From assembly GCA_951812335.1 (NCBI GenBank), contig OX638293.1, positions 452,501 through 516,500 of the forward strand: 64,000 nt of DNA. Reading direction: 5' to 3'. This document shows, piece by piece, positions 1 through 64,000 of the stretch. How positions within the stretch are numbered: position 1 is the stretch's first letter; every line of letters begins with the position of its first letter. Under the pieces are notes generated by a model, which worked only from the letters and a program-made list of their open reading frames with translations, did not search any database and was not told the origin of the DNA. This stretch comes from Rhodothermales bacterium. GTDB lineage: Bacteria > Bacteroidota > Rhodothermia > Rhodothermales > VXPQ01. Both the position numbers and the translations under genes were made by a program.

Positions 1-2
1 CC

Positions 3-254
3 GGTCTCGCCGTAAACGAGGCACGAGACAGTTTACTCTCTTTGCAATTGCGCTCCATTGCGATCGGCGCACCGGACAGCCTCTTCGACCCGAACGCACC
101 CGATTCTCTTGTGTTGCGCCAGAGCCCTGCTCCCGGAACGCGTGTGCGCGCCGGATTCGAGGTGCGCCTTCATACCTGGCGCGCCGAACAGCCTGAACCT
201 GACAGAGCGCTCCCCTTCCGATACGAAGAGAACGAACCGGAAATTGGGCTATGA
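3..254 (+). CDS. PASTA-domain protein, C-terminal fragment
   Basis: The reading frame is open from the window edge, so the start lies outside. The 83 visible residues begin GLAVNEARDSLL and continue to VLRQSPAPGTRVRAG, which is the pattern of one PASTA repeat (a short helix followed by the QxPxxGxxVxxG turn), and end in an acidic tail. PASTA domains bind cell-wall muropeptides or peptidoglycan in penicillin-binding proteins and Ser/Thr kinases. No kinase or transpeptidase part can be seen, so the full architecture is unknown. A 45-bp perfect inverted repeat lies 43 bp downstream and could end transcription. The family call rests on the pattern only. Confidence 0.6.
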   Translation, partial: GLAVNEARDSLLSLQLRSIAIGAPDSLFDPNAPDSLVLRQSPAPGTRVRAGFEVRLHTWRAEQPEPDRALPFRYEENEPEIGL

Positions 255-297
255 CAGCACACGTGCGAAACATATAGCCTCTACCCCCGCTCTCACC

Positions 298-342
298 TTA
301 AGGATACTCTGATTAAAACCGCAAAGCTCAGAGTATCCTTAA
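298..342. repeat. 45-bp perfect inverted repeat, internally deleted copy of the GGATACTCTGA element
   Basis: The arms TTAAGGATACTCTGA (298-312) and TCAGAGTATCCTTAA (328-342) are exact reverse complements around a 15-nt loop. The arms and loop match the left end of the full elements at 24243 and 49205. The first 30 nt look like a left end joined to a right terminal repeat through the shared word CAGAG. The outer TTAA occurs on both sides and may be a 4-bp target duplication. Its position between the PASTA gene and the DinB gene would let the RNA hairpin act as a terminator. Confidence 0.75.
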
Positions 343-376
343 CTATTCATCATCCCCATTCACAAGGAGAATACCC

Positions 377-868
377 ATGAACGGCGCCGCGATGCTTCCC
401 GAATTCGATCACGAGATCGCAAATACCCGCAAAATGCTTGCATTGGCGCCTAACGAATGTCTGGATTATCGCCCTCACGAAAAATCGTGGACGCTGCGGG
501 AACTCGCCGCCCATGTAGCGACTCTGCCCACATGGACCGGCCCGACATTCCAGATGGACGAACTGGATATGGCGCAGCCGTTCGAACGGTGGATTCCCGA
601 AAACACAGACGAAATCCTTGCCGCATTCGACAAGGCGGTCTCGGAAGCACGTGGCATCCTGAAAAGCGTATCGGCCGATACGCTTTTTGAATCCTGGACA
701 CTAAGGTCGGGAGAGCGGGTTCACTTCACCATGCCGAAAGGCGCCGTATTCCGCAGTTTCGTCCTGAACCACATCATCCATCACCGCGCCCAACTCGGCG
801 TCTACTTGCGAATGTGCGACATTGCGATCCCGGGCATGTACGGCCCATCCGCCGACGAAGCGATGTAG
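377..868 (+). CDS. DinB-family (four-helix) protein
   Basis: The 163-residue product has the DinB/YfiT outline: an early PHEKSWTLRELAAHV segment, in which a helix carries one metal-type histidine, and a late NHIIHHRAQLGVYLR helix with the HxxxHRxQ-like pattern typical of the family. DinB-fold proteins are metal-binding four-helix bundles; some are thiol transferases, but most have no known reaction. The start ATG is preceded by AAGGAG at 364-369 with good spacing. The gene stands alone, converging on a TonB-receptor relic. No substrate can be named. Confidence 0.75.
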   Translation: MNGAAMLPEFDHEIANTRKMLALAPNECLDYRPHEKSWTLRELAAHVATLPTWTGPTFQMDELDMAQPFERWIPENTDEILAAFDKAVSEARGILKSVSADTLFESWTLRSGERVHFTMPKGAVFRSFVLNHIIHHRAQLGVYLRMCDIAIPGMYGPSADEAM

Positions 869-893
869 AGCCGGTTCGCCCGAAGTTTCGGCG

Positions 894-1731
894 TCAATGT
901 CCTTCCTCCAGGTGCCAGGTAATCGAAAACTTCAGACGCCGCCCCTTCGGGCTGTGCGTAAAGCCGTCGAATGCAGCTTCCCAGTTGACAAAGGGCGGAT
1001 CCGTGTCCAGCAGATTGAGCACGGAAAACGTCACGTCGAACCCACCCGGTAAATGCCGGTATGCGCTCACATCCAGGGTAGCGAACCGGTCGATGGTCCG
1101 ATAATCCGAATCTTCCGGCTCGCCCGCATTGGTATAGGCAGGAATGTAATTCAGGTAGCTGACCAGCGAGTACAAACTCCTGTGATACCCGAAGTTCACT
1201 CTGGATTTCCATTTCGGAATCGGCGGCGCCGACGGATTGTACCTATTCAGGTAACCGGCGCCCTCCAACTCACCCGCCAACTCCACACCGTTCACTTCCA
1301 GCGCCTTCACAAAGTAGGAACTGGTATAGGTGCCTTCGAAGCCCCCGGAAACGACCCCGGCCCCGGCAGGGAAACAGGTACTGAGATGCCAGTCGATGCC
1401 GGAAGTGGTAATCCCCGGCCCCCACCGTAACCTCGCGTACAAGCGTGGAGTAGCCAATAAGGGAGACTCTTACGGTCTGCTCGCCCGCCGGTACAAAAGA
1501 GAAGCTGAACGCCCCTTCTGCATCCGTATATACGCTCGCATCCAGACCGCTGATATACACCTCGACCGCTTCCAGCGAATGCGTGTCCCAGGCGTCAACC
1601 ACCGTACCTGCAACGCTACCGGTGGATTGCGCATGAACCGGCGCTGCCCACAAGGCAATGCACAGGGCCAGACCGAAAAATGAAACGAATCGCGCGAACG
1701 TAACCGGACGCCATCTGCCGTTTATATACAT
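894..1731 (-). pseudogene. TonB-dependent receptor relic with large internal deletion
   Basis: Two overlapping minus frames carry opposite ends of one outer-membrane receptor. Frame one (from 1731) has a signal peptide ending in APVHAQ, then a carboxypeptidase-regulatory-like domain (SVAGTVVDAWDTHSLEAVEV, then a GYSTLVREVTV strand). Near 1390-1430 the similarity moves to a second frame that has only the last part of a beta barrel: SGIDWHLS, then GFEGTYTSSYF, KWKSRVNFGY, NLLDTDPP and a terminal RLKFSITWHL strand. The plug and most of the barrel, several hundred residues, are missing and the frames disagree. This is a deletion plus frameshift, so no working receptor is expected. The substrate cannot be told. 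Confidence 0.8.
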
Positions 1732-1820
1732 GGCTGTGCTGGATTATCGGTGGGAGATGCATATCGGGCAGAAAACGCGAGAATAGACCGGCTAAAGAAT
1801 AAACGCAAAAGAAATGTCAA

Positions 1821-2336
1821 CTATTCCACTACATGGATCGTGAATCCGTCGTTCATGTCCACATCCACGCGCTCGCGATGCTTCGTCTGGAGAAAAAGAC
1901 CTGTGTAATCGGGCTGAATCGGATATTCCCTATGCCCCCGATCGACGAGCACAACCATCTGTACGCTCCGGGGGCGTCCGTAGTGTAGAAGCGCATCCAG
2001 CGCGGCGCGGGCCGTTCGGCCCGTAAACAGCACATCGTCCACCAGTATAACATCCCGGTCTGCAATCTCGCGCACCATCCGGGACGCGTCTGCGATCTCT
2101 TCGCCAGGATCCCGGTCATCCCTGTATGTGGACACATCCAGATCGCTTACCTCAAGCGTACGGCCTTCGAGCACTCCCATCTCACGGGCGATCGCTGTCG
2201 CGACGGCGCTGCCGCACGGCCGGATGCCGACCAGTTCGAGATTGGACGCTCCGCGGTTGCGTTCGACAATCTCGCAGGAAAGCCTCACCAGCATACGCTG
2301 CACGCGCTCCGGTGACATGATGAGCCTGCGCGCCAT
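1821..2336 (-). CDS. pyrR: PyrR-type bifunctional pyr regulator / uracil phosphoribosyltransferase
   Basis: This 171-residue protein has the type I phosphoribosyltransferase fold. The PRPP loop is VILVDDVLFTGRTAR (residues 96-110), and the upstream GIRPCGSAVA and later VLVDRGHREYPIQPDYTG segments are characteristic of PyrR. PyrR proteins bind uridine nucleotides, some attenuate pyr mRNA, and many convert uracil plus PRPP to UMP. Length fits the family (about 180). No pyr biosynthetic genes are near, so a regulatory target cannot be pointed to here. The gene follows a small secreted-protein gene and a Fur-family gene on the same strand, with 51 bp to the former. Confidence 0.88.
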   Translation of the reverse strand: MARRLIMSPERVQRMLVRLSCEIVERNRGASNLELVGIRPCGSAVATAIAREMGVLEGRTLEVSDLDVSTYRDDRDPGEEIADASRMVREIADRDVILVDDVLFTGRTARAALDALLHYGRPRSVQMVVLVDRGHREYPIQPDYTGLFLQTKHRERVDVDMNDGFTIHVVE

Positions 2337-2387
2337 ACGCCGAGCATGAAGAGATTGCGTACGAAGTATCTGCGAGAGATCCTCGTC

Positions 2388-2885
2388 TCACTGAAACATG
2401 GCCTTGATACTGCCCCAGGTGCGCCGAACCGCTGTCGGCGTATAAGCGATCTGCTTTGATCCTACAAGCTGTCGCGCCCCATCGTCCAGGACGGCGTACA
2501 ACGTGTACTGAACCACGTCAGCCCCCTTATACAGATCGTCATCCCGAAAAACATAGGGGTGCTGTGCGCCAAGCGGCTGAACCTCGATTACCCTTATCCT
2601 GGCGCCCAATTCCGCACTTACTTCAACCTCATAGCGATCCAAATCGTCTTCGGACTCTGCGGCCCATTCCACCACAGGTACCCCTTCGTCCAGCACCACG
2701 TCAAAACGGAGCGCCTTGAAGCCACTGACATAAGCTAACCGAGTTTGCGCATCCGGCGCGGCATCAAAAGGAAGCGCATTGAAACCGAGAAGGGTTCCCG
2801 ACGCCACCGCCGCAAGCATTATGAAGGCGAATTGTTTCAAAAAAGGAGAAAAGATTCGGATTGGCTCGCGGACATTATCGTACAC
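2388..2885 (-). CDS. secreted or membrane-anchored protein with fibronectin-III-like domain
   Basis: The 165-residue product begins with a basic stretch and a hydrophobic segment (about residues 17-37, FAFIMLAAVASGTLLGF), so it is probably exported or anchored. The remainder resembles one beta-sandwich of fibronectin type III style: RFDVVLDEGVPVVEWAAE, a DLDRYEVEVS strand and a VVQYTLYAVLDDG strand. Such domains are common in surface proteins of this group. I do not recognise a specific family. It sits 50 bp downstream of the Fur-family gene on the same strand and could be cotranscribed with it and pyrR. Confidence 0.6.
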   Translation of the reverse strand: MYDNVREPIRIFSPFLKQFAFIMLAAVASGTLLGFNALPFDAAPDAQTRLAYVSGFKALRFDVVLDEGVPVVEWAAESEDDLDRYEVEVSAELGARIRVIEVQPLGAQHPYVFRDDDLYKGADVVQYTLYAVLDDGARQLVGSKQIAYTPTAVRRTWGSIKAMFQ

Positions 2886-2935
2886 AATATATTCTCAATT
2901 TCGGGTAACGTCAAGATACGGTAGCATGTTCCTGT

Positions 2936-3415
2936 TCATGCTTCCTGTGCGACAGCCGCTCTGTTCGGACAATGCTCCCGCACGCACCGCCCATACATGT
3001 TGAGCGAGTGGTGCTTGATATCGAACTGATATATGTCCGCGACCATTTCCTGGATACCTTGTATGCGCGGATCGCAGAATTCGAACAACTCGTTGCAATC
3101 CATGCAAATCAGATGGTCATGCTGCCAATAACTGAAGGCCCGTTCGTATTTCGCCTGATTTCTCCCGAACTGGTGCCGGACCACAAGATCACAATCCATC
3201 AACAGTTCCAGCGTGTTGTATACGGTCGCACGACTTACCCGGCGTCCGCTGTCTTTCAGCCGGATGTAGAGTTCGTCGGCGTCCACATGATCGTTCGTGG
3301 CGTAAATTTTCTCGAGAACGAGGAAACGCTCCGGGGTCTGCCTGCGACCGCGTTTCTGGAGAAAAACGCCGAATATACGACGAACTTCGTCCATTTGCTG
3401 GGGCGGAACGGACAT
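2936..3415 (-). CDS. Fur/PerR-family metalloregulator
   Basis: The 159-residue protein has an N-terminal winged helix (GRRQTPERFLVLEKIY, then RRVSRATVYNTLELL) and a C-terminal metal-binding dimerisation domain. Histidines in HDHLIC (residues 99-104), the pair C104/C107 and a second pair C144/C149 match the structural zinc site of Fur-family proteins; H135/H136 fit the regulatory metal site. Fur, PerR and Zur cannot be separated by eye. An iron importer operon lies 15 kb away in this window and is a plausible but unproven target. Confidence 0.88.
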   Translation of the reverse strand: MSVPPQQMDEVRRIFGVFLQKRGRRQTPERFLVLEKIYATNDHVDADELYIRLKDSGRRVSRATVYNTLELLMDCDLVVRHQFGRNQAKYERAFSYWQHDHLICMDCNELFEFCDPRIQGIQEMVADIYQFDIKHHSLNMYGRCVREHCPNRAAVAQEA

Positions 3416-3530
3416 AGGGCAATACTGAAGTGTACGAACGACCTGACTATTCTCTCAACCGTTGCCGGGGAGATGCGGTTCCGAGAAGACATGCGAAGAC
3501 TTTGAGTCATGCCGTGTCCCGCGGACTTGC

Positions 3531-4211
3531 TCAGGCGCCTGCTCGCTCGGCCAGCAAATCCCGAGCGCCGCGCCAAATCGTATCGGCGAGATCGTCCTCG
3601 CTCAGGGCGCCGTCAAGCCGCACGACGCGATCCGGCTCGGCCGTCGCCAGTTCGTCGAATGCTTTCGCTACCCGGTCGTAAAATGCCTGCCCGGACTGCT
3701 CCATGCGATCCGGTTCCGTCCGTAATGCCTGCTCGGGCAGAACGGGCAAGTCATCAAAAAGCGGTTTGGACCGCTGTGCACGACGCTGCAAGGCCTCTTC
3801 GGCGGAAAGCGAAAGCAACCAGGTCCGATCCGGCCGGAGTCCGCCCGCGACCCGCGCATTCAGGGACGATATCCAGTCCGGGTCGGCAATCCCGCGGCCT
3901 ACCCCCTGATACGCCGTCGTCGAATCGTAGAACCGGTCGCACACCACCACCTTTCCATCGGCCAGCGCCGGACGAATGCATTCTTCTACAAGCTGCGCCC
4001 TCGCGGCGGAAAACAGCAATAATTCGGGTAATGGATCGATCGCAAAGTCGGAATCGAGAAGGATGGTTCGGATGCGCTCGGAAAGTCGTGTACCCCCGGG
4101 CTCCCGAAAGAACTCGACATCGTGTCCCTCGTCTTCCAGTCGGCTGACCAGCCGGCGGGCCTGAGTGCTTTTCCCGGCGCCGTCGATGCCCTCGATCGTT
4201 ACGAAAATCAT
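3531..4211 (-). CDS. tmk: thymidylate kinase
   Basis: The 226-residue protein starts with the P-loop GIDGAGKST (residues 8-16). It continues with FFREPGGTRLSERIR, the DRFYDSTTAYQG segment that binds dTMP, and a lid region rich in arginine. It phosphorylates dTMP to dTDP in the cytoplasm, an essential step for DNA precursors. Length is typical (about 210). It is divergent from the TPR gene at 4444, with a promoter-like sequence and a repeat fragment between them. The Fur-family gene follows 115 bp downstream on the same strand. Confidence 0.95.
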   Translation of the reverse strand: MIFVTIEGIDGAGKSTQARRLVSRLEDEGHDVEFFREPGGTRLSERIRTILLDSDFAIDPLPELLLFSAARAQLVEECIRPALADGKVVVCDRFYDSTTAYQGVGRGIADPDWISSLNARVAGGLRPDRTWLLSLSAEEALQRRAQRSKPLFDDLPVLPEQALRTEPDRMEQSGQAFYDRVAKAFDELATAEPDRVVRLDGALSEDDLADTIWRGARDLLAERAGA

Positions 4212-4246
4212 CGGCCGTTTTCAGTCCCTGCAGAACGATTTTAAGG

Positions 4247-4291
4247 ATAGTCCGATCAAAACCGCTTCGATCAGCGCTTCACACCCGCATG
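4247..4291. repeat. diverged end fragment of the GGATACTCTGA element
   Basis: The segment starts GGATAGTCCGATCA and runs into GATCAGCGCTTCAC. Read in this direction it matches the reverse complement of the right end of the full elements, which carry GTGAAGCGCTGATC followed by the terminal repeat. Only the terminal 40 nt or so are recognisable. It lies between tmk and the TPR gene, just upstream of that gene's likely promoter. Confidence 0.5.
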
Positions 4292-4315
4292 CCCTATCCG
4301 GACAAAGCGAACTCT

Positions 4316-4344
4316 TTGTAAATTGTACAGTACTCTGTTATAAT
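4316..4344 (+). promoter_or_regulatory. sigma70-like promoter for the TPR/DUF368 pair
   Basis: TTGTAA (4316-4321) and TATAAT (4339-4344) are separated by 17 bp, the optimal spacing for a housekeeping promoter. The putative transcript would start near 4351, giving a leader of about 90 nt before the ATG at 4444. The call comes from consensus match only. Confidence 0.55.
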
Positions 4345-4443
4345 ACGGCGAACTTTTTTTTCGCTGCATCTTTTATTCCTTCGTGTCCGGTACCGTCCCG
4401 CCCCGGCAAGCACACCTCCCCCAATCAGTATTTCTGCGCCGGC

Positions 4444-5868
4444 ATGAGCATGTTTGATTTCGAGTTCGAGGACTTCGACGAGCCTGCCGACGAAGGGCGA
4501 ATGAACGCATTGCTTTCCGCCTATGAGGGGGACGCGCCCGCCTGGCTCGATTCGGATTCGCTGGAGGATATCGCGAATTACTACTTCGAACGGGGCCGCT
4601 ACGAAGACGCCCTGAGCGTTATCGACCGGTTGCTGGGCATCATGTCCCACTCCTCGGATGCCTGGATGCGGCGTGGCATTCTCCTGAACAATCTCGAGCG
4701 ACACAAGGAAGCTCTGGAAGCCTACGACAAGGCGCTTACATTGAATCCGATCGACTCTGAAACGCACGTCAATCGGGGAATCACGCTCAATACGCTTGGC
4801 CGGAGCCGGGAAGCACTGGGAGCGTACGGGGAAGCCATCCGGATCGATCCGATCAATGACGAAGCCTTCTTCAATCGCGGTGTAACGTTTGAACATCTGA
4901 ATTCCCTGCAGGATGCCATTGCATCTTTCCGGCGCTGCGCGGAACTGAACCCCGAGCATCCCGAGGTCTGGTACGAACTAGGGTTCTGCCACGACTGCCT
5001 CGAAAAAGACGCGGAAAGCATTGTCTGCTACGAACGACATATCGATATAGAACCCTTCTCGCAGGACGCCTGGTACAACCGAGGCATCGTGCTCAGCCGG
5101 ATGTACCGCTTCGAAGCCGCCGTGGACTCCTACGATATGGCCATTGCCATACAGGACGATTTCGCCTCGGCGTGGTATAACCGGGGCAATGCGCTGGCCA
5201 ACATAAGCCGTCCCGAAGAAGCGGTGGAAAGCTACCGGAAAGTCATTGAACTGGAAGGTGGCGATGCGGCGACCTGGTACAACCTCGGACTCGCGTTCGA
5301 GGAAATGGAAGACTATCTGCAAGCCTTTGGATATTTCGAGCAAGTCGTTCGGGAGGACGAAGCGCACCCCGAAGCCTGGTACGGAATGGGATGCTGCCTC
5401 GATGCGCTCGAACGGCACGAAGAAGCGCTGGCGCTCTTCGAGCGGGCGCTGGCGCTGAAACCTGACATCGGGGAATTCTGGCATGCCAAAGCGGATTGCT
5501 TGTATAATGCAGGAAACATTGCGGAAGCACTGAAGACATACAAGCATGTTGTAACCACCCATCCTCAAAACAGGGATGCCTGGTTGGATCTGGCCGAAAC
5601 CTATTTCGAAACGGGCCATCCCGAACCTGCACTCGATGCGTACCAAAAGGCTCTTGCGCTGCATCCCGACGCCGGCGCGTATTTTCTACGGGCGAGAGTA
5701 TTGTTTGCGCTGGGCCGGATGGACGAGAGCACGCACTCGCTGAAGATGGCCTTCCGGATGGATCCGAACATGAAAGAGGAATTGAGGCGCACTTGTCCGG
5801 ATATGTGGCGCGACGCACAAATCCGACACATGCTGGGGTTGGGAGATGGGCCTGCGCCGCGGGCATAA
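4444..5868 (+). CDS. tetratricopeptide-repeat protein
   Basis: The 474-residue product is almost entirely TPR repeats: roughly eleven 34-residue units with the W-x-x-x-G-x-x-L...A-x-x-x-Y/F...P signature, for example AWYNRGNALANISRPEEAV and TWYNLGLAFEEMEDYLQAF. There is an acidic N-terminus (MSMFDFEFEDFDEPADEG) and no signal peptide, so it is cytoplasmic. TPR solenoids scaffold protein complexes; the partner is unknown. The ATG at 4444 was chosen because the acidic segment is where conserved sequence begins; upstream in-frame codons run through the promoter. Its end overlaps the DUF368 gene by 23 bp, so the two are probably translated together. Confidence 0.85.
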   Translation: MSMFDFEFEDFDEPADEGRMNALLSAYEGDAPAWLDSDSLEDIANYYFERGRYEDALSVIDRLLGIMSHSSDAWMRRGILLNNLERHKEALEAYDKALTLNPIDSETHVNRGITLNTLGRSREALGAYGEAIRIDPINDEAFFNRGVTFEHLNSLQDAIASFRRCAELNPEHPEVWYELGFCHDCLEKDAESIVCYERHIDIEPFSQDAWYNRGIVLSRMYRFEAAVDSYDMAIAIQDDFASAWYNRGNALANISRPEEAVESYRKVIELEGGDAATWYNLGLAFEEMEDYLQAFGYFEQVVREDEAHPEAWYGMGCCLDALERHEEALALFERALALKPDIGEFWHAKADCLYNAGNIAEALKTYKHVVTTHPQNRDAWLDLAETYFETGHPEPALDAYQKALALHPDAGAYFLRARVLFALGRMDESTHSLKMAFRMDPNMKEELRRTCPDMWRDAQIRHMLGLGDGPAPRA

Positions 5869-6760
5869 CATCCGCGAAAGCCTGACACACGTCGTGCAGG
5901 GTCTTCTGATGGGCGCCGCCGATATCGTTCCCGGCGTCAGCGGCGGCACGATCGCATTCATCGTCGGTATTTACCCCCGGCTGATTACCGCTATCGGCCA
6001 TGGATTTGCGATGTTGACCTCTCTGGCCAAAGGCCGGCCCGGCGAAATGCGCCGGCATGGGGCCCTCCTTGAATGGGGACTCGTCATACCGCTTGCGGCA
6101 GGGATAGGCGCAGCGCTTCTTGTCGGCGCCAAAGTAATTCCGATCCTGCTCGAAACCTGGCCCCATCAGACCCTTGGAGTATTCCTGGGCCTGGTGGCGG
6201 GATCCGTCGGTATTCCCTGGAAACGGATCGAACGCAAGAACATGGCTGTGCTGTGTATGGTCGTGGCGACCTGCGGCGCGGCTTTCCTTCTTACAGGCAT
6301 CCCCGCGTCAGGAGATGCTCCGGCGCCTTCGGGCATCCGTGTGTTCGCATCCGCAGCCACAGCCATTTGCGCAATGATCCTGCCCGGCGTTTCGGGAGCA
6401 TTCCTTCTCAAGACAATGGGCATGTACGAAGTGACGCTGCATGCATTGAATAACGGGAATCTCGGATATATTGCACTGTTTGCCGGTGGGGCAATTACCG
6501 GTTTGGGATTGTTCTCTCGATTACTCAACCACTTGCTCAAGCGATACGCCGACCTGACCATGGCGGCGCTGGTGGGCCTGATGATCGGCGCACTGCGGGC
6601 GCTCTGGCCATGGCAAACCGCTGAACGCGCGCTCCGGATGCCCGGAGAAGGCGAGCCATTCTGGATGGTCGTACTGATGGCGGCGGCAGGCTTTGCTTTC
6701 ATAGCCGTCATGGCGCGACAGGTAAAACGCATGGGGCATCCGGAAACGGACAGCCCCTGA
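5846..6760 (+). CDS. DUF368 (PopT-type) polyprenyl-phosphate transporter
   Basis: The 304-residue polytopic membrane protein opens with the family hallmark MGAADIVPGVSGGTIAFI and repeats a related motif internally (AICAMILPGVSGAFLL), the inverted duplication expected of DUF368. About eight hydrophobic segments are visible. DUF368/PopT proteins were shown to recycle undecaprenyl phosphate across the cytoplasmic membrane, the lipid carrier used by MraY and MurG encoded further along this window. The start overlaps the upstream TPR stop by 23 bp. Whether the TPR protein is a partner is inference. Confidence 0.85.
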   Translation: MGLRRGHNIRESLTHVVQGLLMGAADIVPGVSGGTIAFIVGIYPRLITAIGHGFAMLTSLAKGRPGEMRRHGALLEWGLVIPLAAGIGAALLVGAKVIPILLETWPHQTLGVFLGLVAGSVGIPWKRIERKNMAVLCMVVATCGAAFLLTGIPASGDAPAPSGIRVFASAATAICAMILPGVSGAFLLKTMGMYEVTLHALNNGNLGYIALFAGGAITGLGLFSRLLNHLLKRYADLTMAALVGLMIGALRALWPWQTAERALRMPGEGEPFWMVVLMAAAGFAFIAVMARQVKRMGHPETDSP

Positions 6761-6769
6761 ACATGCATC

Positions 6770-7891
6770 TCACGACACCAGTCGTTCGAGGCGGCATGTG
6801 AGGTTGTCAATCCGGTCGCGATCTACCTCGACGCCCAATCCTGTGCGGTCAAAAGGCGCCTCGACGAAGCCATCGGGGGACATGGTCCACTCCGGCTGCA
6901 CAATATCGCATGCCCAGTAGCGGCTGCTCGGGGAAAGATCGCCCGGTAGCGTAAAACCGGGGAGAGAAGCCAGGGCCACGTTATAGGCACGCCCTATGCC
7001 CGTTTCGAGCATGCCGCCAACCCAGGCGTCGAGGCGGCCCTTGCGGCACACGTTATGCACCGAGATCGCCGCGGACAACCCGCCGACGCGACCGGGCTTC
7101 ACATTGACGACACGCCCGCTGTGAAGCCGAACCATGTCTTCCGCTCGGTCCGGACCGGTAATGGATTCGTCGAGACAAACGGGCGTGGAGAGTTGCTCCT
7201 GCAAGACAGCGTGGCGCACAAGGTCGTCCTGCGCAAGAGGTTGCTCGATCATGGTTAATCCATACTCATCGAGGGTTCGCAGAAGTTCGATATCGGCAAG
7301 AGTATAGGAAGCATTCGCATCGACGGACAACGGAACGTCCGCACCAATGCCCGATCGGATGGCTTCGACGCAGCGCACATCGGCGCCCGGTCCGATCTTT
7401 ATCTTCACATGCCGGTACCCTTGCCCGATACTATTCCGCACGCGTTCCACGAGCATGGATTCCTCTGGCTGCATGCCGATCGCAATCCCGGCCGGCACAC
7501 GGCGCCGTGTGCCTCCGAGAAGAACGGAAAGCGATGTATCCGTCCGCTGCGCTTCAAGATTCCAGCAAGCCATTTCCAGCGCTGCTTTCGCCATCCGGTG
7601 CCCGCGGAATGCACGAAGCGGGACAAGTATATCCGAGGGGGCGCAGATATCGTGGCCTTTAAGCGCCGGAACGAACCATTCCCGGATGGCGAACCACGCC
7701 GTATCGATCGTTTCGGGGCTGTAGTGCGGCGTTTCCTGCGCCACACATTCGCTCCATGCCGTCTCCCCGGTACGTGCGCTTATCTCAAGCAACAAAATCC
7801 GCCGGCTATCCTGTATGCCGGAAGCGGTCGCGAACGGCTGCTTCAACGGGATCCGGATCTCGCGCATCTCGATGGTATCGAGTTTCAGCAT
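6770..7891 (-). CDS. menC: o-succinylbenzoate synthase (type 2 MenC, enolase superfamily)
   Basis: This 373-residue enzyme of the enolase superfamily dehydrates SHCHC to o-succinylbenzoate in menaquinone synthesis. The catalytic set is complete: KIK at 163-165 (the second Lys is the base), metal ligands D191, E216 and D241, and K265 in NVKPGRVGG. GGMLETGIGRA and LPGDLSPSSRYW near the end are typical of the Bacillus-type MenC / N-acylamino-acid racemase branch, so racemase side activity is possible. I chose the start at 7891 (MLKLDTIEMRE) rather than an in-frame upstream codon inside the spacer. aroE follows 11 bp upstream on the same strand, consistent with a chorismate/menaquinone link. Confidence 0.85.
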   Translation of the reverse strand: MLKLDTIEMREIRIPLKQPFATASGIQDSRRILLLEISARTGETAWSECVAQETPHYSPETIDTAWFAIREWFVPALKGHDICAPSDILVPLRAFRGHRMAKAALEMACWNLEAQRTDTSLSVLLGGTRRRVPAGIAIGMQPEESMLVERVRNSIGQGYRHVKIKIGPGADVRCVEAIRSGIGADVPLSVDANASYTLADIELLRTLDEYGLTMIEQPLAQDDLVRHAVLQEQLSTPVCLDESITGPDRAEDMVRLHSGRVVNVKPGRVGGLSAAISVHNVCRKGRLDAWVGGMLETGIGRAYNVALASLPGFTLPGDLSPSSRYWACDIVQPEWTMSPDGFVEAPFDRTGLGVEVDRDRIDNLTCRLERLVS

Positions 7892-7902
7892 GCCGCTCTC
7901 CG

Positions 7903-8790
7903 TTAACGATGCAACATCTCCGACCGTCTGCGCAAGGCGTTCTTGACCACATCGACAGGCATCTTGTGTCCGGTCCATTGCACATAGGCCGCAGCAGCCT
8001 GCTCCACGAGCATATCAAGCCCCCCGATCGTGACGGCGCCCCGGCTTGCAGCGTCGCTAAGCAAGCGTGTTTCTTCGGGATTGTACACGATGTCGTACAC
8101 GATATGGTCATCGCCAAAATCATCGGCGTCCCGCCAAGGAGAATCATCCACTGCAGGATACATACCTATCGGGGTCGCATTCACAACAAGCCGCGCATCC
8201 CGAACAGCAGCCCGGGCAGACGAAAAGGCGTGTACTCCAAGAGCCTTGTTCTCGTCGAGTGCAGCCAGATCGGTCGCCAGTATGTCTGCCTTTGAAGGGG
8301 TCCGTGCGATGAGCGTAAGACGCTTTGGACGAAATGTAACAAGCAGCGCGTAGGCGACGGCTCGTGCTGCGCCTCCGGCGCCCAATATTGCCATATCGGC
8401 GCCCCGAAGCCGATCCGTCAGAGAAAGAAGCGGAGCCAGAAAACCGGTCACATCCGTATTATCGCCAAAAAGTGTGCCGTCGCGGCGGCGCACAATCATG
8501 TTTGAAGCGCCGACAGCACGTGCACACGGAGACAATTCGTCCAGATATGGAAGTACGGCCTGTTTGTGAGGAATTGTGACGCCGGCGCCCGCGAAATGCA
8601 GAGCCGCAAGACCGCGCACTCCATCCGCGATACGTTCGCGGGTTAGGGGAAAGGCAGCAAACGCGAAATTGATGCCCTGGGCGGCAAAAGCCGTGTTATG
8701 AATAAACGGAGAGAGCGTTTGCCCCACAGGATAGCCAAGCAAGCCGATCATCCGCGTGTCCGCATCGATATGTATGGCGTCGGCCTCCAC
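7903..8790 (-). CDS. aroE: shikimate dehydrogenase
   Basis: The 295-residue enzyme reduces 3-dehydroshikimate to shikimate with NADPH. Substrate-site motifs are present: S27 in TLSPFIHN, catalytic K76 in VTIPHKQ, and D113 in GDNTDVTGF. The nucleotide motif GAGGAARA starts at residue 137. Length is normal (about 270-290). It is immediately downstream of the antiporter gene (stop and start codons one base apart) and upstream of menC, so the three probably share a transcript. Confidence 0.94.
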   Translation of the reverse strand: MEADAIHIDADTRMIGLLGYPVGQTLSPFIHNTAFAAQGINFAFAAFPLTRERIADGVRGLAALHFAGAGVTIPHKQAVLPYLDELSPCARAVGASNMIVRRRDGTLFGDNTDVTGFLAPLLSLTDRLRGADMAILGAGGAARAVAYALLVTFRPKRLTLIARTPSKADILATDLAALDENKALGVHAFSSARAAVRDARLVVNATPIGMYPAVDDSPWRDADDFGDDHIVYDIVYNPEETRLLSDAASRGAVTIGGLDMLVEQAAAAYVQWTGHKMPVDVVKNALRRRSEMLHR

Positions 8791-8791
8791 G

Positions 8792-10654
8792 CTATCTGGC
8801 CGGCGCTGCGACGGACGGCGCTACCGCACCACCTGTTTTCCGGGCAGGCGGGTCGATGAGCGCTATCAATACGTTACCCGGGTCGGGTTTGGGAAAGCCG
8901 TTATCTTCGGAAAACACCTGTAACTGATTTTTTCCGCGCACCACAAAAAGCGGAATCATGCGGGAGCCGTACTTCGCTTCAAGCTTGGAATATGCGCCCT
9001 CGTCTTCGATAGGAAACGTCTTGACTTCGGCGCCCGCGGCGAATTGCGCGGTAAGCGATGCATGATTGGTGCCCGTTCCGAATAGAGGCCGCCCCCGCAG
9101 ATGTTGCGCCAGGGTCTCATCCGCATCTTTGCCCCGTTGTTTGTCCCGCGTAGCCAGCTGGTACATTTCCGCACTGTCGAAAACCTGCGCAAAGCGCACC
9201 ACAGCGAGCGAATTGACTTCATCGTTGGGGGTAAACACGATAAGCCGCCCGATCCCGCTCAGATCCAACTCGTCCAGAATGGATTCGGACAACACATTGC
9301 CATGCAACGCCTGCAAGCCGGCCTCACGGGCGCTGGCCACGTTACCCGGATTGGTATCTATTATAAGCACGCTGAATCCGACCTGATGCAGGGCGCTGGC
9401 AATGTGGCGGCCCCAGTCGTGGGCTCCAATGAAGAGCACGCCCTGGGGATCGGGTTCCGCAAGCCCCAGCCAGCGTGCAACCGGCGAGATCGTAAGACCA
9501 TAGATCGCAACCGTCCCGATAATCACAAGAAATACGATGGGGACGATAAATTGCGATTCCTCCGGATATATCTCGGCAAGCCGGAACGTAAAAAGAGAGG
9601 CCACGGCAGCCGCCACAATGCCGCGAGGCGCCAGCCAGGACAAAAACACCTTTTCCTTGACATACAGGCGCGTACCGAGCATCGACAAAAAGACCGCGGC
9701 AGGGCGCACGAACAGCATGAGTATGAGAAGAAAAACGATGGCCTCCCAGCCGAGATACTGTATATCGCCCAGGTCGAGTTGCGCCGCCAGCATGACGAAA
9801 AGCGCGGCGATCAGCAACACCCGCAGGTCTTCCTTAAACTCCACGATGCGTCGCACCGCAACGAGACGCTGGTTCGCCACCGCGAAACCCATGACCGTCG
9901 TGGCCACAAGACCGCTTTCCGCCTGCAGCCCATCCGAAATAGCAAAGACGGCAATGACCACCATGAGCGCCATAGGATTCTGGAGATAATCCGGCACCAT
10001 GCGGCGGCGCAGCAGAAAAACCAGGATCCCCGCTCCGGCGACGCCTATCCCGACGCCTACAAAAAATTCCAGCAACAAGCCTTTGAGCGCATGCGATGCA
10101 ACACTGCCCACCGTGCCGCCCGCCGGCTCGTTGATGAGCACGAGCGCCTCGAGCACGAGCACAGCGAGAATCGCGCCGATGGGATCAATGGTGATACCCT
10201 CCCACTTCGCCAGGGCGGCTATGCGTCCCTTGGGCCGGATATGCCGAAGAATCGGAACGATGACTGTGGGGCCTGTAACGGTCAGAATCGCCCCGATGAG
10301 CACCGAAATGCTGAGACTCAGCTTCAGCACGAACAGGGAAGCGATCGACGCAAGTATCCAGGTGATTAGTACACCGATACTGATCAGACGGCTAACAGCA
10401 CCGCCTACCTCGCGCAGTTCGTCGAGGCGCAGGCTCAGCCCCCCCTCGAACAAAATGATCCCGATCGAAAGCGCAACAAACGTAAAAACCCATTCGGCGC
10501 GCATCGCAGCCGGATCCAACAGACCGGTGACCGGCCCGGCTATGAACCCGAAAACGAGCAGCAACAAAATGGAGGGCACGCGATACCGCCACGCAATCCA
10601 CTGTGCGCTGACGCCGAGTACGAAAACCGCTGCTATGCTAAAAAGGGCGGACAC
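8792..10654 (-). CDS. CPA1-type Na+(K+)/H+ antiporter with RCK_N domain
   Basis: The 620-residue protein has about 12 membrane segments in the first 400 residues, starting with the conserved YRVPSILLLLVFGFIAGP helix and containing ILFEGGLSL and LAPRGIVAAAVASLF, as in NhaP/CPA1 exchangers. After the membrane part comes a Rossmann-type RCK_N domain (GVLFIGAHDWGRHIASAL, IIDTNPGNVASA), then a soluble tail. RCK domains gate ion transport by binding nucleotides. The likely role is pH, sodium or potassium homeostasis at the inner membrane; the ion is not determinable. aroE and menC follow directly. Confidence 0.85.
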   Translation of the reverse strand: MSALFSIAAVFVLGVSAQWIAWRYRVPSILLLLVFGFIAGPVTGLLDPAAMRAEWVFTFVALSIGIILFEGGLSLRLDELREVGGAVSRLISIGVLITWILASIASLFVLKLSLSISVLIGAILTVTGPTVIVPILRHIRPKGRIAALAKWEGITIDPIGAILAVLVLEALVLINEPAGGTVGSVASHALKGLLLEFFVGVGIGVAGAGILVFLLRRRMVPDYLQNPMALMVVIAVFAISDGLQAESGLVATTVMGFAVANQRLVAVRRIVEFKEDLRVLLIAALFVMLAAQLDLGDIQYLGWEAIVFLLILMLFVRPAAVFLSMLGTRLYVKEKVFLSWLAPRGIVAAAVASLFTFRLAEIYPEESQFIVPIVFLVIIGTVAIYGLTISPVARWLGLAEPDPQGVLFIGAHDWGRHIASALHQVGFSVLIIDTNPGNVASAREAGLQALHGNVLSESILDELDLSGIGRLIVFTPNDEVNSLAVVRFAQVFDSAEMYQLATRDKQRGKDADETLAQHLRGRPLFGTGTNHASLTAQFAAGAEVKTFPIEDEGAYSKLEAKYGSRMIPLFVVRGKNQLQVFSEDNGFPKPDPGNVLIALIDPPARKTGGAVAPSVAAPAR

Positions 10655-10984
10655 TATACCTTAATGGGAGACGCCACAGACCCGAACGGAGCTGCTTTGC
10701 AGCATCCATACACGAAAACAAGGAGCTGCTACGCAGCATCCGGCGAAAAACAGCTGATCTAACTCTGCAGAATATACGCTCGGTTCCGGCTCGACGAAGA
10801 TTCCGACCCTGCTGCACCCATTACAGGGGTATATCCGGCCTTACCCAATGAATTATTTCTTTTCTCCGAATACCCGCTGCATATTTTTCGTAACTCCATC
10901 GTAACATATGCTTGCAGTCGTATGCGAGCCACATGCCGACATTGGCAAACACCCTCTCCTTTGTCCGAAAAACGGGTTTCCCAT
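10655..10984. other. divergent intergenic region with two small tandem hairpins
   Basis: No gene is supported between the antiporter and gdhA starts. Two near-identical 20-mers of the form GGAGCTGCTnnGCAGCATCC lie at 10688-10707 and 10722-10741 (two mismatches). Each contains the dyad GCTGC-nnn-GCAGC. They precede the minus-strand antiporter and could be leader-RNA hairpins or operator repeats. I see no known riboswitch core. Confidence 0.4.
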
Positions 10985-12394
10985 ATGTCGTACACAGCAG
11001 ATTTTCTGGGGGACGTAAACCGCTCGTTTATGAAAGCGGCACAACTGACGAACCACCCCAAAGGGCTCCTCGAACAAATTCGCATGTGCAACAGCGTCTA
11101 TGCGATGGAATTTCCCCTTGTGCGAGATGACGGGTCCATCCATGTCGTTCAGGCGTTTCGCGCCGAGCACAGCCATCACAAGCAGCCGGCAAAGGGGGGC
11201 ATCCGCTATGCGCCGACCGTATCGAAAGACGAAGTGGTGGCGCTGGCCTCACTCATGACCTACAAGTGCGCCGTGGTCGATGTGCCTTTCAGCGGCGCCA
11301 AGGGCGGCGTCAAAATCGACCGGAAACGTTTCTCGGTCCAGGAACTTGAGCGGATTACCCGGCGATACACGTTTGAGTTGGTCCGTAAGAACTTCATGGG
11401 ACCAGGCATTGACGTACCCGCTCCGGATTACGGAACAGGAGCCCGGGAAATGGCATGGGTTTTTGATACATACAATCAACTATCGGATAACCCGCTCGAC
11501 GCAGCGGCCTGCGTGACCGGGAAGCCAGTCGGCCATGGGGGGGTGCGCGGACGCCGGGAGGCTACCGGCAGGGGGGTCTTTTTCGGTATCCGCGAGGCAT
11601 GCAGCGATAAAAAAGCGATGAAGGCGCTCGGTCTGAAAGCCGGTCTGGAAGGAAAGCGCGTCATTGTGCAAGGCCTGGGTAATGTGGGATTCCACGCGGC
11701 GTACTACCTGCAGGAGGCGGGAGCCCTCATTGTGGGCATTGCGGAGATGAACGGCGCACTCGTTAAGAAAGACGGACTGAACGTACGGGAAGTAGGCGCC
11801 TGGCGGCAAGAATACGGCACCATTGAGGGATTTCCGGAGGGGCGCACGATCCAACCTTCCGGGAAGGCGCTTGAACTGGATTGCGACATTCTTGTACCCG
11901 CCGCTCTTGAGGGACAGATTACGAGTGAGAACGCAGGACGTATTCAGGCGCGCATCGTTGCGGAAGCGGCAAACGGACCGACCACCTCGGAAGCCGACGA
12001 CATACTACGGAAACGAAATGTGCTTTTGCTGCCGGATCTGTATCTCAACGCCGGCGGGGTCACCGTATCGTATTTCGAGTGGCTGCGAAACCTGTCTCAC
12101 GTGCGGTTCGGGCGCATGAGCAAGCGATTCGAACGCAATACACAGCAAAAAATGCTTGCAGCCATCGAAACCGCGACAGGAAAATCGTTGTCACCGGAGG
12201 TGCTTGCAACGATCGGCAAGGGAGCCGACGAAATCGATATCGTCAATTCGGGACTCGAAGAGACAATGGTTTTCGCCTACAACGAGATTTACGACATCTC
12301 GAAACGGTTGAAAACCGATCTGCGCTCGGCGGCCTTCGTAAGCGCCATCGACAAGATCGCCGTGCTCTATAACGAAATGGGTATTTTTCCGTAG
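10985..12394 (+). CDS. gdhA: glutamate dehydrogenase (Glu/Leu/Phe/Val dehydrogenase family)
   Basis: The 469-residue enzyme interconverts glutamate and 2-oxoglutarate plus ammonia. Recognisable segments are KPAKGGIRYAP-like QPAKGGIRYAP, with the substrate-binding lysine, CAVVDVPFSGAKGG with the catalytic lysine, VPAPDYGTGAREMAW, and the Rossmann motif VQGLGNVGFHAA. The PAALEGQIT and YLNAGGVTVSYFEW segments are also family-typical. I took ATG 10985 (MSYTADFLG) as start; an upstream in-frame ATG at 10922 would add 21 atypical residues. The cofactor is not certain. The gene converges on nrdJ with 26 bp between stops. Confidence 0.9.
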   Translation: MSYTADFLGDVNRSFMKAAQLTNHPKGLLEQIRMCNSVYAMEFPLVRDDGSIHVVQAFRAEHSHHKQPAKGGIRYAPTVSKDEVVALASLMTYKCAVVDVPFSGAKGGVKIDRKRFSVQELERITRRYTFELVRKNFMGPGIDVPAPDYGTGAREMAWVFDTYNQLSDNPLDAAACVTGKPVGHGGVRGRREATGRGVFFGIREACSDKKAMKALGLKAGLEGKRVIVQGLGNVGFHAAYYLQEAGALIVGIAEMNGALVKKDGLNVREVGAWRQEYGTIEGFPEGRTIQPSGKALELDCDILVPAALEGQITSENAGRIQARIVAEAANGPTTSEADDILRKRNVLLLPDLYLNAGGVTVSYFEWLRNLSHVRFGRMSKRFERNTQQKMLAAIETATGKSLSPEVLATIGKGADEIDIVNSGLEETMVFAYNEIYDISKRLKTDLRSAAFVSAIDKIAVLYNEMGIFP

Positions 12395-12420
12395 GGGAAG
12401 GCGATCGGCCCGGTTTCGGA

Positions 12421-15400
12421 TCACCCGCATCCGCTTGTGGAACCGCAGTTGGGGCACGAATAGCATGCGCCGCTGCGGACGGTGATGGATCCGCAATTGG
12501 GGCAGGCGGGACTGTCCTCCTGGTTGCGGAATGTGGCTGGATTCGACTTGCCCGCACGGCTGCCTTCCATGGCCTCCATGAACGCTTCCACGGTGCTTCC
12601 CACAAGCGCATCCACAGGCTCGGGCGGCGCGGAAAGTTGCGTCTGCATCCGGGCCTGAGGCCGAGTTACATAACCGGAAGCGGATTGTTCTTCGCCGGAA
12701 CGGTCGCTGTCGATATCCTCTTCCTTGTGCACCCGCATAAATTTCAGGGATAGGTACCTGAAGATGTAATCCATGATCGACTTCGTGATCGGGATCTCCG
12801 TGTTTTTCGTAAAGCCGTTCGGCTCGAAGCGCATGTGGCTGAACTTGTTGCAGAGATCAGCCAACGGAACGCCATACTGCAACGCAATCGATATCGATGT
12901 CGCAAACGCATCCATGAGCCCGGAAATCGTGGAGCCCTCCTTCGCCATCCTGATGAATATCTCTCCGGGTATGCGCGAGTCGGGATACAGCCCGATATTC
13001 AGGTAGCCCTCGTGCCCGGCGATCGAGAATTTGTGCGTTATGGACGGACGTTCGTCGGGAAGCCGTTTGCGAACCGGCTGATACACGATCTTTTCGGCGA
13101 TTTCCGGTTCGGACGTCGCCATCCCGTCGCCGGAAGATTCCTCATCCCATCCCTGGCTTTTTCTCGTATTGCCGCCCTTCGATGTGGAGAGCGGCTGGCT
13201 CCGCTTGGAATTCTCGCGGTAAATCGCAAGCGCCTTGAGCCCCAGTTCCCAGCCCCGCATATAGGCGTCGGCGATCTCCTCGACCGTTGCGCTTTCGGGC
13301 ATATTGACCGTCTTGGAAATAGCGCCGGAGATAAAAGGCTGAACCGCCGCCATCATCCGGATATGGCCCATGTGGTGAATAGAACGCTCCCCCTTGAAAG
13401 GTTTGAAAGCGCAGTCGAAAACGGGAAGATGTTCCTCGCGCAATGCCGGCGCGCCTTCGATCGTATCGTTCTCGTCGATATACCGAATGATCGCATCGAT
13501 TTCCGGAGACGGGTAACCGAGGCGGGCGAGCGCTTCGGGCACGCTGCGATTTACGATCTTCATCATCCCGTCGCCCTGCCCGGCCAGCAGTTTGTATTTG
13601 ACCAGCGCAATATCCGGTTCGACGCCCGTCGTGTCGCAATCCATCATGAACCCGATCGTGCCGGTCGGCGCCAGCACCGTGGCTTGCGCATTCCGGTACC
13701 CGAACTGCTCGCCGGCAGCTATACAGTACGTCCACGTTTCGCGGGCGGCCTCAAGCAGATAGCCCGGGCAACTGGCATGGATCGCATCGACCGCCGCGGC
13801 GTGCATGCGCATCACCTCGAGCATGGACGAGCGGTTTGGGGCAAACCCCGCAAACGGTCCGATTTTTTCGTTGGCGGCAATCTCGGCGCTTCGGGCATAT
13901 GCTTCGCCATGCTCGATCGCCATCAGCGCTCCGGCCACGGCGCGACCTTCGTCGCTGTCATAGGGAAGCCCCATCGCCATCAGCAACGCGCCGAGGTTGG
14001 CAAACCCGAGCCCGAGGGGACGGTAAGCATGGGAGTTTTCGGCGATCGCGCGCGACGGATACCCGGCGTTGTCTACCAGGATTTCCTGCGCCGTGATAAA
14101 TATCCGTGTGGCCGCGCGGTAACGCTCGACATCGAACGAGCCGTCTTCCCGCTGAAACTTGCGAAGATTCAGACTGGCCAGATTGCAGGCCGAATCGTCG
14201 AGGAACATGTATTCCGAGCAGGGATTGCTCGAATTGATCGGCCCCGACTCTTTGCAGGTGTGCCACCGCTGGATCGTATCCTCATATTGCACGCCCGGAT
14301 CGCCGCACACATGAGTGCCCTCGGATATCTTGCGGAGTACATCTTTTCCGGGAATGATCTCGATCGTCTCATCGTCGAGCACGCCCCGAAGTTTGTACGG
14401 GCTTCCGGACTGCACGGAATGCATGAGCGCATCGTCCACGCGCACAGACTGATTGACGTTCTGGAAGGCCACGCTTCCGTACGCCGGACCATTGAACGAA
14501 CCGTCGTAGCCTTCCTCGATCAATGCCCAGGCTTTCCGTTCTTCTTCCTGTTTCGCCGCAACGAATTCGAGAATATCCGGATGCCAGGACTTCAGCGTCT
14601 GCATGATGGCTGCACGGCGCGTCTTGCCCCCGGACTTGATGGTCCCGCCGGTAGCATCCTGTACGCGCATGAAACTGACAGGCCCGGACGGCTGCCCGCC
14701 GCCGGAAAGTTTTTCTCTGGAGGAGCGCAGCTTCGACCAGTCGGCGCCGACCCCGGACCCGAACTTGAACAGTCGGGCGCTTTCTCCCATCAACTGCCAG
14801 ATGTCGTCGATGGAATCTTCCACCGATATGATGAAGCAGGCAGAGGCTTGCGGACGCCGGTAGGGGTCCACGGGAATGGCCCTGCCCTTGCTGTCATTCC
14901 AGCCGGATATCTTCTTACCGCCCGAATCGCGGACGCCGTACTGCTGATGCAGGCCGACATTGAACCATACCGGACTGTTGAACGCGCCGTATTGATGCAG
15001 GCAAAGCCAGGTAAGTTCATCGTAGAAGCGTTCGCCGTCTTCCTCGGTGGCGAAATAATGTTGCTCCGTTCCCCAGTCGGCGATCGTGCGCGTGACGCGA
15101 TGAACGAGTTGCCGGAGCGAATCTTCGCGCCCCCCCTTCGAAGGATCCGTTCCCGATCGCTCGACATCTCCATAAAAATACTTGCTGGCCACCACGTTCG
15201 TCGCCAGAGGGCTCCAGGATTCCGGAAAAGCCACATCTTTCTGCTCGAAGACAGCGTCGCCCTGCTGGTTTTTTATAGCGGCATCCCGCCGATCCCATGC
15301 AAGCGTGTCGAAAGGCGAGCGTCCTTCCTCGGAAAAAACCCGTTCGATATGCAATCCCCCGGCAAATTGCTCATGAGTAAAAGCCGCGGCGCCGGCCTCG

Positions 15401-15519
15401 CGAGGCTCTCCCCCGGATTTCGCGTCGTCAGCCCTCCATTCGGAGAACAGGCCGGGCGAGATGTCTTTGTCGAGATCATCGGGGATGAATCCGTCCCGGG
15501 GGGATATGCTGTCCTTCAT
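12421..15519 (-). CDS. nrdJ: vitamin B12-dependent (class II) ribonucleotide reductase
   Basis: The 1032-residue enzyme reduces ribonucleotides to deoxyribonucleotides using adenosylcobalamin. Visible features are the N-terminal barrel with SACFIISVEDS and NPCSEYMFLDDSACNLASLN, the ATVLAPTGTIGFMMDCDTTG loop, and a C-terminal zinc-ribbon-like tail with CPNCG twice, ending in GSTSGCG. The C-terminal cysteines act in disulfide exchange. The start is supported by AAGGAAGGAG just upstream on the minus strand. The enzyme works with or without oxygen but needs B12. Its leader has two hairpins and a DnaA box (separate entries). Confidence 0.95.
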   Translation of the reverse strand: MKDSISPRDGFIPDDLDKDISPGLFSEWRADDAKSGGEPREAGAAAFTHEQFAGGLHIERVFSEEGRSPFDTLAWDRRDAAIKNQQGDAVFEQKDVAFPESWSPLATNVVASKYFYGDVERSGTDPSKGGREDSLRQLVHRVTRTIADWGTEQHYFATEEDGERFYDELTWLCLHQYGAFNSPVWFNVGLHQQYGVRDSGGKKISGWNDSKGRAIPVDPYRRPQASACFIISVEDSIDDIWQLMGESARLFKFGSGVGADWSKLRSSREKLSGGGQPSGPVSFMRVQDATGGTIKSGGKTRRAAIMQTLKSWHPDILEFVAAKQEEERKAWALIEEGYDGSFNGPAYGSVAFQNVNQSVRVDDALMHSVQSGSPYKLRGVLDDETIEIIPGKDVLRKISEGTHVCGDPGVQYEDTIQRWHTCKESGPINSSNPCSEYMFLDDSACNLASLNLRKFQREDGSFDVERYRAATRIFITAQEILVDNAGYPSRAIAENSHAYRPLGLGFANLGALLMAMGLPYDSDEGRAVAGALMAIEHGEAYARSAEIAANEKIGPFAGFAPNRSSMLEVMRMHAAAVDAIHASCPGYLLEAARETWTYCIAAGEQFGYRNAQATVLAPTGTIGFMMDCDTTGVEPDIALVKYKLLAGQGDGMMKIVNRSVPEALARLGYPSPEIDAIIRYIDENDTIEGAPALREEHLPVFDCAFKPFKGERSIHHMGHIRMMAAVQPFISGAISKTVNMPESATVEEIADAYMRGWELGLKALAIYRENSKRSQPLSTSKGGNTRKSQGWDEESSGDGMATSEPEIAEKIVYQPVRKRLPDERPSITHKFSIAGHEGYLNIGLYPDSRIPGEIFIRMAKEGSTISGLMDAFATSISIALQYGVPLADLCNKFSHMRFEPNGFTKNTEIPITKSIMDYIFRYLSLKFMRVHKEEDIDSDRSGEEQSASGYVTRPQARMQTQLSAPPEPVDALVGSTVEAFMEAMEGSRAGKSNPATFRNQEDSPACPNCGSITVRSGACYSCPNCGSTSGCG

Positions 15520-15570
15520 AATCGCTGCTCCTTCCTTGACGTTTGTAGTTCTATATCTTGTGCACCTGGA

Positions 15571-15647
15571 GAAAAACGGGCAAACGGATCAGGAATAACG
15601 GACTACCGTTTGCCCTGCCGGCCTAACCACGCAGAGGTAAAGGCCGG
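15571..15647 (-). terminator. tandem hairpins in the nrdJ leader, terminator-like (possible attenuator)
   Basis: Reading the minus strand, a 7-bp stem (AGGCCGG arms, 15618-15647) is followed at once by a 10-bp perfect stem, GGGCAAACGG pairing with CCGTTTGCCC (15578-15615), and then GTTTTTC. The second hairpin plus T-rich tail resembles an intrinsic terminator about 50-60 nt before the nrdJ start codon. Because no other gene ends here on this strand, it would act inside the nrdJ leader, as an attenuator or mRNA stabiliser. The signal that would control it is not visible. Confidence 0.5.
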
Positions 15648-15744
15648 AGTGTACAATAAAAAAGACAGAGAACCGTTATGCAAGTGTTAAACGAACGTTT
15701 TTTATCGACAATCCCGGATTTCACAATTCCCGGAATCCACACAG

Positions 15745-15753
15745 TTATCCACA
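15745..15753 (+). promoter_or_regulatory. DnaA box upstream of nrdJ
   Basis: TTATCCACA is an exact match to the consensus DnaA box. It lies about 230 bp upstream of the nrdJ start. In Escherichia coli the nrdAB operon is controlled by DnaA binding, so replication-coupled control of dNTP synthesis is a reasonable idea. A single 9-mer can occur by chance. The rest of 15648-16026 shows no gene I can support. Confidence 0.4.
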
Positions 15754-16026
15754 GGGACGTAAAGCACAGAAGTAGCGCACCGACTTGCGAACAGGACATC
15801 GTTTTAACACCGTTATTGCGTAAATATTCCTTTGCCCACATCCTGCACACAGGTTATTCGCGGTTTTTTTCACAATCCGGGAGACGCCCTGCCCAAGTCT
15901 TATTTGCAATAACGGTTATAAATTCCGCAGAGCAGCCAGGTCTCTGGCTATATTCCGCATCCGGAATGAAAAAATGAATCCAAAGGCAAGGTCGGTCGTT
16001 TACTGCGGGCGCCATGTGCCCCTGCC

Positions 16027-16497
16027 ATGGCGACGGACAAGGTGGAGATCCGCAAGCAATCCTCGTTTATACAATCAACGGCAGGTATAATGTTGCAGGA
16101 AAGCGTCGAGCGCAGCGCCTATCCTCATCCTGAGGAATTCCAGGTCATGCGCCCGGAGTACTCTAAAATAGAAGACGACTACTTCCGAGCCGTCATCACC
16201 GTCTCGCCGTTTCGCGTCACGGGCGAGAGCCGTACGGAGGCCGGCGCCCGCCGGGCTGCGCTCTACGAAGCGGAAAAAACCTATCGTTCCTATCACCCGT
16301 TCTACAGGGCACGCAATCCTTATCCGGATACTTTCTCGGATCGCGAAGGAACCAAATGGTCACGCGTCCCGGCGTCGAAGCGCGACAAAATGGGAGACTA
16401 TCGCTTCGTGGATTCAGACAACGAAGAAGACTACGCGGATATCGAGTCCATGCTAACCTGGGACGTACGCCCCGGCGATGTCAACCCCGCCGATTGA
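16027..16497 (+). CDS. hypothetical protein
   Basis: The 156-residue product is hydrophilic, with no signal peptide or membrane segment. It is rich in Tyr, Arg, Asp and Glu, for example KTYRSYHPFYRARNPYP and an acidic SDNEEDYADIESM tail. I do not recognise a family. Codon use looks like real coding sequence for the stretch starting at MRPEYSKIEDDYF. The first ATG (16027) may be too early; ATG 16090 (MLQESVERSAYP) is an alternative. It stands alone between the nrdJ promoter region and an outer-membrane relic. Confidence 0.45.
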   Translation: MATDKVEIRKQSSFIQSTAGIMLQESVERSAYPHPEEFQVMRPEYSKIEDDYFRAVITVSPFRVTGESRTEAGARRAALYEAEKTYRSYHPFYRARNPYPDTFSDREGTKWSRVPASKRDKMGDYRFVDSDNEEDYADIESMLTWDVRPGDVNPAD

Positions 16498-16555
16498 CGG
16501 GTAGAAGCGCTGCTGCGAAATACAGGAAAGCGAACGGGAGGGTAGCTATTCCAGG

Positions 16556-16703
16556 CTACCTTGTCTTGTTGAAGCGGACCCGCAGCAAAAAGCCTCCAGG
16601 CAGGCGCAAAGGGATCGAAGCCAGGCGGCGCCACGATAACGCTCCCTGGGTGATATGCCCGTTGTTGGGATTGTACGTCTCCGTTCGACTGATCCCGGAG
16701 GAC
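16556..16703 (-). pseudogene. relic of an outer-membrane beta-barrel C-terminus
   Basis: A 48-codon minus-strand stretch ending in a stop reads SGISRTETYNPNNG, then a final strand of RLASIPLRLPGGFLLRVRF type ending NKTR. Alternating hydrophobic residues with an aromatic near the end are typical of the last strand of a TonB-receptor-like barrel. The frame is closed just upstream by a TAG, so only the tail survives. The rest of 16498-16794 holds nothing I can name. The call is tentative. Confidence 0.3.
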
Positions 16704-16794
16704 AACTACAGCGTTCTGGGCTTTTAATCACCGGCTTAGTACGAATAATATCCTGAACTCCCGAAAGGACATAGCATCCGGCCTGACCGACGCC

Positions 16795-18417
16795 TTGCGC
16801 GACGGTCCCTTCGCCTCTTTGCTGCACACGGTTGGATGTGTCGCCGACAGAGAGGAGATCGACGTATGGCTGGTGGGAGGAGCCGTACGGGACATTCTCC
16901 TCAGCAGGTCCGTCCCGGAACTGGATTTCGTAGCGCTTGGACCGGGCAGCGGCATCCGTCTTGCCAGGGCGCTTGCGAAAGAACTCGGCGGGCGTACCGT
17001 GCATGTGTACGAGACCTATGGAACCGCCGCCATTCGCGTGCCTCAGCCCGGATCCAGTGACGGCGAAACGCTTTCCCTGGAATTCGTAGGGGCGCGGAAA
17101 GAGAGCTACCGCCGTGAATCGAGAAAGCCTGTGGTCGAAGACGGCTCGCTGATGGACGACCTGCGCCGGCGCGACTTCACGATAAACGCGATGGCGATCT
17201 CCATGAACCCGGATCGTTTCGGGGCGCCGGAGGATCCGTTCGATGGACTGGCGGACTTGTCCGAGGGTATACTCCGAACCCCTCTCGACCCCCGCATTAC
17301 GTTCGAAGACGATCCGCTCCGGATGATTCGCGCCGCACGATTTGCAACCCGACTGCAGTTCCGGATCGACGCACAGGCGCTGGATGCCATGAAGCGGCAG
17401 GCCGGGCGGATCGCTATCGTGAGCAGGGAGCGCATTACGGACGAACTGCAGAAGATCGTCTGTGCTGCGTGTCCCTCGGTGGGCTTCCGGATTCTTTTCA
17501 ATTCCGGCCTGCTGAAGCATATTCTACCGGAGCTCACGGCGCTACAGGGCGTCGAAGCCGTGGACGGTCATCGCCACAAAGACAATTTTTTCCATACGCT
17601 GCAAGTCCTCGACAACCTCTCGGCGATGACGGCGAACCGGAGTGGCGAGGAGACCTGCTATCTGCGCTGGGCGGCGCTTCTTCACGACATCGGCAAGCCG
17701 CGCGCCAAACGATTGTCGCGTACCGCCGGATGGACCTTTCACGGACATGAGGAGGTCGGTGCGAGAATGATTCCCGGCATCTTCAAAAAGCTCCGGCTCC
17801 CCTCCGGCGAACCGGTAAAGTATGTGCAGAAACTCATTCGCCTGCACCACCGGCCCGTATCCCTCGTGGACGAGGAGGTCACCGATTCCGCCGTACGACG
17901 GCTCCTGTTCGAGTCGGGGGACGATATCGAGGATTTGATGACGCTGGTTCGGGCAGACATTACGTCGAAGAATCCACAGCGTGTCCGTCGCTATCTCGCT
18001 GCGTTCGATCTCGTCGAGGATAAAATGCAAAAGGTCGAGGAAAAGGATCGCCTTCGTAATTTTCGCCCTCCCGTGGACGGACGCGAGATTATGGAGACGC
18101 TGGGCATCGGGGAATCTGTGGCGGTCGGCATCATCAAGGAAACGATCCGGGAGGCGATTCTGGAGGGAGACATCCCCAACGAACATGACGCCGCTTTCCG
18201 GCTCATGATGGAAATCAAGGACGATGCACTATGGCGCGGTACGCTTTTCGAGGAGTTTATCGCCGAACTCGAAGGACCGGAAAACGCTGCGATCGGCGCG
18301 GTCAAGGAAGTCGTGTTCTCCGGGGATCTGCCGCACGACCGCGCTGCCGCCTGGCAGTATCTGGCGGACATCAAGAACGGCGTGACAGAACGCCGCCGGG
18401 GGAAAAGCGGGGCGTGA
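16795..18417 (+). CDS. CCA-adding enzyme / poly(A) polymerase family nucleotidyltransferase with HD domain
   Basis: About 540 residues. The N-terminus has the class II nucleotidyltransferase signature VWLVGGAVRDILL and ELDFVAL, then DLRRRDFTINAMA and a PLDPRITFEDDPLRMIRAARF helix-turn region. This is followed by an HD phosphohydrolase-like domain (GHRHKDNFFHTL, LLHDIGKPRAKR, HGHEEVGARM). The family adds CCA to tRNA 3' ends or makes poly(A) tails. No ATG is available at the 5' end; a TTG at 16795 is used here, but conserved-looking sequence (ILNSRKDIASGLTDAL) continues upstream to about 16750, so the true start may be a rare codon or lie further up. The last ~100 residues repeat a motif (VKEVVFSGDLPHDRAAA). 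Confidence 0.85.
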   Translation: MRDGPFASLLHTVGCVADREEIDVWLVGGAVRDILLSRSVPELDFVALGPGSGIRLARALAKELGGRTVHVYETYGTAAIRVPQPGSSDGETLSLEFVGARKESYRRESRKPVVEDGSLMDDLRRRDFTINAMAISMNPDRFGAPEDPFDGLADLSEGILRTPLDPRITFEDDPLRMIRAARFATRLQFRIDAQALDAMKRQAGRIAIVSRERITDELQKIVCAACPSVGFRILFNSGLLKHILPELTALQGVEAVDGHRHKDNFFHTLQVLDNLSAMTANRSGEETCYLRWAALLHDIGKPRAKRLSRTAGWTFHGHEEVGARMIPGIFKKLRLPSGEPVKYVQKLIRLHHRPVSLVDEEVTDSAVRRLLFESGDDIEDLMTLVRADITSKNPQRVRRYLAAFDLVEDKMQKVEEKDRLRNFRPPVDGREIMETLGIGESVAVGIIKETIREAILEGDIPNEHDAAFRLMMEIKDDALWRGTLFEEFIAELEGPENAAIGAVKEVVFSGDLPHDRAAAWQYLADIKNGVTERRRGKSGA

Positions 18418-18559
18418 GCGAACCGGCTCATGCGGCTCCGGCATAATGCCGATGGAATGGCGAGTCGCTATCCGCGATCTTTTATTTTTATTAAGACTTT
18501 GTCTATATTGTATCCGGTTCGTTCCATTCTCCAGAAAACGTTTCGCGACGCATAGCCAT

Positions 18560-19555
18560 ATGCCCCGTACATACGCATCCGCCGTTGCCATTCTGCTTGC
18601 CCTGTGCATTGGAGCGTGCGGCGAATCCGAGCCGCAAACGGTCGTGATCTACTCCGGGCGAAGCGAATCGCTTGCGGGCCCCATTCTTGAACGTTTCCAG
18701 GCGCAAACAGGCATCGCCGTAGAGGTCCGGTATGGAAACACGGCGCAACTGGCCGTAGCCCTTTCGGAAGAAGGCATACAAACCGAGGCGGATCTTTTCT
18801 GGGCCCAGGATGCCGGCGCGTTGGGCGCCGTACAGGAAGAAGGCCTCCCGGCGACGCTCCCCGATTCGTTGCTTGACAGAGTCCCGGAATATTTTCGAAA
18901 CGGTTCGGGAACGTGGGTGGCGACGAGCGGTCGAGCGCGCGTACTGGCGTACAGCCCCGAGCGCACCACGGCGGAAACACGTCCCGCAAGCATTTTCGAT
19001 CTGGCGCAGGAACCCTATGCCGGCCGTGTCGGATGGGCGCCGGCCAACGGTTCGTTCCAGGCGCACGTGACCGCGCTTCGCACGATAGCAGGCGACGAAG
19101 CCACACAAAATTGGCTCCGGACCATGCAGGAAAACGGGACGAAGAACTATTCGAACAATCGAACCATCGTGCAGGCCATTGCCGATGGAGAAATCGATCT
19201 GGGATTGCCAAACCACTATTATCTGTATCGCTTCCTGAGCGAGGATCCGGACTTTCCGGTGGAACAGCAGTTCTTTGCAGCAGGCGATGCAGGCAATCTG
19301 ATCAACGTGGCGGGGATCGCTATGCTGGCGTCTTCCACGCGGCAAACCGCCGCCCTGAAACTGATCGATTTCCTGCTTTCGGAGGAAGCCCAGCAATACT
19401 TCGTGCAGGAAACCTATGAATATGCCGTCATCGAAGGCATCGAGTCGCCTGCAGGGCTTCCCGTCGCAAACCAGGTGGTTCCCGATATCGATCTCGACGC
19501 ATTGAGCGATCTTGACGGCACGCTCGATATGCTGCGTGAGGGCGGACTCCTCTAA
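18560..19555 (+). CDS. ferric-iron ABC transporter, substrate-binding lipoprotein (FbpA/FutA type)
   Basis: The 331-residue protein begins with a lipoprotein signal (VAILLALCIGAC), so it is probably anchored at the periplasmic face. It opens with VVIYSGRSESLAGPILERF, a hallmark of Fe3+-binding periplasmic proteins, and carries the tyrosine cluster NHYYLYRF that coordinates iron in FbpA/FutA. Residues YSNNRTIVQAIADGEIDLGL also fit the family. The ATG at 18560 was chosen because the lipobox falls at the right distance; the longer in-frame start at 18446 would bury it. It is followed 43 bp later by the permease and then the ATPase gene, a complete importer. A Fur-family regulator is encoded at 2936. 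Confidence 0.9.
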   Translation: MPRTYASAVAILLALCIGACGESEPQTVVIYSGRSESLAGPILERFQAQTGIAVEVRYGNTAQLAVALSEEGIQTEADLFWAQDAGALGAVQEEGLPATLPDSLLDRVPEYFRNGSGTWVATSGRARVLAYSPERTTAETRPASIFDLAQEPYAGRVGWAPANGSFQAHVTALRTIAGDEATQNWLRTMQENGTKNYSNNRTIVQAIADGEIDLGLPNHYYLYRFLSEDPDFPVEQQFFAAGDAGNLINVAGIAMLASSTRQTAALKLIDFLLSEEAQQYFVQETYEYAVIEGIESPAGLPVANQVVPDIDLDALSDLDGTLDMLREGGLL

Positions 19556-19598
19556 CCATCTATAACCGAACGGGCTATTCGCTTCGGAGGCCGCTGGC

Positions 19599-21179
19599 GT
19601 GACCCGTGTCCTCGCCTATCTTCGCCGCCCGTGGTCCTGGTACGTCCTCGCGCCGATCCTGCTTGTCGGGGTCGGTGTGATCGTTCCTGTAATCTACCTG
19701 GTGCTGCGAGCCTTCGAGGCCGATGCCAACACGCTGGGCGATCTCGTCTTTCGAACAAGGAATCTGCACCTGTTCGTAAACACGTTGCTTCTGGCTGCGG
19801 GCGTCCTGGCGCTCGGTTCCGCTATTGCCTTCCCGATGGCATGGCTGACCACGCGCACACACACCCGTTTCCGCCGCGTTTTTACCCTGTTCGGCGTGCT
19901 GCCGCTGGCCATCCCGGGCTATATCATGGCGTACGTCCTGCTTGCTACGACAGGATCGTACGGTACGCTGGCCCGTCTCTTCGGAATCGAAATACCGCGT
20001 ATCGGCGGATATGCGGGCGCCGTGCTTGCGCTCACCCTTGCGACCTTCCCGTACCTGTTTCTAAATCTGCGCACGGCCCTGCTGGGCCTCGATCCCGCCC
20101 TCGAAGAGACAGCCCGATCGCTGGGAAGCGGTACACGACGTGTGCTATTGCGCGTGATCGCACCCCAACTCCGACCTGCGTTCTCGGCGGGCGCCCTGTT
20201 GGTGGGATTGCACGTACTGGGCGACTTCGGGGTCGTGTCCCTGATGCGTTTCGAAACGTTCAGTTACGCGCTGTACCTCCAGTATGCTGCCTCCTACGAC
20301 CGGGTATACGCCGCATGTCTGGCCCTGATGCTGCTGGCGCTCACCGGTATAGCGCTGTTGCTCGAAGCACGCCTGTTGCGCGGATTGCTCCTCCACCGGA
20401 CCGGTTCCGGACCCCCTCGTCGCATTCGGCGTACTTCGCTCGGAGCCTGGAAAGGGCCTGCTTATCTTTTCCTGCTTGGAACGGCCACACTATCCGTCGG
20501 CATTCCGGCGACCACGGTGGCCTACTGGATGTTCCGGACAGAACCCGGATCTTTGGCGGATCTTGCCCAGGCCCTGTGGGCCTCGCTATCGGCCAGCGCC
20601 CCGGCAGCCCTTTTGGCGACCGCGTTGGCGCTGCCCATTGCCTACCTTGGCGTGCGCTCCCCTTCCCGCCCGGTCCGAGCGCTGGAGCGCGTTGCCTGGT
20701 TCGGTTATGCAACGCCCCCACTCGCTTTTGCGCTGGCGCTCATTTTCTTCTCGCTCCGGTCGATACCGTGGGCCTACCAGACGCTTGGACTGCTCATTGT
20801 CGCCTATGGACTGCACTTCATGGCCGAGGCCGTAGGGCCCATCCGCAGTGCACTATACCAGGCGCCCCCCAGCATGGAAGAAGCGGCGCGCACGCTGGGC
20901 AGATCGCCGCTCCGAGCTTTCCTCGAAGCCACGTTTCCCCTCCTCCGAAGAGGGCTGCTCGTAGGCGTTGCGTTCGTCTTTCTGTCGGCCATGAAGGAAC
21001 TCCCGATCACTTTTTTGCTTTCACCGATCGGGTTTCAAACGCTTGCAGTAAATGTCTGGGGGCACACGAACGAGGCGCTGTTCGGCGCTGCGGCCCCGTA
21101 TGCGCTGACCATCATGCTCATTTCGTCCCTGTTCGTCGGTCTCCTGCTCATGCAGAGCGGGCGTCCCATGCGATCGTAA
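19599..21179 (+). CDS. ferric-iron ABC transporter permease (fused FbpB type)
   Basis: The 526-residue inner-membrane protein has about 12 membrane segments and two copies of the ABC permease EAA loop: EETARSLGSGTRRVLLRVIAP in the first half and EEAARTLGRSPLRAFLEATFP in the second, so it is a fused dimer as in FbpB/AfuB. It forms the iron channel for the neighbouring binding protein and ATPase. The start is GTG at 19599 with CGGAGG eight bases upstream. It is 61 bp before the ATPase gene. Confidence 0.92.
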   Translation: MTRVLAYLRRPWSWYVLAPILLVGVGVIVPVIYLVLRAFEADANTLGDLVFRTRNLHLFVNTLLLAAGVLALGSAIAFPMAWLTTRTHTRFRRVFTLFGVLPLAIPGYIMAYVLLATTGSYGTLARLFGIEIPRIGGYAGAVLALTLATFPYLFLNLRTALLGLDPALEETARSLGSGTRRVLLRVIAPQLRPAFSAGALLVGLHVLGDFGVVSLMRFETFSYALYLQYAASYDRVYAACLALMLLALTGIALLLEARLLRGLLLHRTGSGPPRRIRRTSLGAWKGPAYLFLLGTATLSVGIPATTVAYWMFRTEPGSLADLAQALWASLSASAPAALLATALALPIAYLGVRSPSRPVRALERVAWFGYATPPLAFALALIFFSLRSIPWAYQTLGLLIVAYGLHFMAEAVGPIRSALYQAPPSMEEAARTLGRSPLRAFLEATFPLLRRGLLVGVAFVFLSAMKELPITFLLSPIGFQTLAVNVWGHTNEALFGAAAPYALTIMLISSLFVGLLLMQSGRPMRS

Positions 21180-21240
21180 CCATCAGGCATTACAACCGGC
21201 CTCCAGCGCCAGCCGATCCGGAACACAGGATCATCCCGTC

Positions 21241-22287
21241 ATGCGCGAATTGCTTTCCGTCAACGATCTGACCAAGCGCCTCCCGGCAACCGGGCCGCCG
21301 GTCGTCAGTGCGTTGACATTCTCCGTCGGAGAGGGAGAAATATTCGCGCTGCTCGGCCCCAGCGGCTGCGGCAAAACAACGAGCCTGCGCCTCATCGCCG
21401 GCTTCGAACGCCCCAACGCGGGAGCCATCCGCATCGGTGGGCAATGCATGGCGGATGCAACGACCCATGTGCCTGCAGAGAAACGCGGCGTCGGGGTGGT
21501 GTTCCAGGATTTCGCCCTGTTTCCCCATCTGAATGCGGCGGAAAATGTGGGATTCGGACTCCTGTCTCTGTCTCGGGCGGAACGCAAGCGCCGCATCGAG
21601 GAAACGATCCGACTCGTTGGCCTAGCCGGATTCGAGGAACGCAAGCCCCACGAACTGTCCGGGGGGCAGCAGCAGCGCGTTGCGATCGCACGAACGCTTG
21701 CGCCGAAACCGGACCTGATTCTGCTGGACGAACCGTTCTCGAACCTGGACGCCCTCCTGCGGCAAACCACCCGGCAGGAAATCCGGGACGTGCTCAAGGA
21801 AGCCGGTACGACCACGGTCATGGTTACGCACGATCAGGAGGAGGCGCTCTCGTTTGCAGACCGGGTGGGCGTGATGCGAAACGGCAGAATCGAGCAGATC
21901 GGTACGCCGGAAGAGGTATATTACCGCCCCCGAACGCTCTTCGTCGCCCAGTTCCTGGGACGCACGAACCTGCTGCTTTCCGATGCGGACGGCATGGAAG
22001 CGGATACGCCGGTAGGGCGCGTGGCGCTGAACAGAAAGGCGCAGGGCCCGGTGCTGCTCTCGCTGCGGCCCGAACACCTGACGCTGAAAGAGGCTACCCC
22101 GGGCGGAACGTGCGCCGGATCTGTCCTGGCGAGGGCCTTCAAGGGGCATGACATTACGTTTACCGTCTTGCTGGACGGAAGCGAATATCTCGTGCATACC
22201 CACAACGGGATGCCCTTCCAGCCCGGAGATTCCGTGGAGCTGGAGCCCATCGAGCCGGCCGTGGTGCTGGAGACCAGTGCGGGGTGA
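21241..22287 (+). CDS. ferric-iron ABC transporter ATPase (FbpC type)
   Basis: The 348-residue ATPase has Walker A GPSGCGKTTSL, Q-loop VFQDFALFPHLN, signature LSGGQQQRVAIARTLAP, Walker B LILLDEPFSNLD and switch histidine in VMVTHDQEEAL. After the nucleotide domain is a regulatory OB-like TOBE domain (from about residue 235, with LLSLRPEHLTL), typical of FbpC/PotA/UgpC importers. Genetic order binding protein-permease-ATPase supports iron specificity. It energises import at the cytoplasmic face. Confidence 0.93.
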   Translation: MRELLSVNDLTKRLPATGPPVVSALTFSVGEGEIFALLGPSGCGKTTSLRLIAGFERPNAGAIRIGGQCMADATTHVPAEKRGVGVVFQDFALFPHLNAAENVGFGLLSLSRAERKRRIEETIRLVGLAGFEERKPHELSGGQQQRVAIARTLAPKPDLILLDEPFSNLDALLRQTTRQEIRDVLKEAGTTTVMVTHDQEEALSFADRVGVMRNGRIEQIGTPEEVYYRPRTLFVAQFLGRTNLLLSDADGMEADTPVGRVALNRKAQGPVLLSLRPEHLTLKEATPGGTCAGSVLARAFKGHDITFTVLLDGSEYLVHTHNGMPFQPGDSVELEPIEPAVVLETSAG

Positions 22288-22362
22288 GGGAGATCGACGC
22301 TATGGATCGGTATGCATCCCTAAAGCGCCAGGGCATGACACCGAAACCTGCCATCAATCAAC

Positions 22363-22940
22363 ATGCCTGAATTCAAGATTAGGAACGCGGAACTTGCCGA
22401 GGCTGTATCGCAAAAACAGCATGCCTTTCCGAAGTATACGACCCAGATTATGAGGCTAACCAGAATGCACACGGCACGCGCCCCCCGGTTGTTGGCCAGA
22501 TAACCGAATTGTTTCAGGAGTTCGGAGGGAAAAGCTATGAGGAATGGGATGCCTGGTACAGAACCCAAAAACCCGAAGCGCCGAATGATGCGACGGATCG
22601 AATCTACGCGATGGTAGAGAAGTTGCGGGTAGCTGTGCAGGAGATCGACAAAAGCATGGTGCGTGAGTGGGTCGAGCATCTTGTGCTGGTAAAAACCTTT
22701 ATCGGTCTGTGTTTTCAGGAAGCTATCCTATCAAGAATCGCACAACGCAAAGGGGTCGATTACCGGATGGCAACGCCCGAAGAGGAATCGCAAGGGATCG
22801 ATGGCTTCATAGGCACGAGGGCGGTGTCCGTCAAACCTTCGACGTATGCGATCAAGGATATGCTACCTGAAGAGATACAGGGCGAATTGATACTTTATGA
22901 AAAGAAAAAGAGCGGGATTACTGTCACGTTCGATTTTTAA
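22363..22940 (+). pseudogene. MjaI-type restriction endonuclease, frameshifted
   Basis: Two frames read as one protein. The first, from ATG 22363, gives MPEFKIRNAELAEAVSQ, then QHAFPKYTTQI and stops at 22501. The second carries ANQNAHGTRPPVVGQITELF, then EEWDAWY, then VEHLVLVKTFIGLCFQEAIL, and ends with ATPEEESQGIDGFIG and ELILYEKKKSG. In the MjaI family (CTAG-specific type II nucleases) these blocks are continuous, so a small deletion near 22450-22458 has broken the gene; loss of one GCTG/GGCT repeat unit in GAGGCT(GGCT)AAC would explain it. The adjoining methyltransferase is intact. A sequencing or assembly error is the alternative. Confidence 0.7.
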
Positions 22941-22945
22941 CCCGG

Positions 22946-24106
22946 CTAAAGCTGTAACCGCACCTGGGTGTTTTGTTTTATCACAGGCGGCTTTGCCCCC
23001 ACGCCCACCAATCGATGTGCATTGTCCTTGATGGCGGAAATTTCTTCAGACCGGGCCTCTCCGCCATATTGCGCACGGACCGTCACGCCGTCGGTTTGAG
23101 GAGCGATCCCTATTCCTGTGATGTCATCCAGTAACAGCTCCTGCTCCTGGGCGGTCATTACCGGAAAACCGTAATGGCGGTTCGCGTACTTCGGCGGGCC
23201 GTGCTCTGCCGTGCGCGTACGAACCCAGTCTCGGTGCCGGGCCAACCGGCGTTGATTGTATTCGCGGGCAATACGCGGCGCAGCTTCCAGAAAAGTCCGC
23301 GCGACAGGCAGTAACGTATCGTCGATCTCAAGGCCTATCGAATTTCTTCCTGAAGCGAGCGCCGCAACCAATGTGGTCCCGGTGCCTGCAAATGGGTCCA
23401 GCACGACATCTCCCTTGATGGAAAACATGCAAATGAGCCGGTAGGCCAACTCGAGCGGAAATGCCCCGCTGCGCTCCCGAGCCGCCGTGTCGACAAGACG
23501 CTGATCGACCCCCTTTATGTCGAACCACATATCGGAAAACCAGACGTTACGCTCTTCCCAAAAGAAGGCGCTTTCCCGGCGGCGGAGCTTCTCGGCAGCG
23601 TGATCGAATTTTCTGCGCCTGCCCTTGCGCAGGACAAGAATGTATTCATGTTCGTAGGTTACATACGCCCCTACGGGCAGCATCCCGGATCCCATGAACT
23701 TGTTGGGAGCGTTTGTTTGCTTGCGCCAGATTATGTCGGGCAATGCTGCAAATCCGTGTCCAGGGAAACAGCCAAGGATTCGGGAGTGATTCGAGTACAG
23801 CTGAAAGTCCCCGTCAAGGGTTCGGGTCGCATCGCCAATATTGATGCAGGCAAGGCCACCCGGCTTCAGGACCCGGCTGCATTCCTCCCAGGCCGTATCG
23901 AGGAGTTGGTGCATGAGGTCGAAAGCAGCCCGGCCCTCCCCGCGAGCTAATCGGTCTCCAATACGGTCGTCCTGCGAAACGAATATATCGTCCCACATGG
24001 CGACCATCGGATAGGGTGGCGAGGTGACGATCAGGTCAACCGATGTATCCGGAACCTTGTCCATCGATCGGGCAGAACCGCATATCAGTCTCGAAGTCGT
24101 TTCCAT
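22946..24106 (-). CDS. DNA methyltransferase, beta-class, MjaI-like (predicted CTAG)
   Basis: The 386-residue enzyme has motif IV DLIVTSPPYPMV near residue 29 and motif I VLDPFAGTGTTLVAA near residue 250. This order defines the beta class and TSPPY suits N4-cytosine methylation, though N6-adenine is possible. Target-recognition sequence would lie between. It converges with the MjaI-type nuclease gene with 5 bp between stops, so together they make a type II R-M locus. The start at 24106 has GGGGAGGA upstream. CTAG specificity is inferred only from the nuclease family. Confidence 0.82.
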   Translation of the reverse strand: METTSRLICGSARSMDKVPDTSVDLIVTSPPYPMVAMWDDIFVSQDDRIGDRLARGEGRAAFDLMHQLLDTAWEECSRVLKPGGLACINIGDATRTLDGDFQLYSNHSRILGCFPGHGFAALPDIIWRKQTNAPNKFMGSGMLPVGAYVTYEHEYILVLRKGRRRKFDHAAEKLRRRESAFFWEERNVWFSDMWFDIKGVDQRLVDTAARERSGAFPLELAYRLICMFSIKGDVVLDPFAGTGTTLVAALASGRNSIGLEIDDTLLPVARTFLEAAPRIAREYNQRRLARHRDWVRTRTAEHGPPKYANRHYGFPVMTAQEQELLLDDITGIGIAPQTDGVTVRAQYGGEARSEEISAIKDNAHRLVGVGAKPPVIKQNTQVRLQL

Positions 24107-24209
24107 GCTATCCTCCCCTTGAAAGGCCGCGCACACGTCCTGCCCACAGGATAACTCCAATGTACCGAAGCCGGCGTTTCCTGGCGCAGGTATTTTCGAC
24201 GCATTTCCG

Positions 24210-24241
24210 TGAAAATGCGCACCATCGCAGGGAATGACGTA
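24210..24241. repeat. 32-bp repeat, inverted copy at 27913-27944
   Basis: The sequence from TGAAAATGCGCACCATCG to GAATGACGTA is repeated in reverse complement at 27913-27944 with 30 of 32 bases the same. Both copies touch the left end of a GGATACTCTGA element, but in opposite orientation. They may belong to a second small repeat family or to a longer ancestral element. Confidence 0.6.
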
Positions 24242-24242
24242 C

Positions 24243-24496
24243 GGATACTCTGATTAAATCCGCGAAGTTTAGAGGCTGAAAGGGGTGCGCTGGCAAGAAA
24301 TGACGAAGCAATGTGGCAGGCCCCACATAATGAGGAATGACGTAGCCAGCGTGCCCCTCTCTGCCTCCCGAAGGGCGCTTCACGCCCGCGACGCCCCGAA
24401 TCCGGAGTGTTTCCCGCTATTTTCAACGGTGCAATTATAATATCTTTTACGCGCGAACGTGAAGCGCTGATCAAAGTGGATTTAGTCAGAGTATCC
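24243..24496. repeat. full MITE-like element, copy A (254 bp)
   Basis: The ends are terminal inverted repeats: GGATACTCTGATTAAATCC at the left and, reverse complemented, GGATACTCTGACTAAATCC at the right (18 of 19 identical). The flanks GTAC and GTAA may be a worn 4-bp duplication. No open reading frame of size is inside. Inner arms at about 24271-24296 and 24342-24367 (GAGGCTGAAAGGGG against its complement) form a second stem, so the RNA or ssDNA would fold into a nested hairpin. It aligns along nearly its full length with copy B at 49205. It sits between the methyltransferase gene and the TfoX relic. Confidence 0.8.
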
Positions 24497-24534
24497 GTAA
24501 CTTGACGCCTCCGACGAACCGCATATAGCCCGCC

Positions 24535-24730
24535 ATGCATGTCGAAAACCTGAAGAACATCGGCCCGAAGACCGCCGCACCAAAGACCGGAACAGGTTAC
24601 GATCCTGCTGCTTTATGCCCTGGATGGCGCGCTTTCCGGGAAACACTGGAACGTGCTTGGGCCGGAGCGTAAGGCAGCCCTCAAACGAGAGGCCGATACC
24701 CGGTTGAATGTAGCACCTTCTCACCTCTGA
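24535..24730 (+). pseudogene. TfoX C-terminal-domain protein relic
   Basis: The start reads MHVENLKNIGPKTA, the classic opening of TfoX C-terminal (helix-hairpin-like) proteins. After about 20 codons the match moves to another frame: LLLYALDGALSGKHWNVL, then a KREADTRLN end. The middle (normally the GI...DL...GA...AY part, about 40 residues) is missing and the frames differ. It is therefore a deleted, frameshifted remnant of a small competence-regulator-like protein. It begins 39 bp after repeat copy A. Confidence 0.65.
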
Positions 24731-24746
24731 AAAATCAACCTGTACA

Positions 24747-26249
24747 ATGCCCACGGACTACGATCTCATTGTAATTGGAGGCGGCGCTGCCGGCCTCACT
24801 GCTTCGGGGGTGGGCGCCAGTTTCGGCGCCCGTACTCTCATGGTGGAGCAAGCCCGACTCGGCGGCGATTGCACCTGGTACGGCTGCGTGCCCAGCAAAG
24901 CGCTCCTGAGCGCAGCGCACGTCGCACACAGCGCGCGAAGAGCCGGGGAGTTCGGCATTCGGACAGGCGATGTGTCGGCGAACTTTCCGGAGGTCATTGC
25001 GGGTGTCCACGCGTTGCGCGAGCAAATTTACGACGATGCGGACGCCCCTGAGATTTACGAAAATATGGGGATCGACGTGAAGCAGGGAACAGCCCGATTC
25101 ACGGATTCCCGGACCATCGAGATTGTCTCGGATGAGACGACGGAGCGGTTCTCCGCGCGCAGGTTCGTCATCGCTACGGGGGGCAGAGCCTTCGTTCCGC
25201 CGATCAAGGGCCTTCGGGACGCGTCCTGCCTCACGAACGAAACCATCTTTGAGCTGACCGAACAGCCCCGGCGCCTTATCGTGCTCGGAGCCGGTCCCAT
25301 CGGTACCGAGATGGCGCAGGCATTCCGGCGCCTCGGATCGGAAGTGACCGTGATTGACCGGGAATCCCGCATTCTCTTTCGGGACGACGAGGAACTCGCG
25401 GGCATGCTGCAGGCCCGCCTCGAAGAAGAGGGCATCCGGTATGTGCTGAACGCGAACGTGTCCTCTGTGCAGGAGCGCGGAGGCGGGATCGAGGTGCTGA
25501 CAGGCGGTGAAACGTCAGGTGGCGGAACATCGGGCGAGCATCCCGAAAACCTTGTCCTCCATGGCGATGCGCTCCTCGTGGCCGCCGGACGGCAACCCAA
25601 CGTGGCGGCGCTCAACCTCGAAGCCGCAGGCGTGGCGTATGACGCGCGCGGCGTCAAGGTAGACGACCGGTGCAGGACGTCCCGCTCCGGGATATACGCC
25701 GTTGGGGACGTGACCGGGCGGTTCGCCTTTACGCACATGAGCGAGCATATGGCCAAGGTGGCGGCGATGAACGCTCTGCTGAAAATGCCCGCCAAAATAG
25801 ACGCTGCACACCTCCCCTGGACCACCTATGCCGATCCCGAACTGGCGCATGTGGGCGCCACGGAAGACGCGCTCCGCGCGGCGGGCAGGAAATACGAGAC
25901 GCTCCGGTTCCCGTATAACAAGATCGACCGAGCCATCACCGAGCGGGAGGAGTATGGCATGATCAAGGTGCACGCCCGTCCGCGCGACGGGAAAATATTC
26001 GGGGCGTCCATCCTGGGCGCCCGGGGCGGCGATCTGATCTGCGAATTAGCCCTTGCCATGCGGCGGGGCGTCTCCCTGAGGCATATCTCGGACGCCATTC
26101 ACCCCTACCCTTCCTATGGGCTGGGCGTGCGGCGTGCGGCGGACCAGTGGTACATCAAGCGGTACTCGCCGACGCTTATCCGCGTGCTGAAACGCCTGTT
26201 CGGCTATCGGGGCCGGGTGCTGGAGTACGGGCCGGACGAGATCGTTTAG
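24747..26249 (+). CDS. FAD-dependent pyridine nucleotide-disulfide oxidoreductase
   Basis: The 500-residue flavoprotein has the FAD Rossmann motif VIGGGAAGLTA at residues 9-19, the redox-active disulfide in GGDCTWYGCVPSK (Cys, four residues, Cys), a second Rossmann motif VLGAGPIGTEMAQ for NAD(P)H, the GIYAVGDVTGRFAF FAD segment, and a dimerisation domain with AIHPYPSYG near the end. This is the lipoamide dehydrogenase / mercuric reductase family. The second residue of the usual HPHPT motif is Tyr here and no 2-oxoacid dehydrogenase genes are near, so it is probably a mercuric-reductase-like enzyme of unknown substrate. No vicinal C-terminal cysteine pair is present, so mercury resistance is unlikely. 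Confidence 0.85.
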   Translation: MPTDYDLIVIGGGAAGLTASGVGASFGARTLMVEQARLGGDCTWYGCVPSKALLSAAHVAHSARRAGEFGIRTGDVSANFPEVIAGVHALREQIYDDADAPEIYENMGIDVKQGTARFTDSRTIEIVSDETTERFSARRFVIATGGRAFVPPIKGLRDASCLTNETIFELTEQPRRLIVLGAGPIGTEMAQAFRRLGSEVTVIDRESRILFRDDEELAGMLQARLEEEGIRYVLNANVSSVQERGGGIEVLTGGETSGGGTSGEHPENLVLHGDALLVAAGRQPNVAALNLEAAGVAYDARGVKVDDRCRTSRSGIYAVGDVTGRFAFTHMSEHMAKVAAMNALLKMPAKIDAAHLPWTTYADPELAHVGATEDALRAAGRKYETLRFPYNKIDRAITEREEYGMIKVHARPRDGKIFGASILGARGGDLICELALAMRRGVSLRHISDAIHPYPSYGLGVRRAADQWYIKRYSPTLIRVLKRLFGYRGRVLEYGPDEIV

Positions 26250-26259
26250 CGGAACGCGC

Positions 26260-27804
26260 CTACCGGTATTCCCTGCGTTCCAGCCACCGACTACCCGCCG
26301 CGCCGGATCCTTCGTTCCCGCGGGCAGGGTCGTTATTGCCGGGGCCGCCTGCCGCGCCGGAAGAAGCGGATCGTCCGATGTGGTGCAGCGCCGCCGCCAA
26401 TGCTGCGGCTTCGATAAGGTCATTCTTATCCGCTGTGGGGATTCCGTCGGAGAAATGACGCGCTACGAAGTGCGTGTCGAACCGCCCGGACACGTAGGCG
26501 TCATGCTCCATGACATACCGGCAAAACGGAATCGTGGTGCGAACCCCGACCACGTCATACTCATCCAGCGCCCGCACCATGCGTTGGATGGCTTCCGGGC
26601 GCGTCCCGCTCCATGTCGTGAGTTTGGAAATCATCGGATCGTAATGAATTTCCACATGGTCCCCCGATTCCACCCCTGCGTCTACCCGCACGCCCGGCCC
26701 AGAAGGCGGCGCATGGCGCGTCAGGGTGCCCGGATCGGGAAGAAATTGGTTCTCCGGGTCTTCTGCGTACACCCGGCACTCGATGGCGTGCCCATGCATG
26801 CGCAAATCGTCCTGTTTCATGCGGAGGGCTTCTCCCCCGGCGATACGGATCTGCTCGGCCACGAGATCTATGCCCGTGATCCATTCCGTCACCGGATGCT
26901 CGACCTGGAGACGGGTGTTCATCTCCATGAAATAAAAGTTCAGGTCCGCATCCACCAGAAACTCGACCGTTCCCGCATTCGCATATCCGCAGGCGCGCGC
27001 CGCGTCGACGGCCGCCTGCCCCATGCGCGCGCGCACCTTCGGGGTCATTACAGGCGAAGGAGCTTCCTCGACCACCTTCTGATGCCGCCGCTGGATCGAA
27101 CATTCCCGTTCGAACAGATGCACCGTATGGCCGTGCTCATCCGCCAGCACCTGAAACTCGATGTGACGAGGCTCCTCGATGTATTTCTCGATGAAAATGC
27201 GCCCGTCGCCGAATGCGGCCCGGGCTTCGCTCTGGGCGGCGGCGACAGCCCGCTGGAGATCGTCTTCGGAGCAAACGACACGCATTCCCTTTCCGCCCCC
27301 GCCCGCAGCAGCCTTGACCAGTATGGGGAAACCGATTTCTGCAGCAATTTTCGTCACCTCGTCGAGAGGCGAGTTCTCCGCAACCGCCGGAGAACCGGGG
27401 GTCACGGGCACGCCCGCCTGCTGCATCAGCGCCCGCGCCTTCGTCTTGTCCCCCATATTGCGAATGGCTCCCGGAGGCGGCCCGATAAACGTGATCCCCG
27501 CCTCGGCGCACGCTTCGGCGAACGCGGCATTCTCCGACAGGAATCCGTATCCGGGATGCATGGCGTCGGCCCCGCATTGGAGTGCTGCATCGATGATCTT
27601 CGAGGCGTCAAGATAGGATTGCGCGGCAGGAGCAGGCCCGATCGGGAAGGCCTCGTCGGCAAAGCGGACGTGCAGCGCGCTCCGATCCGGCTCGCTGAAA
27701 ACGGCCGCGGTCGATATACCCAGCTCCCGGCACGTTCGGAAGACGCGCACGGCAATCTCGCCCCGGTTGGCGACCAGAATTTTGCGGATCGGTTTCCGGT
27801 TCAT
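26260..27804 (-). CDS. accC: biotin carboxylase (acetyl-/propionyl-CoA carboxylase subunit)
   Basis: The 514-residue ATP-grasp enzyme carboxylates biotin on its carrier protein. It shows KILVANRGEIAVRVFRT, the glycine-rich KAAAGGGGKGMR lid, ERECSIQRRHQKVVEEAP and the metal site EMNTRLQVEHPVTE. There is a low-complexity Gly/Ser tail (about the last 45 residues) in place of any biotin carrier domain, so it ends short of the biotin-attached form. No carrier protein or carboxyltransferase gene is adjacent, so the acyl-CoA served is not known. ATG 27804 is taken as start; an in-frame upstream codon at 27825 is less likely. Confidence 0.9.
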   Translation of the reverse strand: MNRKPIRKILVANRGEIAVRVFRTCRELGISTAAVFSEPDRSALHVRFADEAFPIGPAPAAQSYLDASKIIDAALQCGADAMHPGYGFLSENAAFAEACAEAGITFIGPPPGAIRNMGDKTKARALMQQAGVPVTPGSPAVAENSPLDEVTKIAAEIGFPILVKAAAGGGGKGMRVVCSEDDLQRAVAAAQSEARAAFGDGRIFIEKYIEEPRHIEFQVLADEHGHTVHLFERECSIQRRHQKVVEEAPSPVMTPKVRARMGQAAVDAARACGYANAGTVEFLVDADLNFYFMEMNTRLQVEHPVTEWITGIDLVAEQIRIAGGEALRMKQDDLRMHGHAIECRVYAEDPENQFLPDPGTLTRHAPPSGPGVRVDAGVESGDHVEIHYDPMISKLTTWSGTRPEAIQRMVRALDEYDVVGVRTTIPFCRYVMEHDAYVSGRFDTHFVARHFSDGIPTADKNDLIEAAALAAALHHIGRSASSGAAGGPGNNDPARGNEGSGAAGSRWLERREYR

Positions 27805-27912
27805 GTGCCGTACCGTTTGTGGCAAGATTTGCGGAAATCGGTGTTACGTACGGCCCTCTTCGCAATGGCTTGGTCTCACTGTATGCATGGCGGGCGATAC
27901 GAGGGATCAAAC

Positions 27913-27998
27913 TACGTCATTCCCCGCGATGGTGTGCATTTTCAATAAAGGATACTCTGATTAAGTCCGCAAAACCCGGAGGCCGAGAGGGGTGCGCC
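27913..27998. repeat. 32-bp inverted repeat partner plus left end of a GGATACTCTGA element
   Basis: 27913-27944 is the reverse complement (30 of 32) of 24210-24241. From 27950 the sequence reads GGATACTCTGATTAAGTCCG and continues through GAGGCCGAGAGGGG to about 27998, matching the left 48 nt or so of copies A and B. No right end follows, so the element is truncated. It lies upstream of the accC start and the giant LRR gene. Confidence 0.6.
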
Positions 27999-28153
27999 GG
28001 CCGCATCATTCCCCCTTTATCCGTAATTCCCGAATCGTACCGTGACGGAAGAAATAGACAGGCCCTGTATGAAACGCTCCCTCCGGGAACTTGACAATCG
28101 ACACCCGGCGACGTAATTTTTAAGAGCTGCTACTAAAAGCGGCCTGAGCCAAG

Positions 28154-28223
28154 CGCATAGCGCACTTGCAAACGCGAAAAAGCTGTACCGGTTGTTTTTT
28201 CGCGTTTGCAAGTGCGCTGTGCG
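28154..28223. repeat. 28-bp inverted repeat, strong hairpin upstream of the LRR gene
   Basis: The arms 28154-28181 and 28196-28223 pair over 28 positions with one mismatch that can form a G-T wobble, around a 14-nt loop. The core arm is AGCGCACTTGCAAACGCG followed by a run of A on the left and T on the right. It lies 53 bp before the start of the giant LRR gene. It could be an operator, a transcription pause hairpin or a bidirectional terminator. The rest of 27805-28276 shows only repeat fragments. Confidence 0.65.
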
Positions 28224-28276
28224 TTTCCAAGCTTTGAACCTCAAAAAGATCGTACATACTTACCCGGCCTCGGATA

Positions 28277-31200
28277 ATGAGTAAAAACGAGGATCCAGCG
28301 ACCCGTTTTACAAAGCATGACGATAACAACCATAACGATGCGTCTTTCGACGCGCTCCATGTCGGCCGTCGCATCGTAGCCCACCGCTTGCGCCGCACGT
28401 TCGCCTTTCTCCTTCGAACGGTGGCGGTCCCTCTTGTCGCGGTTGCTTCGCTGGCCGCATCCGGGACGGCCTACGCTCAGACCGACAGAGCGGCGCTGGT
28501 CGCGCTCTACAACGCGACCGACGGGGCCAATTGGGACACCAATACCAACTGGAACAGTAACCAGCCCCTCGGTGAATGGTACGGCATCGACACCGACGCC
28601 GCCGGACGGGTGAACTCTCTGTATCTCTACGAAAACAATCTTTCGGGTTCGATCCCGGCGGAACTGGGCAACTTGACCAATCTCGAAGAACTGGATCTCG
28701 GAAACAACAAACTGACGAATTCGATCCCGACGGAGCTGGGCGACTTGACCAATCTCGAAGAACTGCATCTCGAGGAAAACGACCTTTCGGGTTCGATTCC
28801 GGCGGAACTGGGCGACTTGACCAACCTAAAAGAACTGAATCTCGATAAAAACGACCTGACGGGGCCGATCCCGGCGGAGCTGGGCGACTTGACCAATCTC
28901 GAAGAACTGTATCTCGAGGAAAACGACCTTTCGGGTTCGATCCCGGCGGAGCTGGGCGACTTGACCAATCTCGAAGAACTGGATCTCAGAAACAACGAAC
29001 TGACGGGGGCGATCCCGGCGGAGTTTATCAACTTGAGCAATCTCACGAGACTGCAAGTCGACAACGATCTGTGCGTCTCGGGAGATACCGCATTCCAGCA
29101 ATGGCTTGACAGTCTCGATACCTTCACAGGCGACAAGAACAACATCTGCCCTCCTACGGCCAGCGCAGGCCCCGACCAGGAGGTGAACGAGGGGGTGGTG
29201 GTGACGCTATCCGGTTCGGGTACGGACAGTAATGGCGATGCGCTGACCAACCCGACCTACGACTGGGATTTTCCGACGGATATCGAGCTGTCGGATAGCA
29301 CGGCGGCGGAGCCGACGTTCACGGCGCCGAGTGATCTTGCTAGTGACTTGGTGCTGACGTTCGCGCTGAAGGTGAACGACGGGACGCAAGATTCTGCGCT
29401 GGACACGGTGCTGGTGACGGTCAAGGCGGCTCCTAAGGCCAATGCAGGCACCGACCAGGAGGTGAACGAGGGGGTGGTGGTGACGCTATCCGGTTCGGGT
29501 ACGGAAAGTGATGGCATTACTGCGCTGATCGACCCGACCTACGACTGGGATTTTCCGACGGATATCGAGCTGTCGGATAGCACGGCGGCGGAGCCGACGT
29601 TCACGGCGCCGAGTGATCTTGCTAGTGACTTGGTGCTGACGTTCGCGCTGAAGGTGAACGACGGGACGCAAGATTCTGCGCTGGACACGGTGCTGGTGAC
29701 GGTCAAGGCGGCTCCTAAGGCCAATGCAGGCACCGACCAGGAGGTGAACGAGGGGGTGGTGGTGACGCTATCCGGTTCGGGTACGGAAAGTGATGGCATT
29801 ACTGCGCTGATCGACCCGACCTACGACTGGGATTTTCCGACGGATATCGAGCTGTCGGATAGCACGGCGGCGGAGCCGACGTTCACGGCGCCGAGTGATC
29901 TTGCTAGTGACTCGGTGCTGACGTTCGCGCTGAAGGTGAACGACGGGACGCAAGACTCTGCGCTGGACACGGTGCTGGTGACGGTCAAGGCGGCTCCTAA
30001 GGCCAACGCAGGCACCGACCAGACGGTGGCGGAGGGGCAGGAGACGGTGACGCTATCCGGTTCGGGTACGGAAAGTGATGGCATTACTGCGCTGATCGAC
30101 CCGACTTACGACTGGGATTTTCCGACGGATATCGAGCTGTCGGATAGCACGGCGGCGGAGCCGACGTTCACGGCGCCGAGTGATCTTGCTAGTGACTCGG
30201 TGCTGACGTTCGCGCTGAAGGTGAACGACGGGACGCAAGACTCTGCGCTGGACACGGTGCTGGTGACGGTCAATGCGGCTCCTGTGGCCAACGCAGGCCC
30301 CGACACGACGGTGGCGGAGGGGCTCGATGTGACGCTAGACGGTTCGGGTAGTTCGGACCCGACGGGCGATCAGCTGACCTACACCTGGGTCTACGTCAAT
30401 GACCTCACGTGGCCGAGTGCCACGGAGCGGATGCCGACGTTCACGGCGCCGCCCATGATGGGGGAGAACGGGCCGCTTCCGAAGGACTCGGTGCTGACGT
30501 TCACGCTGACGGTGAACGACGGGACGCAAAACTCTGCGCCGGACACGGTGGTGGTGACGGTCAATGCGGCTCCTGTGGCCGACGCAGGCGACGACCAGCG
30601 GGTGGACGAGGAAGCGACAGGGCAGGTATTCGGTTCGGGTAGTACGGACCCGGGGGACGAAGAGCTGACCTACTACTGGATGGCTCCGGAGGGGATCGCG
30701 CTGTTGAATTTGCAGATGGAGAGCGCGGATTCCACGGTGCATAGTCCGATATTCATGGCGCCGGATGTTCTGTCGGACTCGGTGCTGACGTTCGAGCTGA
30801 CGGTGAAAGACAGCCTGCAAAGCTCTGCACCGGACACGGTGCTGGTGACGGTGAGGGGGGATAACGATGCGCCGACGGCCGCTGCGGGCCTCGACACGAC
30901 GGTGGCGGAGGGAGCAATGGTGACGCTAGACGGTTCGGGTAGTACGGACCCGGAGAAGAGGACGCTGACCTACGAATGGACGGCTCCGACGGAGATCGAG
31001 CTGTCGAGTACCACGGTGGCGGCGCCGACGTTCACGGCGCCGACTGGGCAGAACGGGTCGCTTCCGAAGGATTCGGTGCTGACGTTCGCGCTGACGGTGA
31101 ACGACGGGGTGAACGACTCCGCGATGGACACGGTGCTGGTGACGGTCAATGCGGCTCCTGTGGCTGCTGCAGGCCTCGACACGACGGTGGCGCAGGGGGC

Positions 31201-34200
31201 GACGGTGACGCTCTCCGGTTCGGGTACGGACTCGTCGCCGGGCGATCGGCTGACCTATGCCTGGGTCTACATCAATGACCCCACGGGCACGAGTCCGCTG
31301 TCGAGCACCACGATGGCGGCGCCGACGTTCGCGGCACCGGATGAGCTTGATAGTGACTCGGTGCTGACGTTCGAGCTGACGGTGAACGACGGGACGCAAG
31401 ACTCTGCGCCGGACACGGTCGTGGTGACGGTCAATGCGGCTCCTGTGGCCGACGCAGGCGACGACCAGGAGGTGGACGAGGGGGCGACGGTGACGCTCTC
31501 CGGTTCGGGTACGGACTCGACGACACCGAGCGATCAGCTGACCTACGCCTGGACGGCGCCGGCGGGTATCAATCTGTCGGATAACACGCAGGCGACGCAG
31601 GAGTTCACGGCGCCGACGGGGCTTGTGTCGACCGCGTTTCTCGAGTTCACGCTGAAGGTGAACGACGGGGCGCAAGACTCTGCGCCGGACACGGTGGTGG
31701 TGACGGTGTATCAGACCGACAGAGCGGCGCTGGTCGCGCTCTACAACGCGACCGACGGGGCCAATTGGGATGACAATACCAACTGGAACAGTAGCGCCGC
31801 CCTCGATACGTGGCGCGGCGTTCGCACCGACGACGCCGGACGGGTGGATTCTCTGAATCTCCGAGAAAACTCCCTGTCGGGTTCGATTCCGGCGGATCTG
31901 GGCGACTTGACCAACCTCAAATATCTGAATCTCCAAGAAAACGACCTGACGGGGCCGATCCCGGCGGATCTGGGCGACTTAACCAACCTCACGAGACTGT
32001 ACCTCCAGGAAAACTCCCTTTCGGGGCCGATCCCGGCGGAGCTGGGCGACTTGACCGAACTCAGGAGACTGTATCTCAGCGATAACAAAAGCGACGACAA
32101 CACGGGCCTGACGGGGGCGATCCCGGCGGATCTGGGCAACCTGACCAAACTCGAGAGACTGAATCTCGAAAACAACTCCCTGACGGGGTCGATCCCGGCG
32201 GAGCTAGGCAACCTGACCAAACTCGAGGGACTGACTCTCTACAACAACTCCCTGACGGGGGCGATCCCGGCGGATCTGGGCAACCTGACCAAACTCATAG
32301 GACTGGTTCTCTACAACAACTCCCTGACGGGGCCGATCCCGGCAGATCTGGGCAAACTGGGCTCCCTCCAAACACTGAATCTCGAAGAAAACTCCCTGAC
32401 GGGGCCGATCCCGGCAGATCTGGGCAAACTGGACTCCCTCCAAACACTGAATCTCCGAAAAAACTCCCTGACGGGTTCGATCCCGGCGGAGTTGGGCAAC
32501 CTGACCGAACTCAGAAGACTGTATCTCCGTGAAAACTCCCTGACGGGATCGGTCCCCGCGGCGTTTATCAACCTGGAAAATCTCATATTACTGTCTGTCG
32601 ACGACGAGCGGTGCGTGCCGGGGGATACCGAATTCCAGGAATGGCTTGACGATCTCATTAGCTTCAGAGGCGACAAGAACAACATCTGCATTGTTTCCGC
32701 GCTGGCGGTTCGAACCAGGATTCTCCGCGTGGGCGGAGGGCCCGTTACCGTTAACCTGGATACGGAGTATCCTTACGATTCGGGGTCAAGCTGGAGTATA
32801 CGTCACTACCGGGTGGGGGACGGCAACGCGGTGGACAATCCCGGCAATTCGTTTACCGTCGAGCAGTACGCTTGGGTCGACCTTACCGACAGTACGCTCA
32901 CCTTGAGTCCGCTTTCTTCGGCAGGCGCATTCGAGCTTGCTGCGGATCCGAATGCGAGTGTGGAGCGCGACGAGAAACTCATCCGTGTGGAAGTGATGTC
33001 CGCCAATGCGCCCGTGCTGATACGAGAGGATATCGCCGAGGGAGAAGAGTACAATGCGCAAGTCCAGTACCGTACGCGTCAAGTCGTCCTGACGCCAAGG
33101 GACGACGTGTCGAAAGAATTGGAGCTCTTCGATTACTTCTACGACCCGAACGATGTCTCCCTGACCTACGAAGCCAGCGCCGATAAAGCGGGCGCTGGCG
33201 ACGATGCGGTCGATATCGTAACGGCGACGGTATCCGGCGACAGGCTGACGATCGCGCTTACGGATCAGGCCCAAGAGGGCCAATCGACCAACGTTTGGGT
33301 GACTGCGACGGACGGCGCCGGCGAATATGCCCGGTTGCAAGTTATTGTGGCCGTATCCGGGGCAACCGGGCCGTATGTCGTAACGCCGCTTGCGGATTGG
33401 ACATTGCGGGAAGACGATGCCAAAGACACCACGATCGAGGGCCTGGGCGACGGATTCGCGGACGAAGATCTTGGCGATCGTTCGCTGGAATTGACGATCG
33501 ACATCGGCGACGATACGGCCACGAGAGTAGACGACGGCGACCGCTTTACGTGGGTTACGGAGTACATGACGGCGACAGTCGATCTGGCTGAGGAGACCTT
33601 GACCGTCCGTCCGCTTAGGAAGGGCGCGAACACCTTTACGGTGACTGCCACGGACAAGGGAGAGCCGACGTGTCGTGCCGGGTATGCGACAAACGACAAT
33701 CCTGTAACAGCAACCTCTACCTGTACGAAGGACGACGATTCGGGAGAGACCGCCAAAGTGACGTATCCGGACACCCAATTCGTATCGGATTCCTTTACGG
33801 TGACGATCGCGAGCGAGGATGCTCCGACCGTATCGAGGGCGATTCCTGACCAGGAACTGGATGCCGACGGCGACGCCGCAACGGTGGATCTGGCGGATTT
33901 GAACGGCGACGAAGACGGCGAGCCGGCTGCGTTCGGAGATCCTGCGATGAACGGACTCACGTATACGGCGAGCAGTGCGGACAGCACCGTGGTGGGGGTA
34001 GCTGTGGAGGGCTCCGTCATAACGCTTACGCCCGTGTGGCGTACGGACGAGGCATCTACCGACGTTACGGTGGTGGCCACGAACGACAACGAAGAAGCCA
34101 TCTCGCAACGCTTCGGCGTGACGGTCAACGCAGCCACGTTCCCGATCGTGCAGACCGTCATCGAGAAGATTACGCTGAATACGACCGATCTTGCGAGGGT

Positions 34201-34798
34201 TCTGGATTTGCGGAATCTGTCGGGAGGGGAGAAGGCCGATCCCGCTTTTCTGGATCCGAATGCGAGAGCGGGCGACGCGCTTCCAGGAGGGTTGTTCTAC
34301 GAGATGGATGTGTCGGCCGATCACATATCGCTGTCGAGCACCGCGACCCATGTGATCACCTCGGCCATGGAGTTGACGCTGGATCGATCCGGGGCCACGC
34401 TGACGATCTTGCCGTCCGGATACAACTCGGCGGAGGTCACGCTTACGGCGACCGATCGCGAGAGGAAGAAGGCTTCGCAGACCTTTACGGTCGCCGTGAT
34501 TTCGGGCGTCGGCACGGAAGAGCCGGAACTGCCTACGGAGGTTGAACTCTCGCAGAACTACCCGAACCCGTTCAACCCGCAGACGACCATCGACTACGCT
34601 TTGCCGCAGGCGGGCGACGTGAGCCTGATCGTATACGACATGCTGGGGCGCGAGGTGGACGTGCTCGTCGACGGTCCGCAGACGGCGGGTCGTCACACGG
34701 CGCGTTTCGATGCGAACGATTTGCCGAACGGCGTCTACGTGTATCGCCTGGCGGCTGGCGAGAAGACGATCGTGCGCACGATGGTTCTTCTCAAGTAA
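28277..34798 (+). CDS. giant LRR-PKD-LRR surface protein with T9SS sorting domain
   Basis: The 2173-residue protein has a long signal region ending near residue 67 (TAYAQ). Residues 68-293 are plant-type leucine-rich repeats (NNLSGSIPAELGNLTNL pattern) capped by CVSGDTAFQQWL...GDKNNIC. Nine PKD/Ig-like modules fill 294-1143. A second LRR block with the same opening (QTDRAALVALYNATDGANWD) and cap covers 1145-1472. Cadherin-like acidic modules run to about 2088, and a T9SS type A domain (2089-2173) begins ELSQNYPNPFNP and ends YRLAAGEKTIVRTMVLLK. It is secreted by the Por system and held at the cell surface, likely for adhesion or recognition. porX lies 11 kb downstream. Confidence 0.9.
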   Translation: MSKNEDPATRFTKHDDNNHNDASFDALHVGRRIVAHRLRRTFAFLLRTVAVPLVAVASLAASGTAYAQTDRAALVALYNATDGANWDTNTNWNSNQPLGEWYGIDTDAAGRVNSLYLYENNLSGSIPAELGNLTNLEELDLGNNKLTNSIPTELGDLTNLEELHLEENDLSGSIPAELGDLTNLKELNLDKNDLTGPIPAELGDLTNLEELYLEENDLSGSIPAELGDLTNLEELDLRNNELTGAIPAEFINLSNLTRLQVDNDLCVSGDTAFQQWLDSLDTFTGDKNNICPPTASAGPDQEVNEGVVVTLSGSGTDSNGDALTNPTYDWDFPTDIELSDSTAAEPTFTAPSDLASDLVLTFALKVNDGTQDSALDTVLVTVKAAPKANAGTDQEVNEGVVVTLSGSGTESDGITALIDPTYDWDFPTDIELSDSTAAEPTFTAPSDLASDLVLTFALKVNDGTQDSALDTVLVTVKAAPKANAGTDQEVNEGVVVTLSGSGTESDGITALIDPTYDWDFPTDIELSDSTAAEPTFTAPSDLASDSVLTFALKVNDGTQDSALDTVLVTVKAAPKANAGTDQTVAEGQETVTLSGSGTESDGITALIDPTYDWDFPTDIELSDSTAAEPTFTAPSDLASDSVLTFALKVNDGTQDSALDTVLVTVNAAPVANAGPDTTVAEGLDVTLDGSGSSDPTGDQLTYTWVYVNDLTWPSATERMPTFTAPPMMGENGPLPKDSVLTFTLTVNDGTQNSAPDTVVVTVNAAPVADAGDDQRVDEEATGQVFGSGSTDPGDEELTYYWMAPEGIALLNLQMESADSTVHSPIFMAPDVLSDSVLTFELTVKDSLQSSAPDTVLVTVRGDNDAPTAAAGLDTTVAEGAMVTLDGSGSTDPEKRTLTYEWTAPTEIELSSTTVAAPTFTAPTGQNGSLPKDSVLTFALTVNDGVNDSAMDTVLVTVNAAPVAAAGLDTTVAQGATVTLSGSGTDSSPGDRLTYAWVYINDPTGTSPLSSTTMAAPTFAAPDELDSDSVLTFELTVNDGTQDSAPDTVVVTVNAAPVADAGDDQEVDEGATVTLSGSGTDSTTPSDQLTYAWTAPAGINLSDNTQATQEFTAPTGLVSTAFLEFTLKVNDGAQDSAPDTVVVTVYQTDRAALVALYNATDGANWDDNTNWNSSAALDTWRGVRTDDAGRVDSLNLRENSLSGSIPADLGDLTNLKYLNLQENDLTGPIPADLGDLTNLTRLYLQENSLSGPIPAELGDLTELRRLYLSDNKSDDNTGLTGAIPADLGNLTKLERLNLENNSLTGSIPAELGNLTKLEGLTLYNNSLTGAIPADLGNLTKLIGLVLYNNSLTGPIPADLGKLGSLQTLNLEENSLTGPIPADLGKLDSLQTLNLRKNSLTGSIPAELGNLTELRRLYLRENSLTGSVPAAFINLENLILLSVDDERCVPGDTEFQEWLDDLISFRGDKNNICIVSALAVRTRILRVGGGPVTVNLDTEYPYDSGSSWSIRHYRVGDGNAVDNPGNSFTVEQYAWVDLTDSTLTLSPLSSAGAFELAADPNASVERDEKLIRVEVMSANAPVLIREDIAEGEEYNAQVQYRTRQVVLTPRDDVSKELELFDYFYDPNDVSLTYEASADKAGAGDDAVDIVTATVSGDRLTIALTDQAQEGQSTNVWVTATDGAGEYARLQVIVAVSGATGPYVVTPLADWTLREDDAKDTTIEGLGDGFADEDLGDRSLELTIDIGDDTATRVDDGDRFTWVTEYMTATVDLAEETLTVRPLRKGANTFTVTATDKGEPTCRAGYATNDNPVTATSTCTKDDDSGETAKVTYPDTQFVSDSFTVTIASEDAPTVSRAIPDQELDADGDAATVDLADLNGDEDGEPAAFGDPAMNGLTYTASSADSTVVGVAVEGSVITLTPVWRTDEASTDVTVVATNDNEEAISQRFGVTVNAATFPIVQTVIEKITLNTTDLARVLDLRNLSGGEKADPAFLDPNARAGDALPGGLFYEMDVSADHISLSSTATHVITSAMELTLDRSGATLTILPSGYNSAEVTLTATDRERKKASQTFTVAVISGVGTEEPELPTEVELSQNYPNPFNPQTTIDYALPQAGDVSLIVYDMLGREVDVLVDGPQTAGRHTARFDANDLPNGVYVYRLAAGEKTIVRTMVLLK
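29156..31709 (+). repeat. nine tandem PKD-domain units, three nearly identical
   Basis: Units begin near 29156, 29435, 29717, 29999, 30284, 30575, 30875, 31160 and 31445, so spacing is 279-300 bp. Units 2, 3 and most of 4 (29435, 29717, 29999) are almost base-for-base copies, including rare synonymous choices. This implies recent tandem duplication or gene conversion. Later units have diverged. Copy number is likely variable between strains and prone to misassembly. Confidence 0.85.
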
Positions 34799-34835
34799 AC
34801 GGCAGCCGAAGTTATCTCTCGGCTTATGCTCGATA

Positions 34836-34871
34836 AAGGGTTCCCGCTGCCGTACGACGGCGGGGACCCTT
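34836..34871. terminator. hairpin between convergent LRR gene and ruvA
   Basis: The arms AAGGGTTCCCGC (34836-34847) and GCGGGGACCCTT (34860-34871) pair over 12 positions with one wobble. It lies about 40 bp after the stop of the giant gene and 66 bp before the ruvA stop, where transcription from both sides should end. There is no clear T run, so it is only a candidate. Confidence 0.4.
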
Positions 34872-34936
34872 GCCGTTTATGGGCGACGGGGTCGCTAAAG
34901 ACGGCGCCGCGGGGCGCCTACCTTAACGGAAACACG

Positions 34937-35545
34937 CTAAGACTCCCGGAGCGCGAACCGCACTATTTCCTCGACGGTCCCGGCTTCGGGGTAGCGCCGG
35001 AGCATTTTGTGCAGGGCTTTCTCGGCAGCGGCCCGCGTGTATCCGAGCGATTCGAGTGCGGCCAGCGCATCGGCACGCGCAGATCGATCCGCACCGGGCC
35101 CGCCTTCCCCGTCTGCCGCTGCCCCCGGCTCCGGCCATTCCATTGCGGCAAAACGGTCCCGCAGTTCCAAAATCATGCGCTGGGCCATTTTGCGTCCGAC
35201 CCCTGGAATCCTCGTCAGTATCGCCTCGTCGCCATGCATCACATAGGTCCGGAGGTCGTCCGGGCGCATCACCGAGAGGGCAGCCAGCGCCAGCTTCGGC
35301 CCGATACCCGAGACGTTCAGCATCACCTCGAACACCTGTTTTTCCCGTTCGGAAAAAAATCCGTACAGCAGCGCCGCATCTTCCCGCACATGAAAGTGGG
35401 TAAAAAGACGCACCGGCTTGTGGACCTCGGGCAGGCGCTCAAAGGTCGAGGTGGTGACAAGCAGTTCGTACCCCACGCCCTCCACATCGACCACGGCGCG
35501 CGTGGGCTGCTTCTCGACAAGTTGACCGGAAATGTAGGCGTACAT
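34937..35545 (-). CDS. ruvA: Holliday junction helicase subunit RuvA
   Basis: The 202-residue DNA-binding subunit of the RuvAB branch-migration motor. It has an N-terminal OB domain (MYAYISGQLVEKQPTRAVVD, VGYELLVTTSTFE), two helix-hairpin-helix segments (LLNVSGIGPKLALAAL-like VMLNVSGIGPKLALAALS and LTRIPGVGRKMAQRMILEL) and a C-terminal domain III (ALESLGYTRAAAEKAL) that contacts RuvB. Length matches the family. No ruvB or ruvC is adjacent. It is convergent with the LRR gene. Confidence 0.95.
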   Translation of the reverse strand: MYAYISGQLVEKQPTRAVVDVEGVGYELLVTTSTFERLPEVHKPVRLFTHFHVREDAALLYGFFSEREKQVFEVMLNVSGIGPKLALAALSVMRPDDLRTYVMHGDEAILTRIPGVGRKMAQRMILELRDRFAAMEWPEPGAAADGEGGPGADRSARADALAALESLGYTRAAAEKALHKMLRRYPEAGTVEEIVRFALRES

Positions 35546-35608
35546 GGCAGTTAGCAGGTGCTTCTCATACAGGACGAAGCATAGTAAACGTCGTGTATTT
35601 CGATGAAT

Positions 35609-35654
35609 TATGCAAAAGATGCATAGGCCGGGTTGTTTTTATGCAAAATGCGTA
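35609..35654 (+). promoter_or_regulatory. two tandem dyads upstream of the amidohydrolase gene
   Basis: TATGCA-AAAGA-TGCATA (35609-35625) is a perfect dyad. A near copy, TATGCA-AAA-TGCGTA, follows at 35640-35654 after a gap of 14 bp. The tandem arrangement resembles binding sites of a dimeric repressor or activator. The amidohydrolase start is about 90 bp downstream, and ruvA starts on the other side at 35545, so either gene could be the target. Confidence 0.4.
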
Positions 35655-35746
35655 TAGTTCGATTTCACGAGACGATTCGTTCGAGGGTTCGTATACTACT
35701 CCCTTCACGATACCTCTGTCTCAATCTACCCATGGAGGTTGATACA

Positions 35747-37069
35747 ATGCGTAAAATTACATCATTCCTTGCGATGATGTGCATGTTCGTTGCATGCACC
35801 GTCACTCCCCGCCTCGCCCAGGCGCAGATCGCGTTCGAGCATGTCAACGTCCTGCCCATGACAGACGAAGAAGTACGGACCGATTGGACCGTGCTTGTCG
35901 AAGGCGACCGGATCACGGCAGCCGGCCCCACCGCGGAAGTGGAGGTCCCGGAGACGGCCGAACGGATCGACGGAACAGGAAAATACCTCATTCCCGGACT
36001 GGCCGAAATGCACGGGCATGTCCCGTCCCCGAACGAATCCGACGAATACATTGCGTCCCTTATGTTTCTGTACGTCGCCAATGGGGTCACGACCGTACGC
36101 GGCCTGCTTGGAGAACCGGGCCAACTGGCATTCAAGGAAGCCACGGCGGACGGAAGCCTCCTGGGCCCGGCGCTGTATCTCGCGGGTCCCGCTTTCAGCG
36201 GAGGCACGATTTCCTCGCCCGAACAAGCCGACCAGCGCGTGCGGGAGCAAGTCGCCGAGGGATGGGATTATCTGAAGGTGCTACCGGGACTGACCCGTGA
36301 GGAATACGACGCCATGGCCATGGCCGCGAACGAAGAAGGCATTCCCTTTATCGGGCATGTGCCCTTCCAGGTGGGGCTGCTCCACGCCATCGAAATGGGA
36401 CAGCAAACGATCGATCATCTGGACGGCTACATAGAATATCTGAGGGACGGAGGAGACGCCGTCGATCCGGAACGCCTCGAAACCGCCATCGCCATGACGA
36501 AGGAACATGGGGTATGGGTCATTCCGACCATGGCGCTCTGGGAAACCATCCTTGGCGTACCGTCCACAGCGGATATGGAGAATTATGAAGAACTGAAATA
36601 TATGCCGCCGGATATGGTAGCCGGGTGGGCCCGGTCCCAGGACCGGCGGCGGGCAGGCGATGGGTTCAGCCAGGAGCGCCAGGACCTGATTGCAGCCCAG
36701 CGCATCGACTTGCTGAGAGCGCTCAACGAGGCCGGCGCCCGCATTCTCATGGGGACGGATTCTCCGCAGGTGTTCAGCGTACCGGGCTTTGCGCTGGTGC
36801 GCGAACTGCCGTTCATGGTGGACGCAGGCATGTCGCCGTACGAAATCCTTGTTTCCGGAACCCGCGCGGTCGGGGACTACCTGCACGAAAAGGACACGTT
36901 CGGAACGATTACGACGGGAAGCCGGGCGGATCTCATCCTGCTCAACAGCAACCCGCTTGAGGACGTAATGCGCGTGTTCGACCGGGCCGGGGTCATGGCG
37001 CGCGGACAGTGGGTATCCGAGTCGGAGATACAGGAACGCCTCGCGGAAATTGCGGCGGGGTACCGTTAG
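35747..37069 (+). CDS. secreted metal-dependent amidohydrolase (imidazolonepropionase-like)
   Basis: The 440-residue product has a signal peptide (hydrophobic to VTPRLAQAQ). The mature enzyme shows the amidohydrolase metal set: HGH in GLAEMHGHVP, a lysine in WDYLKVLPG that may be carboxylated, IGHVP and TIDHLDGY histidines, and the aspartate in ILMGTDSPQ. Related secreted enzymes act as prolidases or peptidases, but the substrate is not determinable. The start at 35747 has GGAGG nine bases upstream. Two tandem dyads lie before it. Confidence 0.85.
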   Translation: MRKITSFLAMMCMFVACTVTPRLAQAQIAFEHVNVLPMTDEEVRTDWTVLVEGDRITAAGPTAEVEVPETAERIDGTGKYLIPGLAEMHGHVPSPNESDEYIASLMFLYVANGVTTVRGLLGEPGQLAFKEATADGSLLGPALYLAGPAFSGGTISSPEQADQRVREQVAEGWDYLKVLPGLTREEYDAMAMAANEEGIPFIGHVPFQVGLLHAIEMGQQTIDHLDGYIEYLRDGGDAVDPERLETAIAMTKEHGVWVIPTMALWETILGVPSTADMENYEELKYMPPDMVAGWARSQDRRRAGDGFSQERQDLIAAQRIDLLRALNEAGARILMGTDSPQVFSVPGFALVRELPFMVDAGMSPYEILVSGTRAVGDYLHEKDTFGTITTGSRADLILLNSNPLEDVMRVFDRAGVMARGQWVSESEIQERLAEIAAGYR

Positions 37070-37099
37070 TATCTCAAGGTACGCCGCGAATACGCTCTG

Positions 37100-37762
37100 T
37101 TACCGCTTCCGCACTAGCGTTACGCCGTCTGCAATGGGCAGCATGCAGCAATCCACGCGGTCGTCGCGCGCAATGGCGGCGTTAAGCGCAGCAATGGCGC
37201 GGGTGCTGGCGTCGTCTTCGGCAGGATCGAGGACGCGCCCATCGCGCAGCACGTTGTCCAGGGCAACGACCCCCCCCGGGCGCAGGAGCTGCAAGACCAG
37301 CTCGTAGTAGATCCCGTACGACGTCTTGTCTGCGTCAATGAATGCAAAATCGTACGTGCCTCCGCGCGCTTCGTCAAGCAACGCCCGCAACGTATCCGCC
37401 GCATCGCCTATACGGAATTCGATTTTGTCTTCCACGCCCGCCTTTCGCCAGTTGCGGCGGGCTATGCTCGCATATTCCTCGCTCACGTCGCATGCCGTCA
37501 GGAGGCCGTCGTCCGGAAGCGCCCGAGCGACCACAATGGAACTGTATCCGGTGAACACGCCGACCTCCAGGGCGCGTCGGGCGCCGGTCATGCGCACAAG
37601 CATCTCCATGAACGCCCCCTGTTCCGGCGCAATCTGCATTTCGGCTTCCTCCATGGACGCCGTCTCTTCCCGCAATCGGCGCAGCACGTCCGATTCGCGG
37701 ACGGCGTGACGGACCAGGTATTCGTGGAGTTCGGGGGAAAGTCCTATGCTTCGGTTCGACAT
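37100..37762 (-). CDS. SAM-dependent O-methyltransferase (catechol/caffeoyl-CoA type)
   Basis: The 220-residue Rossmann methyltransferase has motif I EVGVFTGYSSIVVARALP, TACDVSEEYASIAR as the SAM-ribose-binding acidic strand, YDFAFIDADKTSYGIYYE with metal-binding aspartates and GGVVALDNVLRDGRV with the DN pair. These are the marks of the cation-dependent class related to catechol and caffeoyl-CoA O-methyltransferases. The acceptor is unknown. It is convergent with the amidohydrolase gene, 30 bp apart. Confidence 0.88.
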   Translation of the reverse strand: MSNRSIGLSPELHEYLVRHAVRESDVLRRLREETASMEEAEMQIAPEQGAFMEMLVRMTGARRALEVGVFTGYSSIVVARALPDDGLLTACDVSEEYASIARRNWRKAGVEDKIEFRIGDAADTLRALLDEARGGTYDFAFIDADKTSYGIYYELVLQLLRPGGVVALDNVLRDGRVLDPAEDDASTRAIAALNAAIARDDRVDCCMLPIADGVTLVRKR

Positions 37763-37913
37763 GGAAGAAAGAGGTTAAACGGAAAAACGAATACGCTCCG
37801 ACACGGGTCGCCTCCCGGCGAAACGGCATACGTTGCAGTCCCTGCTGTAAAAGTATCCGCTACAGGATGTACAGGACGTACCTATTAACATGGTCTATGT
37901 TGGTCTATATTAT

Positions 37914-37945
37914 GGAGTGCTCTGATTAAAACCGCCTCGTCTTCT
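37914..37945. repeat. short left-end fragment of the GGATACTCTGA element
   Basis: GGAGTGCTCTGATTAAAACCGC matches the left terminus of the family with one insertion and one change. The match fades after about 25 nt. It abuts the stop codon of pgm, so pgm may have been extended or trimmed by the insertion. Confidence 0.45.
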
Positions 37946-39596
37946 ACACGCCCGCGTCCTCGAACACGCGCCGGACCATAGCCTGCGCCTCCTCCTGGAT
38001 TTGCCGCAGATGCTCTTCCCCGAGAAAACTCTCCGCGTAAATCTTGTACAGTTCTTCCGTACCGGAGGGTCTTGCGGCAAACCACCCGTTCTCCGTAACC
38101 ACCTTGAGCCCCCCGATCGGCGCATCGTTGCCCGGCGCCCGCGTGAGCTTTGCGGCGATCGGCTCGCCGGCAAGCCCGGCAGCGGTCACCTGCTCGGGAG
38201 AAAGACTCGCAAGGACCGCCTTCTGCTCCCGGGTGGCGGGCGCATCCATGCGTTCGTATACGGGCGCCCCGAAACGGTCCTCCAGAAGCGCATAGTGTTC
38301 AGCCGGGTCCTTGCCCGTGACGGCCGTCATCTCCGCAGCAAGCAGATTGAGAATGATCCCATCCTTGTCGGTCGTCCATACCGAACCGTCCTTGCGCAGG
38401 AACGACGCCCCGGCGCTTTCCTCGCCGCCAAATCCGTAGGACCCGTCGACCAGCCCGTCCACGAACCATTTGAACCCCACCGGCACTTCCGCAAGGCGCC
38501 GCCCCAGGCCGTGAGCCACCCGGTCGATCATGGAACTGGACACGAGGGTCTTGCCGATCGCTGCGGTTTCGGGCCATAGAGAACGATGCTGGAACAGATA
38601 GCCGATCGCCACGGACAGGTAATGATTGGGACGCATCAATCCGCTCGTCTTCGTCACAACGCCATGCCGGTCAAAATCGGGATCGTTGCCAAACGCGATA
38701 TCGAACCGGTCTTTCAGCCCGACCAGGCTTGCCATGGCGTACGGCGAAGAACAATCCATGCGGATTTTGCCGTCCCTGTCGAGCGTCATGAACGAAAAGG
38801 TCGGGTCCAGGACGGGGTTGACCACCTCGATGTCGAGCCCGTACCGGTCCGCCACAGGCTCCCAGTAGGCCGCCCCCGCCCCGCCCATGGGGTCGGCGCC
38901 GATCTTCAGACCGGAGGACGCAATGGCGTCCATGTCCAGCACCTGGGCGAGGTCCTCCACATACGGTGTCATGAAATCGACTTCGCGGGTCGTAGCCGCC
39001 TTGCGGGCCTGCATGATCGTCGTGCGCCGGACCCCCTGCAAACCGGTTTCGAGGAGTTCGTTCGCCCGATCCTGAATCTGCCCGGTCGTGGCGGCATCCG
39101 CCGGGCCGCCCGTAGGCGGATTATACTTGAACCCGCCGTCTTCCGGGGGATTATGGGACGGGGTGATGATTACGCCATCCGCCGGACCGCCTGTGTGGTG
39201 TGCGTTGTACCGGAGAATAGCATGCGACAGCACAGGCGTGGGCGTACAGGTCTGTCCCTTTTCCATGTGCACGATCACCCCGTTGGCCGCAAACACTTCG
39301 AGGGCCGTCGTAAAGGCCGCTTCCGATAAGGCGTGGGTATCCATGCCCATCAGGAGCGGGCCATCGATCCCGTTTGCGGCGCGCACCTCGGCGGTGGCCT
39401 GGCATATTGCAGCGATGTGATCGTCGTTGAACGATCCCATGGACGACGTGCCGCGATGCCCCGACGTACCGAACGAAATCCGCTGCCCCGGTTCCCGGGG
39501 ATCCGGTCTTACCGAAAAATAGGCGGCGATCAGCCGGGGAATGTGGACGACAAGGTCGGGGGGGACAGGCTTCCCCGCAAGGGCATGGTGCGCCAT
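37944..39596 (-). CDS. pgm: phosphoglucomutase (alpha-D-glucose-specific)
   Basis: This 550-residue enzyme interconverts glucose-1- and glucose-6-phosphate. The phosphoserine loop is [11 protein letters not shown], the metal loop NDPDFDRHG, a sugar-binding GEESAGASF and the phosphate-binding [10 protein letters not shown] near the end. Length matches E. coli Pgm (546). The start [16 protein letters not shown] at 39596 is aligned with the family; in-frame ATGs upstream would add an atypical 60-residue Arg/Cys-rich stretch. A repeat fragment touches its 3' end. Confidence 0.93.
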
Positions 39597-39796
39597 GGTC
39601 CGGTAGAACGTAAGCGTAGGTGGTAGTGCCGGGCATAAGGTACGACAATATCGCCTTTCCATAGGAACACGAAGCGCCTTCCCGAATGTATGAAGGCCGG
39701 TTGCGAAGTACGGAAAACGCAACGCGAACATACTATAAGGATACTCTGCGCGGCGCCCCGCCGCGCATCGCAGCAAGCGCCCACGCGCACAACCCT

Positions 39797-41353
39797 ATGC
39801 CCGGCAAACCGAAAATCCTGTGGGCGGACGACGAGATCGATCTCTTGCGTCCGCATATCCTCTTTCTGGAAACGAGGGGGTACGACGTCACCAGCGTGAC
39901 CAACGGGGCCGACGCAATCGGTCAGGCGGACCGCACCCGCTACGATGTGATCCTGCTGGACGAACAGATGCCGGGCATGGGAGGCATCGATATTCTTGAA
40001 GAAATCAAGCAGAAGGCCCCGGAAACGCCGGTAGTCATGGTCACGAAAAGCGAAGAGGAACGCCTCATGGAAGAGGCGCTCGGCGGACGGATCAGCGATT
40101 ACCTGACCAAGCCGGTCAACCCGAGCCAGATATTGCTCACCATCAAGCGGCTGCTCGACCGTAGCCGGCTTCGTACGGAAAAGGTCTCCCGCGATTATCT
40201 GCAGTCGTTCAACCGGATCACCCAGGCCCTCATGAACCCGCTCACGCACGCGGAGTGGGTGGACGTGTACAGACAACTGGTGCACTACGACCTCGAACTG
40301 AAAGGGGACGAAGGCGCCCGGAAGATTCTCGAGGATCAGTACCGGGAAGCGAACCGGGCATTCGGCAAGTTTATCGAAGACGAATACGCCTCATGGATTC
40401 ATGCGCGCCCGGGCGAGGAACGTCCGGCGCTCTCGCACGAAGTGATTCCGAAATACGTCATTCCAAAAATGGAATCCGGAAAGCCGGTCGTCTTTCTGGT
40501 CATAGATTGTATGCGGTACGACCAGTGGCTGGAACTTGAAACGCTGTTGTACGACCTGTTCGATATAGAAAAGGAATTCTACTACTCGATCCTTCCGACG
40601 GCGACCCCGTATTCCCGCAACGCCATTTTCAGCGGCCTGTTGCCCGCGGACATTGCAAAGCGCTACCGGGAAATGTGGGAAAATGGAGAGGACGACGAGC
40701 ACAGCCGAAACCGCAACGAGGAGCAGTTTCTCCGGGACCTGATGAAACGGCATGCCCTCGATCCGAAAATACGCTACGAGAAGCTGGTCAAGTCGCGGGA
40801 GGGGCACGAATTCGCCCGACAGACGGATGCGTTTGTCTCGCAGGACCTCAGCGCGATCGTGATCAATTTCGTGGATATTCTGGCGCACAGCCGTTCCGAC
40901 TCGGATGTGCTCAAGGAAATTGCTCCGGATGAGCGGGCCTACCGAGCCCTGACGCGCACCTGGTTCGAACATTCCTGGCTATACCAGGCCTTTGCCGAAT
41001 TTGCCCGAACGGAATGCACCATCGTGGTTACGACCGATCACGGAGCCATCCGGAGCCTGCGTTCCGCCAAAGTCCATGGCGACCGGAATACCTCCACGGC
41101 GCTACGCTACAAGTATGGCCGTAACGTGAAATGCAATGGAAAACATGCGATTTTAGTAGAGGACCCCAATGCGTACGGCCTCCCGAAAAACGAGGCGAAT
41201 ACGAACTACATCATCGCCAAGGAGGACTATTATTTCGTGTATCCCACGAATTTCCACCATTACCAGAATCTGTATCGGGACACGATGCAGCATGGAGGCG
41301 CCTCGCTCGAAGAAATGGTGCTACCTATCGTGACTCTGCACCCCAAGGCATGA
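39797..41353 (+). CDS. porX: PorX-type response regulator with PglZ domain
   Basis: The 518 residues comprise an N-terminal receiver domain (acidic pocket D11-D12, phospho-acceptor D55 in LLDEQMPG, switch T83, K105) followed by a helical linker and a PglZ/alkaline-phosphatase-like domain with DCMRYDQW, SILPTATPYSRN (nucleophile region) and VTTDHGAIRS. Length and layout equal those of Porphyromonas PorX, which controls T9SS gene expression and binds the sigma factor and PorL, and is a zinc phosphodiesterase acting on oligonucleotides. Its partner kinase PorY is not in this window. The start at 39797 removes an unlikely upstream extension. The stop overlaps the tsaE start (ATGA). Confidence 0.92.
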   Translation: MPGKPKILWADDEIDLLRPHILFLETRGYDVTSVTNGADAIGQADRTRYDVILLDEQMPGMGGIDILEEIKQKAPETPVVMVTKSEEERLMEEALGGRISDYLTKPVNPSQILLTIKRLLDRSRLRTEKVSRDYLQSFNRITQALMNPLTHAEWVDVYRQLVHYDLELKGDEGARKILEDQYREANRAFGKFIEDEYASWIHARPGEERPALSHEVIPKYVIPKMESGKPVVFLVIDCMRYDQWLELETLLYDLFDIEKEFYYSILPTATPYSRNAIFSGLLPADIAKRYREMWENGEDDEHSRNRNEEQFLRDLMKRHALDPKIRYEKLVKSREGHEFARQTDAFVSQDLSAIVINFVDILAHSRSDSDVLKEIAPDERAYRALTRTWFEHSWLYQAFAEFARTECTIVVTTDHGAIRSLRSAKVHGDRNTSTALRYKYGRNVKCNGKHAILVEDPNAYGLPKNEANTNYIIAKEDYYFVYPTNFHHYQNLYRDTMQHGGASLEEMVLPIVTLHPKA

Positions 41354-41787
41354 AAAATCTTTTCCCTGCACACACTTCCAGTGCAGCGGAAACCCGCCGG
41401 CTTGGGCGCACCGTTGCAAAACAACTCCGGGCGGGGGATGTGATCGGCCTGTACGGAAATCTGGGCGCGGGAAAGACGGTGTTTACGCAAGGGTTGTGCG
41501 AGGGTCTCGGACTGGCCAGCGAACAGGTTACCAGCCCGACATTCTCCCTTCTCCACGAGTACGACGGCGGTACATGGCCCGTCTATCATTTCGATGCCTG
41601 CCGTATTGAAAAGCTGGACGAATTTTTCGACCTCGGGTACGAGGAGTATTTCTATGGACACGGCGTATGTATCGTCGAGTGGGCCGAGCGCGTCGAGCCG
41701 CTGCTGCCCCCGGAAACGTTGCGGTTTCGCATGAAACACGAAACCGGAAACGGACGAAGCATCCACTTCGGCGGGATTGCGCCATGA
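41350..41787 (+). CDS. tsaE: tRNA threonylcarbamoyladenosine (t6A) synthesis ATPase TsaE
   Basis: The 145-residue ATPase of the t6A37 tRNA modification machinery has the P-loop GNLGAGKT (residues 36-43), then SPTFSLLHEYDG and HFDACRIEKLDEFFDLGYEEY, which are typical of YjeE/TsaE, and VCIVEWAERVEPLLP. TsaB and TsaD are not in this window. Start and the porX stop overlap by 4 bp (ATGA), and the stop overlaps the folC start by 4 bp, so the three genes are likely translated in series. Confidence 0.93.
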   Translation: MKNLFPAHTSSAAETRRLGRTVAKQLRAGDVIGLYGNLGAGKTVFTQGLCEGLGLASEQVTSPTFSLLHEYDGGTWPVYHFDACRIEKLDEFFDLGYEEYFYGHGVCIVEWAERVEPLLPPETLRFRMKHETGNGRSIHFGGIAP

Positions 41788-43058
41788 TGCGCGAGATCGA
41801 CGCACTGCTTGCACAACTCCCCCGGTTTGCAGACCAGGGGATATGGAAACCGGGGCTCGAACGTACGCAAAAGCTTCTCGACGAACTTGGACGCCCCCAG
41901 GATGCGTTCGATATCGTGCATGTGGCCGGTACGAACGGCAAGGGGTCCACCGCATCGTTTCTCGCCGCAATGAGCTGCGCTGCAGGATTACGCACCGGGC
42001 TTCATACGTCGCCGCACCTGTGGCAGGTGACGGAACGTATGCGGATCGACGGAGAGGCTGCGCCGGAAAATTGGCTGGCCGCCGCCCTGCGGCGCACACA
42101 GCCTCTTGTCGAGAAAACGCAACCGAGTTATTTCGAACTGACCTTCGCACTCAGCCTGCTGTACTTTGCAGAACATGGCGCCGACCTGGTCGTCGTCGAG
42201 ACGGGTATGGGCGGGCGACTCGACGCCACGAATGTACTCGCCCCGGTGCTGTCGATCATCACCGACATCGGCCTCGATCACACCCGGTTTCTGGGGCATA
42301 CCATCGAACGTATTGCGCAGGAAAAGGCAGGGATCGTCAAACCCGGTATCCCCGTGGTAACGAGCGCCCGGTCCCCTGCCGTCGAAGCGATCGAGGAAAT
42401 TGCCGAAACGCGCGGCGCTCCCGCACACCGGGTCGAACGGGATATACAGGTGCTGTCGAAAACCATTGCCTTAAGGGAGTCGACGGTCACGGTATCCACG
42501 CCGAATCGAACCTTTCGGGATCTGCGCGTGGGATTGGCCGGGAAACATCAGATCCGGAATGCCATGACCGCGCTGCGAGGAGCGGAATTATTGCATATCG
42601 GCAAACGCGCCATGCACAGGGGCATGCGAGAGGTCTGCACACTAAGCGGACTACATGGCCGTTGGGAGGTGCTGGTCGAACGGCCTCTCGTGGTGACCGA
42701 TGCAGCGCATAATGCGGATGCGCTGGCGGCGATTCTCCATCATCTGGAGTCTTTCCGGCAGACGGGAAGCGCCTTGACCGTGTTGTTCGGGGTCATGCGG
42801 GATAAAGATACAGGGGCCATGGGGAAACTGCTCGCAGAAGCCGGCGCGTACGTCCGACCCGTGAAGCCACCGTCCGATCGGATGTGCATCCCTGAGGAAC
42901 TGGCGGGGGTACTCCGGAACGCGGGCGTCCGGGTCGGCGCACCCTGCACCGTCCGGGAAGGTATCCGGGCTTTCCTTGCCGAAGCATCTACTGAGGACAC
43001 GTTGCTGACGACCGGTTCACATCGGATTGCAGTACGCCCGGAAGACCTGCCCCAATGA
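41784..43058 (+). CDS. folC: folylpolyglutamate synthase / dihydrofolate synthase
   Basis: The 424-residue Mur-ligase-fold enzyme adds glutamate to folates. It has the ATP loop VAGTNGKGSTASFLAAM, TSPHLWQVTERMRIDG (folate loop), VVVETGMGGRLDATNVL and later ITDIGLDHTRFLG, LHGRWEVL and TDAAHNADAL. Length is typical. Start ATGATG at 41784-41789 overlaps the tsaE stop. The intergenic stretch after it holds the rho promoter. Confidence 0.93.
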   Translation: MMREIDALLAQLPRFADQGIWKPGLERTQKLLDELGRPQDAFDIVHVAGTNGKGSTASFLAAMSCAAGLRTGLHTSPHLWQVTERMRIDGEAAPENWLAAALRRTQPLVEKTQPSYFELTFALSLLYFAEHGADLVVVETGMGGRLDATNVLAPVLSIITDIGLDHTRFLGHTIERIAQEKAGIVKPGIPVVTSARSPAVEAIEEIAETRGAPAHRVERDIQVLSKTIALRESTVTVSTPNRTFRDLRVGLAGKHQIRNAMTALRGAELLHIGKRAMHRGMREVCTLSGLHGRWEVLVERPLVVTDAAHNADALAAILHHLESFRQTGSALTVLFGVMRDKDTGAMGKLLAEAGAYVRPVKPPSDRMCIPEELAGVLRNAGVRVGAPCTVREGIRAFLAEASTEDTLLTTGSHRIAVRPEDLPQ

Positions 43059-43100
43059 GCTTGCTCAGAGATACATTGTGTAATTTCTCATAACGATAAT

Positions 43101-43376
43101 TTGACTTCCCGCCGGGAAAACCTATCTTATCGCTTGGTGAGCAATGTATTACCCTGTGCTCGCTATCGAAAATTCCCTGGTTTCGGCAGCCCATCTTTCC
43201 TGTCTGGACCACGGCGAATCATTCATCCCACCGATTTTTTTTACCCCCGTCGGGCGCTGTAGCGTCCATTGTGAAGCCGGAAAAAATAACGCGGAGCGCT
43301 TTTCCGATCGTTTATCCCGGCATTCATCCTCCGTACGGATCGACCCGATCCATTCTCAATCCCTTTTTTGGCAACG
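43101..43376 (+). promoter_or_regulatory. promoter and long leader of rho
   Basis: TTGACT (43101-43106) and TATCTT (43123-43128) are 16 bp apart, a good housekeeping promoter. A transcript starting near 43135 would have a leader of about 240 nt before the ATG at 43377. Small open frames inside are not convincing. Long leaders on rho allow autogenous Rho-dependent attenuation in other bacteria. No other gene is supported in 43059-43376. Confidence 0.5.
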
Positions 43377-45284
43377 ATGAACATCCACGAATTAGAAAAG
43401 AAGAAACTGCCGGAGCTCAAGGAAATCGCTCGTGGTCTCGGCCTGAGCGGCTATTCCCAGAGCCGCAAGGAAGATTTGATCTATCGCATCATTGAAGCGA
43501 ATGCAGAGGTCGTTGCAGGCAACGGCTCCCTGAGAATCCGCCCGGCTCGTCCGAATCAGGATCGCAGCCAACCATCCGAAGACCGCACCCGCCCGGAAGA
43601 CCGTCATGCGCGTTCGGCGGATAAGCATACCCCCTCCGGGGAAAACCAGCCACCGGCCCCAGCCGATCCTGCTCCACGCACTCGCTCGGACAATGAGCGC
43701 GCTCGTCCAACGGCCGGCCGCGCAAGTCCAGACGACGAACACCGCTCTCCCAAAAAAGAAAAGGACCCGGAACGCAAGCCCCGGCGAGAACAAACGCCTG
43801 CGCCGGAACGCAAACGCCCCGCTCGGTCATCCGACGAAATGCGTCGCGGCGAAGCGCCTCGCAATCCGGCCGGACATGGTTCGCCTCGACCGAATGACGG
43901 AGGTAGAACGCACCAAAAAAACGCGCCGGGCGGCGAGCGCACGAAACCGCCTCTCCGCGAACCCGGCGGAGAAGAACGAGAGCGCCCGGACTATCGCGAT
44001 CACGGCAAAGACGATCGACGCAACAAGCGTCGTAATCAGGATCAGCGCAAGGGGAACCGGCGCGGCCGGGACCATCGGCAGGGCGGCAACGGACACGAAG
44101 CCCGACGCAGAAATGTCTACGAAGGGCGGCCGGAGTACATGGCCGCACACGATCCGAGGAAAACCGAACTGGAGGGCATGATCCGAAAAATCGGAGTGCT
44201 GGAAGTGCTCCCCGACGGGTACGGTTTCCTGCGTTCGGCAGAATACAATTACCTGCCCAGCCCGGACGATATCTACGTTTCCCCCTCGCAGATAAAACGT
44301 TTCAGCTTGCGGTTGGGCGATACGGTCGACGGAGAAGTGCGCCCCCCAAAAGAGGGAGAGCGCTTCTTTGCGCTCATCCAGGTGAATACGATAAACGGAC
44401 ACAAACCGGGAGAAATCGAAGAACGGAACGGTTTCGATTATCTCACGGCGCTTTACCCGACGGAGCATCTCCGACTCGAAACGCACCCGAGCGATTACAA
44501 TACCCGCATTCTCGACCTGTTTACGCCTGTTGGAAAGGGGCAGAGGGCACTGATCGTAGCCCAGCCGAAAACGGGTAAAACCGTTCTGTTGCAAAAGATC
44601 GCCAATGCGATCACTACAAACCATCCGGAGGTGTATCTGATTGTACTCCTCGTGGACGAACGACCCGAAGAAGTCACGGATATGGAGCGAAACGTTCGCG
44701 GCGAAGTCATCTCTTCGACCTTCGACCAGAAAGCCGAGCAGCACGTCCAGGTTGTGGACATCGTGCTGGAGAAAGCCAAACGGCTTGTCGAGGCAAGACA
44801 GGACGTGGTCATTCTTCTCGACTCGATCACGCGTCTGGCGCGAGCACACAATACGGTTACCCCGACAACAGGTAAAACCCTCTCCGGCGGCATGGAGGCA
44901 GGCGCGCTGCGAAATCCCAAACGCTTTTTCGGCGCGGCCCGAAATGTGGAAGAAGGAGGATCGCTGACGATCATCGGCACGGCCCTCATCGACACGGGAA
45001 GCCGGATGGATGAGGTCATCTTCGAGGAATTCAAGGGAACGGGCAATTCGGAGATCGTGCTGGATCGTAATCTCGCCGATCGCCGGGTATTCCCTGCTAT
45101 CAATGTGATCATGTCGGGCACGCGCCGGGAAGAATTGCTCGTGCCCGACGCCAGACTCGGGCGCATCTGGATCCTGCGGAAACTCCTTGCCGATATGTCG
45201 CCGATCGACGCCATGACGTTCCTGCTCGACAAAATGCGCGGCACAAAAAACAACGACGAATTTCTCGTCACTATGAATTCATAG
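43377..45284 (+). CDS. rho: transcription termination factor Rho with long charged insert
   Basis: The 635-residue ATP-dependent RNA helicase terminates transcription. Residues 1-45 are a Rho_N/SAP-like domain ([20 protein letters not shown]). About residues 50-265 are a disordered, Arg/Asp/Glu/Pro-rich insert ([16 protein letters not shown]). From about 270 the cold-shock RNA-binding domain follows ([28 protein letters not shown]). The motor has Walker [12 protein letters not shown] near residue 395, Walker [17 protein letters not shown], and the Q/R loops with [13 protein letters not shown]. coli Rho is 419 residues, so the insert accounts for the excess. ATG 43377 was preferred to TTG 43368. 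Confidence 0.95.
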
Positions 45285-45289
45285 CGCAT

Positions 45290-46009
45290 ATGCCGGGCAA
45301 TACCGAGGTCAAGGCGCTTTTCTTCGACATGGACGGCGTGCTCGTGGACGTGTCCCGTTCCTATAGGCGCGCCGTGGAAGAAACGGTGGAGCAATTCACT
45401 GGCCGTCGGCTTCTCCCCAACACAATCCAGCGCTACAAAAACATCGGCGGCTTCAACGACGACTGGAAACTGACGCACGCCATCATCGCCGATACGGGAA
45501 TGAGCGTGCCGCTAAGCCGTGTGGTGGAGGCTTTTCAAAAGCGATATCGGGGAGATGAATGGAACGGCTTCATTGCGGAAGAACCTGCGCTCATACAAAC
45601 GACTACACTGAACCGGCTCCACACAAACGGGCGTGCTATGGGCATTGTTACGGGGCGTCCGGAAGCTGAAGCGAAGTGGACCGTAAACCGTTTCGGTTGG
45701 AAAAAGTATTTTCCCCTGATTGTCGCCAAGGAAAAACAGGAGAAACGTTTCAAACCGGATCCATTCCCTCTCCAGCATGCGCTGGCCATGCTCAACGCGG
45801 CAGGACGCGCCGTTCATCCTGAAATGGCCGTGTATGTCGGCGATTCGGTGGACGACATGACATGCGCCCGAAAAGCCGGGGTACGGGCAATAGGTTTCAT
45901 ACCCCCCTATATCAAGGACAAGGAGGAAATGGCATCTTTGTTGCATGAGCGGGGGGCGGATGTCGTCATTGACGCCCTCGAAGAATTAATGGAACTCGTT
46001 GACCAATAG
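45290..46009 (+). CDS. HAD-superfamily phosphatase (subfamily IA)
   Basis: The 239-residue enzyme has the HAD nucleophile motif [10 protein letters not shown] (residues 11-20), the threonine of [11 protein letters not shown], the lysine in [13 protein letters not shown] and the acidic [17 protein letters not shown]. The helical cap lies between. It most resembles phosphoglycolate-phosphatase-like enzymes; the substrate is not known. It begins 5 bp after the rho stop and ends 11 bp before the TolC-like gene, so the three may be cotranscribed. Confidence 0.85.
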
Positions 46010-46020
46010 CGTACAGCCCC

Positions 46021-47442
46021 ATGAAACGGCACGCCCCGCGCTTGACGAGCGCCTTTCTGTACGTCTGCGGCGCCCTTATCCCTTTTGCCGCCTCCGCCCA
46101 GGCGCCGGATACGATCCGCGTACGCCTCGAAACGGCGATCCAGCATGCGCTGGAAGTAAGCCCGGAGGTGAACATCACTGCCTCGAATCTCGATTTTGCT
46201 CAGGCACAGGAGCGACTTGCGCGCGCAAGCCGATTCGCCACCGAGTTTTCACTCCAGACAGCACATGCTGCCGCACCTGGACTTCGCAACATCCCGTCCG
46301 GCGTCTCCGAAGACAATCTGTATCTCCATCCCAGGGTTCGGAACGACTGGGAATCCCTGCGCCCGCTGAACCGGTTCGAGACCAGTCTGGTGCAGCCCCT
46401 GTACACATGGGGCGCCCTGCAAGGAACCCTCGAGGCGGCTCGACAGGGCGTACGTGTGGAGGAGGCATCCGTAAGTAAAAAAAAGAGCGAGATCGCGCTC
46501 CGCACCGGTACGCTGTACTATAACCTCTTGCTTGCGAAACAACTCGTCAGGCTAACCGCACAGGCAGGCGATATCCTGGAGCAAGCCAAGACGGAGATTC
46601 GCCGTCTCCTCGATGAAGGTGCAGAGGATGTGGACGATGCCGACCTTTTCAAGGTCCGCATTACGGAGCAGGAATTTCTACGACGAGTGGTTGAAGTCGA
46701 ACAGGGGCTGCGCACGGCGCAAAGCGCCCTTGGGCATCAGTTGATGTTGCCAGAAACCACGATGCCCGAACCGGAAGAAATCGTGCTGGAGCCTATGTCT
46801 TTCCTGCTCGATTCCCTGGACAACTACCTGCGTATTTCCCTGGAACATCGCCCCGAAATCAGCCAGGCCACTGCGGGACTGGCAGCGCGGGAAGCACAAA
46901 TCAGGGTTGCGCGCGCAGATTATTTCCCGCAACTTTTCTTCGGCGTCGACTGGAGAATTACCCTGACGGCAGGGCGCTTCCGCCAACCGAATCCTTATGT
47001 CAACGATCCGTACCTGGGACGTAGTCTACGTGCGGGAATAGGCTTGCGCCTCCCGCTCAACATGGCGCAAACGCGCGCCAGGGTAGCCCGGGCAAAAGCG
47101 GAGCGCAACGAGGTCCGTCATCAGCTGGCTGCGGCCAGACAACTCATCCTGTTCGAGGTAGAAGCAGCCTGGCGGAACGTCATCACGGCGCGCGCCGCCA
47201 TGGAAGCGCAAAGCGAAGCCCTGACCATCAGCGGAGAATGGCTGCGCACGGAGCAAATCAACTTCGATCTCGATCTGGGCGATACCGAAAATCTTGTGGA
47301 TGCCGTCCAGGCAAACCTTGAGTTGAGGGCCATGTATTACGAGCGCGTGCGCGCATTCAACCTTGCCGTTTTGCGGTTATGGGCAGAAACGGGCTGGGCC
47401 GGCGTCGGCCCACCGGCGCTGGGCGGTACACTCCCGGAATAA
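46021..47442 (+). CDS. TolC-like outer-membrane efflux protein
   Basis: The 473-residue protein has a signal peptide ending FAASAQA and two OEP repeats of long amphipathic helices with heptads, for example QAQERLARASRF and GLAAREAQIRVARADYFPQL, with the FPQL turn at the start of the beta barrel and a second DLGDTENLVDAVQANLELRA helix. It forms the outer-membrane channel of a tripartite pump or type I exporter. No inner-membrane pump genes are next to it, so the partner is unknown. Confidence 0.88.
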   Translation: MKRHAPRLTSAFLYVCGALIPFAASAQAPDTIRVRLETAIQHALEVSPEVNITASNLDFAQAQERLARASRFATEFSLQTAHAAAPGLRNIPSGVSEDNLYLHPRVRNDWESLRPLNRFETSLVQPLYTWGALQGTLEAARQGVRVEEASVSKKKSEIALRTGTLYYNLLLAKQLVRLTAQAGDILEQAKTEIRRLLDEGAEDVDDADLFKVRITEQEFLRRVVEVEQGLRTAQSALGHQLMLPETTMPEPEEIVLEPMSFLLDSLDNYLRISLEHRPEISQATAGLAAREAQIRVARADYFPQLFFGVDWRITLTAGRFRQPNPYVNDPYLGRSLRAGIGLRLPLNMAQTRARVARAKAERNEVRHQLAAARQLILFEVEAAWRNVITARAAMEAQSEALTISGEWLRTEQINFDLDLGDTENLVDAVQANLELRAMYYERVRAFNLAVLRLWAETGWAGVGPPALGGTLPE

Positions 47443-47470
47443 ATTATTATGCGATATTCCGGCACGATTG

Positions 47471-47509
47471 TTGTCAAATACCTTTCGGCTACATATATCT
47501 TGTATATGT
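47471..47509 (+). promoter_or_regulatory. promoter and overlapping dyad before the MlaC-like gene
   Basis: TTGTCA (47471-47476) and TATATC (47494-47499) have 17-bp spacing. A perfect dyad, ACATATA-TCTTG-TATATGT (47491-47509), covers the -10 element and the expected start, which is where a repressor would bind. The gene starts at 47556. Confidence 0.45.
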
Positions 47510-47555
47510 GTATGAGTCCCTTTGCTTCCGCAAACGCCGAAAAACCGATACGCTC

Positions 47556-48155
47556 ATGATACGCAGCGCTTTTCTTCTCTTCATCCTCTTCGGTATCCTG
47601 TTCGAATCGCAAAGCCCGGTTCAGGCCCAGGATCGATCCGCTGAAGTGCTTCGGTTCCTCGAACATCGGGATCGCGAGATCAAGGATGTGCTGGGCGGCC
47701 GGGAAACCTTAACCGACGAGCAGCGCGAACAACTCAAACGCGTTATCAACGACGGCATTGATTTCACTGCGATGGGGCGTACGGCGCTCGGACCTTTCTG
47801 GACCGATCCGGCGCCGGCTCAACGGGAGGAATTCGTGGATGTGTTCAGCCGGATCGTCCGGAATCAGTCGCTCTCCGATCTTGACGTCTACCGGTCTGTG
47901 GTTACCTATGGAAACATTACCGCCAACGACACCTTGGCATACGTAACCACTACCACGGTCTACAAGGACATTCCGACGAAAGTGGAATATGTGCTTGGAC
48001 GTACGGGCCAGCAATGGAAAGTCCGGGACATTATCCTGGACGACGTAAGCACCTCGGAAGGATACGCACGATCCTTTCAGTCCGTCGTTCGCAAGCGCGG
48101 TTTCGATTCCCTGATGAACAGTCTTCGAAAAAAACTGGACAGGATGCGTTCGTAA
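47556..48155 (+). CDS. MlaC/Ttg2D-like phospholipid-binding periplasmic protein
   Basis: The 199-residue protein has a signal peptide (ILFESQSPVQAQ cleavage region) and the ToluenE tolerance/MlaC pattern: LKRVINDGIDFTAMGRTALG, WTDPAPAQREEFVDVFSRIV and a VEYVLGRTGQQWKVRDIILDD strand pair ending in FQSVVRKRGFDSLM. MlaC shuttles phospholipids between the inner and outer membranes to keep asymmetry. The MlaFEDB transporter genes are not adjacent. The start 47556 follows a well-placed promoter; upstream in-frame sequence lies in the TolC-like gene. Confidence 0.85.
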   Translation: MIRSAFLLFILFGILFESQSPVQAQDRSAEVLRFLEHRDREIKDVLGGRETLTDEQREQLKRVINDGIDFTAMGRTALGPFWTDPAPAQREEFVDVFSRIVRNQSLSDLDVYRSVVTYGNITANDTLAYVTTTTVYKDIPTKVEYVLGRTGQQWKVRDIILDDVSTSEGYARSFQSVVRKRGFDSLMNSLRKKLDRMRS

Positions 48156-48220
48156 GCCGAGCCGCCGGACGCGCGCCAAACAGCACGTCGGGGAATAGAC
48201 GGCGTAGACGAAAACAAGCC

Positions 48221-49198
48221 ATGCATACTCCGAAAGAAGGCTACGTGCTGCACACATACGGACCGGAACGGTTCGTGCGCGATGCAGCGGCTTCTATCAT
48301 GACGCTCAGGCGTCACGATGCCCATCGACCCGTTGCCCTCTTCTGCCCCGAAACACACCGGGAACACCTGCGAAGGCACGGCAAGGAAGCACTTTTCGAG
48401 GATATCCATGTCCTGCCGGAGAAACACGCCTCCATTACGGGTTTCAAACACCACCTGCACCGGTTCATGCCGTACGAACGCACCCTTTTCGTGGATGCGG
48501 ATATCGTCTGGTGCCGTAACCCCGATCCGCTCTGGAAACAACTACAGGCATATCCCTTCACCGCAACAGGCATCGAATGCGCCGATTTTTTCTTCGGGGG
48601 GCCCAAGAATTGGCGCATCGCGATCGATGTGATCCTTAACCGCCGGCAACGCACCATGAAGCGGTTCGGAATCACCCACCTGCCCCGCGTTCAGGCCGGT
48701 ATGATCTATTGTGCACATCGGGATATGGCCCAAAGCGTGTGCGAAACCGCTGTCTCGCTCCTTGCAAAGAGGACGCAAACCCATTTCCGAAGCCGCCTGG
48801 CCGAGGGGCGCAGCGAGGAATCCTGCGAATGGAGCCTCGCAATGGCCATGAGTCAACACAACCTTGAGATTTTTCCCTGGCTCCAGGGACGGCTGAGCCC
48901 CCAACTGGACTTTATCGAGGGATGGACGACATACGATCCGGTCTTTCGTGAGGTCACCTGCCGGTACTACACCGATCGTTCGGTCTATGCGTTGCGAGGC
49001 ATCCGGAACCGGGTGCTGCGCACCTTCCTGATAGATATTGTGTCCAGCTTGCCGGGACGAGGCGATTACAAGGAGTTTACGCCTGTCTCCCTCCATTTCA
49101 GCTGGCTTCATTACAAGAAACCCTTTCAGGAGTTTTCCGAGAGGATGTGGACAACGCCTGTCCAACACGGTGAGCGCGCAGCGACCGCAACGCGTTGA
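48221..49198 (+). CDS. GT-A-fold glycosyltransferase-like protein
   Basis: The 325-residue protein resembles nucleotide-sugar transferases. It begins EGYVLHTYGPERFVRDAA and has the metal-binding DxD-like motif TLFVDADIVWCRNPDPLW near residue 90, followed by GIECADFFFGGPKN. Late residues have HFSWLHYKKPFQEF. No signal peptide is visible. The acceptor is unknown, perhaps surface polysaccharide or glycoprotein. An ATG further upstream in frame (48014) overlaps mlaC in a different frame and was rejected. A full repeat element follows 7 bp after its stop. Confidence 0.7.
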   Translation: MHTPKEGYVLHTYGPERFVRDAAASIMTLRRHDAHRPVALFCPETHREHLRRHGKEALFEDIHVLPEKHASITGFKHHLHRFMPYERTLFVDADIVWCRNPDPLWKQLQAYPFTATGIECADFFFGGPKNWRIAIDVILNRRQRTMKRFGITHLPRVQAGMIYCAHRDMAQSVCETAVSLLAKRTQTHFRSRLAEGRSEESCEWSLAMAMSQHNLEIFPWLQGRLSPQLDFIEGWTTYDPVFREVTCRYYTDRSVYALRGIRNRVLRTFLIDIVSSLPGRGDYKEFTPVSLHFSWLHYKKPFQEFSERMWTTPVQHGERAATATR

Positions 49199-49204
49199 AC
49201 TTTA

Positions 49205-49460
49205 GGATGCTCTGATTAAGTCCGCAAAGACTCAGAGGCTGAAAGGGGCGCACTGGCAAGGAATGACGAAGCAATGTGGTAGGCCCCACATAATTGAGGA
49301 ATGACACAGCCAGCGCGTCTCTGTCTGCCTCCCGAAGGGCGCTTCACGGCCGAGACGACCCGAATCCGCCGTGTTTTTCGCTAATTCCGACGATGCAAAG
49401 ATATCGTCCTTTACGCGTGAAAGTGAAGCGCTGATCGAAGTGGACTTGATCAGAGCATCC
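49205..49460. repeat. full MITE-like element, copy B (256 bp)
   Basis: The left terminus GGATGCTCTGATTAAGTCC and right terminus (reverse complement GGATGCTCTGATCAAGTCC) are inverted repeats with one difference in 19. Both flanks are TTTA (49201-49204 and 49461-49464), an apparent 4-bp target duplication. Internal arms near 49233-49260 and 49300-49330 match those of copy A. No coding sequence is inside. It lies between the glycosyltransferase and the gene downstream of ftsZ, which converge. Confidence 0.82.
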
Positions 49461-49464
49461 TTTA

Positions 49465-51108
49465 CTATTGCCTCAGCGCAGCATGCCACACAAAGGAAAC
49501 CTCGGACGGATGCCTGAGCAACGTATTAAACAGGAAGATCGACACCCACACAAAAGGATAGAGCAAGGCGCCCAAAACGAGTGGCCAGATCGATACCCGC
49601 GCCATCAACCATATATCGATCAGGATCTGGATGAAGGAGAATATACCGAAACATATCCAGGCGATGGCCAACATGGAGGCTACCTGGCCGCTCGGCGCCG
49701 GAAGCGAAGAGGCAACCATGGCGCCTGCCATGACAAGCAAATACGGCCAGTGCGCCCATACGATGAGCATGAAAACCTGCCGGACCCGTACTATCCGGGG
49801 TCCGAGACGCAGAAGGAGCGACCACGCGATAGCCCATATTCCCAGAGCAAATGCATGGATGCCCCCTGCGAGCAAAAAACAAAGGACAGGCTTGCCGATC
49901 ATCTGCCCCGCTAAAGATTGTACGAAGGAGGGCAGACGATGCATTGCCACCATAAAGGCATCCGTCACGGCCAGGTTGTAGAGGATCAAAAATCCGGTTA
50001 ATCCGCTTGTCACAACCACCATGCAAAACGTCGCGAAATTTACCCCGGAAAGATTCTCTCGGTTTGCGTGCACCGCCTCGACAAAAAAGGCATGCGCTCG
50101 AAAATACCTGGGTAACATATAGCGAAACCGGGGGGATAACGCATACCCTGTCCCAAACGCAAGAATAATCGTCCAGCCGAAAAGAATAACCCAGGGGAAG
50201 GGTTCAGGCGGCGGTGTACCCTCATCGAACGCGAAAACCGTTCTGCGGCCTGAAAAAAAACCCGAAATCACCTCGAAAGCCGCTCGCGTACGTCCATCCG
50301 GCGTATGCAGTCCGTAACGCACAGGATCGGACGCCATGACGGAAGATAGCCTGTCGCGCCAACGGTAAACAAACACAGCCCGCAATGAACTGTCTAGGAG
50401 TTCGGGCAGCGCATTCTCAAAATAGCGGGCTTGCCGCTCCGGCGAAAACGGCACGAGCAATCCACGGAAGTCATCGTACCCGACGCCGGTTCCAAGAGCT
50501 CCCACGCCAACCGAAGCCATACCGGCCTTTTCGATCCGGGCCGACGGATCAGACCTGTCCAGCACATCCATCAGAACAAAGTCCACAGCATCCGCACAGA
50601 CATCGTCTTGCGAAAAGAGGGTTACGTAGTACGTCGATATATCCGGCGCCGCCTCGCGCAAACGGCTCGATAACCCTTCGAACCAGGCGCATGCCGCCGG
50701 GTCGGATGTATCGCTATGCCCGGCGAGCCCTATCGCCCGAATCGAAGCATGCCGACGTGCTACATCCAGAGCAGCGTCAAGAGATGCCTGGGCAGAGGCA
50801 AGCGTGTCCGCCAGTTCGGAAACCGACAAGTAAGAGAGGGGAAGATCGAGATAGATGTGCAGCCCAAGCGTATCGGCGATACCCAGGACCTCGTCATTGC
50901 CGAAAAAGTCTGTGCGTACCGCTTCCACGCCGGCTCCCGCCATGGCGTATATATCCTGCACGGCTTGTATGCGGTCGCCGGGAGGCGTCCACACCATGCC
51001 CTTCAGGGGCGCCTGCTGTGCAGCGACGGGTCCCGAAAAAAGAACCGCGAGAGCCCAGAACGTCGCTATATACGCTGAACGGAGAAAAGCTATCGGCAAC
51101 ACAGGCAC
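49465..51108 (-). CDS. secreted glycosidase-like domain fused to a polytopic membrane domain
   Basis: The 547-residue protein has a signal peptide (FSGPVAAQQ) followed by an alpha/beta segment (residues 34-290) with the order of a TIM-barrel glycoside hydrolase: GMVWTPPGDRIQAVQDIYAM, VEAVRTDFFG, LGLHIYLDLPLS, IRAIGLAGHSDTSD, DFVLMDVLDRSD and VFVYRWRDRLSS. Residues about 305-330 are a membrane segment, then a Yip1-like bundle of five or six more helices (SLLLRLGPRIVRVRQVF). Catalytic acids are not certain. It is 13 bp after ftsZ on the same strand, so it is probably part of the division operon; a wall-related role is inference. Confidence 0.6.
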   Translation of the reverse strand: MPVLPIAFLRSAYIATFWALAVLFSGPVAAQQAPLKGMVWTPPGDRIQAVQDIYAMAGAGVEAVRTDFFGNDEVLGIADTLGLHIYLDLPLSYLSVSELADTLASAQASLDAALDVARRHASIRAIGLAGHSDTSDPAACAWFEGLSSRLREAAPDISTYYVTLFSQDDVCADAVDFVLMDVLDRSDPSARIEKAGMASVGVGALGTGVGYDDFRGLLVPFSPERQARYFENALPELLDSSLRAVFVYRWRDRLSSVMASDPVRYGLHTPDGRTRAAFEVISGFFSGRRTVFAFDEGTPPPEPFPWVILFGWTIILAFGTGYALSPRFRYMLPRYFRAHAFFVEAVHANRENLSGVNFATFCMVVVTSGLTGFLILYNLAVTDAFMVAMHRLPSFVQSLAGQMIGKPVLCFLLAGGIHAFALGIWAIAWSLLLRLGPRIVRVRQVFMLIVWAHWPYLLVMAGAMVASSLPAPSGQVASMLAIAWICFGIFSFIQILIDIWLMARVSIWPLVLGALLYPFVWVSIFLFNTLLRHPSEVSFVWHAALRQ

Positions 51109-51121
51109 CTCATACCCCGTT

Positions 51122-52387
51122 TCAGTCCATCATCTTCCGCAAAAATGCCGGCGTATCGATATCCTCTTTCCGGGTTTCCTCCGGGTGATTGCGCAACTCA
51201 TCCCCATGAAGCCTGTTGATCTTTGTCCGTTTTACCTCTTCTTGCGCCTTCTTTTCCTGATCGGATCTTTCCGACTCCTCGGCTTTCCGGACAACCTGAC
51301 GACGCCGATAGGCAGGTTCATCCAGCACCTTCAGATTGTTCTCGCCCTTGTAACTCGGTACAACGCCGGGTTGACTAAGCGGCACCGTCCGGGCATACTT
51401 GTTATGATTGAGCGACTCCCGGGACAGATCGAATCCCGTAGCAATAACCGTAACGCTGAGCTTGTCGTCCATTGCCTGGTCTATCACCGTACCGAAAATG
51501 ACCTCCACCTCTGCTCCCGCTTCCTGTCGAATAATGTCAACCGCCGTACTAACCTCCTGGAATTTGATGTTCTCACTGGAGGTAATGTTGACAAGCACAT
51601 TACTGGCCCCTGTTATGGACAAACCGTCAAGAAGCGGGCTCGAAATGGCATCCTTGGCCGCCACCTCGGCCCGTGCGGCTCCGCTTGCCTCCGCTGCTCC
51701 CATGACTGCCTGGCCACCAACTTCCATAGTGGTCTTGACATCCGCAAAGTCGAGGTTGACGAGACCATGTACGGTGATCAGATCGGATATGCCTCGCGCC
51801 GCATTGTAGAGCACATTGTCCACCATGCTGAACGCCTCGAGCCAACTGGTCTTGTCGTCCGATATTTCCATCAGGCGTTCGTTGGGAACGACAATCAGCG
51901 TATCGACGATATCGCGAAGCAGTTCGATGCCCTCATCGGCAGCTTTTCTGCGGCGAGTGCCCTCGAAGTCGAATGGCTGAGTAACGATTGCAACCGTCAG
52001 GATGTGGAGTTTCCGTGCGATCGCAGCTACAACGGGAGCACCCCCGGTACCGGTACCACCTCCCATGCCCGCCGTAATGAAAACCATATCGAAGCCCTTT
52101 AGCGCCTGCTTGATTTCCTCTCGACTCTCTTCGACCGCATCGGCGCCGACGGTAGGCCGAGCACCGGCCCCAAGGCCTTTCGTCAGGAGCGAACCGGCTT
52201 GTATCTTCACCGACGAAAGATTCTTCCGAAGCGCCTGCGCGTCCGTATTGATCGCGATGAATTCGACCCCCTTGATCCCGCGGGTGATCATATCGTTGAC
52301 AGCATTACCGCCGCCGCCACCAACGCCGACCACGCACAATTTGGGATTGTCGGTCAACGAGCCGTTGAACTTGAATGAGTTGCTCAT
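51122..52387 (-). CDS. ftsZ: cell division GTPase FtsZ
   Basis: The 421-residue tubulin homologue forms the Z ring. It has GVGGGGGNAVNDMI, the GTP loop GMGGGTGTGGAPVVA, T7-type SWLEAFSMVDNVL and a C-terminal disordered linker ending in DIDTPAFLRKMMD, the conserved tail that binds FtsA. Start 52387 (MSNSFKFNG) has GGAGAAA close upstream; earlier in-frame ATGs at 52399 and 52408 are possible. It follows ftsA by 70 bp on the same strand. Confidence 0.97.
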   Translation of the reverse strand: MSNSFKFNGSLTDNPKLCVVGVGGGGGNAVNDMITRGIKGVEFIAINTDAQALRKNLSSVKIQAGSLLTKGLGAGARPTVGADAVEESREEIKQALKGFDMVFITAGMGGGTGTGGAPVVAAIARKLHILTVAIVTQPFDFEGTRRRKAADEGIELLRDIVDTLIVVPNERLMEISDDKTSWLEAFSMVDNVLYNAARGISDLITVHGLVNLDFADVKTTMEVGGQAVMGAAEASGAARAEVAAKDAISSPLLDGLSITGASNVLVNITSSENIKFQEVSTAVDIIRQEAGAEVEVIFGTVIDQAMDDKLSVTVIATGFDLSRESLNHNKYARTVPLSQPGVVPSYKGENNLKVLDEPAYRRRQVVRKAEESERSDQEKKAQEEVKRTKINRLHGDELRNHPEETRKEDIDTPAFLRKMMD

Positions 52388-52456
52388 GGGTTTCTCCATT
52401 ATTTCCATGGGTGAATACCAACCGGTGCATGCGCTTGGCGGCAAAGTCGGCAATTG

Positions 52457-53722
52457 TTATAGTTCGTCGAACCAACCCTTCATTCTCGTCGCAATTTTGT
52501 TGACGAGAGAATCACGAGGGACACGGTCTTCTCCAAGGCGCGCCAGCCCCCCGCTGAATATCGCACCATCTCCGGCCCCGAATTGCAGCCCGTAAAACAC
52601 GAGCCCGACAGCCGTGGAATACTTGGGGTCGCTTACTTCCTGCACCATCCCGCCAGCCAGGCCGGTCGGCCTGCCTACGCGCGCTTCTATGCCGAGTATG
52701 TCGGAGGCAAGATCGTCCACGCCGGGAATGAGCGAGCCGCCACCGGTGAGCACCACACCGGCCGCCAGACTTCCCGTGTAGCCGCTGCGCTTGATCTCGA
52801 TGGCTGCGATCTCCAGGACCTCCTCCATACGAGGCTGGATAATTTGTGCAAGCGGACTGCGTCCGATACTCTTTTCCGGGCGCCCCCCCAATCCGGGTAT
52901 CGTGATTTCCTCCTCTTCGGAAGCCATGTCGATGAGTGCGATGCCAAAGCGGCATTTGAGTTGCTCAGCCTGGTCGCGCATCACGCCAAGACCTCGCCGG
53001 ATGTCGTCGGTTACGTTGTTTCCGGCGATGCCGATGACGGCGGTATGACGGATTGTATTATCCTCGAACACGGCAATATCCGTCGTGCCCCCACCTATGT
53101 CGATGAGCGCTACGCCGACTTCCTTTTCGTCCCGATGGAGCACCGAGCAGGACGAAGCCAAGGGCTCCAGAACGATATCCTCGACCTGATAGCCCGCTTT
53201 CTCAATGCAGCGATAGACATTTTTGGCTGCGGATACCAGTCCGGTGATGATATGTACGGTCCCCTCCAGACGCACTCCGCTCATCCCCACAGGATCGGCT
53301 ACGCCATCCTGACCGTCCACCACGAATTCCTGCGGGATGACATGCAGAATTTCCCGATCGGCGGGCATGGCCACATGGGTGGTGTCCTTGATGAGACGCT
53401 GCACATCGTGCAACACGATTTCCCGATCCCGAGGGGATATCGTGATGACGCCGTTCGTCCGAAAACTCTGGACATGATCCCCGGCGATCCCGACGATCAC
53501 GCTGCGAATATCCACGGCGGCGGTCCGCGCCGCCTCTTCGACGGCAATCCGAACGGCGGCCACCGTCTTGTCGATGTTCACAACGACGCCGCGATTCAAA
53601 CCGTCCGATTCTGCAACCCCGACCCCCAGAATGTTGATGCAGCCGAGATTGTCGACAGCCGCAACCACTGCACACACCTTGGTGGTGCCGATGTCTACAC
53701 CGACTACAATACGTTCATTCAT
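52457..53722 (-). CDS. ftsA: cell division protein FtsA
   Basis: The 421-residue actin-like membrane tether of FtsZ has VVGVDIGTTKVCAVVA at the start, the phosphate-2 segment VALIDIGGGTTDIAVF and adenosine motif VLTGGGSLIPGVDDLA. The C-terminus ends in a short amphipathic helix (VNKIATRMKGWFDEL) that anchors it to the membrane. Start MNERIVVG (53722) is preceded by GGAAACGAG; METS at 53734 is an alternative. Confidence 0.96.
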   Translation of the reverse strand: MNERIVVGVDIGTTKVCAVVAAVDNLGCINILGVGVAESDGLNRGVVVNIDKTVAAVRIAVEEAARTAAVDIRSVIVGIAGDHVQSFRTNGVITISPRDREIVLHDVQRLIKDTTHVAMPADREILHVIPQEFVVDGQDGVADPVGMSGVRLEGTVHIITGLVSAAKNVYRCIEKAGYQVEDIVLEPLASSCSVLHRDEKEVGVALIDIGGGTTDIAVFEDNTIRHTAVIGIAGNNVTDDIRRGLGVMRDQAEQLKCRFGIALIDMASEEEEITIPGLGGRPEKSIGRSPLAQIIQPRMEEVLEIAAIEIKRSGYTGSLAAGVVLTGGGSLIPGVDDLASDILGIEARVGRPTGLAGGMVQEVSDPKYSTAVGLVFYGLQFGAGDGAIFSGGLARLGEDRVPRDSLVNKIATRMKGWFDEL

Positions 53723-53755
53723 GCTCGTTTCCATAAGCAAATACCCGGCGAAGGG

Positions 53756-54502
53756 TCAGCTTTCTTTCGTGACAATTTGACCGTCAAAACGGAGATCGAT
53801 GGTGGTAAAGATTTTGTCCGGACTCGGCAATACGGCTTGCATCCAGAAGGCATGTAGTCGCCTGAATTTCTCGGTATAGTCGCGGCTTCCAAGCCGCACT
53901 GCAATCGCTTCCTTACTACCGGGAATCGCCGCATACATCGTGATGCCGCCGGCGCGATCCACTTCGAAGGAGGACACAAGTACATCCTGCAGCGGATCGG
54001 ATTCCGGCAGCGTAGCAAGCAGTTCGCGCAGAGAGGCTTCACGCAACGGTTGCGTCCGATTTTCGGGCAACACGGCGCCCCACACCAACGGTACGTCCCA
54101 GGCAGCGTCTCCCGACAATGGCATGGCATGACCTTCGGCGTCCAGCCAGGCTGCCGGTTGCCCGTCGGAAGTAAGCGCCAGCGCAACGGGGAGCCGTTCC
54201 TTTACAGCAATCCGCACCACGCCGGAAGGAAGCCTTCGGACCACACCGGTTTGCACCCAGGGATGCCGGACAACACGGTCGGCGACTACCAGCGGATCTA
54301 CATCCAGCACTCGCACGCTCGTGTCGACGGCGGTCAGAGCAAGGAGCGACTCCTCATCCGCGTACCGGGCGCCCTCGACCATAACCTCGCGAACGACTAT
54401 CCGGTCGACCCAGGCCCACCCGGCAAACGACAGCGCCCCTGCGATCGCTACGACCGCCACCAACCCCGCCATGCGCACCGGAATTCGTTTTACTTTACCC
54501 AT
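53756..54502 (-). CDS. ftsQ: cell division protein FtsQ/DivIB
   Basis: The 248-residue protein has a short cytoplasmic start, one membrane helix (residues 12-32, GLVAVVAIAGALSFAGWAW), then a POTRA domain (VREVMVEGARYADEESLL, RHPWVQTGVVRRLPSG) and the FtsQ beta domain. It links early and late divisome proteins in the periplasm. It lies between murC (18 bp) and ftsA, as in other dcw clusters. Confidence 0.92.
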   Translation of the reverse strand: MGKVKRIPVRMAGLVAVVAIAGALSFAGWAWVDRIVVREVMVEGARYADEESLLALTAVDTSVRVLDVDPLVVADRVVRHPWVQTGVVRRLPSGVVRIAVKERLPVALALTSDGQPAAWLDAEGHAMPLSGDAAWDVPLVWGAVLPENRTQPLREASLRELLATLPESDPLQDVLVSSFEVDRAGGITMYAAIPGSKEAIAVRLGSRDYTEKFRRLHAFWMQAVLPSPDKIFTTIDLRFDGQIVTKES

Positions 54503-54520
54503 CTTTCCGCTCTTGCAATA

Positions 54521-55924
54521 TTACTGTTGTTCGAGTTTCGCAAGCAATGTGCCTCCGCAACGCCAGATATCCCCAGCGCCCATGGTCACGACGATATCCC
54601 CCTCCCGGACCTTGCCCGCGAGAAAGCCTGACACTTCTTTCCTGTCAGCGACATAATGCACATTCCGGTGCCCGTACTGTCTGGCCAGATTGGCCAGTAT
54701 TTCTCCATTAACGCCGTCAATGGGCGTCTCCCGGGCAGCGTACACATCGGTAAGCACCAGTATGTCCGCATTGAAGAAGGCCTTTGCGAAATCGTCCATG
54801 AAATCGCGCGTACGCGTGTAGAGATGCGGCTGAAAGACCGCGATAATACGCTTGTCGGGCCACATCTCGTGCGCTGCTTCAAGCGTCGCCGTAATCTCGG
54901 TCGGGTGATGCGCATAATCGTCCACGACCATGACGCCCGCGGCTTCGCCTCTTTTCTGAAAGCGCCGCTGCACTCCCGTGAACCGGCCGATACCAGCCCG
55001 AATTTCCTCAAAGTCGATCTCCAGTTCGATCCCGACCGTCACAGCAGCCAACGCATTGAGCACGTTGTACCGTCCGGGTGCATGCAGCGCAATCTCACCG
55101 AGGCTCCGGTTGCGACACAGCACATTAAACCGGGTCGTCGCGCCATCCTGCCAGACCTTGTCGGTGCGTATCTCCGCCTGTCGCGACGTACCGTACGTAA
55201 CGATCCGGCGATCTATCCGACCGACGATTTCCTGTACGATCGGATCGTCAAGGCAAAGCACAGCCGCTCCGAAAAAAGGCACGCTGTTCGCGAATTGCGT
55301 GAATGCATGCTTGATGTCCTCTAGATCCCTGTATGTATCGAGGTGTTCCGCCTCGATGTTCGTAATGACGGCCAGAGAAGGAGTGAGCCTCAGGAACGTA
55401 CGATCGTATTCGTCGGCCTCGATCACGATGACATTGCCTTCGCCGACCACCGCGTTCGAACCGAAAACCGCTACTTTGCCCCCCACGATAATGGTGGGAT
55501 CAAATCCTCCCTCTGCAACGACCAGGCCAACCATCGAGGTCGTCGTGGTCTTGCCGTGCGTACCGGAAATACCGACGCCAAACTGCATGCGCATCAACTC
55601 CCCGAGCATCACCGAACGGGGAATAGCGGGGATACGCAGCCGTTCTGCCTCCACAGTTTCCGGGTTATCTTTCAGCGCTACGGCGGAGGAATACACGACG
55701 ACATCGGTATCCTGCACGTTTTCGGCGGCATGCCCCTCATGTATGACAGCGCCAAGCGAGGTCAGCCGGTCCGTCACTTCCGATAGTTGCAAGTCCGAGC
55801 CGGTCACTCGATACCCCCGATTGAGCAACACCTCTGCGATGGAACTCATGCCGATACCGCCGATGCCCACCATGTGGACCTGCCGGATACGACCCAGAGC
55901 CGATTGCCGTTTACTTTTCATCAT
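54521..55924 (-). CDS. murC: UDP-N-acetylmuramate--L-alanine ligase
   Basis: The 467-residue ATP ligase adds L-Ala to UDP-MurNAc. It shows VHMVGIGGIGMSSIAEVL at the start, the ATP loop GISGTHGKTTTTSMVG, EADEYDRTFLRL and the late DDYAHHPTEITATLEA. The start follows directly on murG's stop. Cytoplasmic, first of the Mur ligases. Confidence 0.97.
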   Translation of the reverse strand: MMKSKRQSALGRIRQVHMVGIGGIGMSSIAEVLLNRGYRVTGSDLQLSEVTDRLTSLGAVIHEGHAAENVQDTDVVVYSSAVALKDNPETVEAERLRIPAIPRSVMLGELMRMQFGVGISGTHGKTTTTSMVGLVVAEGGFDPTIIVGGKVAVFGSNAVVGEGNVIVIEADEYDRTFLRLTPSLAVITNIEAEHLDTYRDLEDIKHAFTQFANSVPFFGAAVLCLDDPIVQEIVGRIDRRIVTYGTSRQAEIRTDKVWQDGATTRFNVLCRNRSLGEIALHAPGRYNVLNALAAVTVGIELEIDFEEIRAGIGRFTGVQRRFQKRGEAAGVMVVDDYAHHPTEITATLEAAHEMWPDKRIIAVFQPHLYTRTRDFMDDFAKAFFNADILVLTDVYAARETPIDGVNGEILANLARQYGHRNVHYVADRKEVSGFLAGKVREGDIVVTMGAGDIWRCGGTLLAKLEQQ

Positions 55925-57085
55925 TCAAACACGTATCGCTTGCCGACCTGTCATCGTCGATTCGTTTTCGTCCGTTTTCTCCTCTGCGGCGAAACCCGCC
56001 AGACGCAACACGTCGCTGGCAATCCGATCGGCAGCACCGGGCCGGGCCAGAGCAAGCGCCGCTTTCGACATATCCCGAAGGAGCTCGGGGCGCATTCGCA
56101 ACCGGTCTATCGCCCCAGGCAAAGTATGGACCATCATAGACTCGGAAATCATCTCCGCCGCCCCCGCACCTACCATGCTCCGGGCATTGCGGGTCTGATG
56201 ATCTTCCGCCACATTCGGAGAAGGAATGAGGATAGAAGGCGTGCCCGTGATCGCCAGTTCGCTGCACGTGAGCGCGCCACTGCGACATACCACGAGGTCT
56301 GCAGCTGCATACGCCCGATCCATCCGGTCGACATATTCGAGCAGCCGCAAACGCGGATGGCTCGGTACGCGAGAACACATTTCTTCGAAATACCGCCGAC
56401 CGCTCTGCCAAATAACATGCACGGACTTGTCGCACAGCAACGTTTCGACATTGCGCACCATTACCTCATTGATAGCTCGGCTCCCCAGCGAACCCCCGAA
56501 AATGGCGATCACGAATGCCTCGGCAGGCAGTTCGTAGCCCCGCCGCGATTCTTCCGGATCAACTGCAACGAGTTCCTGGCGCACAGGATTACCGCTGCAC
56601 AAGCAGCGATCGGACGGGAAATGTTCCCGTGCTTCTTCAAACGCCACATGGACGGTCGCCGCCCGCTTTCCGAGTAACCGATTGGTCAATCCGGGATACG
56701 CGTTCTGTTCCTGCACTACGATCGGTTTGCCGACCATACGGGCCGCCAGTAGAACGGGACCGCTTACGTACCCGCCGGTGCCGACAGCTACATCCGGATC
56801 GAACCGTCGCACGAGCGTATGGCTTTCGACCATCGAACGCGCCAGCTTGAACGGGAGCGCAAGGTTACGGTATGGTCGGGTACGGTGCAAGCCGGCCGCG
56901 GTAATGGGATACATCTCGTATCCGGCTTTGGGTACGGCCTCCCATTCCATGCGATTGCGCGTTCCGGCAAATCGGATATGCGCGTCCGGATTCTGCCGGC
57001 GAAGCGCATCTGCCACGGCAATAGCGGGATATACATGCCCCCCCGTGCCGCCCGCCGCAAACAATACGTTGGGTGCAGTTCTCAT
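55925..57085 (-). CDS. murG: UDP-GlcNAc:lipid I GlcNAc transferase MurG
   Basis: The 386-residue membrane-associated GT28 enzyme turns lipid I into lipid II. It has the N-terminal glycine loop FAAGGTGGHVYPAIAVA, VGTGGYVSGPVLLAA, EQNAYPGLTNRL, the second FGGSLGSRAIN loop and VVCRSGALTCSELAITG, then LIPSPNVAEDHQTRNA. ATG 57085 overlaps the ftsW stop in the ATGA form; 57097, four codons earlier, is also possible. Longer in-frame extensions are antisense-frame noise from ftsW. Confidence 0.95.
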   Translation of the reverse strand: MRTAPNVLFAAGGTGGHVYPAIAVADALRRQNPDAHIRFAGTRNRMEWEAVPKAGYEMYPITAAGLHRTRPYRNLALPFKLARSMVESHTLVRRFDPDVAVGTGGYVSGPVLLAARMVGKPIVVQEQNAYPGLTNRLLGKRAATVHVAFEEAREHFPSDRCLCSGNPVRQELVAVDPEESRRGYELPAEAFVIAIFGGSLGSRAINEVMVRNVETLLCDKSVHVIWQSGRRYFEEMCSRVPSHPRLRLLEYVDRMDRAYAAADLVVCRSGALTCSELAITGTPSILIPSPNVAEDHQTRNARSMVGAGAAEMISESMMVHTLPGAIDRLRMRPELLRDMSKAALALARPGAADRIASDVLRLAGFAAEEKTDENESTMTGRQAIRV

Positions 57086-58242
57086 CGCTCGACGCATTGC
57101 CTCGATATGTTGAGTAAAATGCCGAACATCATACCGGTCGCTACCATGGACGTCCCGCCGTACGAAACAAACGGCAGGGGAAGCCCTGTGACCGGGAGCA
57201 AACCGCAGGCCACAGCGGCATGCACGAAAGCGTACAACGTCACGTTCGTCGTCAATCCGACGCCTATGAACAACCCCAACGGATCCGGTGCACGGCGGGC
57301 AATGCGCAAAAATCCTCGAAACAACAGGATCAAAAAAGCGGCAAGTAACGCCATGGCGCCCAAAAATCCGTATTCCTCCGCTACAATGGCGAAAATGAAA
57401 TCGTTGTACGGGGCAGGCAGAAAATCCCGCTGCGTACTCTTGCCTGGCCCCACGCCGGTCAACCCACCCATTGCGAAAGCAATTCGGGCCTGCCGGGCTT
57501 GATACCCTTCCGCCTGATCGCTGAAAACTTCTTCGGTCCCGATATTCGGAAATATGTTCAGACCGAGATACGATTCGAGGCGCGCCGCCCGGTTCGGCGA
57601 TCCGAGCACAAGCAGAAAGGCAAGCGCCACACCCACCGCGGAAAGACCGGTGAGATGCAAGGTGCTGACGCGCGCCACGAAACACATCAGCATGGTCGTA
57701 GTCAGCAGCATCAATGCCGAAGAAAGATCTTCTATCCCGATCAGTATGCAGGTAGCAAGCACCCAAACCATCACCGTCATGAAGGCCCGCGAAAAACTCT
57801 TGATGTAGGTCTGCTTCTTCGACAGAAGAACGCCCGTGTACAGAATGAGCGCCGCACGAGCCAGGTCCGAGGGTTGAAACCCGAACGATCCGATGCGTAG
57901 CCACCGTGTGGCGCCGCCCGAGGTGACGCCCGCAATTTGCACGACTACGAGCAACCCCAGCGATATCAGAAGGGCGATCCGGCTAAAGCGCGCCAGTTTT
58001 CGGTAATCGATCACGCTGCAAACAAGCATGGCGCCAAACGCCACGCCGACGCGCACAAGGTGACGCACCAGAAAACGTTCCGTATCTCCCCCGGCTTTCG
58101 TCTCAGCTAGAAACGAAATCGCGCTATACACGGCCACCACGCCAAACACCGCAAGCAAGAGTACGGCCCACACGATATATCTATCGAGCGGTCGTCTCGG
58201 GCCGGATTCGGAACCCGGCAATACGGTAGCGGAAAAAGCCAT
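57082..58242 (-). CDS. ftsW: SEDS peptidoglycan glycosyltransferase FtsW
   Basis: The 386-residue protein has ten membrane segments and SEDS marks: ARAALILYTGVLLSKKQTYIK, YQARQARIAFAMGGLTGVGPG, FIFAIVAEEYGFLG and a final GLPLPFVSYGGTSMVATGM. With the transpeptidase FtsI it polymerises septal glycan. It starts 1 bp after murD's stop on the minus strand and overlaps the murG start. Confidence 0.96.
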   Translation of the reverse strand: MAFSATVLPGSESGPRRPLDRYIVWAVLLLAVFGVVAVYSAISFLAETKAGGDTERFLVRHLVRVGVAFGAMLVCSVIDYRKLARFSRIALLISLGLLVVVQIAGVTSGGATRWLRIGSFGFQPSDLARAALILYTGVLLSKKQTYIKSFSRAFMTVMVWVLATCILIGIEDLSSALMLLTTTMLMCFVARVSTLHLTGLSAVGVALAFLLVLGSPNRAARLESYLGLNIFPNIGTEEVFSDQAEGYQARQARIAFAMGGLTGVGPGKSTQRDFLPAPYNDFIFAIVAEEYGFLGAMALLAAFLILLFRGFLRIARRAPDPLGLFIGVGLTTNVTLYAFVHAAVACGLLPVTGLPLPFVSYGGTSMVATGMMFGILLNISRQCVER

Positions 58243-58243
58243 G

Positions 58244-59611
58244 CTACAGGTCGTTTACAAGATTTCTGAAGGTATCGCCACGCTCTTCGTAACTGCGGAA
58301 CATGTCGAACGAGGCGCAAGCCGGACTTAACAGCACCACATCCCCGGCTTCGGCGGCTATACTGGCCCGGTATACCGCATCTTCGAACGAACGGGCAACG
58401 ATGGCGCAGCCGGCTTCCGATCCAAGTTCCTCGGACACTTTGCCGGCGCTCTCTCCCACGGCAATCACGGCCCGGACCTTCTTCTTCACCAGCAGCTTGA
58501 TTGGTCCGTAATCGTTCCCCTTGTCGCGTCCGCCCGCAATCAGCACCACCGGGTCGTCCACGCTTTCCAATGCGTACCGGACGGCATGCACATTCGTCGC
58601 CTTCGAGTCGTTGACATACCGGATGCCGCCGGTCTCCCGTACAAGTTCCATCCGATGCGGTACACCCATGAATGTCCTCAGCCCTTCGCGTACGACAGCG
58701 GGGGGTAACCCCGCCACGCGAGCCACGACGGCCGCCGCCAATGCATTGTGCGGATTGTGCGGCCCCGATAGAACCAGCTCTTCCGATCGCATAAGGGTCT
58801 CCTCGTCGGTTATTCTCAGAACGATTTCTTCGTCCCGCACGAATGCCCCCGCTCCCACTTCGCCCATCCGGCTGTACCCCAGCAGGGCAGGCCCGTTTGT
58901 CCGGGAAGACCGTAATGAGGAAGTCCGTTCCCGTACCTCCCGATCGTCCCGGTTGTATACAAACCAGTCATCGTTGCCCTGATTTTCACCAAGGCGAAAT
59001 TTGCTCCGTGCGTAGGCATCGAAATCATGGTCATACCGGTCCATGTGATCCGGCGCAACATTCAGCATCACGGCAATCCAGGGCCGAAACGTCGCGATGT
59101 GGTCGAGTTGAAAGCTGGACACTTCCAACACGACCAGGTCGCGTGGCCGGGCCGACGCCGCAAAATTCGAGAACGGATATCCGGTGTTGCCCCCGACAAA
59201 CGTCTTCCTCCCGGCCTGTCGGAACATGTGCCCAAGCAAACGGACCGTCGTGGTCTTTCCGTTGGTGCCCGTGACCGCAATCACAGGAGCCCGACAAAAC
59301 CACGAAGCAACCTCTATTTCCGAGTAGACGGAGAGACCGGCGCCGGTCGCCCGTTGCAAAAGCGGGGCCGAGGACGGCACGCCCGGACTTGTCACAAGAA
59401 AATGCGCGTCCGAAGCCCGGTCGGAATGTCCCCCGGATTCGAACGCAATCTCGTCTTCGTTCAAAACGGTCAGGAAAGCCGGTTCGATCAAGCCGGCATC
59501 CGTCACAAACACCTCTGCTCCGTGCGCATGCAACAGCCGCGCAACGGCCACTCCGGAGCGCGCCGCGCCGACTACCGTTACGTTCTTTCCGCGCAACTTG
59601 CTCGGCGTCAT
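58244..59611 (-). CDS. murD: UDP-N-acetylmuramoylalanine--D-glutamate ligase
   Basis: The 455-residue ligase adds D-Glu. Motifs are VVGAARSGVAVARLLH at the N-terminus, ATP loop AVTGTNGKTTTVRLLG, NVAPDHMDRYDHDFDAY and NDSKATNVHAVRYAL, with VVLIAGGRDKGNDY near the end. Cytoplasmic. It follows mraY by 34 bp and precedes ftsW. Confidence 0.96.
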   Translation of the reverse strand: MTPSKLRGKNVTVVGAARSGVAVARLLHAHGAEVFVTDAGLIEPAFLTVLNEDEIAFESGGHSDRASDAHFLVTSPGVPSSAPLLQRATGAGLSVYSEIEVASWFCRAPVIAVTGTNGKTTTVRLLGHMFRQAGRKTFVGGNTGYPFSNFAASARPRDLVVLEVSSFQLDHIATFRPWIAVMLNVAPDHMDRYDHDFDAYARSKFRLGENQGNDDWFVYNRDDREVRERTSSLRSSRTNGPALLGYSRMGEVGAGAFVRDEEIVLRITDEETLMRSEELVLSGPHNPHNALAAAVVARVAGLPPAVVREGLRTFMGVPHRMELVRETGGIRYVNDSKATNVHAVRYALESVDDPVVLIAGGRDKGNDYGPIKLLVKKKVRAVIAVGESAGKVSEELGSEAGCAIVARSFEDAVYRASIAAEAGDVVLLSPACASFDMFRSYEERGDTFRNLVNDL

Positions 59612-59645
59612 ATACCGTTTGCGAAAAAATATGGAAGTACATGTA

Positions 59646-60803
59646 TCATCTGATGCGGAGAATCAGTAGTGTCGCCACCACCGTAATCGCGGTAATTATC
59701 CAGAAGCGGGTCACAATCTTTGCTTCGGGCGTACCGCTTGCTTCAAAATGGTGATGCAGCGGCGCCATGCGGAAAACCCGTTTGCCTTCACCGGTTCGCC
59801 GGCGAGTCCACTTGAACCAGGTCGTTTGTATGATCACGGACAGGGTCTCCATGAAATACACGGCCCCGAGAAGCGGCAACAGCAGCTCCATACGGATCAT
59901 CAGCGTGAGTGACGCCACCCCGGCGCCCAGCGCCAACGATCCCGTATCGCCCATGAAAACCGTTGCCGGATACCCGTTGAACCACAGAAAGCCGAAACAG
60001 GCGGCTGTCATCGCTGCGGCGAACACCGTGAGTTCCCCTGCTCCGGGCAGGTAAAACACATCGAGAAATTCGGCGAATTGCACATTGCCCGATATATAGC
60101 ACAGCACCACGAGCCCCATCCCTACGAACGCGGTGACCCCCGTGGCCAGCCCGTCGAGCCCATCCGTCAGATTGACCCCATTCGATACCGCCGTCATGAT
60201 GAAGACAGCGACCGGAATGTACACGAACGCTCCCAGGTCGGCGCCCCCAAAAAACCGACCGAAGATGTCATAGTCGATCATCTTGTTTTTCAGAAAGGGA
60301 ACGTACGTGAGCGCGTTGTATGCCTCGAACTCGGGATGAAAAAAAAGCGCCGCCCCAACCAGCAATCCGATGGAAATTTGCCCCGCCAGTTTGACTTTCG
60401 GTGCAAGGCCCCGCTTGTCCTTCCTGAACGTCTTTATATAGTCGTCCATGAATCCGAACACCCCCATCCAGGCCATCGCCAGCATGGCAAGCCATACATA
60501 CGGCTCGGCGATGGCGCCCCACAGGAAGGTCGATACGAGAATCGACAACAAGATGACGATCCCTCCCATTGTTGGCGTGCCGGCCTTGTGCGCATGACTG
60601 ACCACGCCGGCTTCCGCGCCTTCCCGAACGGATTCGCCCAGTTGCTTTGCACTCAGCATATTAATGATGCGGCGCCCTATGAACAGAGAGATGAATAGCG
60701 CCGTAATCGCGCCCAGCGTAGCCCGGACCGTGATAAATTGTATCACCTGGAATCCAGGAGGCTGGTACAGTTGCTCCAGATAGTCGATCAGGTAATAAAG
60801 CAT
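59646..60803 (-). CDS. mraY: phospho-N-acetylmuramoyl-pentapeptide transferase MraY
   Basis: The 385-residue membrane enzyme makes lipid I from undecaprenyl phosphate. It has ten membrane segments, TPTMGGIVILLSILVST, FGFMDDYIKTFRKD with the Asp pair, NGVNLTDGLDGLA, GFLWFNGYPATVFMGDTGSLALG and the HHHFE motif in MAPLHHHFEAS. The start at 60803 (MLYYLIDYLEQ) is used; the longer in-frame stretch to 61211 is antisense to murE. MurF would normally precede it, but murE ends only 32 bp upstream. Confidence 0.96.
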   Translation of the reverse strand: MLYYLIDYLEQLYQPPGFQVIQFITVRATLGAITALFISLFIGRRIINMLSAKQLGESVREGAEAGVVSHAHKAGTPTMGGIVILLSILVSTFLWGAIAEPYVWLAMLAMAWMGVFGFMDDYIKTFRKDKRGLAPKVKLAGQISIGLLVGAALFFHPEFEAYNALTYVPFLKNKMIDYDIFGRFFGGADLGAFVYIPVAVFIMTAVSNGVNLTDGLDGLATGVTAFVGMGLVVLCYISGNVQFAEFLDVFYLPGAGELTVFAAAMTAACFGFLWFNGYPATVFMGDTGSLALGAGVASLTLMIRMELLLPLLGAVYFMETLSVIIQTTWFKWTRRRTGEGKRVFRMAPLHHHFEASGTPEAKIVTRFWIITAITVVATLLILRIR

Positions 60804-60835
60804 AAGGTGTTGTCGAAAAAAACTTGGATATCCGT

Positions 60836-62341
60836 TTATAGGGGGTGCTGCGGCAAGCGGTCCGGAGACCCCGGGGCAAACGCCGCCCGCACAGCCTCCC
60901 TGTCGTCGAAACGCTTTTGGTCCGTTCCGACAATCTGACGGGTTTCGTGCCCCTTCCCTGCCACAAGCACGATGTCCCCGGGTCGGGCAAGGTGGCCCGC
61001 TTCGGCAATGGCCTCCCCGCGATCCGTAACGAAAAGCGCTCGGTCGGGATCGGCGAGGCCGGTCCGGATATCTTGCAGAATCCGGGCAGGATCTTCGGTG
61101 CGCGGGTTGTCGCTCGTAACGATCAGGCGATCCGCGAATTGCTCGGCCACGGCGCCCATCATCGGACGCTTTGCGCGATCGCGATCTCCTCCGCAACCGA
61201 AAACGCACCATACCTGTGCATCGCGGGATTTGGCGGCAGTGATCGTCTCAAGCACCGCCCGGAGCGCCGCGGGCGTATGGGCATAATCGACGACGACATG
61301 CGTGCCGTCTTCGAATCGGATCTGCTCGAAGCGCCCCGGCGCCGGCCGGGCCTGTTCGAGCGCATCCAGCGCATCGGCGGCATCGCATCCCAGCGCCAAC
61401 AGGGCGCCCCAGGCCGCCAGCAGGTTGTAGGCATTGAACCTCCCGGCAATCCGAAAGCGGCGCGTGCGCCCCCCGACACGAAGAGCCAGTCCATCCATGG
61501 CGTCCTCGACGACATCGGCACGGATATCGGCTGCCGCATTCAGGCCGTACGAGGTGCATGTCGCACGCGTATCGGCCACCATGCTGGCGCCGGCCGGGTC
61601 ATCGGCGTTGAACAGGGCGACAGCGCCCGCATCCAGCCGATCGAAAAGCGTTTTCTTGGCCGCAAGGTACGCCTCGAAGGTCCTATGGTAGTCTAGGTGA
61701 TCGTGCGCAAGATTCGTAAACACGGCCACATCGAACGCAATCCCCCGGACCCGCTCCTGATCCAGTGCATGGGAGGATACCTCCATGGCGCATGCGTCGC
61801 ATCCCTTGTCCGCCATGCAACGCAGCAGGCGCTGTACGTCCGGCGCATCCGGGGTCGTAAGCCGGGCGGCAAATACCTCGCCCGCTATGCGAATTCCGAC
61901 CGTCCCTATAAAGCCGGCCTGTATGCCAAGCAACCCGAGCGCCTGCTGCACGAGAAAAGAAACCGTTGTCTTGCCGTTCGTGCCGGTTACGCCGACGACG
62001 AGCAATGCATGCGACGGATCGCCGTACCAGGCAGCGGCAAGCGCAGCCAGTGCGGATCGGGAATCACGGACGCGTGCGAAAGCGGTGCCGGGATACCGAT
62101 GTGCCCGGTTCGCCGGCGCCGCCTCGCACACGATCGCGATGGCTCCGTTTTTAACAGCCTTGTCAATGAACAGGTGGCCGTCGACCTCAACCCCTCGAAT
62201 GGCTACAAAAAGACCGTTCGGCCCGACCTTGCGGCTGTCTCCGGCCACATGGTCGATATCGATATTGTCAATGCTTTCCCATGTCTCCATGAGCAGGCCC
62301 GCGGCCTGCAATGTTTTTATTACGTCTCCGAGCGTTTTCAT
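60836..62341 (-). CDS. murE: UDP-N-acetylmuramoyl-L-alanyl-D-glutamate--diaminopimelate ligase
   Basis: The 501-residue ligase adds the third peptide residue. It has GVTGTNGKTTVSFLVQQAL, the carbamoylated-lysine region and HDHLDYHRTFEAYLAAK, and the DNPR signature in SDNPRTEDP that marks meso-diaminopimelate-adding MurE rather than lysine-adding. So the wall should be of the mDAP type. Its start overlaps the ftsI stop by 4 bp. Confidence 0.95.
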   Translation of the reverse strand: MKTLGDVIKTLQAAGLLMETWESIDNIDIDHVAGDSRKVGPNGLFVAIRGVEVDGHLFIDKAVKNGAIAIVCEAAPANRAHRYPGTAFARVRDSRSALAALAAAWYGDPSHALLVVGVTGTNGKTTVSFLVQQALGLLGIQAGFIGTVGIRIAGEVFAARLTTPDAPDVQRLLRCMADKGCDACAMEVSSHALDQERVRGIAFDVAVFTNLAHDHLDYHRTFEAYLAAKKTLFDRLDAGAVALFNADDPAGASMVADTRATCTSYGLNAAADIRADVVEDAMDGLALRVGGRTRRFRIAGRFNAYNLLAAWGALLALGCDAADALDALEQARPAPGRFEQIRFEDGTHVVVDYAHTPAALRAVLETITAAKSRDAQVWCVFGCGGDRDRAKRPMMGAVAEQFADRLIVTSDNPRTEDPARILQDIRTGLADPDRALFVTDRGEAIAEAGHLARPGDIVLVAGKGHETRQIVGTDQKRFDDREAVRAAFAPGSPDRLPQHPL

Positions 62342-64000
62342 CGGGATCGCAGTACTACCGTTCGTCCAGGAGGGCTACCCGCTTCGGGATATTGGGCCCC
62401 TACGATCCCCCTGCCTTCGACGCGGACCCGGATATTCCGGCGCGATAACCAGTATGTGGCCTCGCGCATGGTCCATCCCCGGAAATCGGGGACGGCGTCG
62501 CCGGACACCACCGGTTCGTTCGGTTTGTCGGATTCACGCAAAAGCACGGGACGCATTCTCCCCGGCGTACCGGTCGACACCGCATGTGGAAGTTCTTCCG
62601 CAGGAAAAGCCTGCCGGGCCAGCTCGGGAAACGTCGTAAGCCACCGCGCGGCGGTACGCTGGAAAATCGGCGCAGCAACCAACCCCCCGTACCGGAACGT
62701 TTTCGGCTCGTCCACCACAACCGCAAGCACGACCTGTGGATCGTCGGCGGGAAAAAATCCTGCAAAGGAAGCACGATACGCTCCCTCGCGATACCCCCCG
62801 GCATCCGCTTTCCGCGCCGTGCCCGTTTTTCCCGCAACCTTCAGACCCTCTATTTGCGCCCGAGTCGCCGTGCCCTCTTCCACGGCGTCCAGGAAAGCGG
62901 GCAGAATGGCTCTCGCAGTCGAGGACATAAACGCCCGGCGCACGGAATCCTGGCGGGCTATCCATGTGGTCCTTCCGGTCACATCCCGGCGCTCGGCCAC
63001 AATGTTCGGTTGCACGAGCAGCCCGCCGTTCGCAAGCGCCGCATAGGCCACGGCAAGTTGCAGAGGGGTCACATCCACTTCGTACCCGATGCCCATGGCC
63101 GTCAGCGTCGTGCCGCTCCATTGATCGGGACGCTTCAGCAATCCCTGCACCTCCCCGGGAAGATCGATCCATGTAGGTTGCCCGAAACCGAGACTGCGAG
63201 CATGCCGGTAGAACGTACCCCGATCTGCGCGGGACACCACTTTGGCAGTCCCCACATTGCTCGAAAGCGAGATCACTTCCCGAAAGGAGATCGTACCGTG
63301 GGCATGCGTGTCGGTGAGCGTACGTCCGTGCACCACGGCCCATCCGTCCCCCGTCTCGACGGAATCTTGCATACCAATGAGGTTCTGCTCAATGGCGGAG
63401 ACGGCGGACACGAGCTTGAACGTGGAGCCCGGTTCCAGCCGGTCCGTTATGGCGCGGTTACGGCGCGTTTCCGCCGAATACGCCCCGGCCCGATTGGGAT
63501 CGAACGTAGGCACATTGGCCATGGCGAGCACTGCGCCAGTGCGTGGATCGAGCGCCACCGCCGTTCCGGAAGCCGCCTGCATTTCGGCAACGCCCCGGGC
63601 CAGTTCTTCCTCCAGGATGGTCTGCCTAAGCAGATCTATCGTCAGGATGAGCGACTCCCCGTGAACAGGTTCGACCACTTGACCGGAAACGAACGCTCTG
63701 ATCCGGCCCAGCCGGTTGCGCTGTACGGCGCGCCGGCCGTCCACCCCTCTCAAATACTCGTCGTATTGCAATTCCAAACCGCCCAGCCCGGTCCCCTCGG
63801 GACTCACATACCCCAACACATGCGAGGCGGTTTGTCCGTGATTGTAACGGCGGGCGAAGGCGGGATCGAGAATCACCCCGGGCACATCCCAGCGCTCGAC
63901 CTCTTCCTTTTGCCGCCCAGGCATACCACGAACGAGCTGTACGTACTGCGGGCTGGTTCGTTCGCGCAGGCGCTGCCGGTAGTACGCCGACGACGTACCG
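62338..64000 (-). CDS. ftsI: penicillin-binding protein FtsI (septal transpeptidase), 5' end outside window
   Basis: About 553 residues are visible and the frame stays open past the window edge (SPQYVQLVRGM), so the N-terminus is missing. The transpeptidase triad is intact: SxxK in EPGSTFKLVSAV, SxN in ISLSSNVGTA and KTGT in VAGKTGTARK. The C-terminus has one PASTA domain (VPDFRGWTMREATYWL, with AGSPPGRTVVL), unlike E. coli FtsI. It crosslinks septal peptidoglycan in the periplasm. murE follows with a 4-bp overlap. Confidence 0.95.
   Translation of the reverse strand, partial: GTSSAYYRQRLRERTSPQYVQLVRGMPGRQKEEVERWDVPGVILDPAFARRYNHGQTASHVLGYVSPEGTGLGGLELQYDEYLRGVDGRRAVQRNRLGRIRAFVSGQVVEPVHGESLILTIDLLRQTILEEELARGVAEMQAASGTAVALDPRTGAVLAMANVPTFDPNRAGAYSAETRRNRAITDRLEPGSTFKLVSAVSAIEQNLIGMQDSVETGDGWAVVHGRTLTDTHAHGTISFREVISLSSNVGTAKVVSRADRGTFYRHARSLGFGQPTWIDLPGEVQGLLKRPDQWSGTTLTAMGIGYEVDVTPLQLAVAYAALANGGLLVQPNIVAERRDVTGRTTWIARQDSVRRAFMSSTARAILPAFLDAVEEGTATRAQIEGLKVAGKTGTARKADAGGYREGAYRASFAGFFPADDPQVVLAVVVDEPKTFRYGGLVAAPIFQRTAARWLTTFPELARQAFPAEELPHAVSTGTPGRMRPVLLRESDKPNEPVVSGDAVPDFRGWTMREATYWLSRRNIRVRVEGRGIVGAQYPEAGSPPGRTVVLRSR

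Follow-up and report, generated by a model that had tools for sequence, protein, structure and literature searches.

M.MthZI is an experimentally characterised CTAG methyltransferase that forms m4C, according to PMC5867850, and the plasmid gene mthZIM that encodes it is named in a title cited in PMC6471742. Nuclease-first decay of restriction-modification (R-M) systems is discussed for Haloarchaea in the latter paper, and for Mycoplasma agalactiae PMC9465063 reports nuclease pseudogenes beside methyltransferases.

The window analysed here (64,000 nucleotides, to which all coordinates refer) belongs to a Rhodothermales genome of 2.69 Mb assembled as a single contig (G000). Its locus combines the same nuclease and methyltransferase families, in the same convergent layout, as the CTAG-directed MthZI system of plasmid pFZ1 from Methanothermobacter thermautotrophicus, the nucleases being about 47% identical; pFZ1 carries its intact nuclease on a plasmid, whereas that of the window is frameshifted and chromosomal (Table 1). 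The window nuclease also fits the MjaI profile (Pfam RE_MjaI, PF09568) almost end to end, the downstream frame (22449-22940) matching profile positions 7-164 of 164 with an E value of 2.1e-57, but unlike MjaI of Methanocaldococcus jannaschii its reading frame is broken. It was the only PF09568 match in the G000 genome in a search that was confined to this nuclease family and also found M. jannaschii. Among solved structures no sequence match to the window nuclease was obtained. The preliminary description had reported an MjaI-like type II R-M locus with an intact methyltransferase and a frameshifted nuclease, and all three statements held: the nuclease belongs to PF09568 and its neighbour is related to M.MthZI, the methyltransferase frame is continuous over 386 amino acids at the coordinates given there, and the frame changes close to the position indicated.

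Table 1 Features of the R-M locus in the window
Feature	Position	Strand	Remarks
5' fragment of MjaI-family nuclease gene	22363..22503	+	Homology to intact relatives over 29 codons; thereafter frameshifted up to the TAA at 22501-22503
Site of the frame-breaking net 4-base deletion	22450..22457	+	Placed, to within a few bases, by aligning the uninterrupted nuclease genes of G005 and G001
Rest of nuclease gene, shifted frame	22455..22940	+	Stop 22938-22940; first listed in-frame start is TTG 22509
Intact beta-class N4/N6 DNA methyltransferase, 386 aa	22946..24106	-	TSPPY before DPFAGTGTT; M.MthZI homologue

The two genes lie tail to tail, and 5 bases separate their stop codons. The methyltransferase matched the Pfam N6/N4 DNA methyltransferase family (3.8e-39) and, as best PADLOC model, a type II methyltransferase (2.2e-144). 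It retains the beta-class motif order and is 48.6% identical over 327 positions to the pFZ1 methyltransferase, the gene of which we take to be mthZIM. Its specificity is presumably CTAG, with m4C as the product.

Within the genus, the pair is present with an uninterrupted nuclease in G001 and G005, while three other congeners contain no close copy of either gene. The methyltransferase is hence not one that is kept across nuclease-less relatives. G000, G001 and G005 share the neighbours on the methyltransferase side of the locus. Homology between the genomes starts 8-28 bases before the nuclease ATG, so that the gene immediately preceding the nuclease differs among all three. In G005 the pair is flanked directly by a tRNA nucleotidyltransferase gene on one side and by the gene at 24747 (window numbering) on the other, and in G001 a ruvA-like gene directly precedes the nuclease. 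The tRNA nucleotidyltransferase gene of the window is separated from the nuclease by an iron-type ABC transporter block (18446-22287; binding protein, permease and ATPase); no counterpart of this block was present among the matches listed in the five congeners, and it was apparently either gained by G000 or lost by the congeners. On the other side, a repeat of ~255 bp with inverted ends (TACGGATACTCTGA...) has inserted at 24241-24496, some 135 bases upstream of where the methyltransferase begins. Dozens of copies of it occur in G000 and in congeners, but neither G005 nor G001 has one at the corresponding position; it resembles a miniature transposable element of the non-coding type. Over the ends of both genes (22880-23085), ~200 bases are identical to G005 with clear divergence on both sides, which may reflect recombination between lineages.

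The first ORF of the nuclease gene encodes 46 amino acids plus stop; it starts as MPEFKIRNAELAEAVSQKQHAFPKYTTQI before leaving the frame, while the frame from 22455 carries ANQNAHGTRPPVVGQ... up to the end of the gene. This short ORF gave no Pfam match when searched alone. Its first 29 codons aligned base by base with the starts of the intact nuclease genes in G005 and G001, and it is therefore part of the same gene as the downstream frame; the possibility raised in the preliminary description, that it might come from a different gene, was thereby answered. No uninterrupted nuclease frame is present, only the two fragments in different frames, and the gene is short by net 4 bases compared with both G005 and G001. 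When more distant relatives were aligned, the NLANQN stretch was read through without a shift. Since the frame is intact both in these relatives and in G005 and G001, the deletion is derived in G000. Substitutions adjoin the deletion, which lies outside any homopolymer. A GGCT repeat had been proposed as a natural slippage site, and this proposal had to be given up: between 22300 and 22960 no tandem repeat was detected even at the lowest score, neither a GGCT repeat nor a slippage tract exists, GGCT occurs within the locus at chance level, and the relatives reveal the net 4-base deletion instead. In the GIDG...SVKP motif of the downstream fragment, the Asp and the Lys, which are invariant (D148 and K159 in the G005 protein), are preserved, and the changes in the G000 nuclease hit conserved columns as well, e.g. 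M48 to I.

Changes specific to the G000 branch were counted with G001 as outgroup, the nuclease count referring to the downstream part of the gene. Here 10 amino-acid-changing and 4 silent substitutions were found, a proportion that is unlikely by the standard of the two intact genes, G005 against G001 (12 of 43 changing; P = 0.0009), and that neutral change would allow (P = 0.41). On the same branch, the methyltransferase acquired 13 amino-acid-changing and 27 silent substitutions, and the two genes differed from each other (Fisher P = 0.026). When the G000 and G005 branches were compared for the nuclease, with small numbers of changes, no significant difference emerged (Fisher P = 0.24). Altogether, on small counts, the nuclease looks near-neutral and the methyltransferase constrained on the G000 branch.

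These data bear on several accounts of the broken frame. A sequencing or assembly error, behind which an intact nuclease and an ordinary working R-M pair would be hidden, draws some support from the assembly of G000, one contig with no stated read type, and from there being only one frame break in the gene. However, net 4 bases in a place with neither homopolymer nor tandem repeat are atypical compared with a one-base error, substitutions adjoin the deletion, and the changes on the G000 branch look neutral and affect conserved columns as well; we regard such an error as quite improbable. In particular, the neutral-looking nuclease set against the constrained methyltransferase favours true decay of the nuclease as the better account.

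The two fragments overlap and jointly span the whole protein, as would be expected if the cell switched or recoded the frame by phase variation or programmed frameshifting to make the nuclease, yet neither a tandem repeat nor a slippery tract is available for this, and the intact relatives use a single frame, so that a conserved recoding site is absent; this account is scarcely credible. Very doubtful, too, is a shortened working nuclease translated from TTG 22509 by re-initiation after the TAA of the first fragment. The start codon lies 5 bases past that stop and the downstream frame still codes for the invariant Asp and Lys, but such a product would lack the N-terminal block N31, L32, N34, T40, R41, P42, V45, G46 and Q47, which is invariant in the close subfamily, and the neutral-looking substitutions in the downstream fragment argue against function.

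We therefore consider it highly probable that this is an R-M pair in which the nuclease was broken by a 4-base deletion and is decaying, with the methyltransferase intact and constrained. On this view, a type II pair of the MjaI/MthZI kind keeps a single chromosomal location in the genus; in G000 the deletion, about 29 codons into the gene, would have inactivated the nuclease, in which amino-acid changes would since have accumulated at close to the neutral rate. The methyltransferase that faces it, still intact and constrained, should continue to methylate its site, putatively as m4C in CTAG, whereas cutting has presumably been lost. Loss of the nuclease first would be the harmless order, because a cell that lost the methyltransferase before the nuclease would leave its chromosome exposed. 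Homology to M.MthZI, the shared layout and the motif order point to a likely present state in which restriction is gone and CTAG methylation continues. The lone methyltransferase suggested in the preliminary description is accordingly graded as probable on the strength of the broken nuclease and the intact methyltransferase frame: G000 probably carries a solitary methyltransferase with predicted activity. Judged from the nuclease remnant adjoining it and from the congeners with an intact pair, its solitary status would be recent. It is unlikely that the methyltransferase is kept for a regulatory role of its own at the very few remaining CTAG sites and has not merely escaped decay so far.

CTAG frequency in G000 was determined in 400 kb sampled evenly, with the expectation derived from trinucleotides. 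CTAG occurred 37 times against 262 expected, the lowest ratio among all tetranucleotides (0.14). The preliminary description had linked CTAG restriction to CTAG avoidance; within the genus this link failed, and avoidance as a footprint of this R-M locus was rejected, since the observed/expected ratios of congeners with the intact pair (G005 0.12, G001 0.21) are matched or undercut by those of congeners that have no close copy (G003 0.09, G002 0.05). Vsr repair was likewise discarded as the cause of the depletion: Vsr is encoded in G002, G003, G004 and G005, not in G000 and G001, which leaves the latter two unexplained. In a wider sample (40-80 kb each), ratios of 0.00, 0.04, 0.02, 0.08 and 0.45 were obtained for genomes with an MjaI-family nuclease and of 0.18, 0.09, 0.35, 0.42 and 0.67 for those that have none, a mixed picture across order and phylum in which a weak link between system and CTAG at larger distance is conceivable. 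In published work most prokaryotes have few CTAG sites, whether or not they carry such systems, and avoidance is allowed for as the trace of a lost system; G002 and G003 might conceivably once have had one. CTAG rarity in the genus is thus no indicator of this R-M system. As for the distribution of the sites, 7 of the 14 in the window lie within a long repeat-bearing gene (28277-34798; sites spanning 29340-32204), where four of them are spaced 282-285 bases apart, CTAG being otherwise rare in the genome.

The family was surveyed in 80 relatives from named genomes, the methyltransferase being sought within the fetched stretch. A related methyltransferase was located near the nuclease in 75 of them, in convergent orientation in 17, as a methyltransferase-first tandem in 49 and as a nuclease-first tandem in 9. 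Two relatives, L139 and L179, have a single stop within an otherwise conserved nuclease and a nearby methyltransferase (54% and 32% identical, respectively). Loss of the MjaI-family nuclease may therefore recur, unless these stops are assembly errors. The closest relative outside the genus comes from an uncultured member of the Latescibacteria, another phylum (L106); both proteins are 73% identical in a different gene order, a likeness that suggests transfer between phyla. Records of Poribacteria and Latescibacteria among the matches allow no more than a guess at a marine or sponge habitat. Nuclease relatives were also found on 64 viral contigs (L185-L248), 42 of which carry a related methyltransferase nearby, mostly as a nuclease-first tandem.

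The locus is a decayed member of a known R-M system, and loss of the nuclease with retention of the methyltransferase is already well known. It offers a clean, recent case in which the nuclease was the first part of a restriction system to be lost and in which sister loci with both genes intact can be compared; otherwise it is ordinary. The HVO_0794 family of Haloarchaea, as portrayed in PMC5867850 and PMC6471742, is likewise a CTAG-methyltransferase-type protein that has no working partner nuclease; that family, however, is kept across a class in which the nuclease is missing, whereas in the window the nuclease remnant still adjoins the methyltransferase and congeners retain the intact pair.
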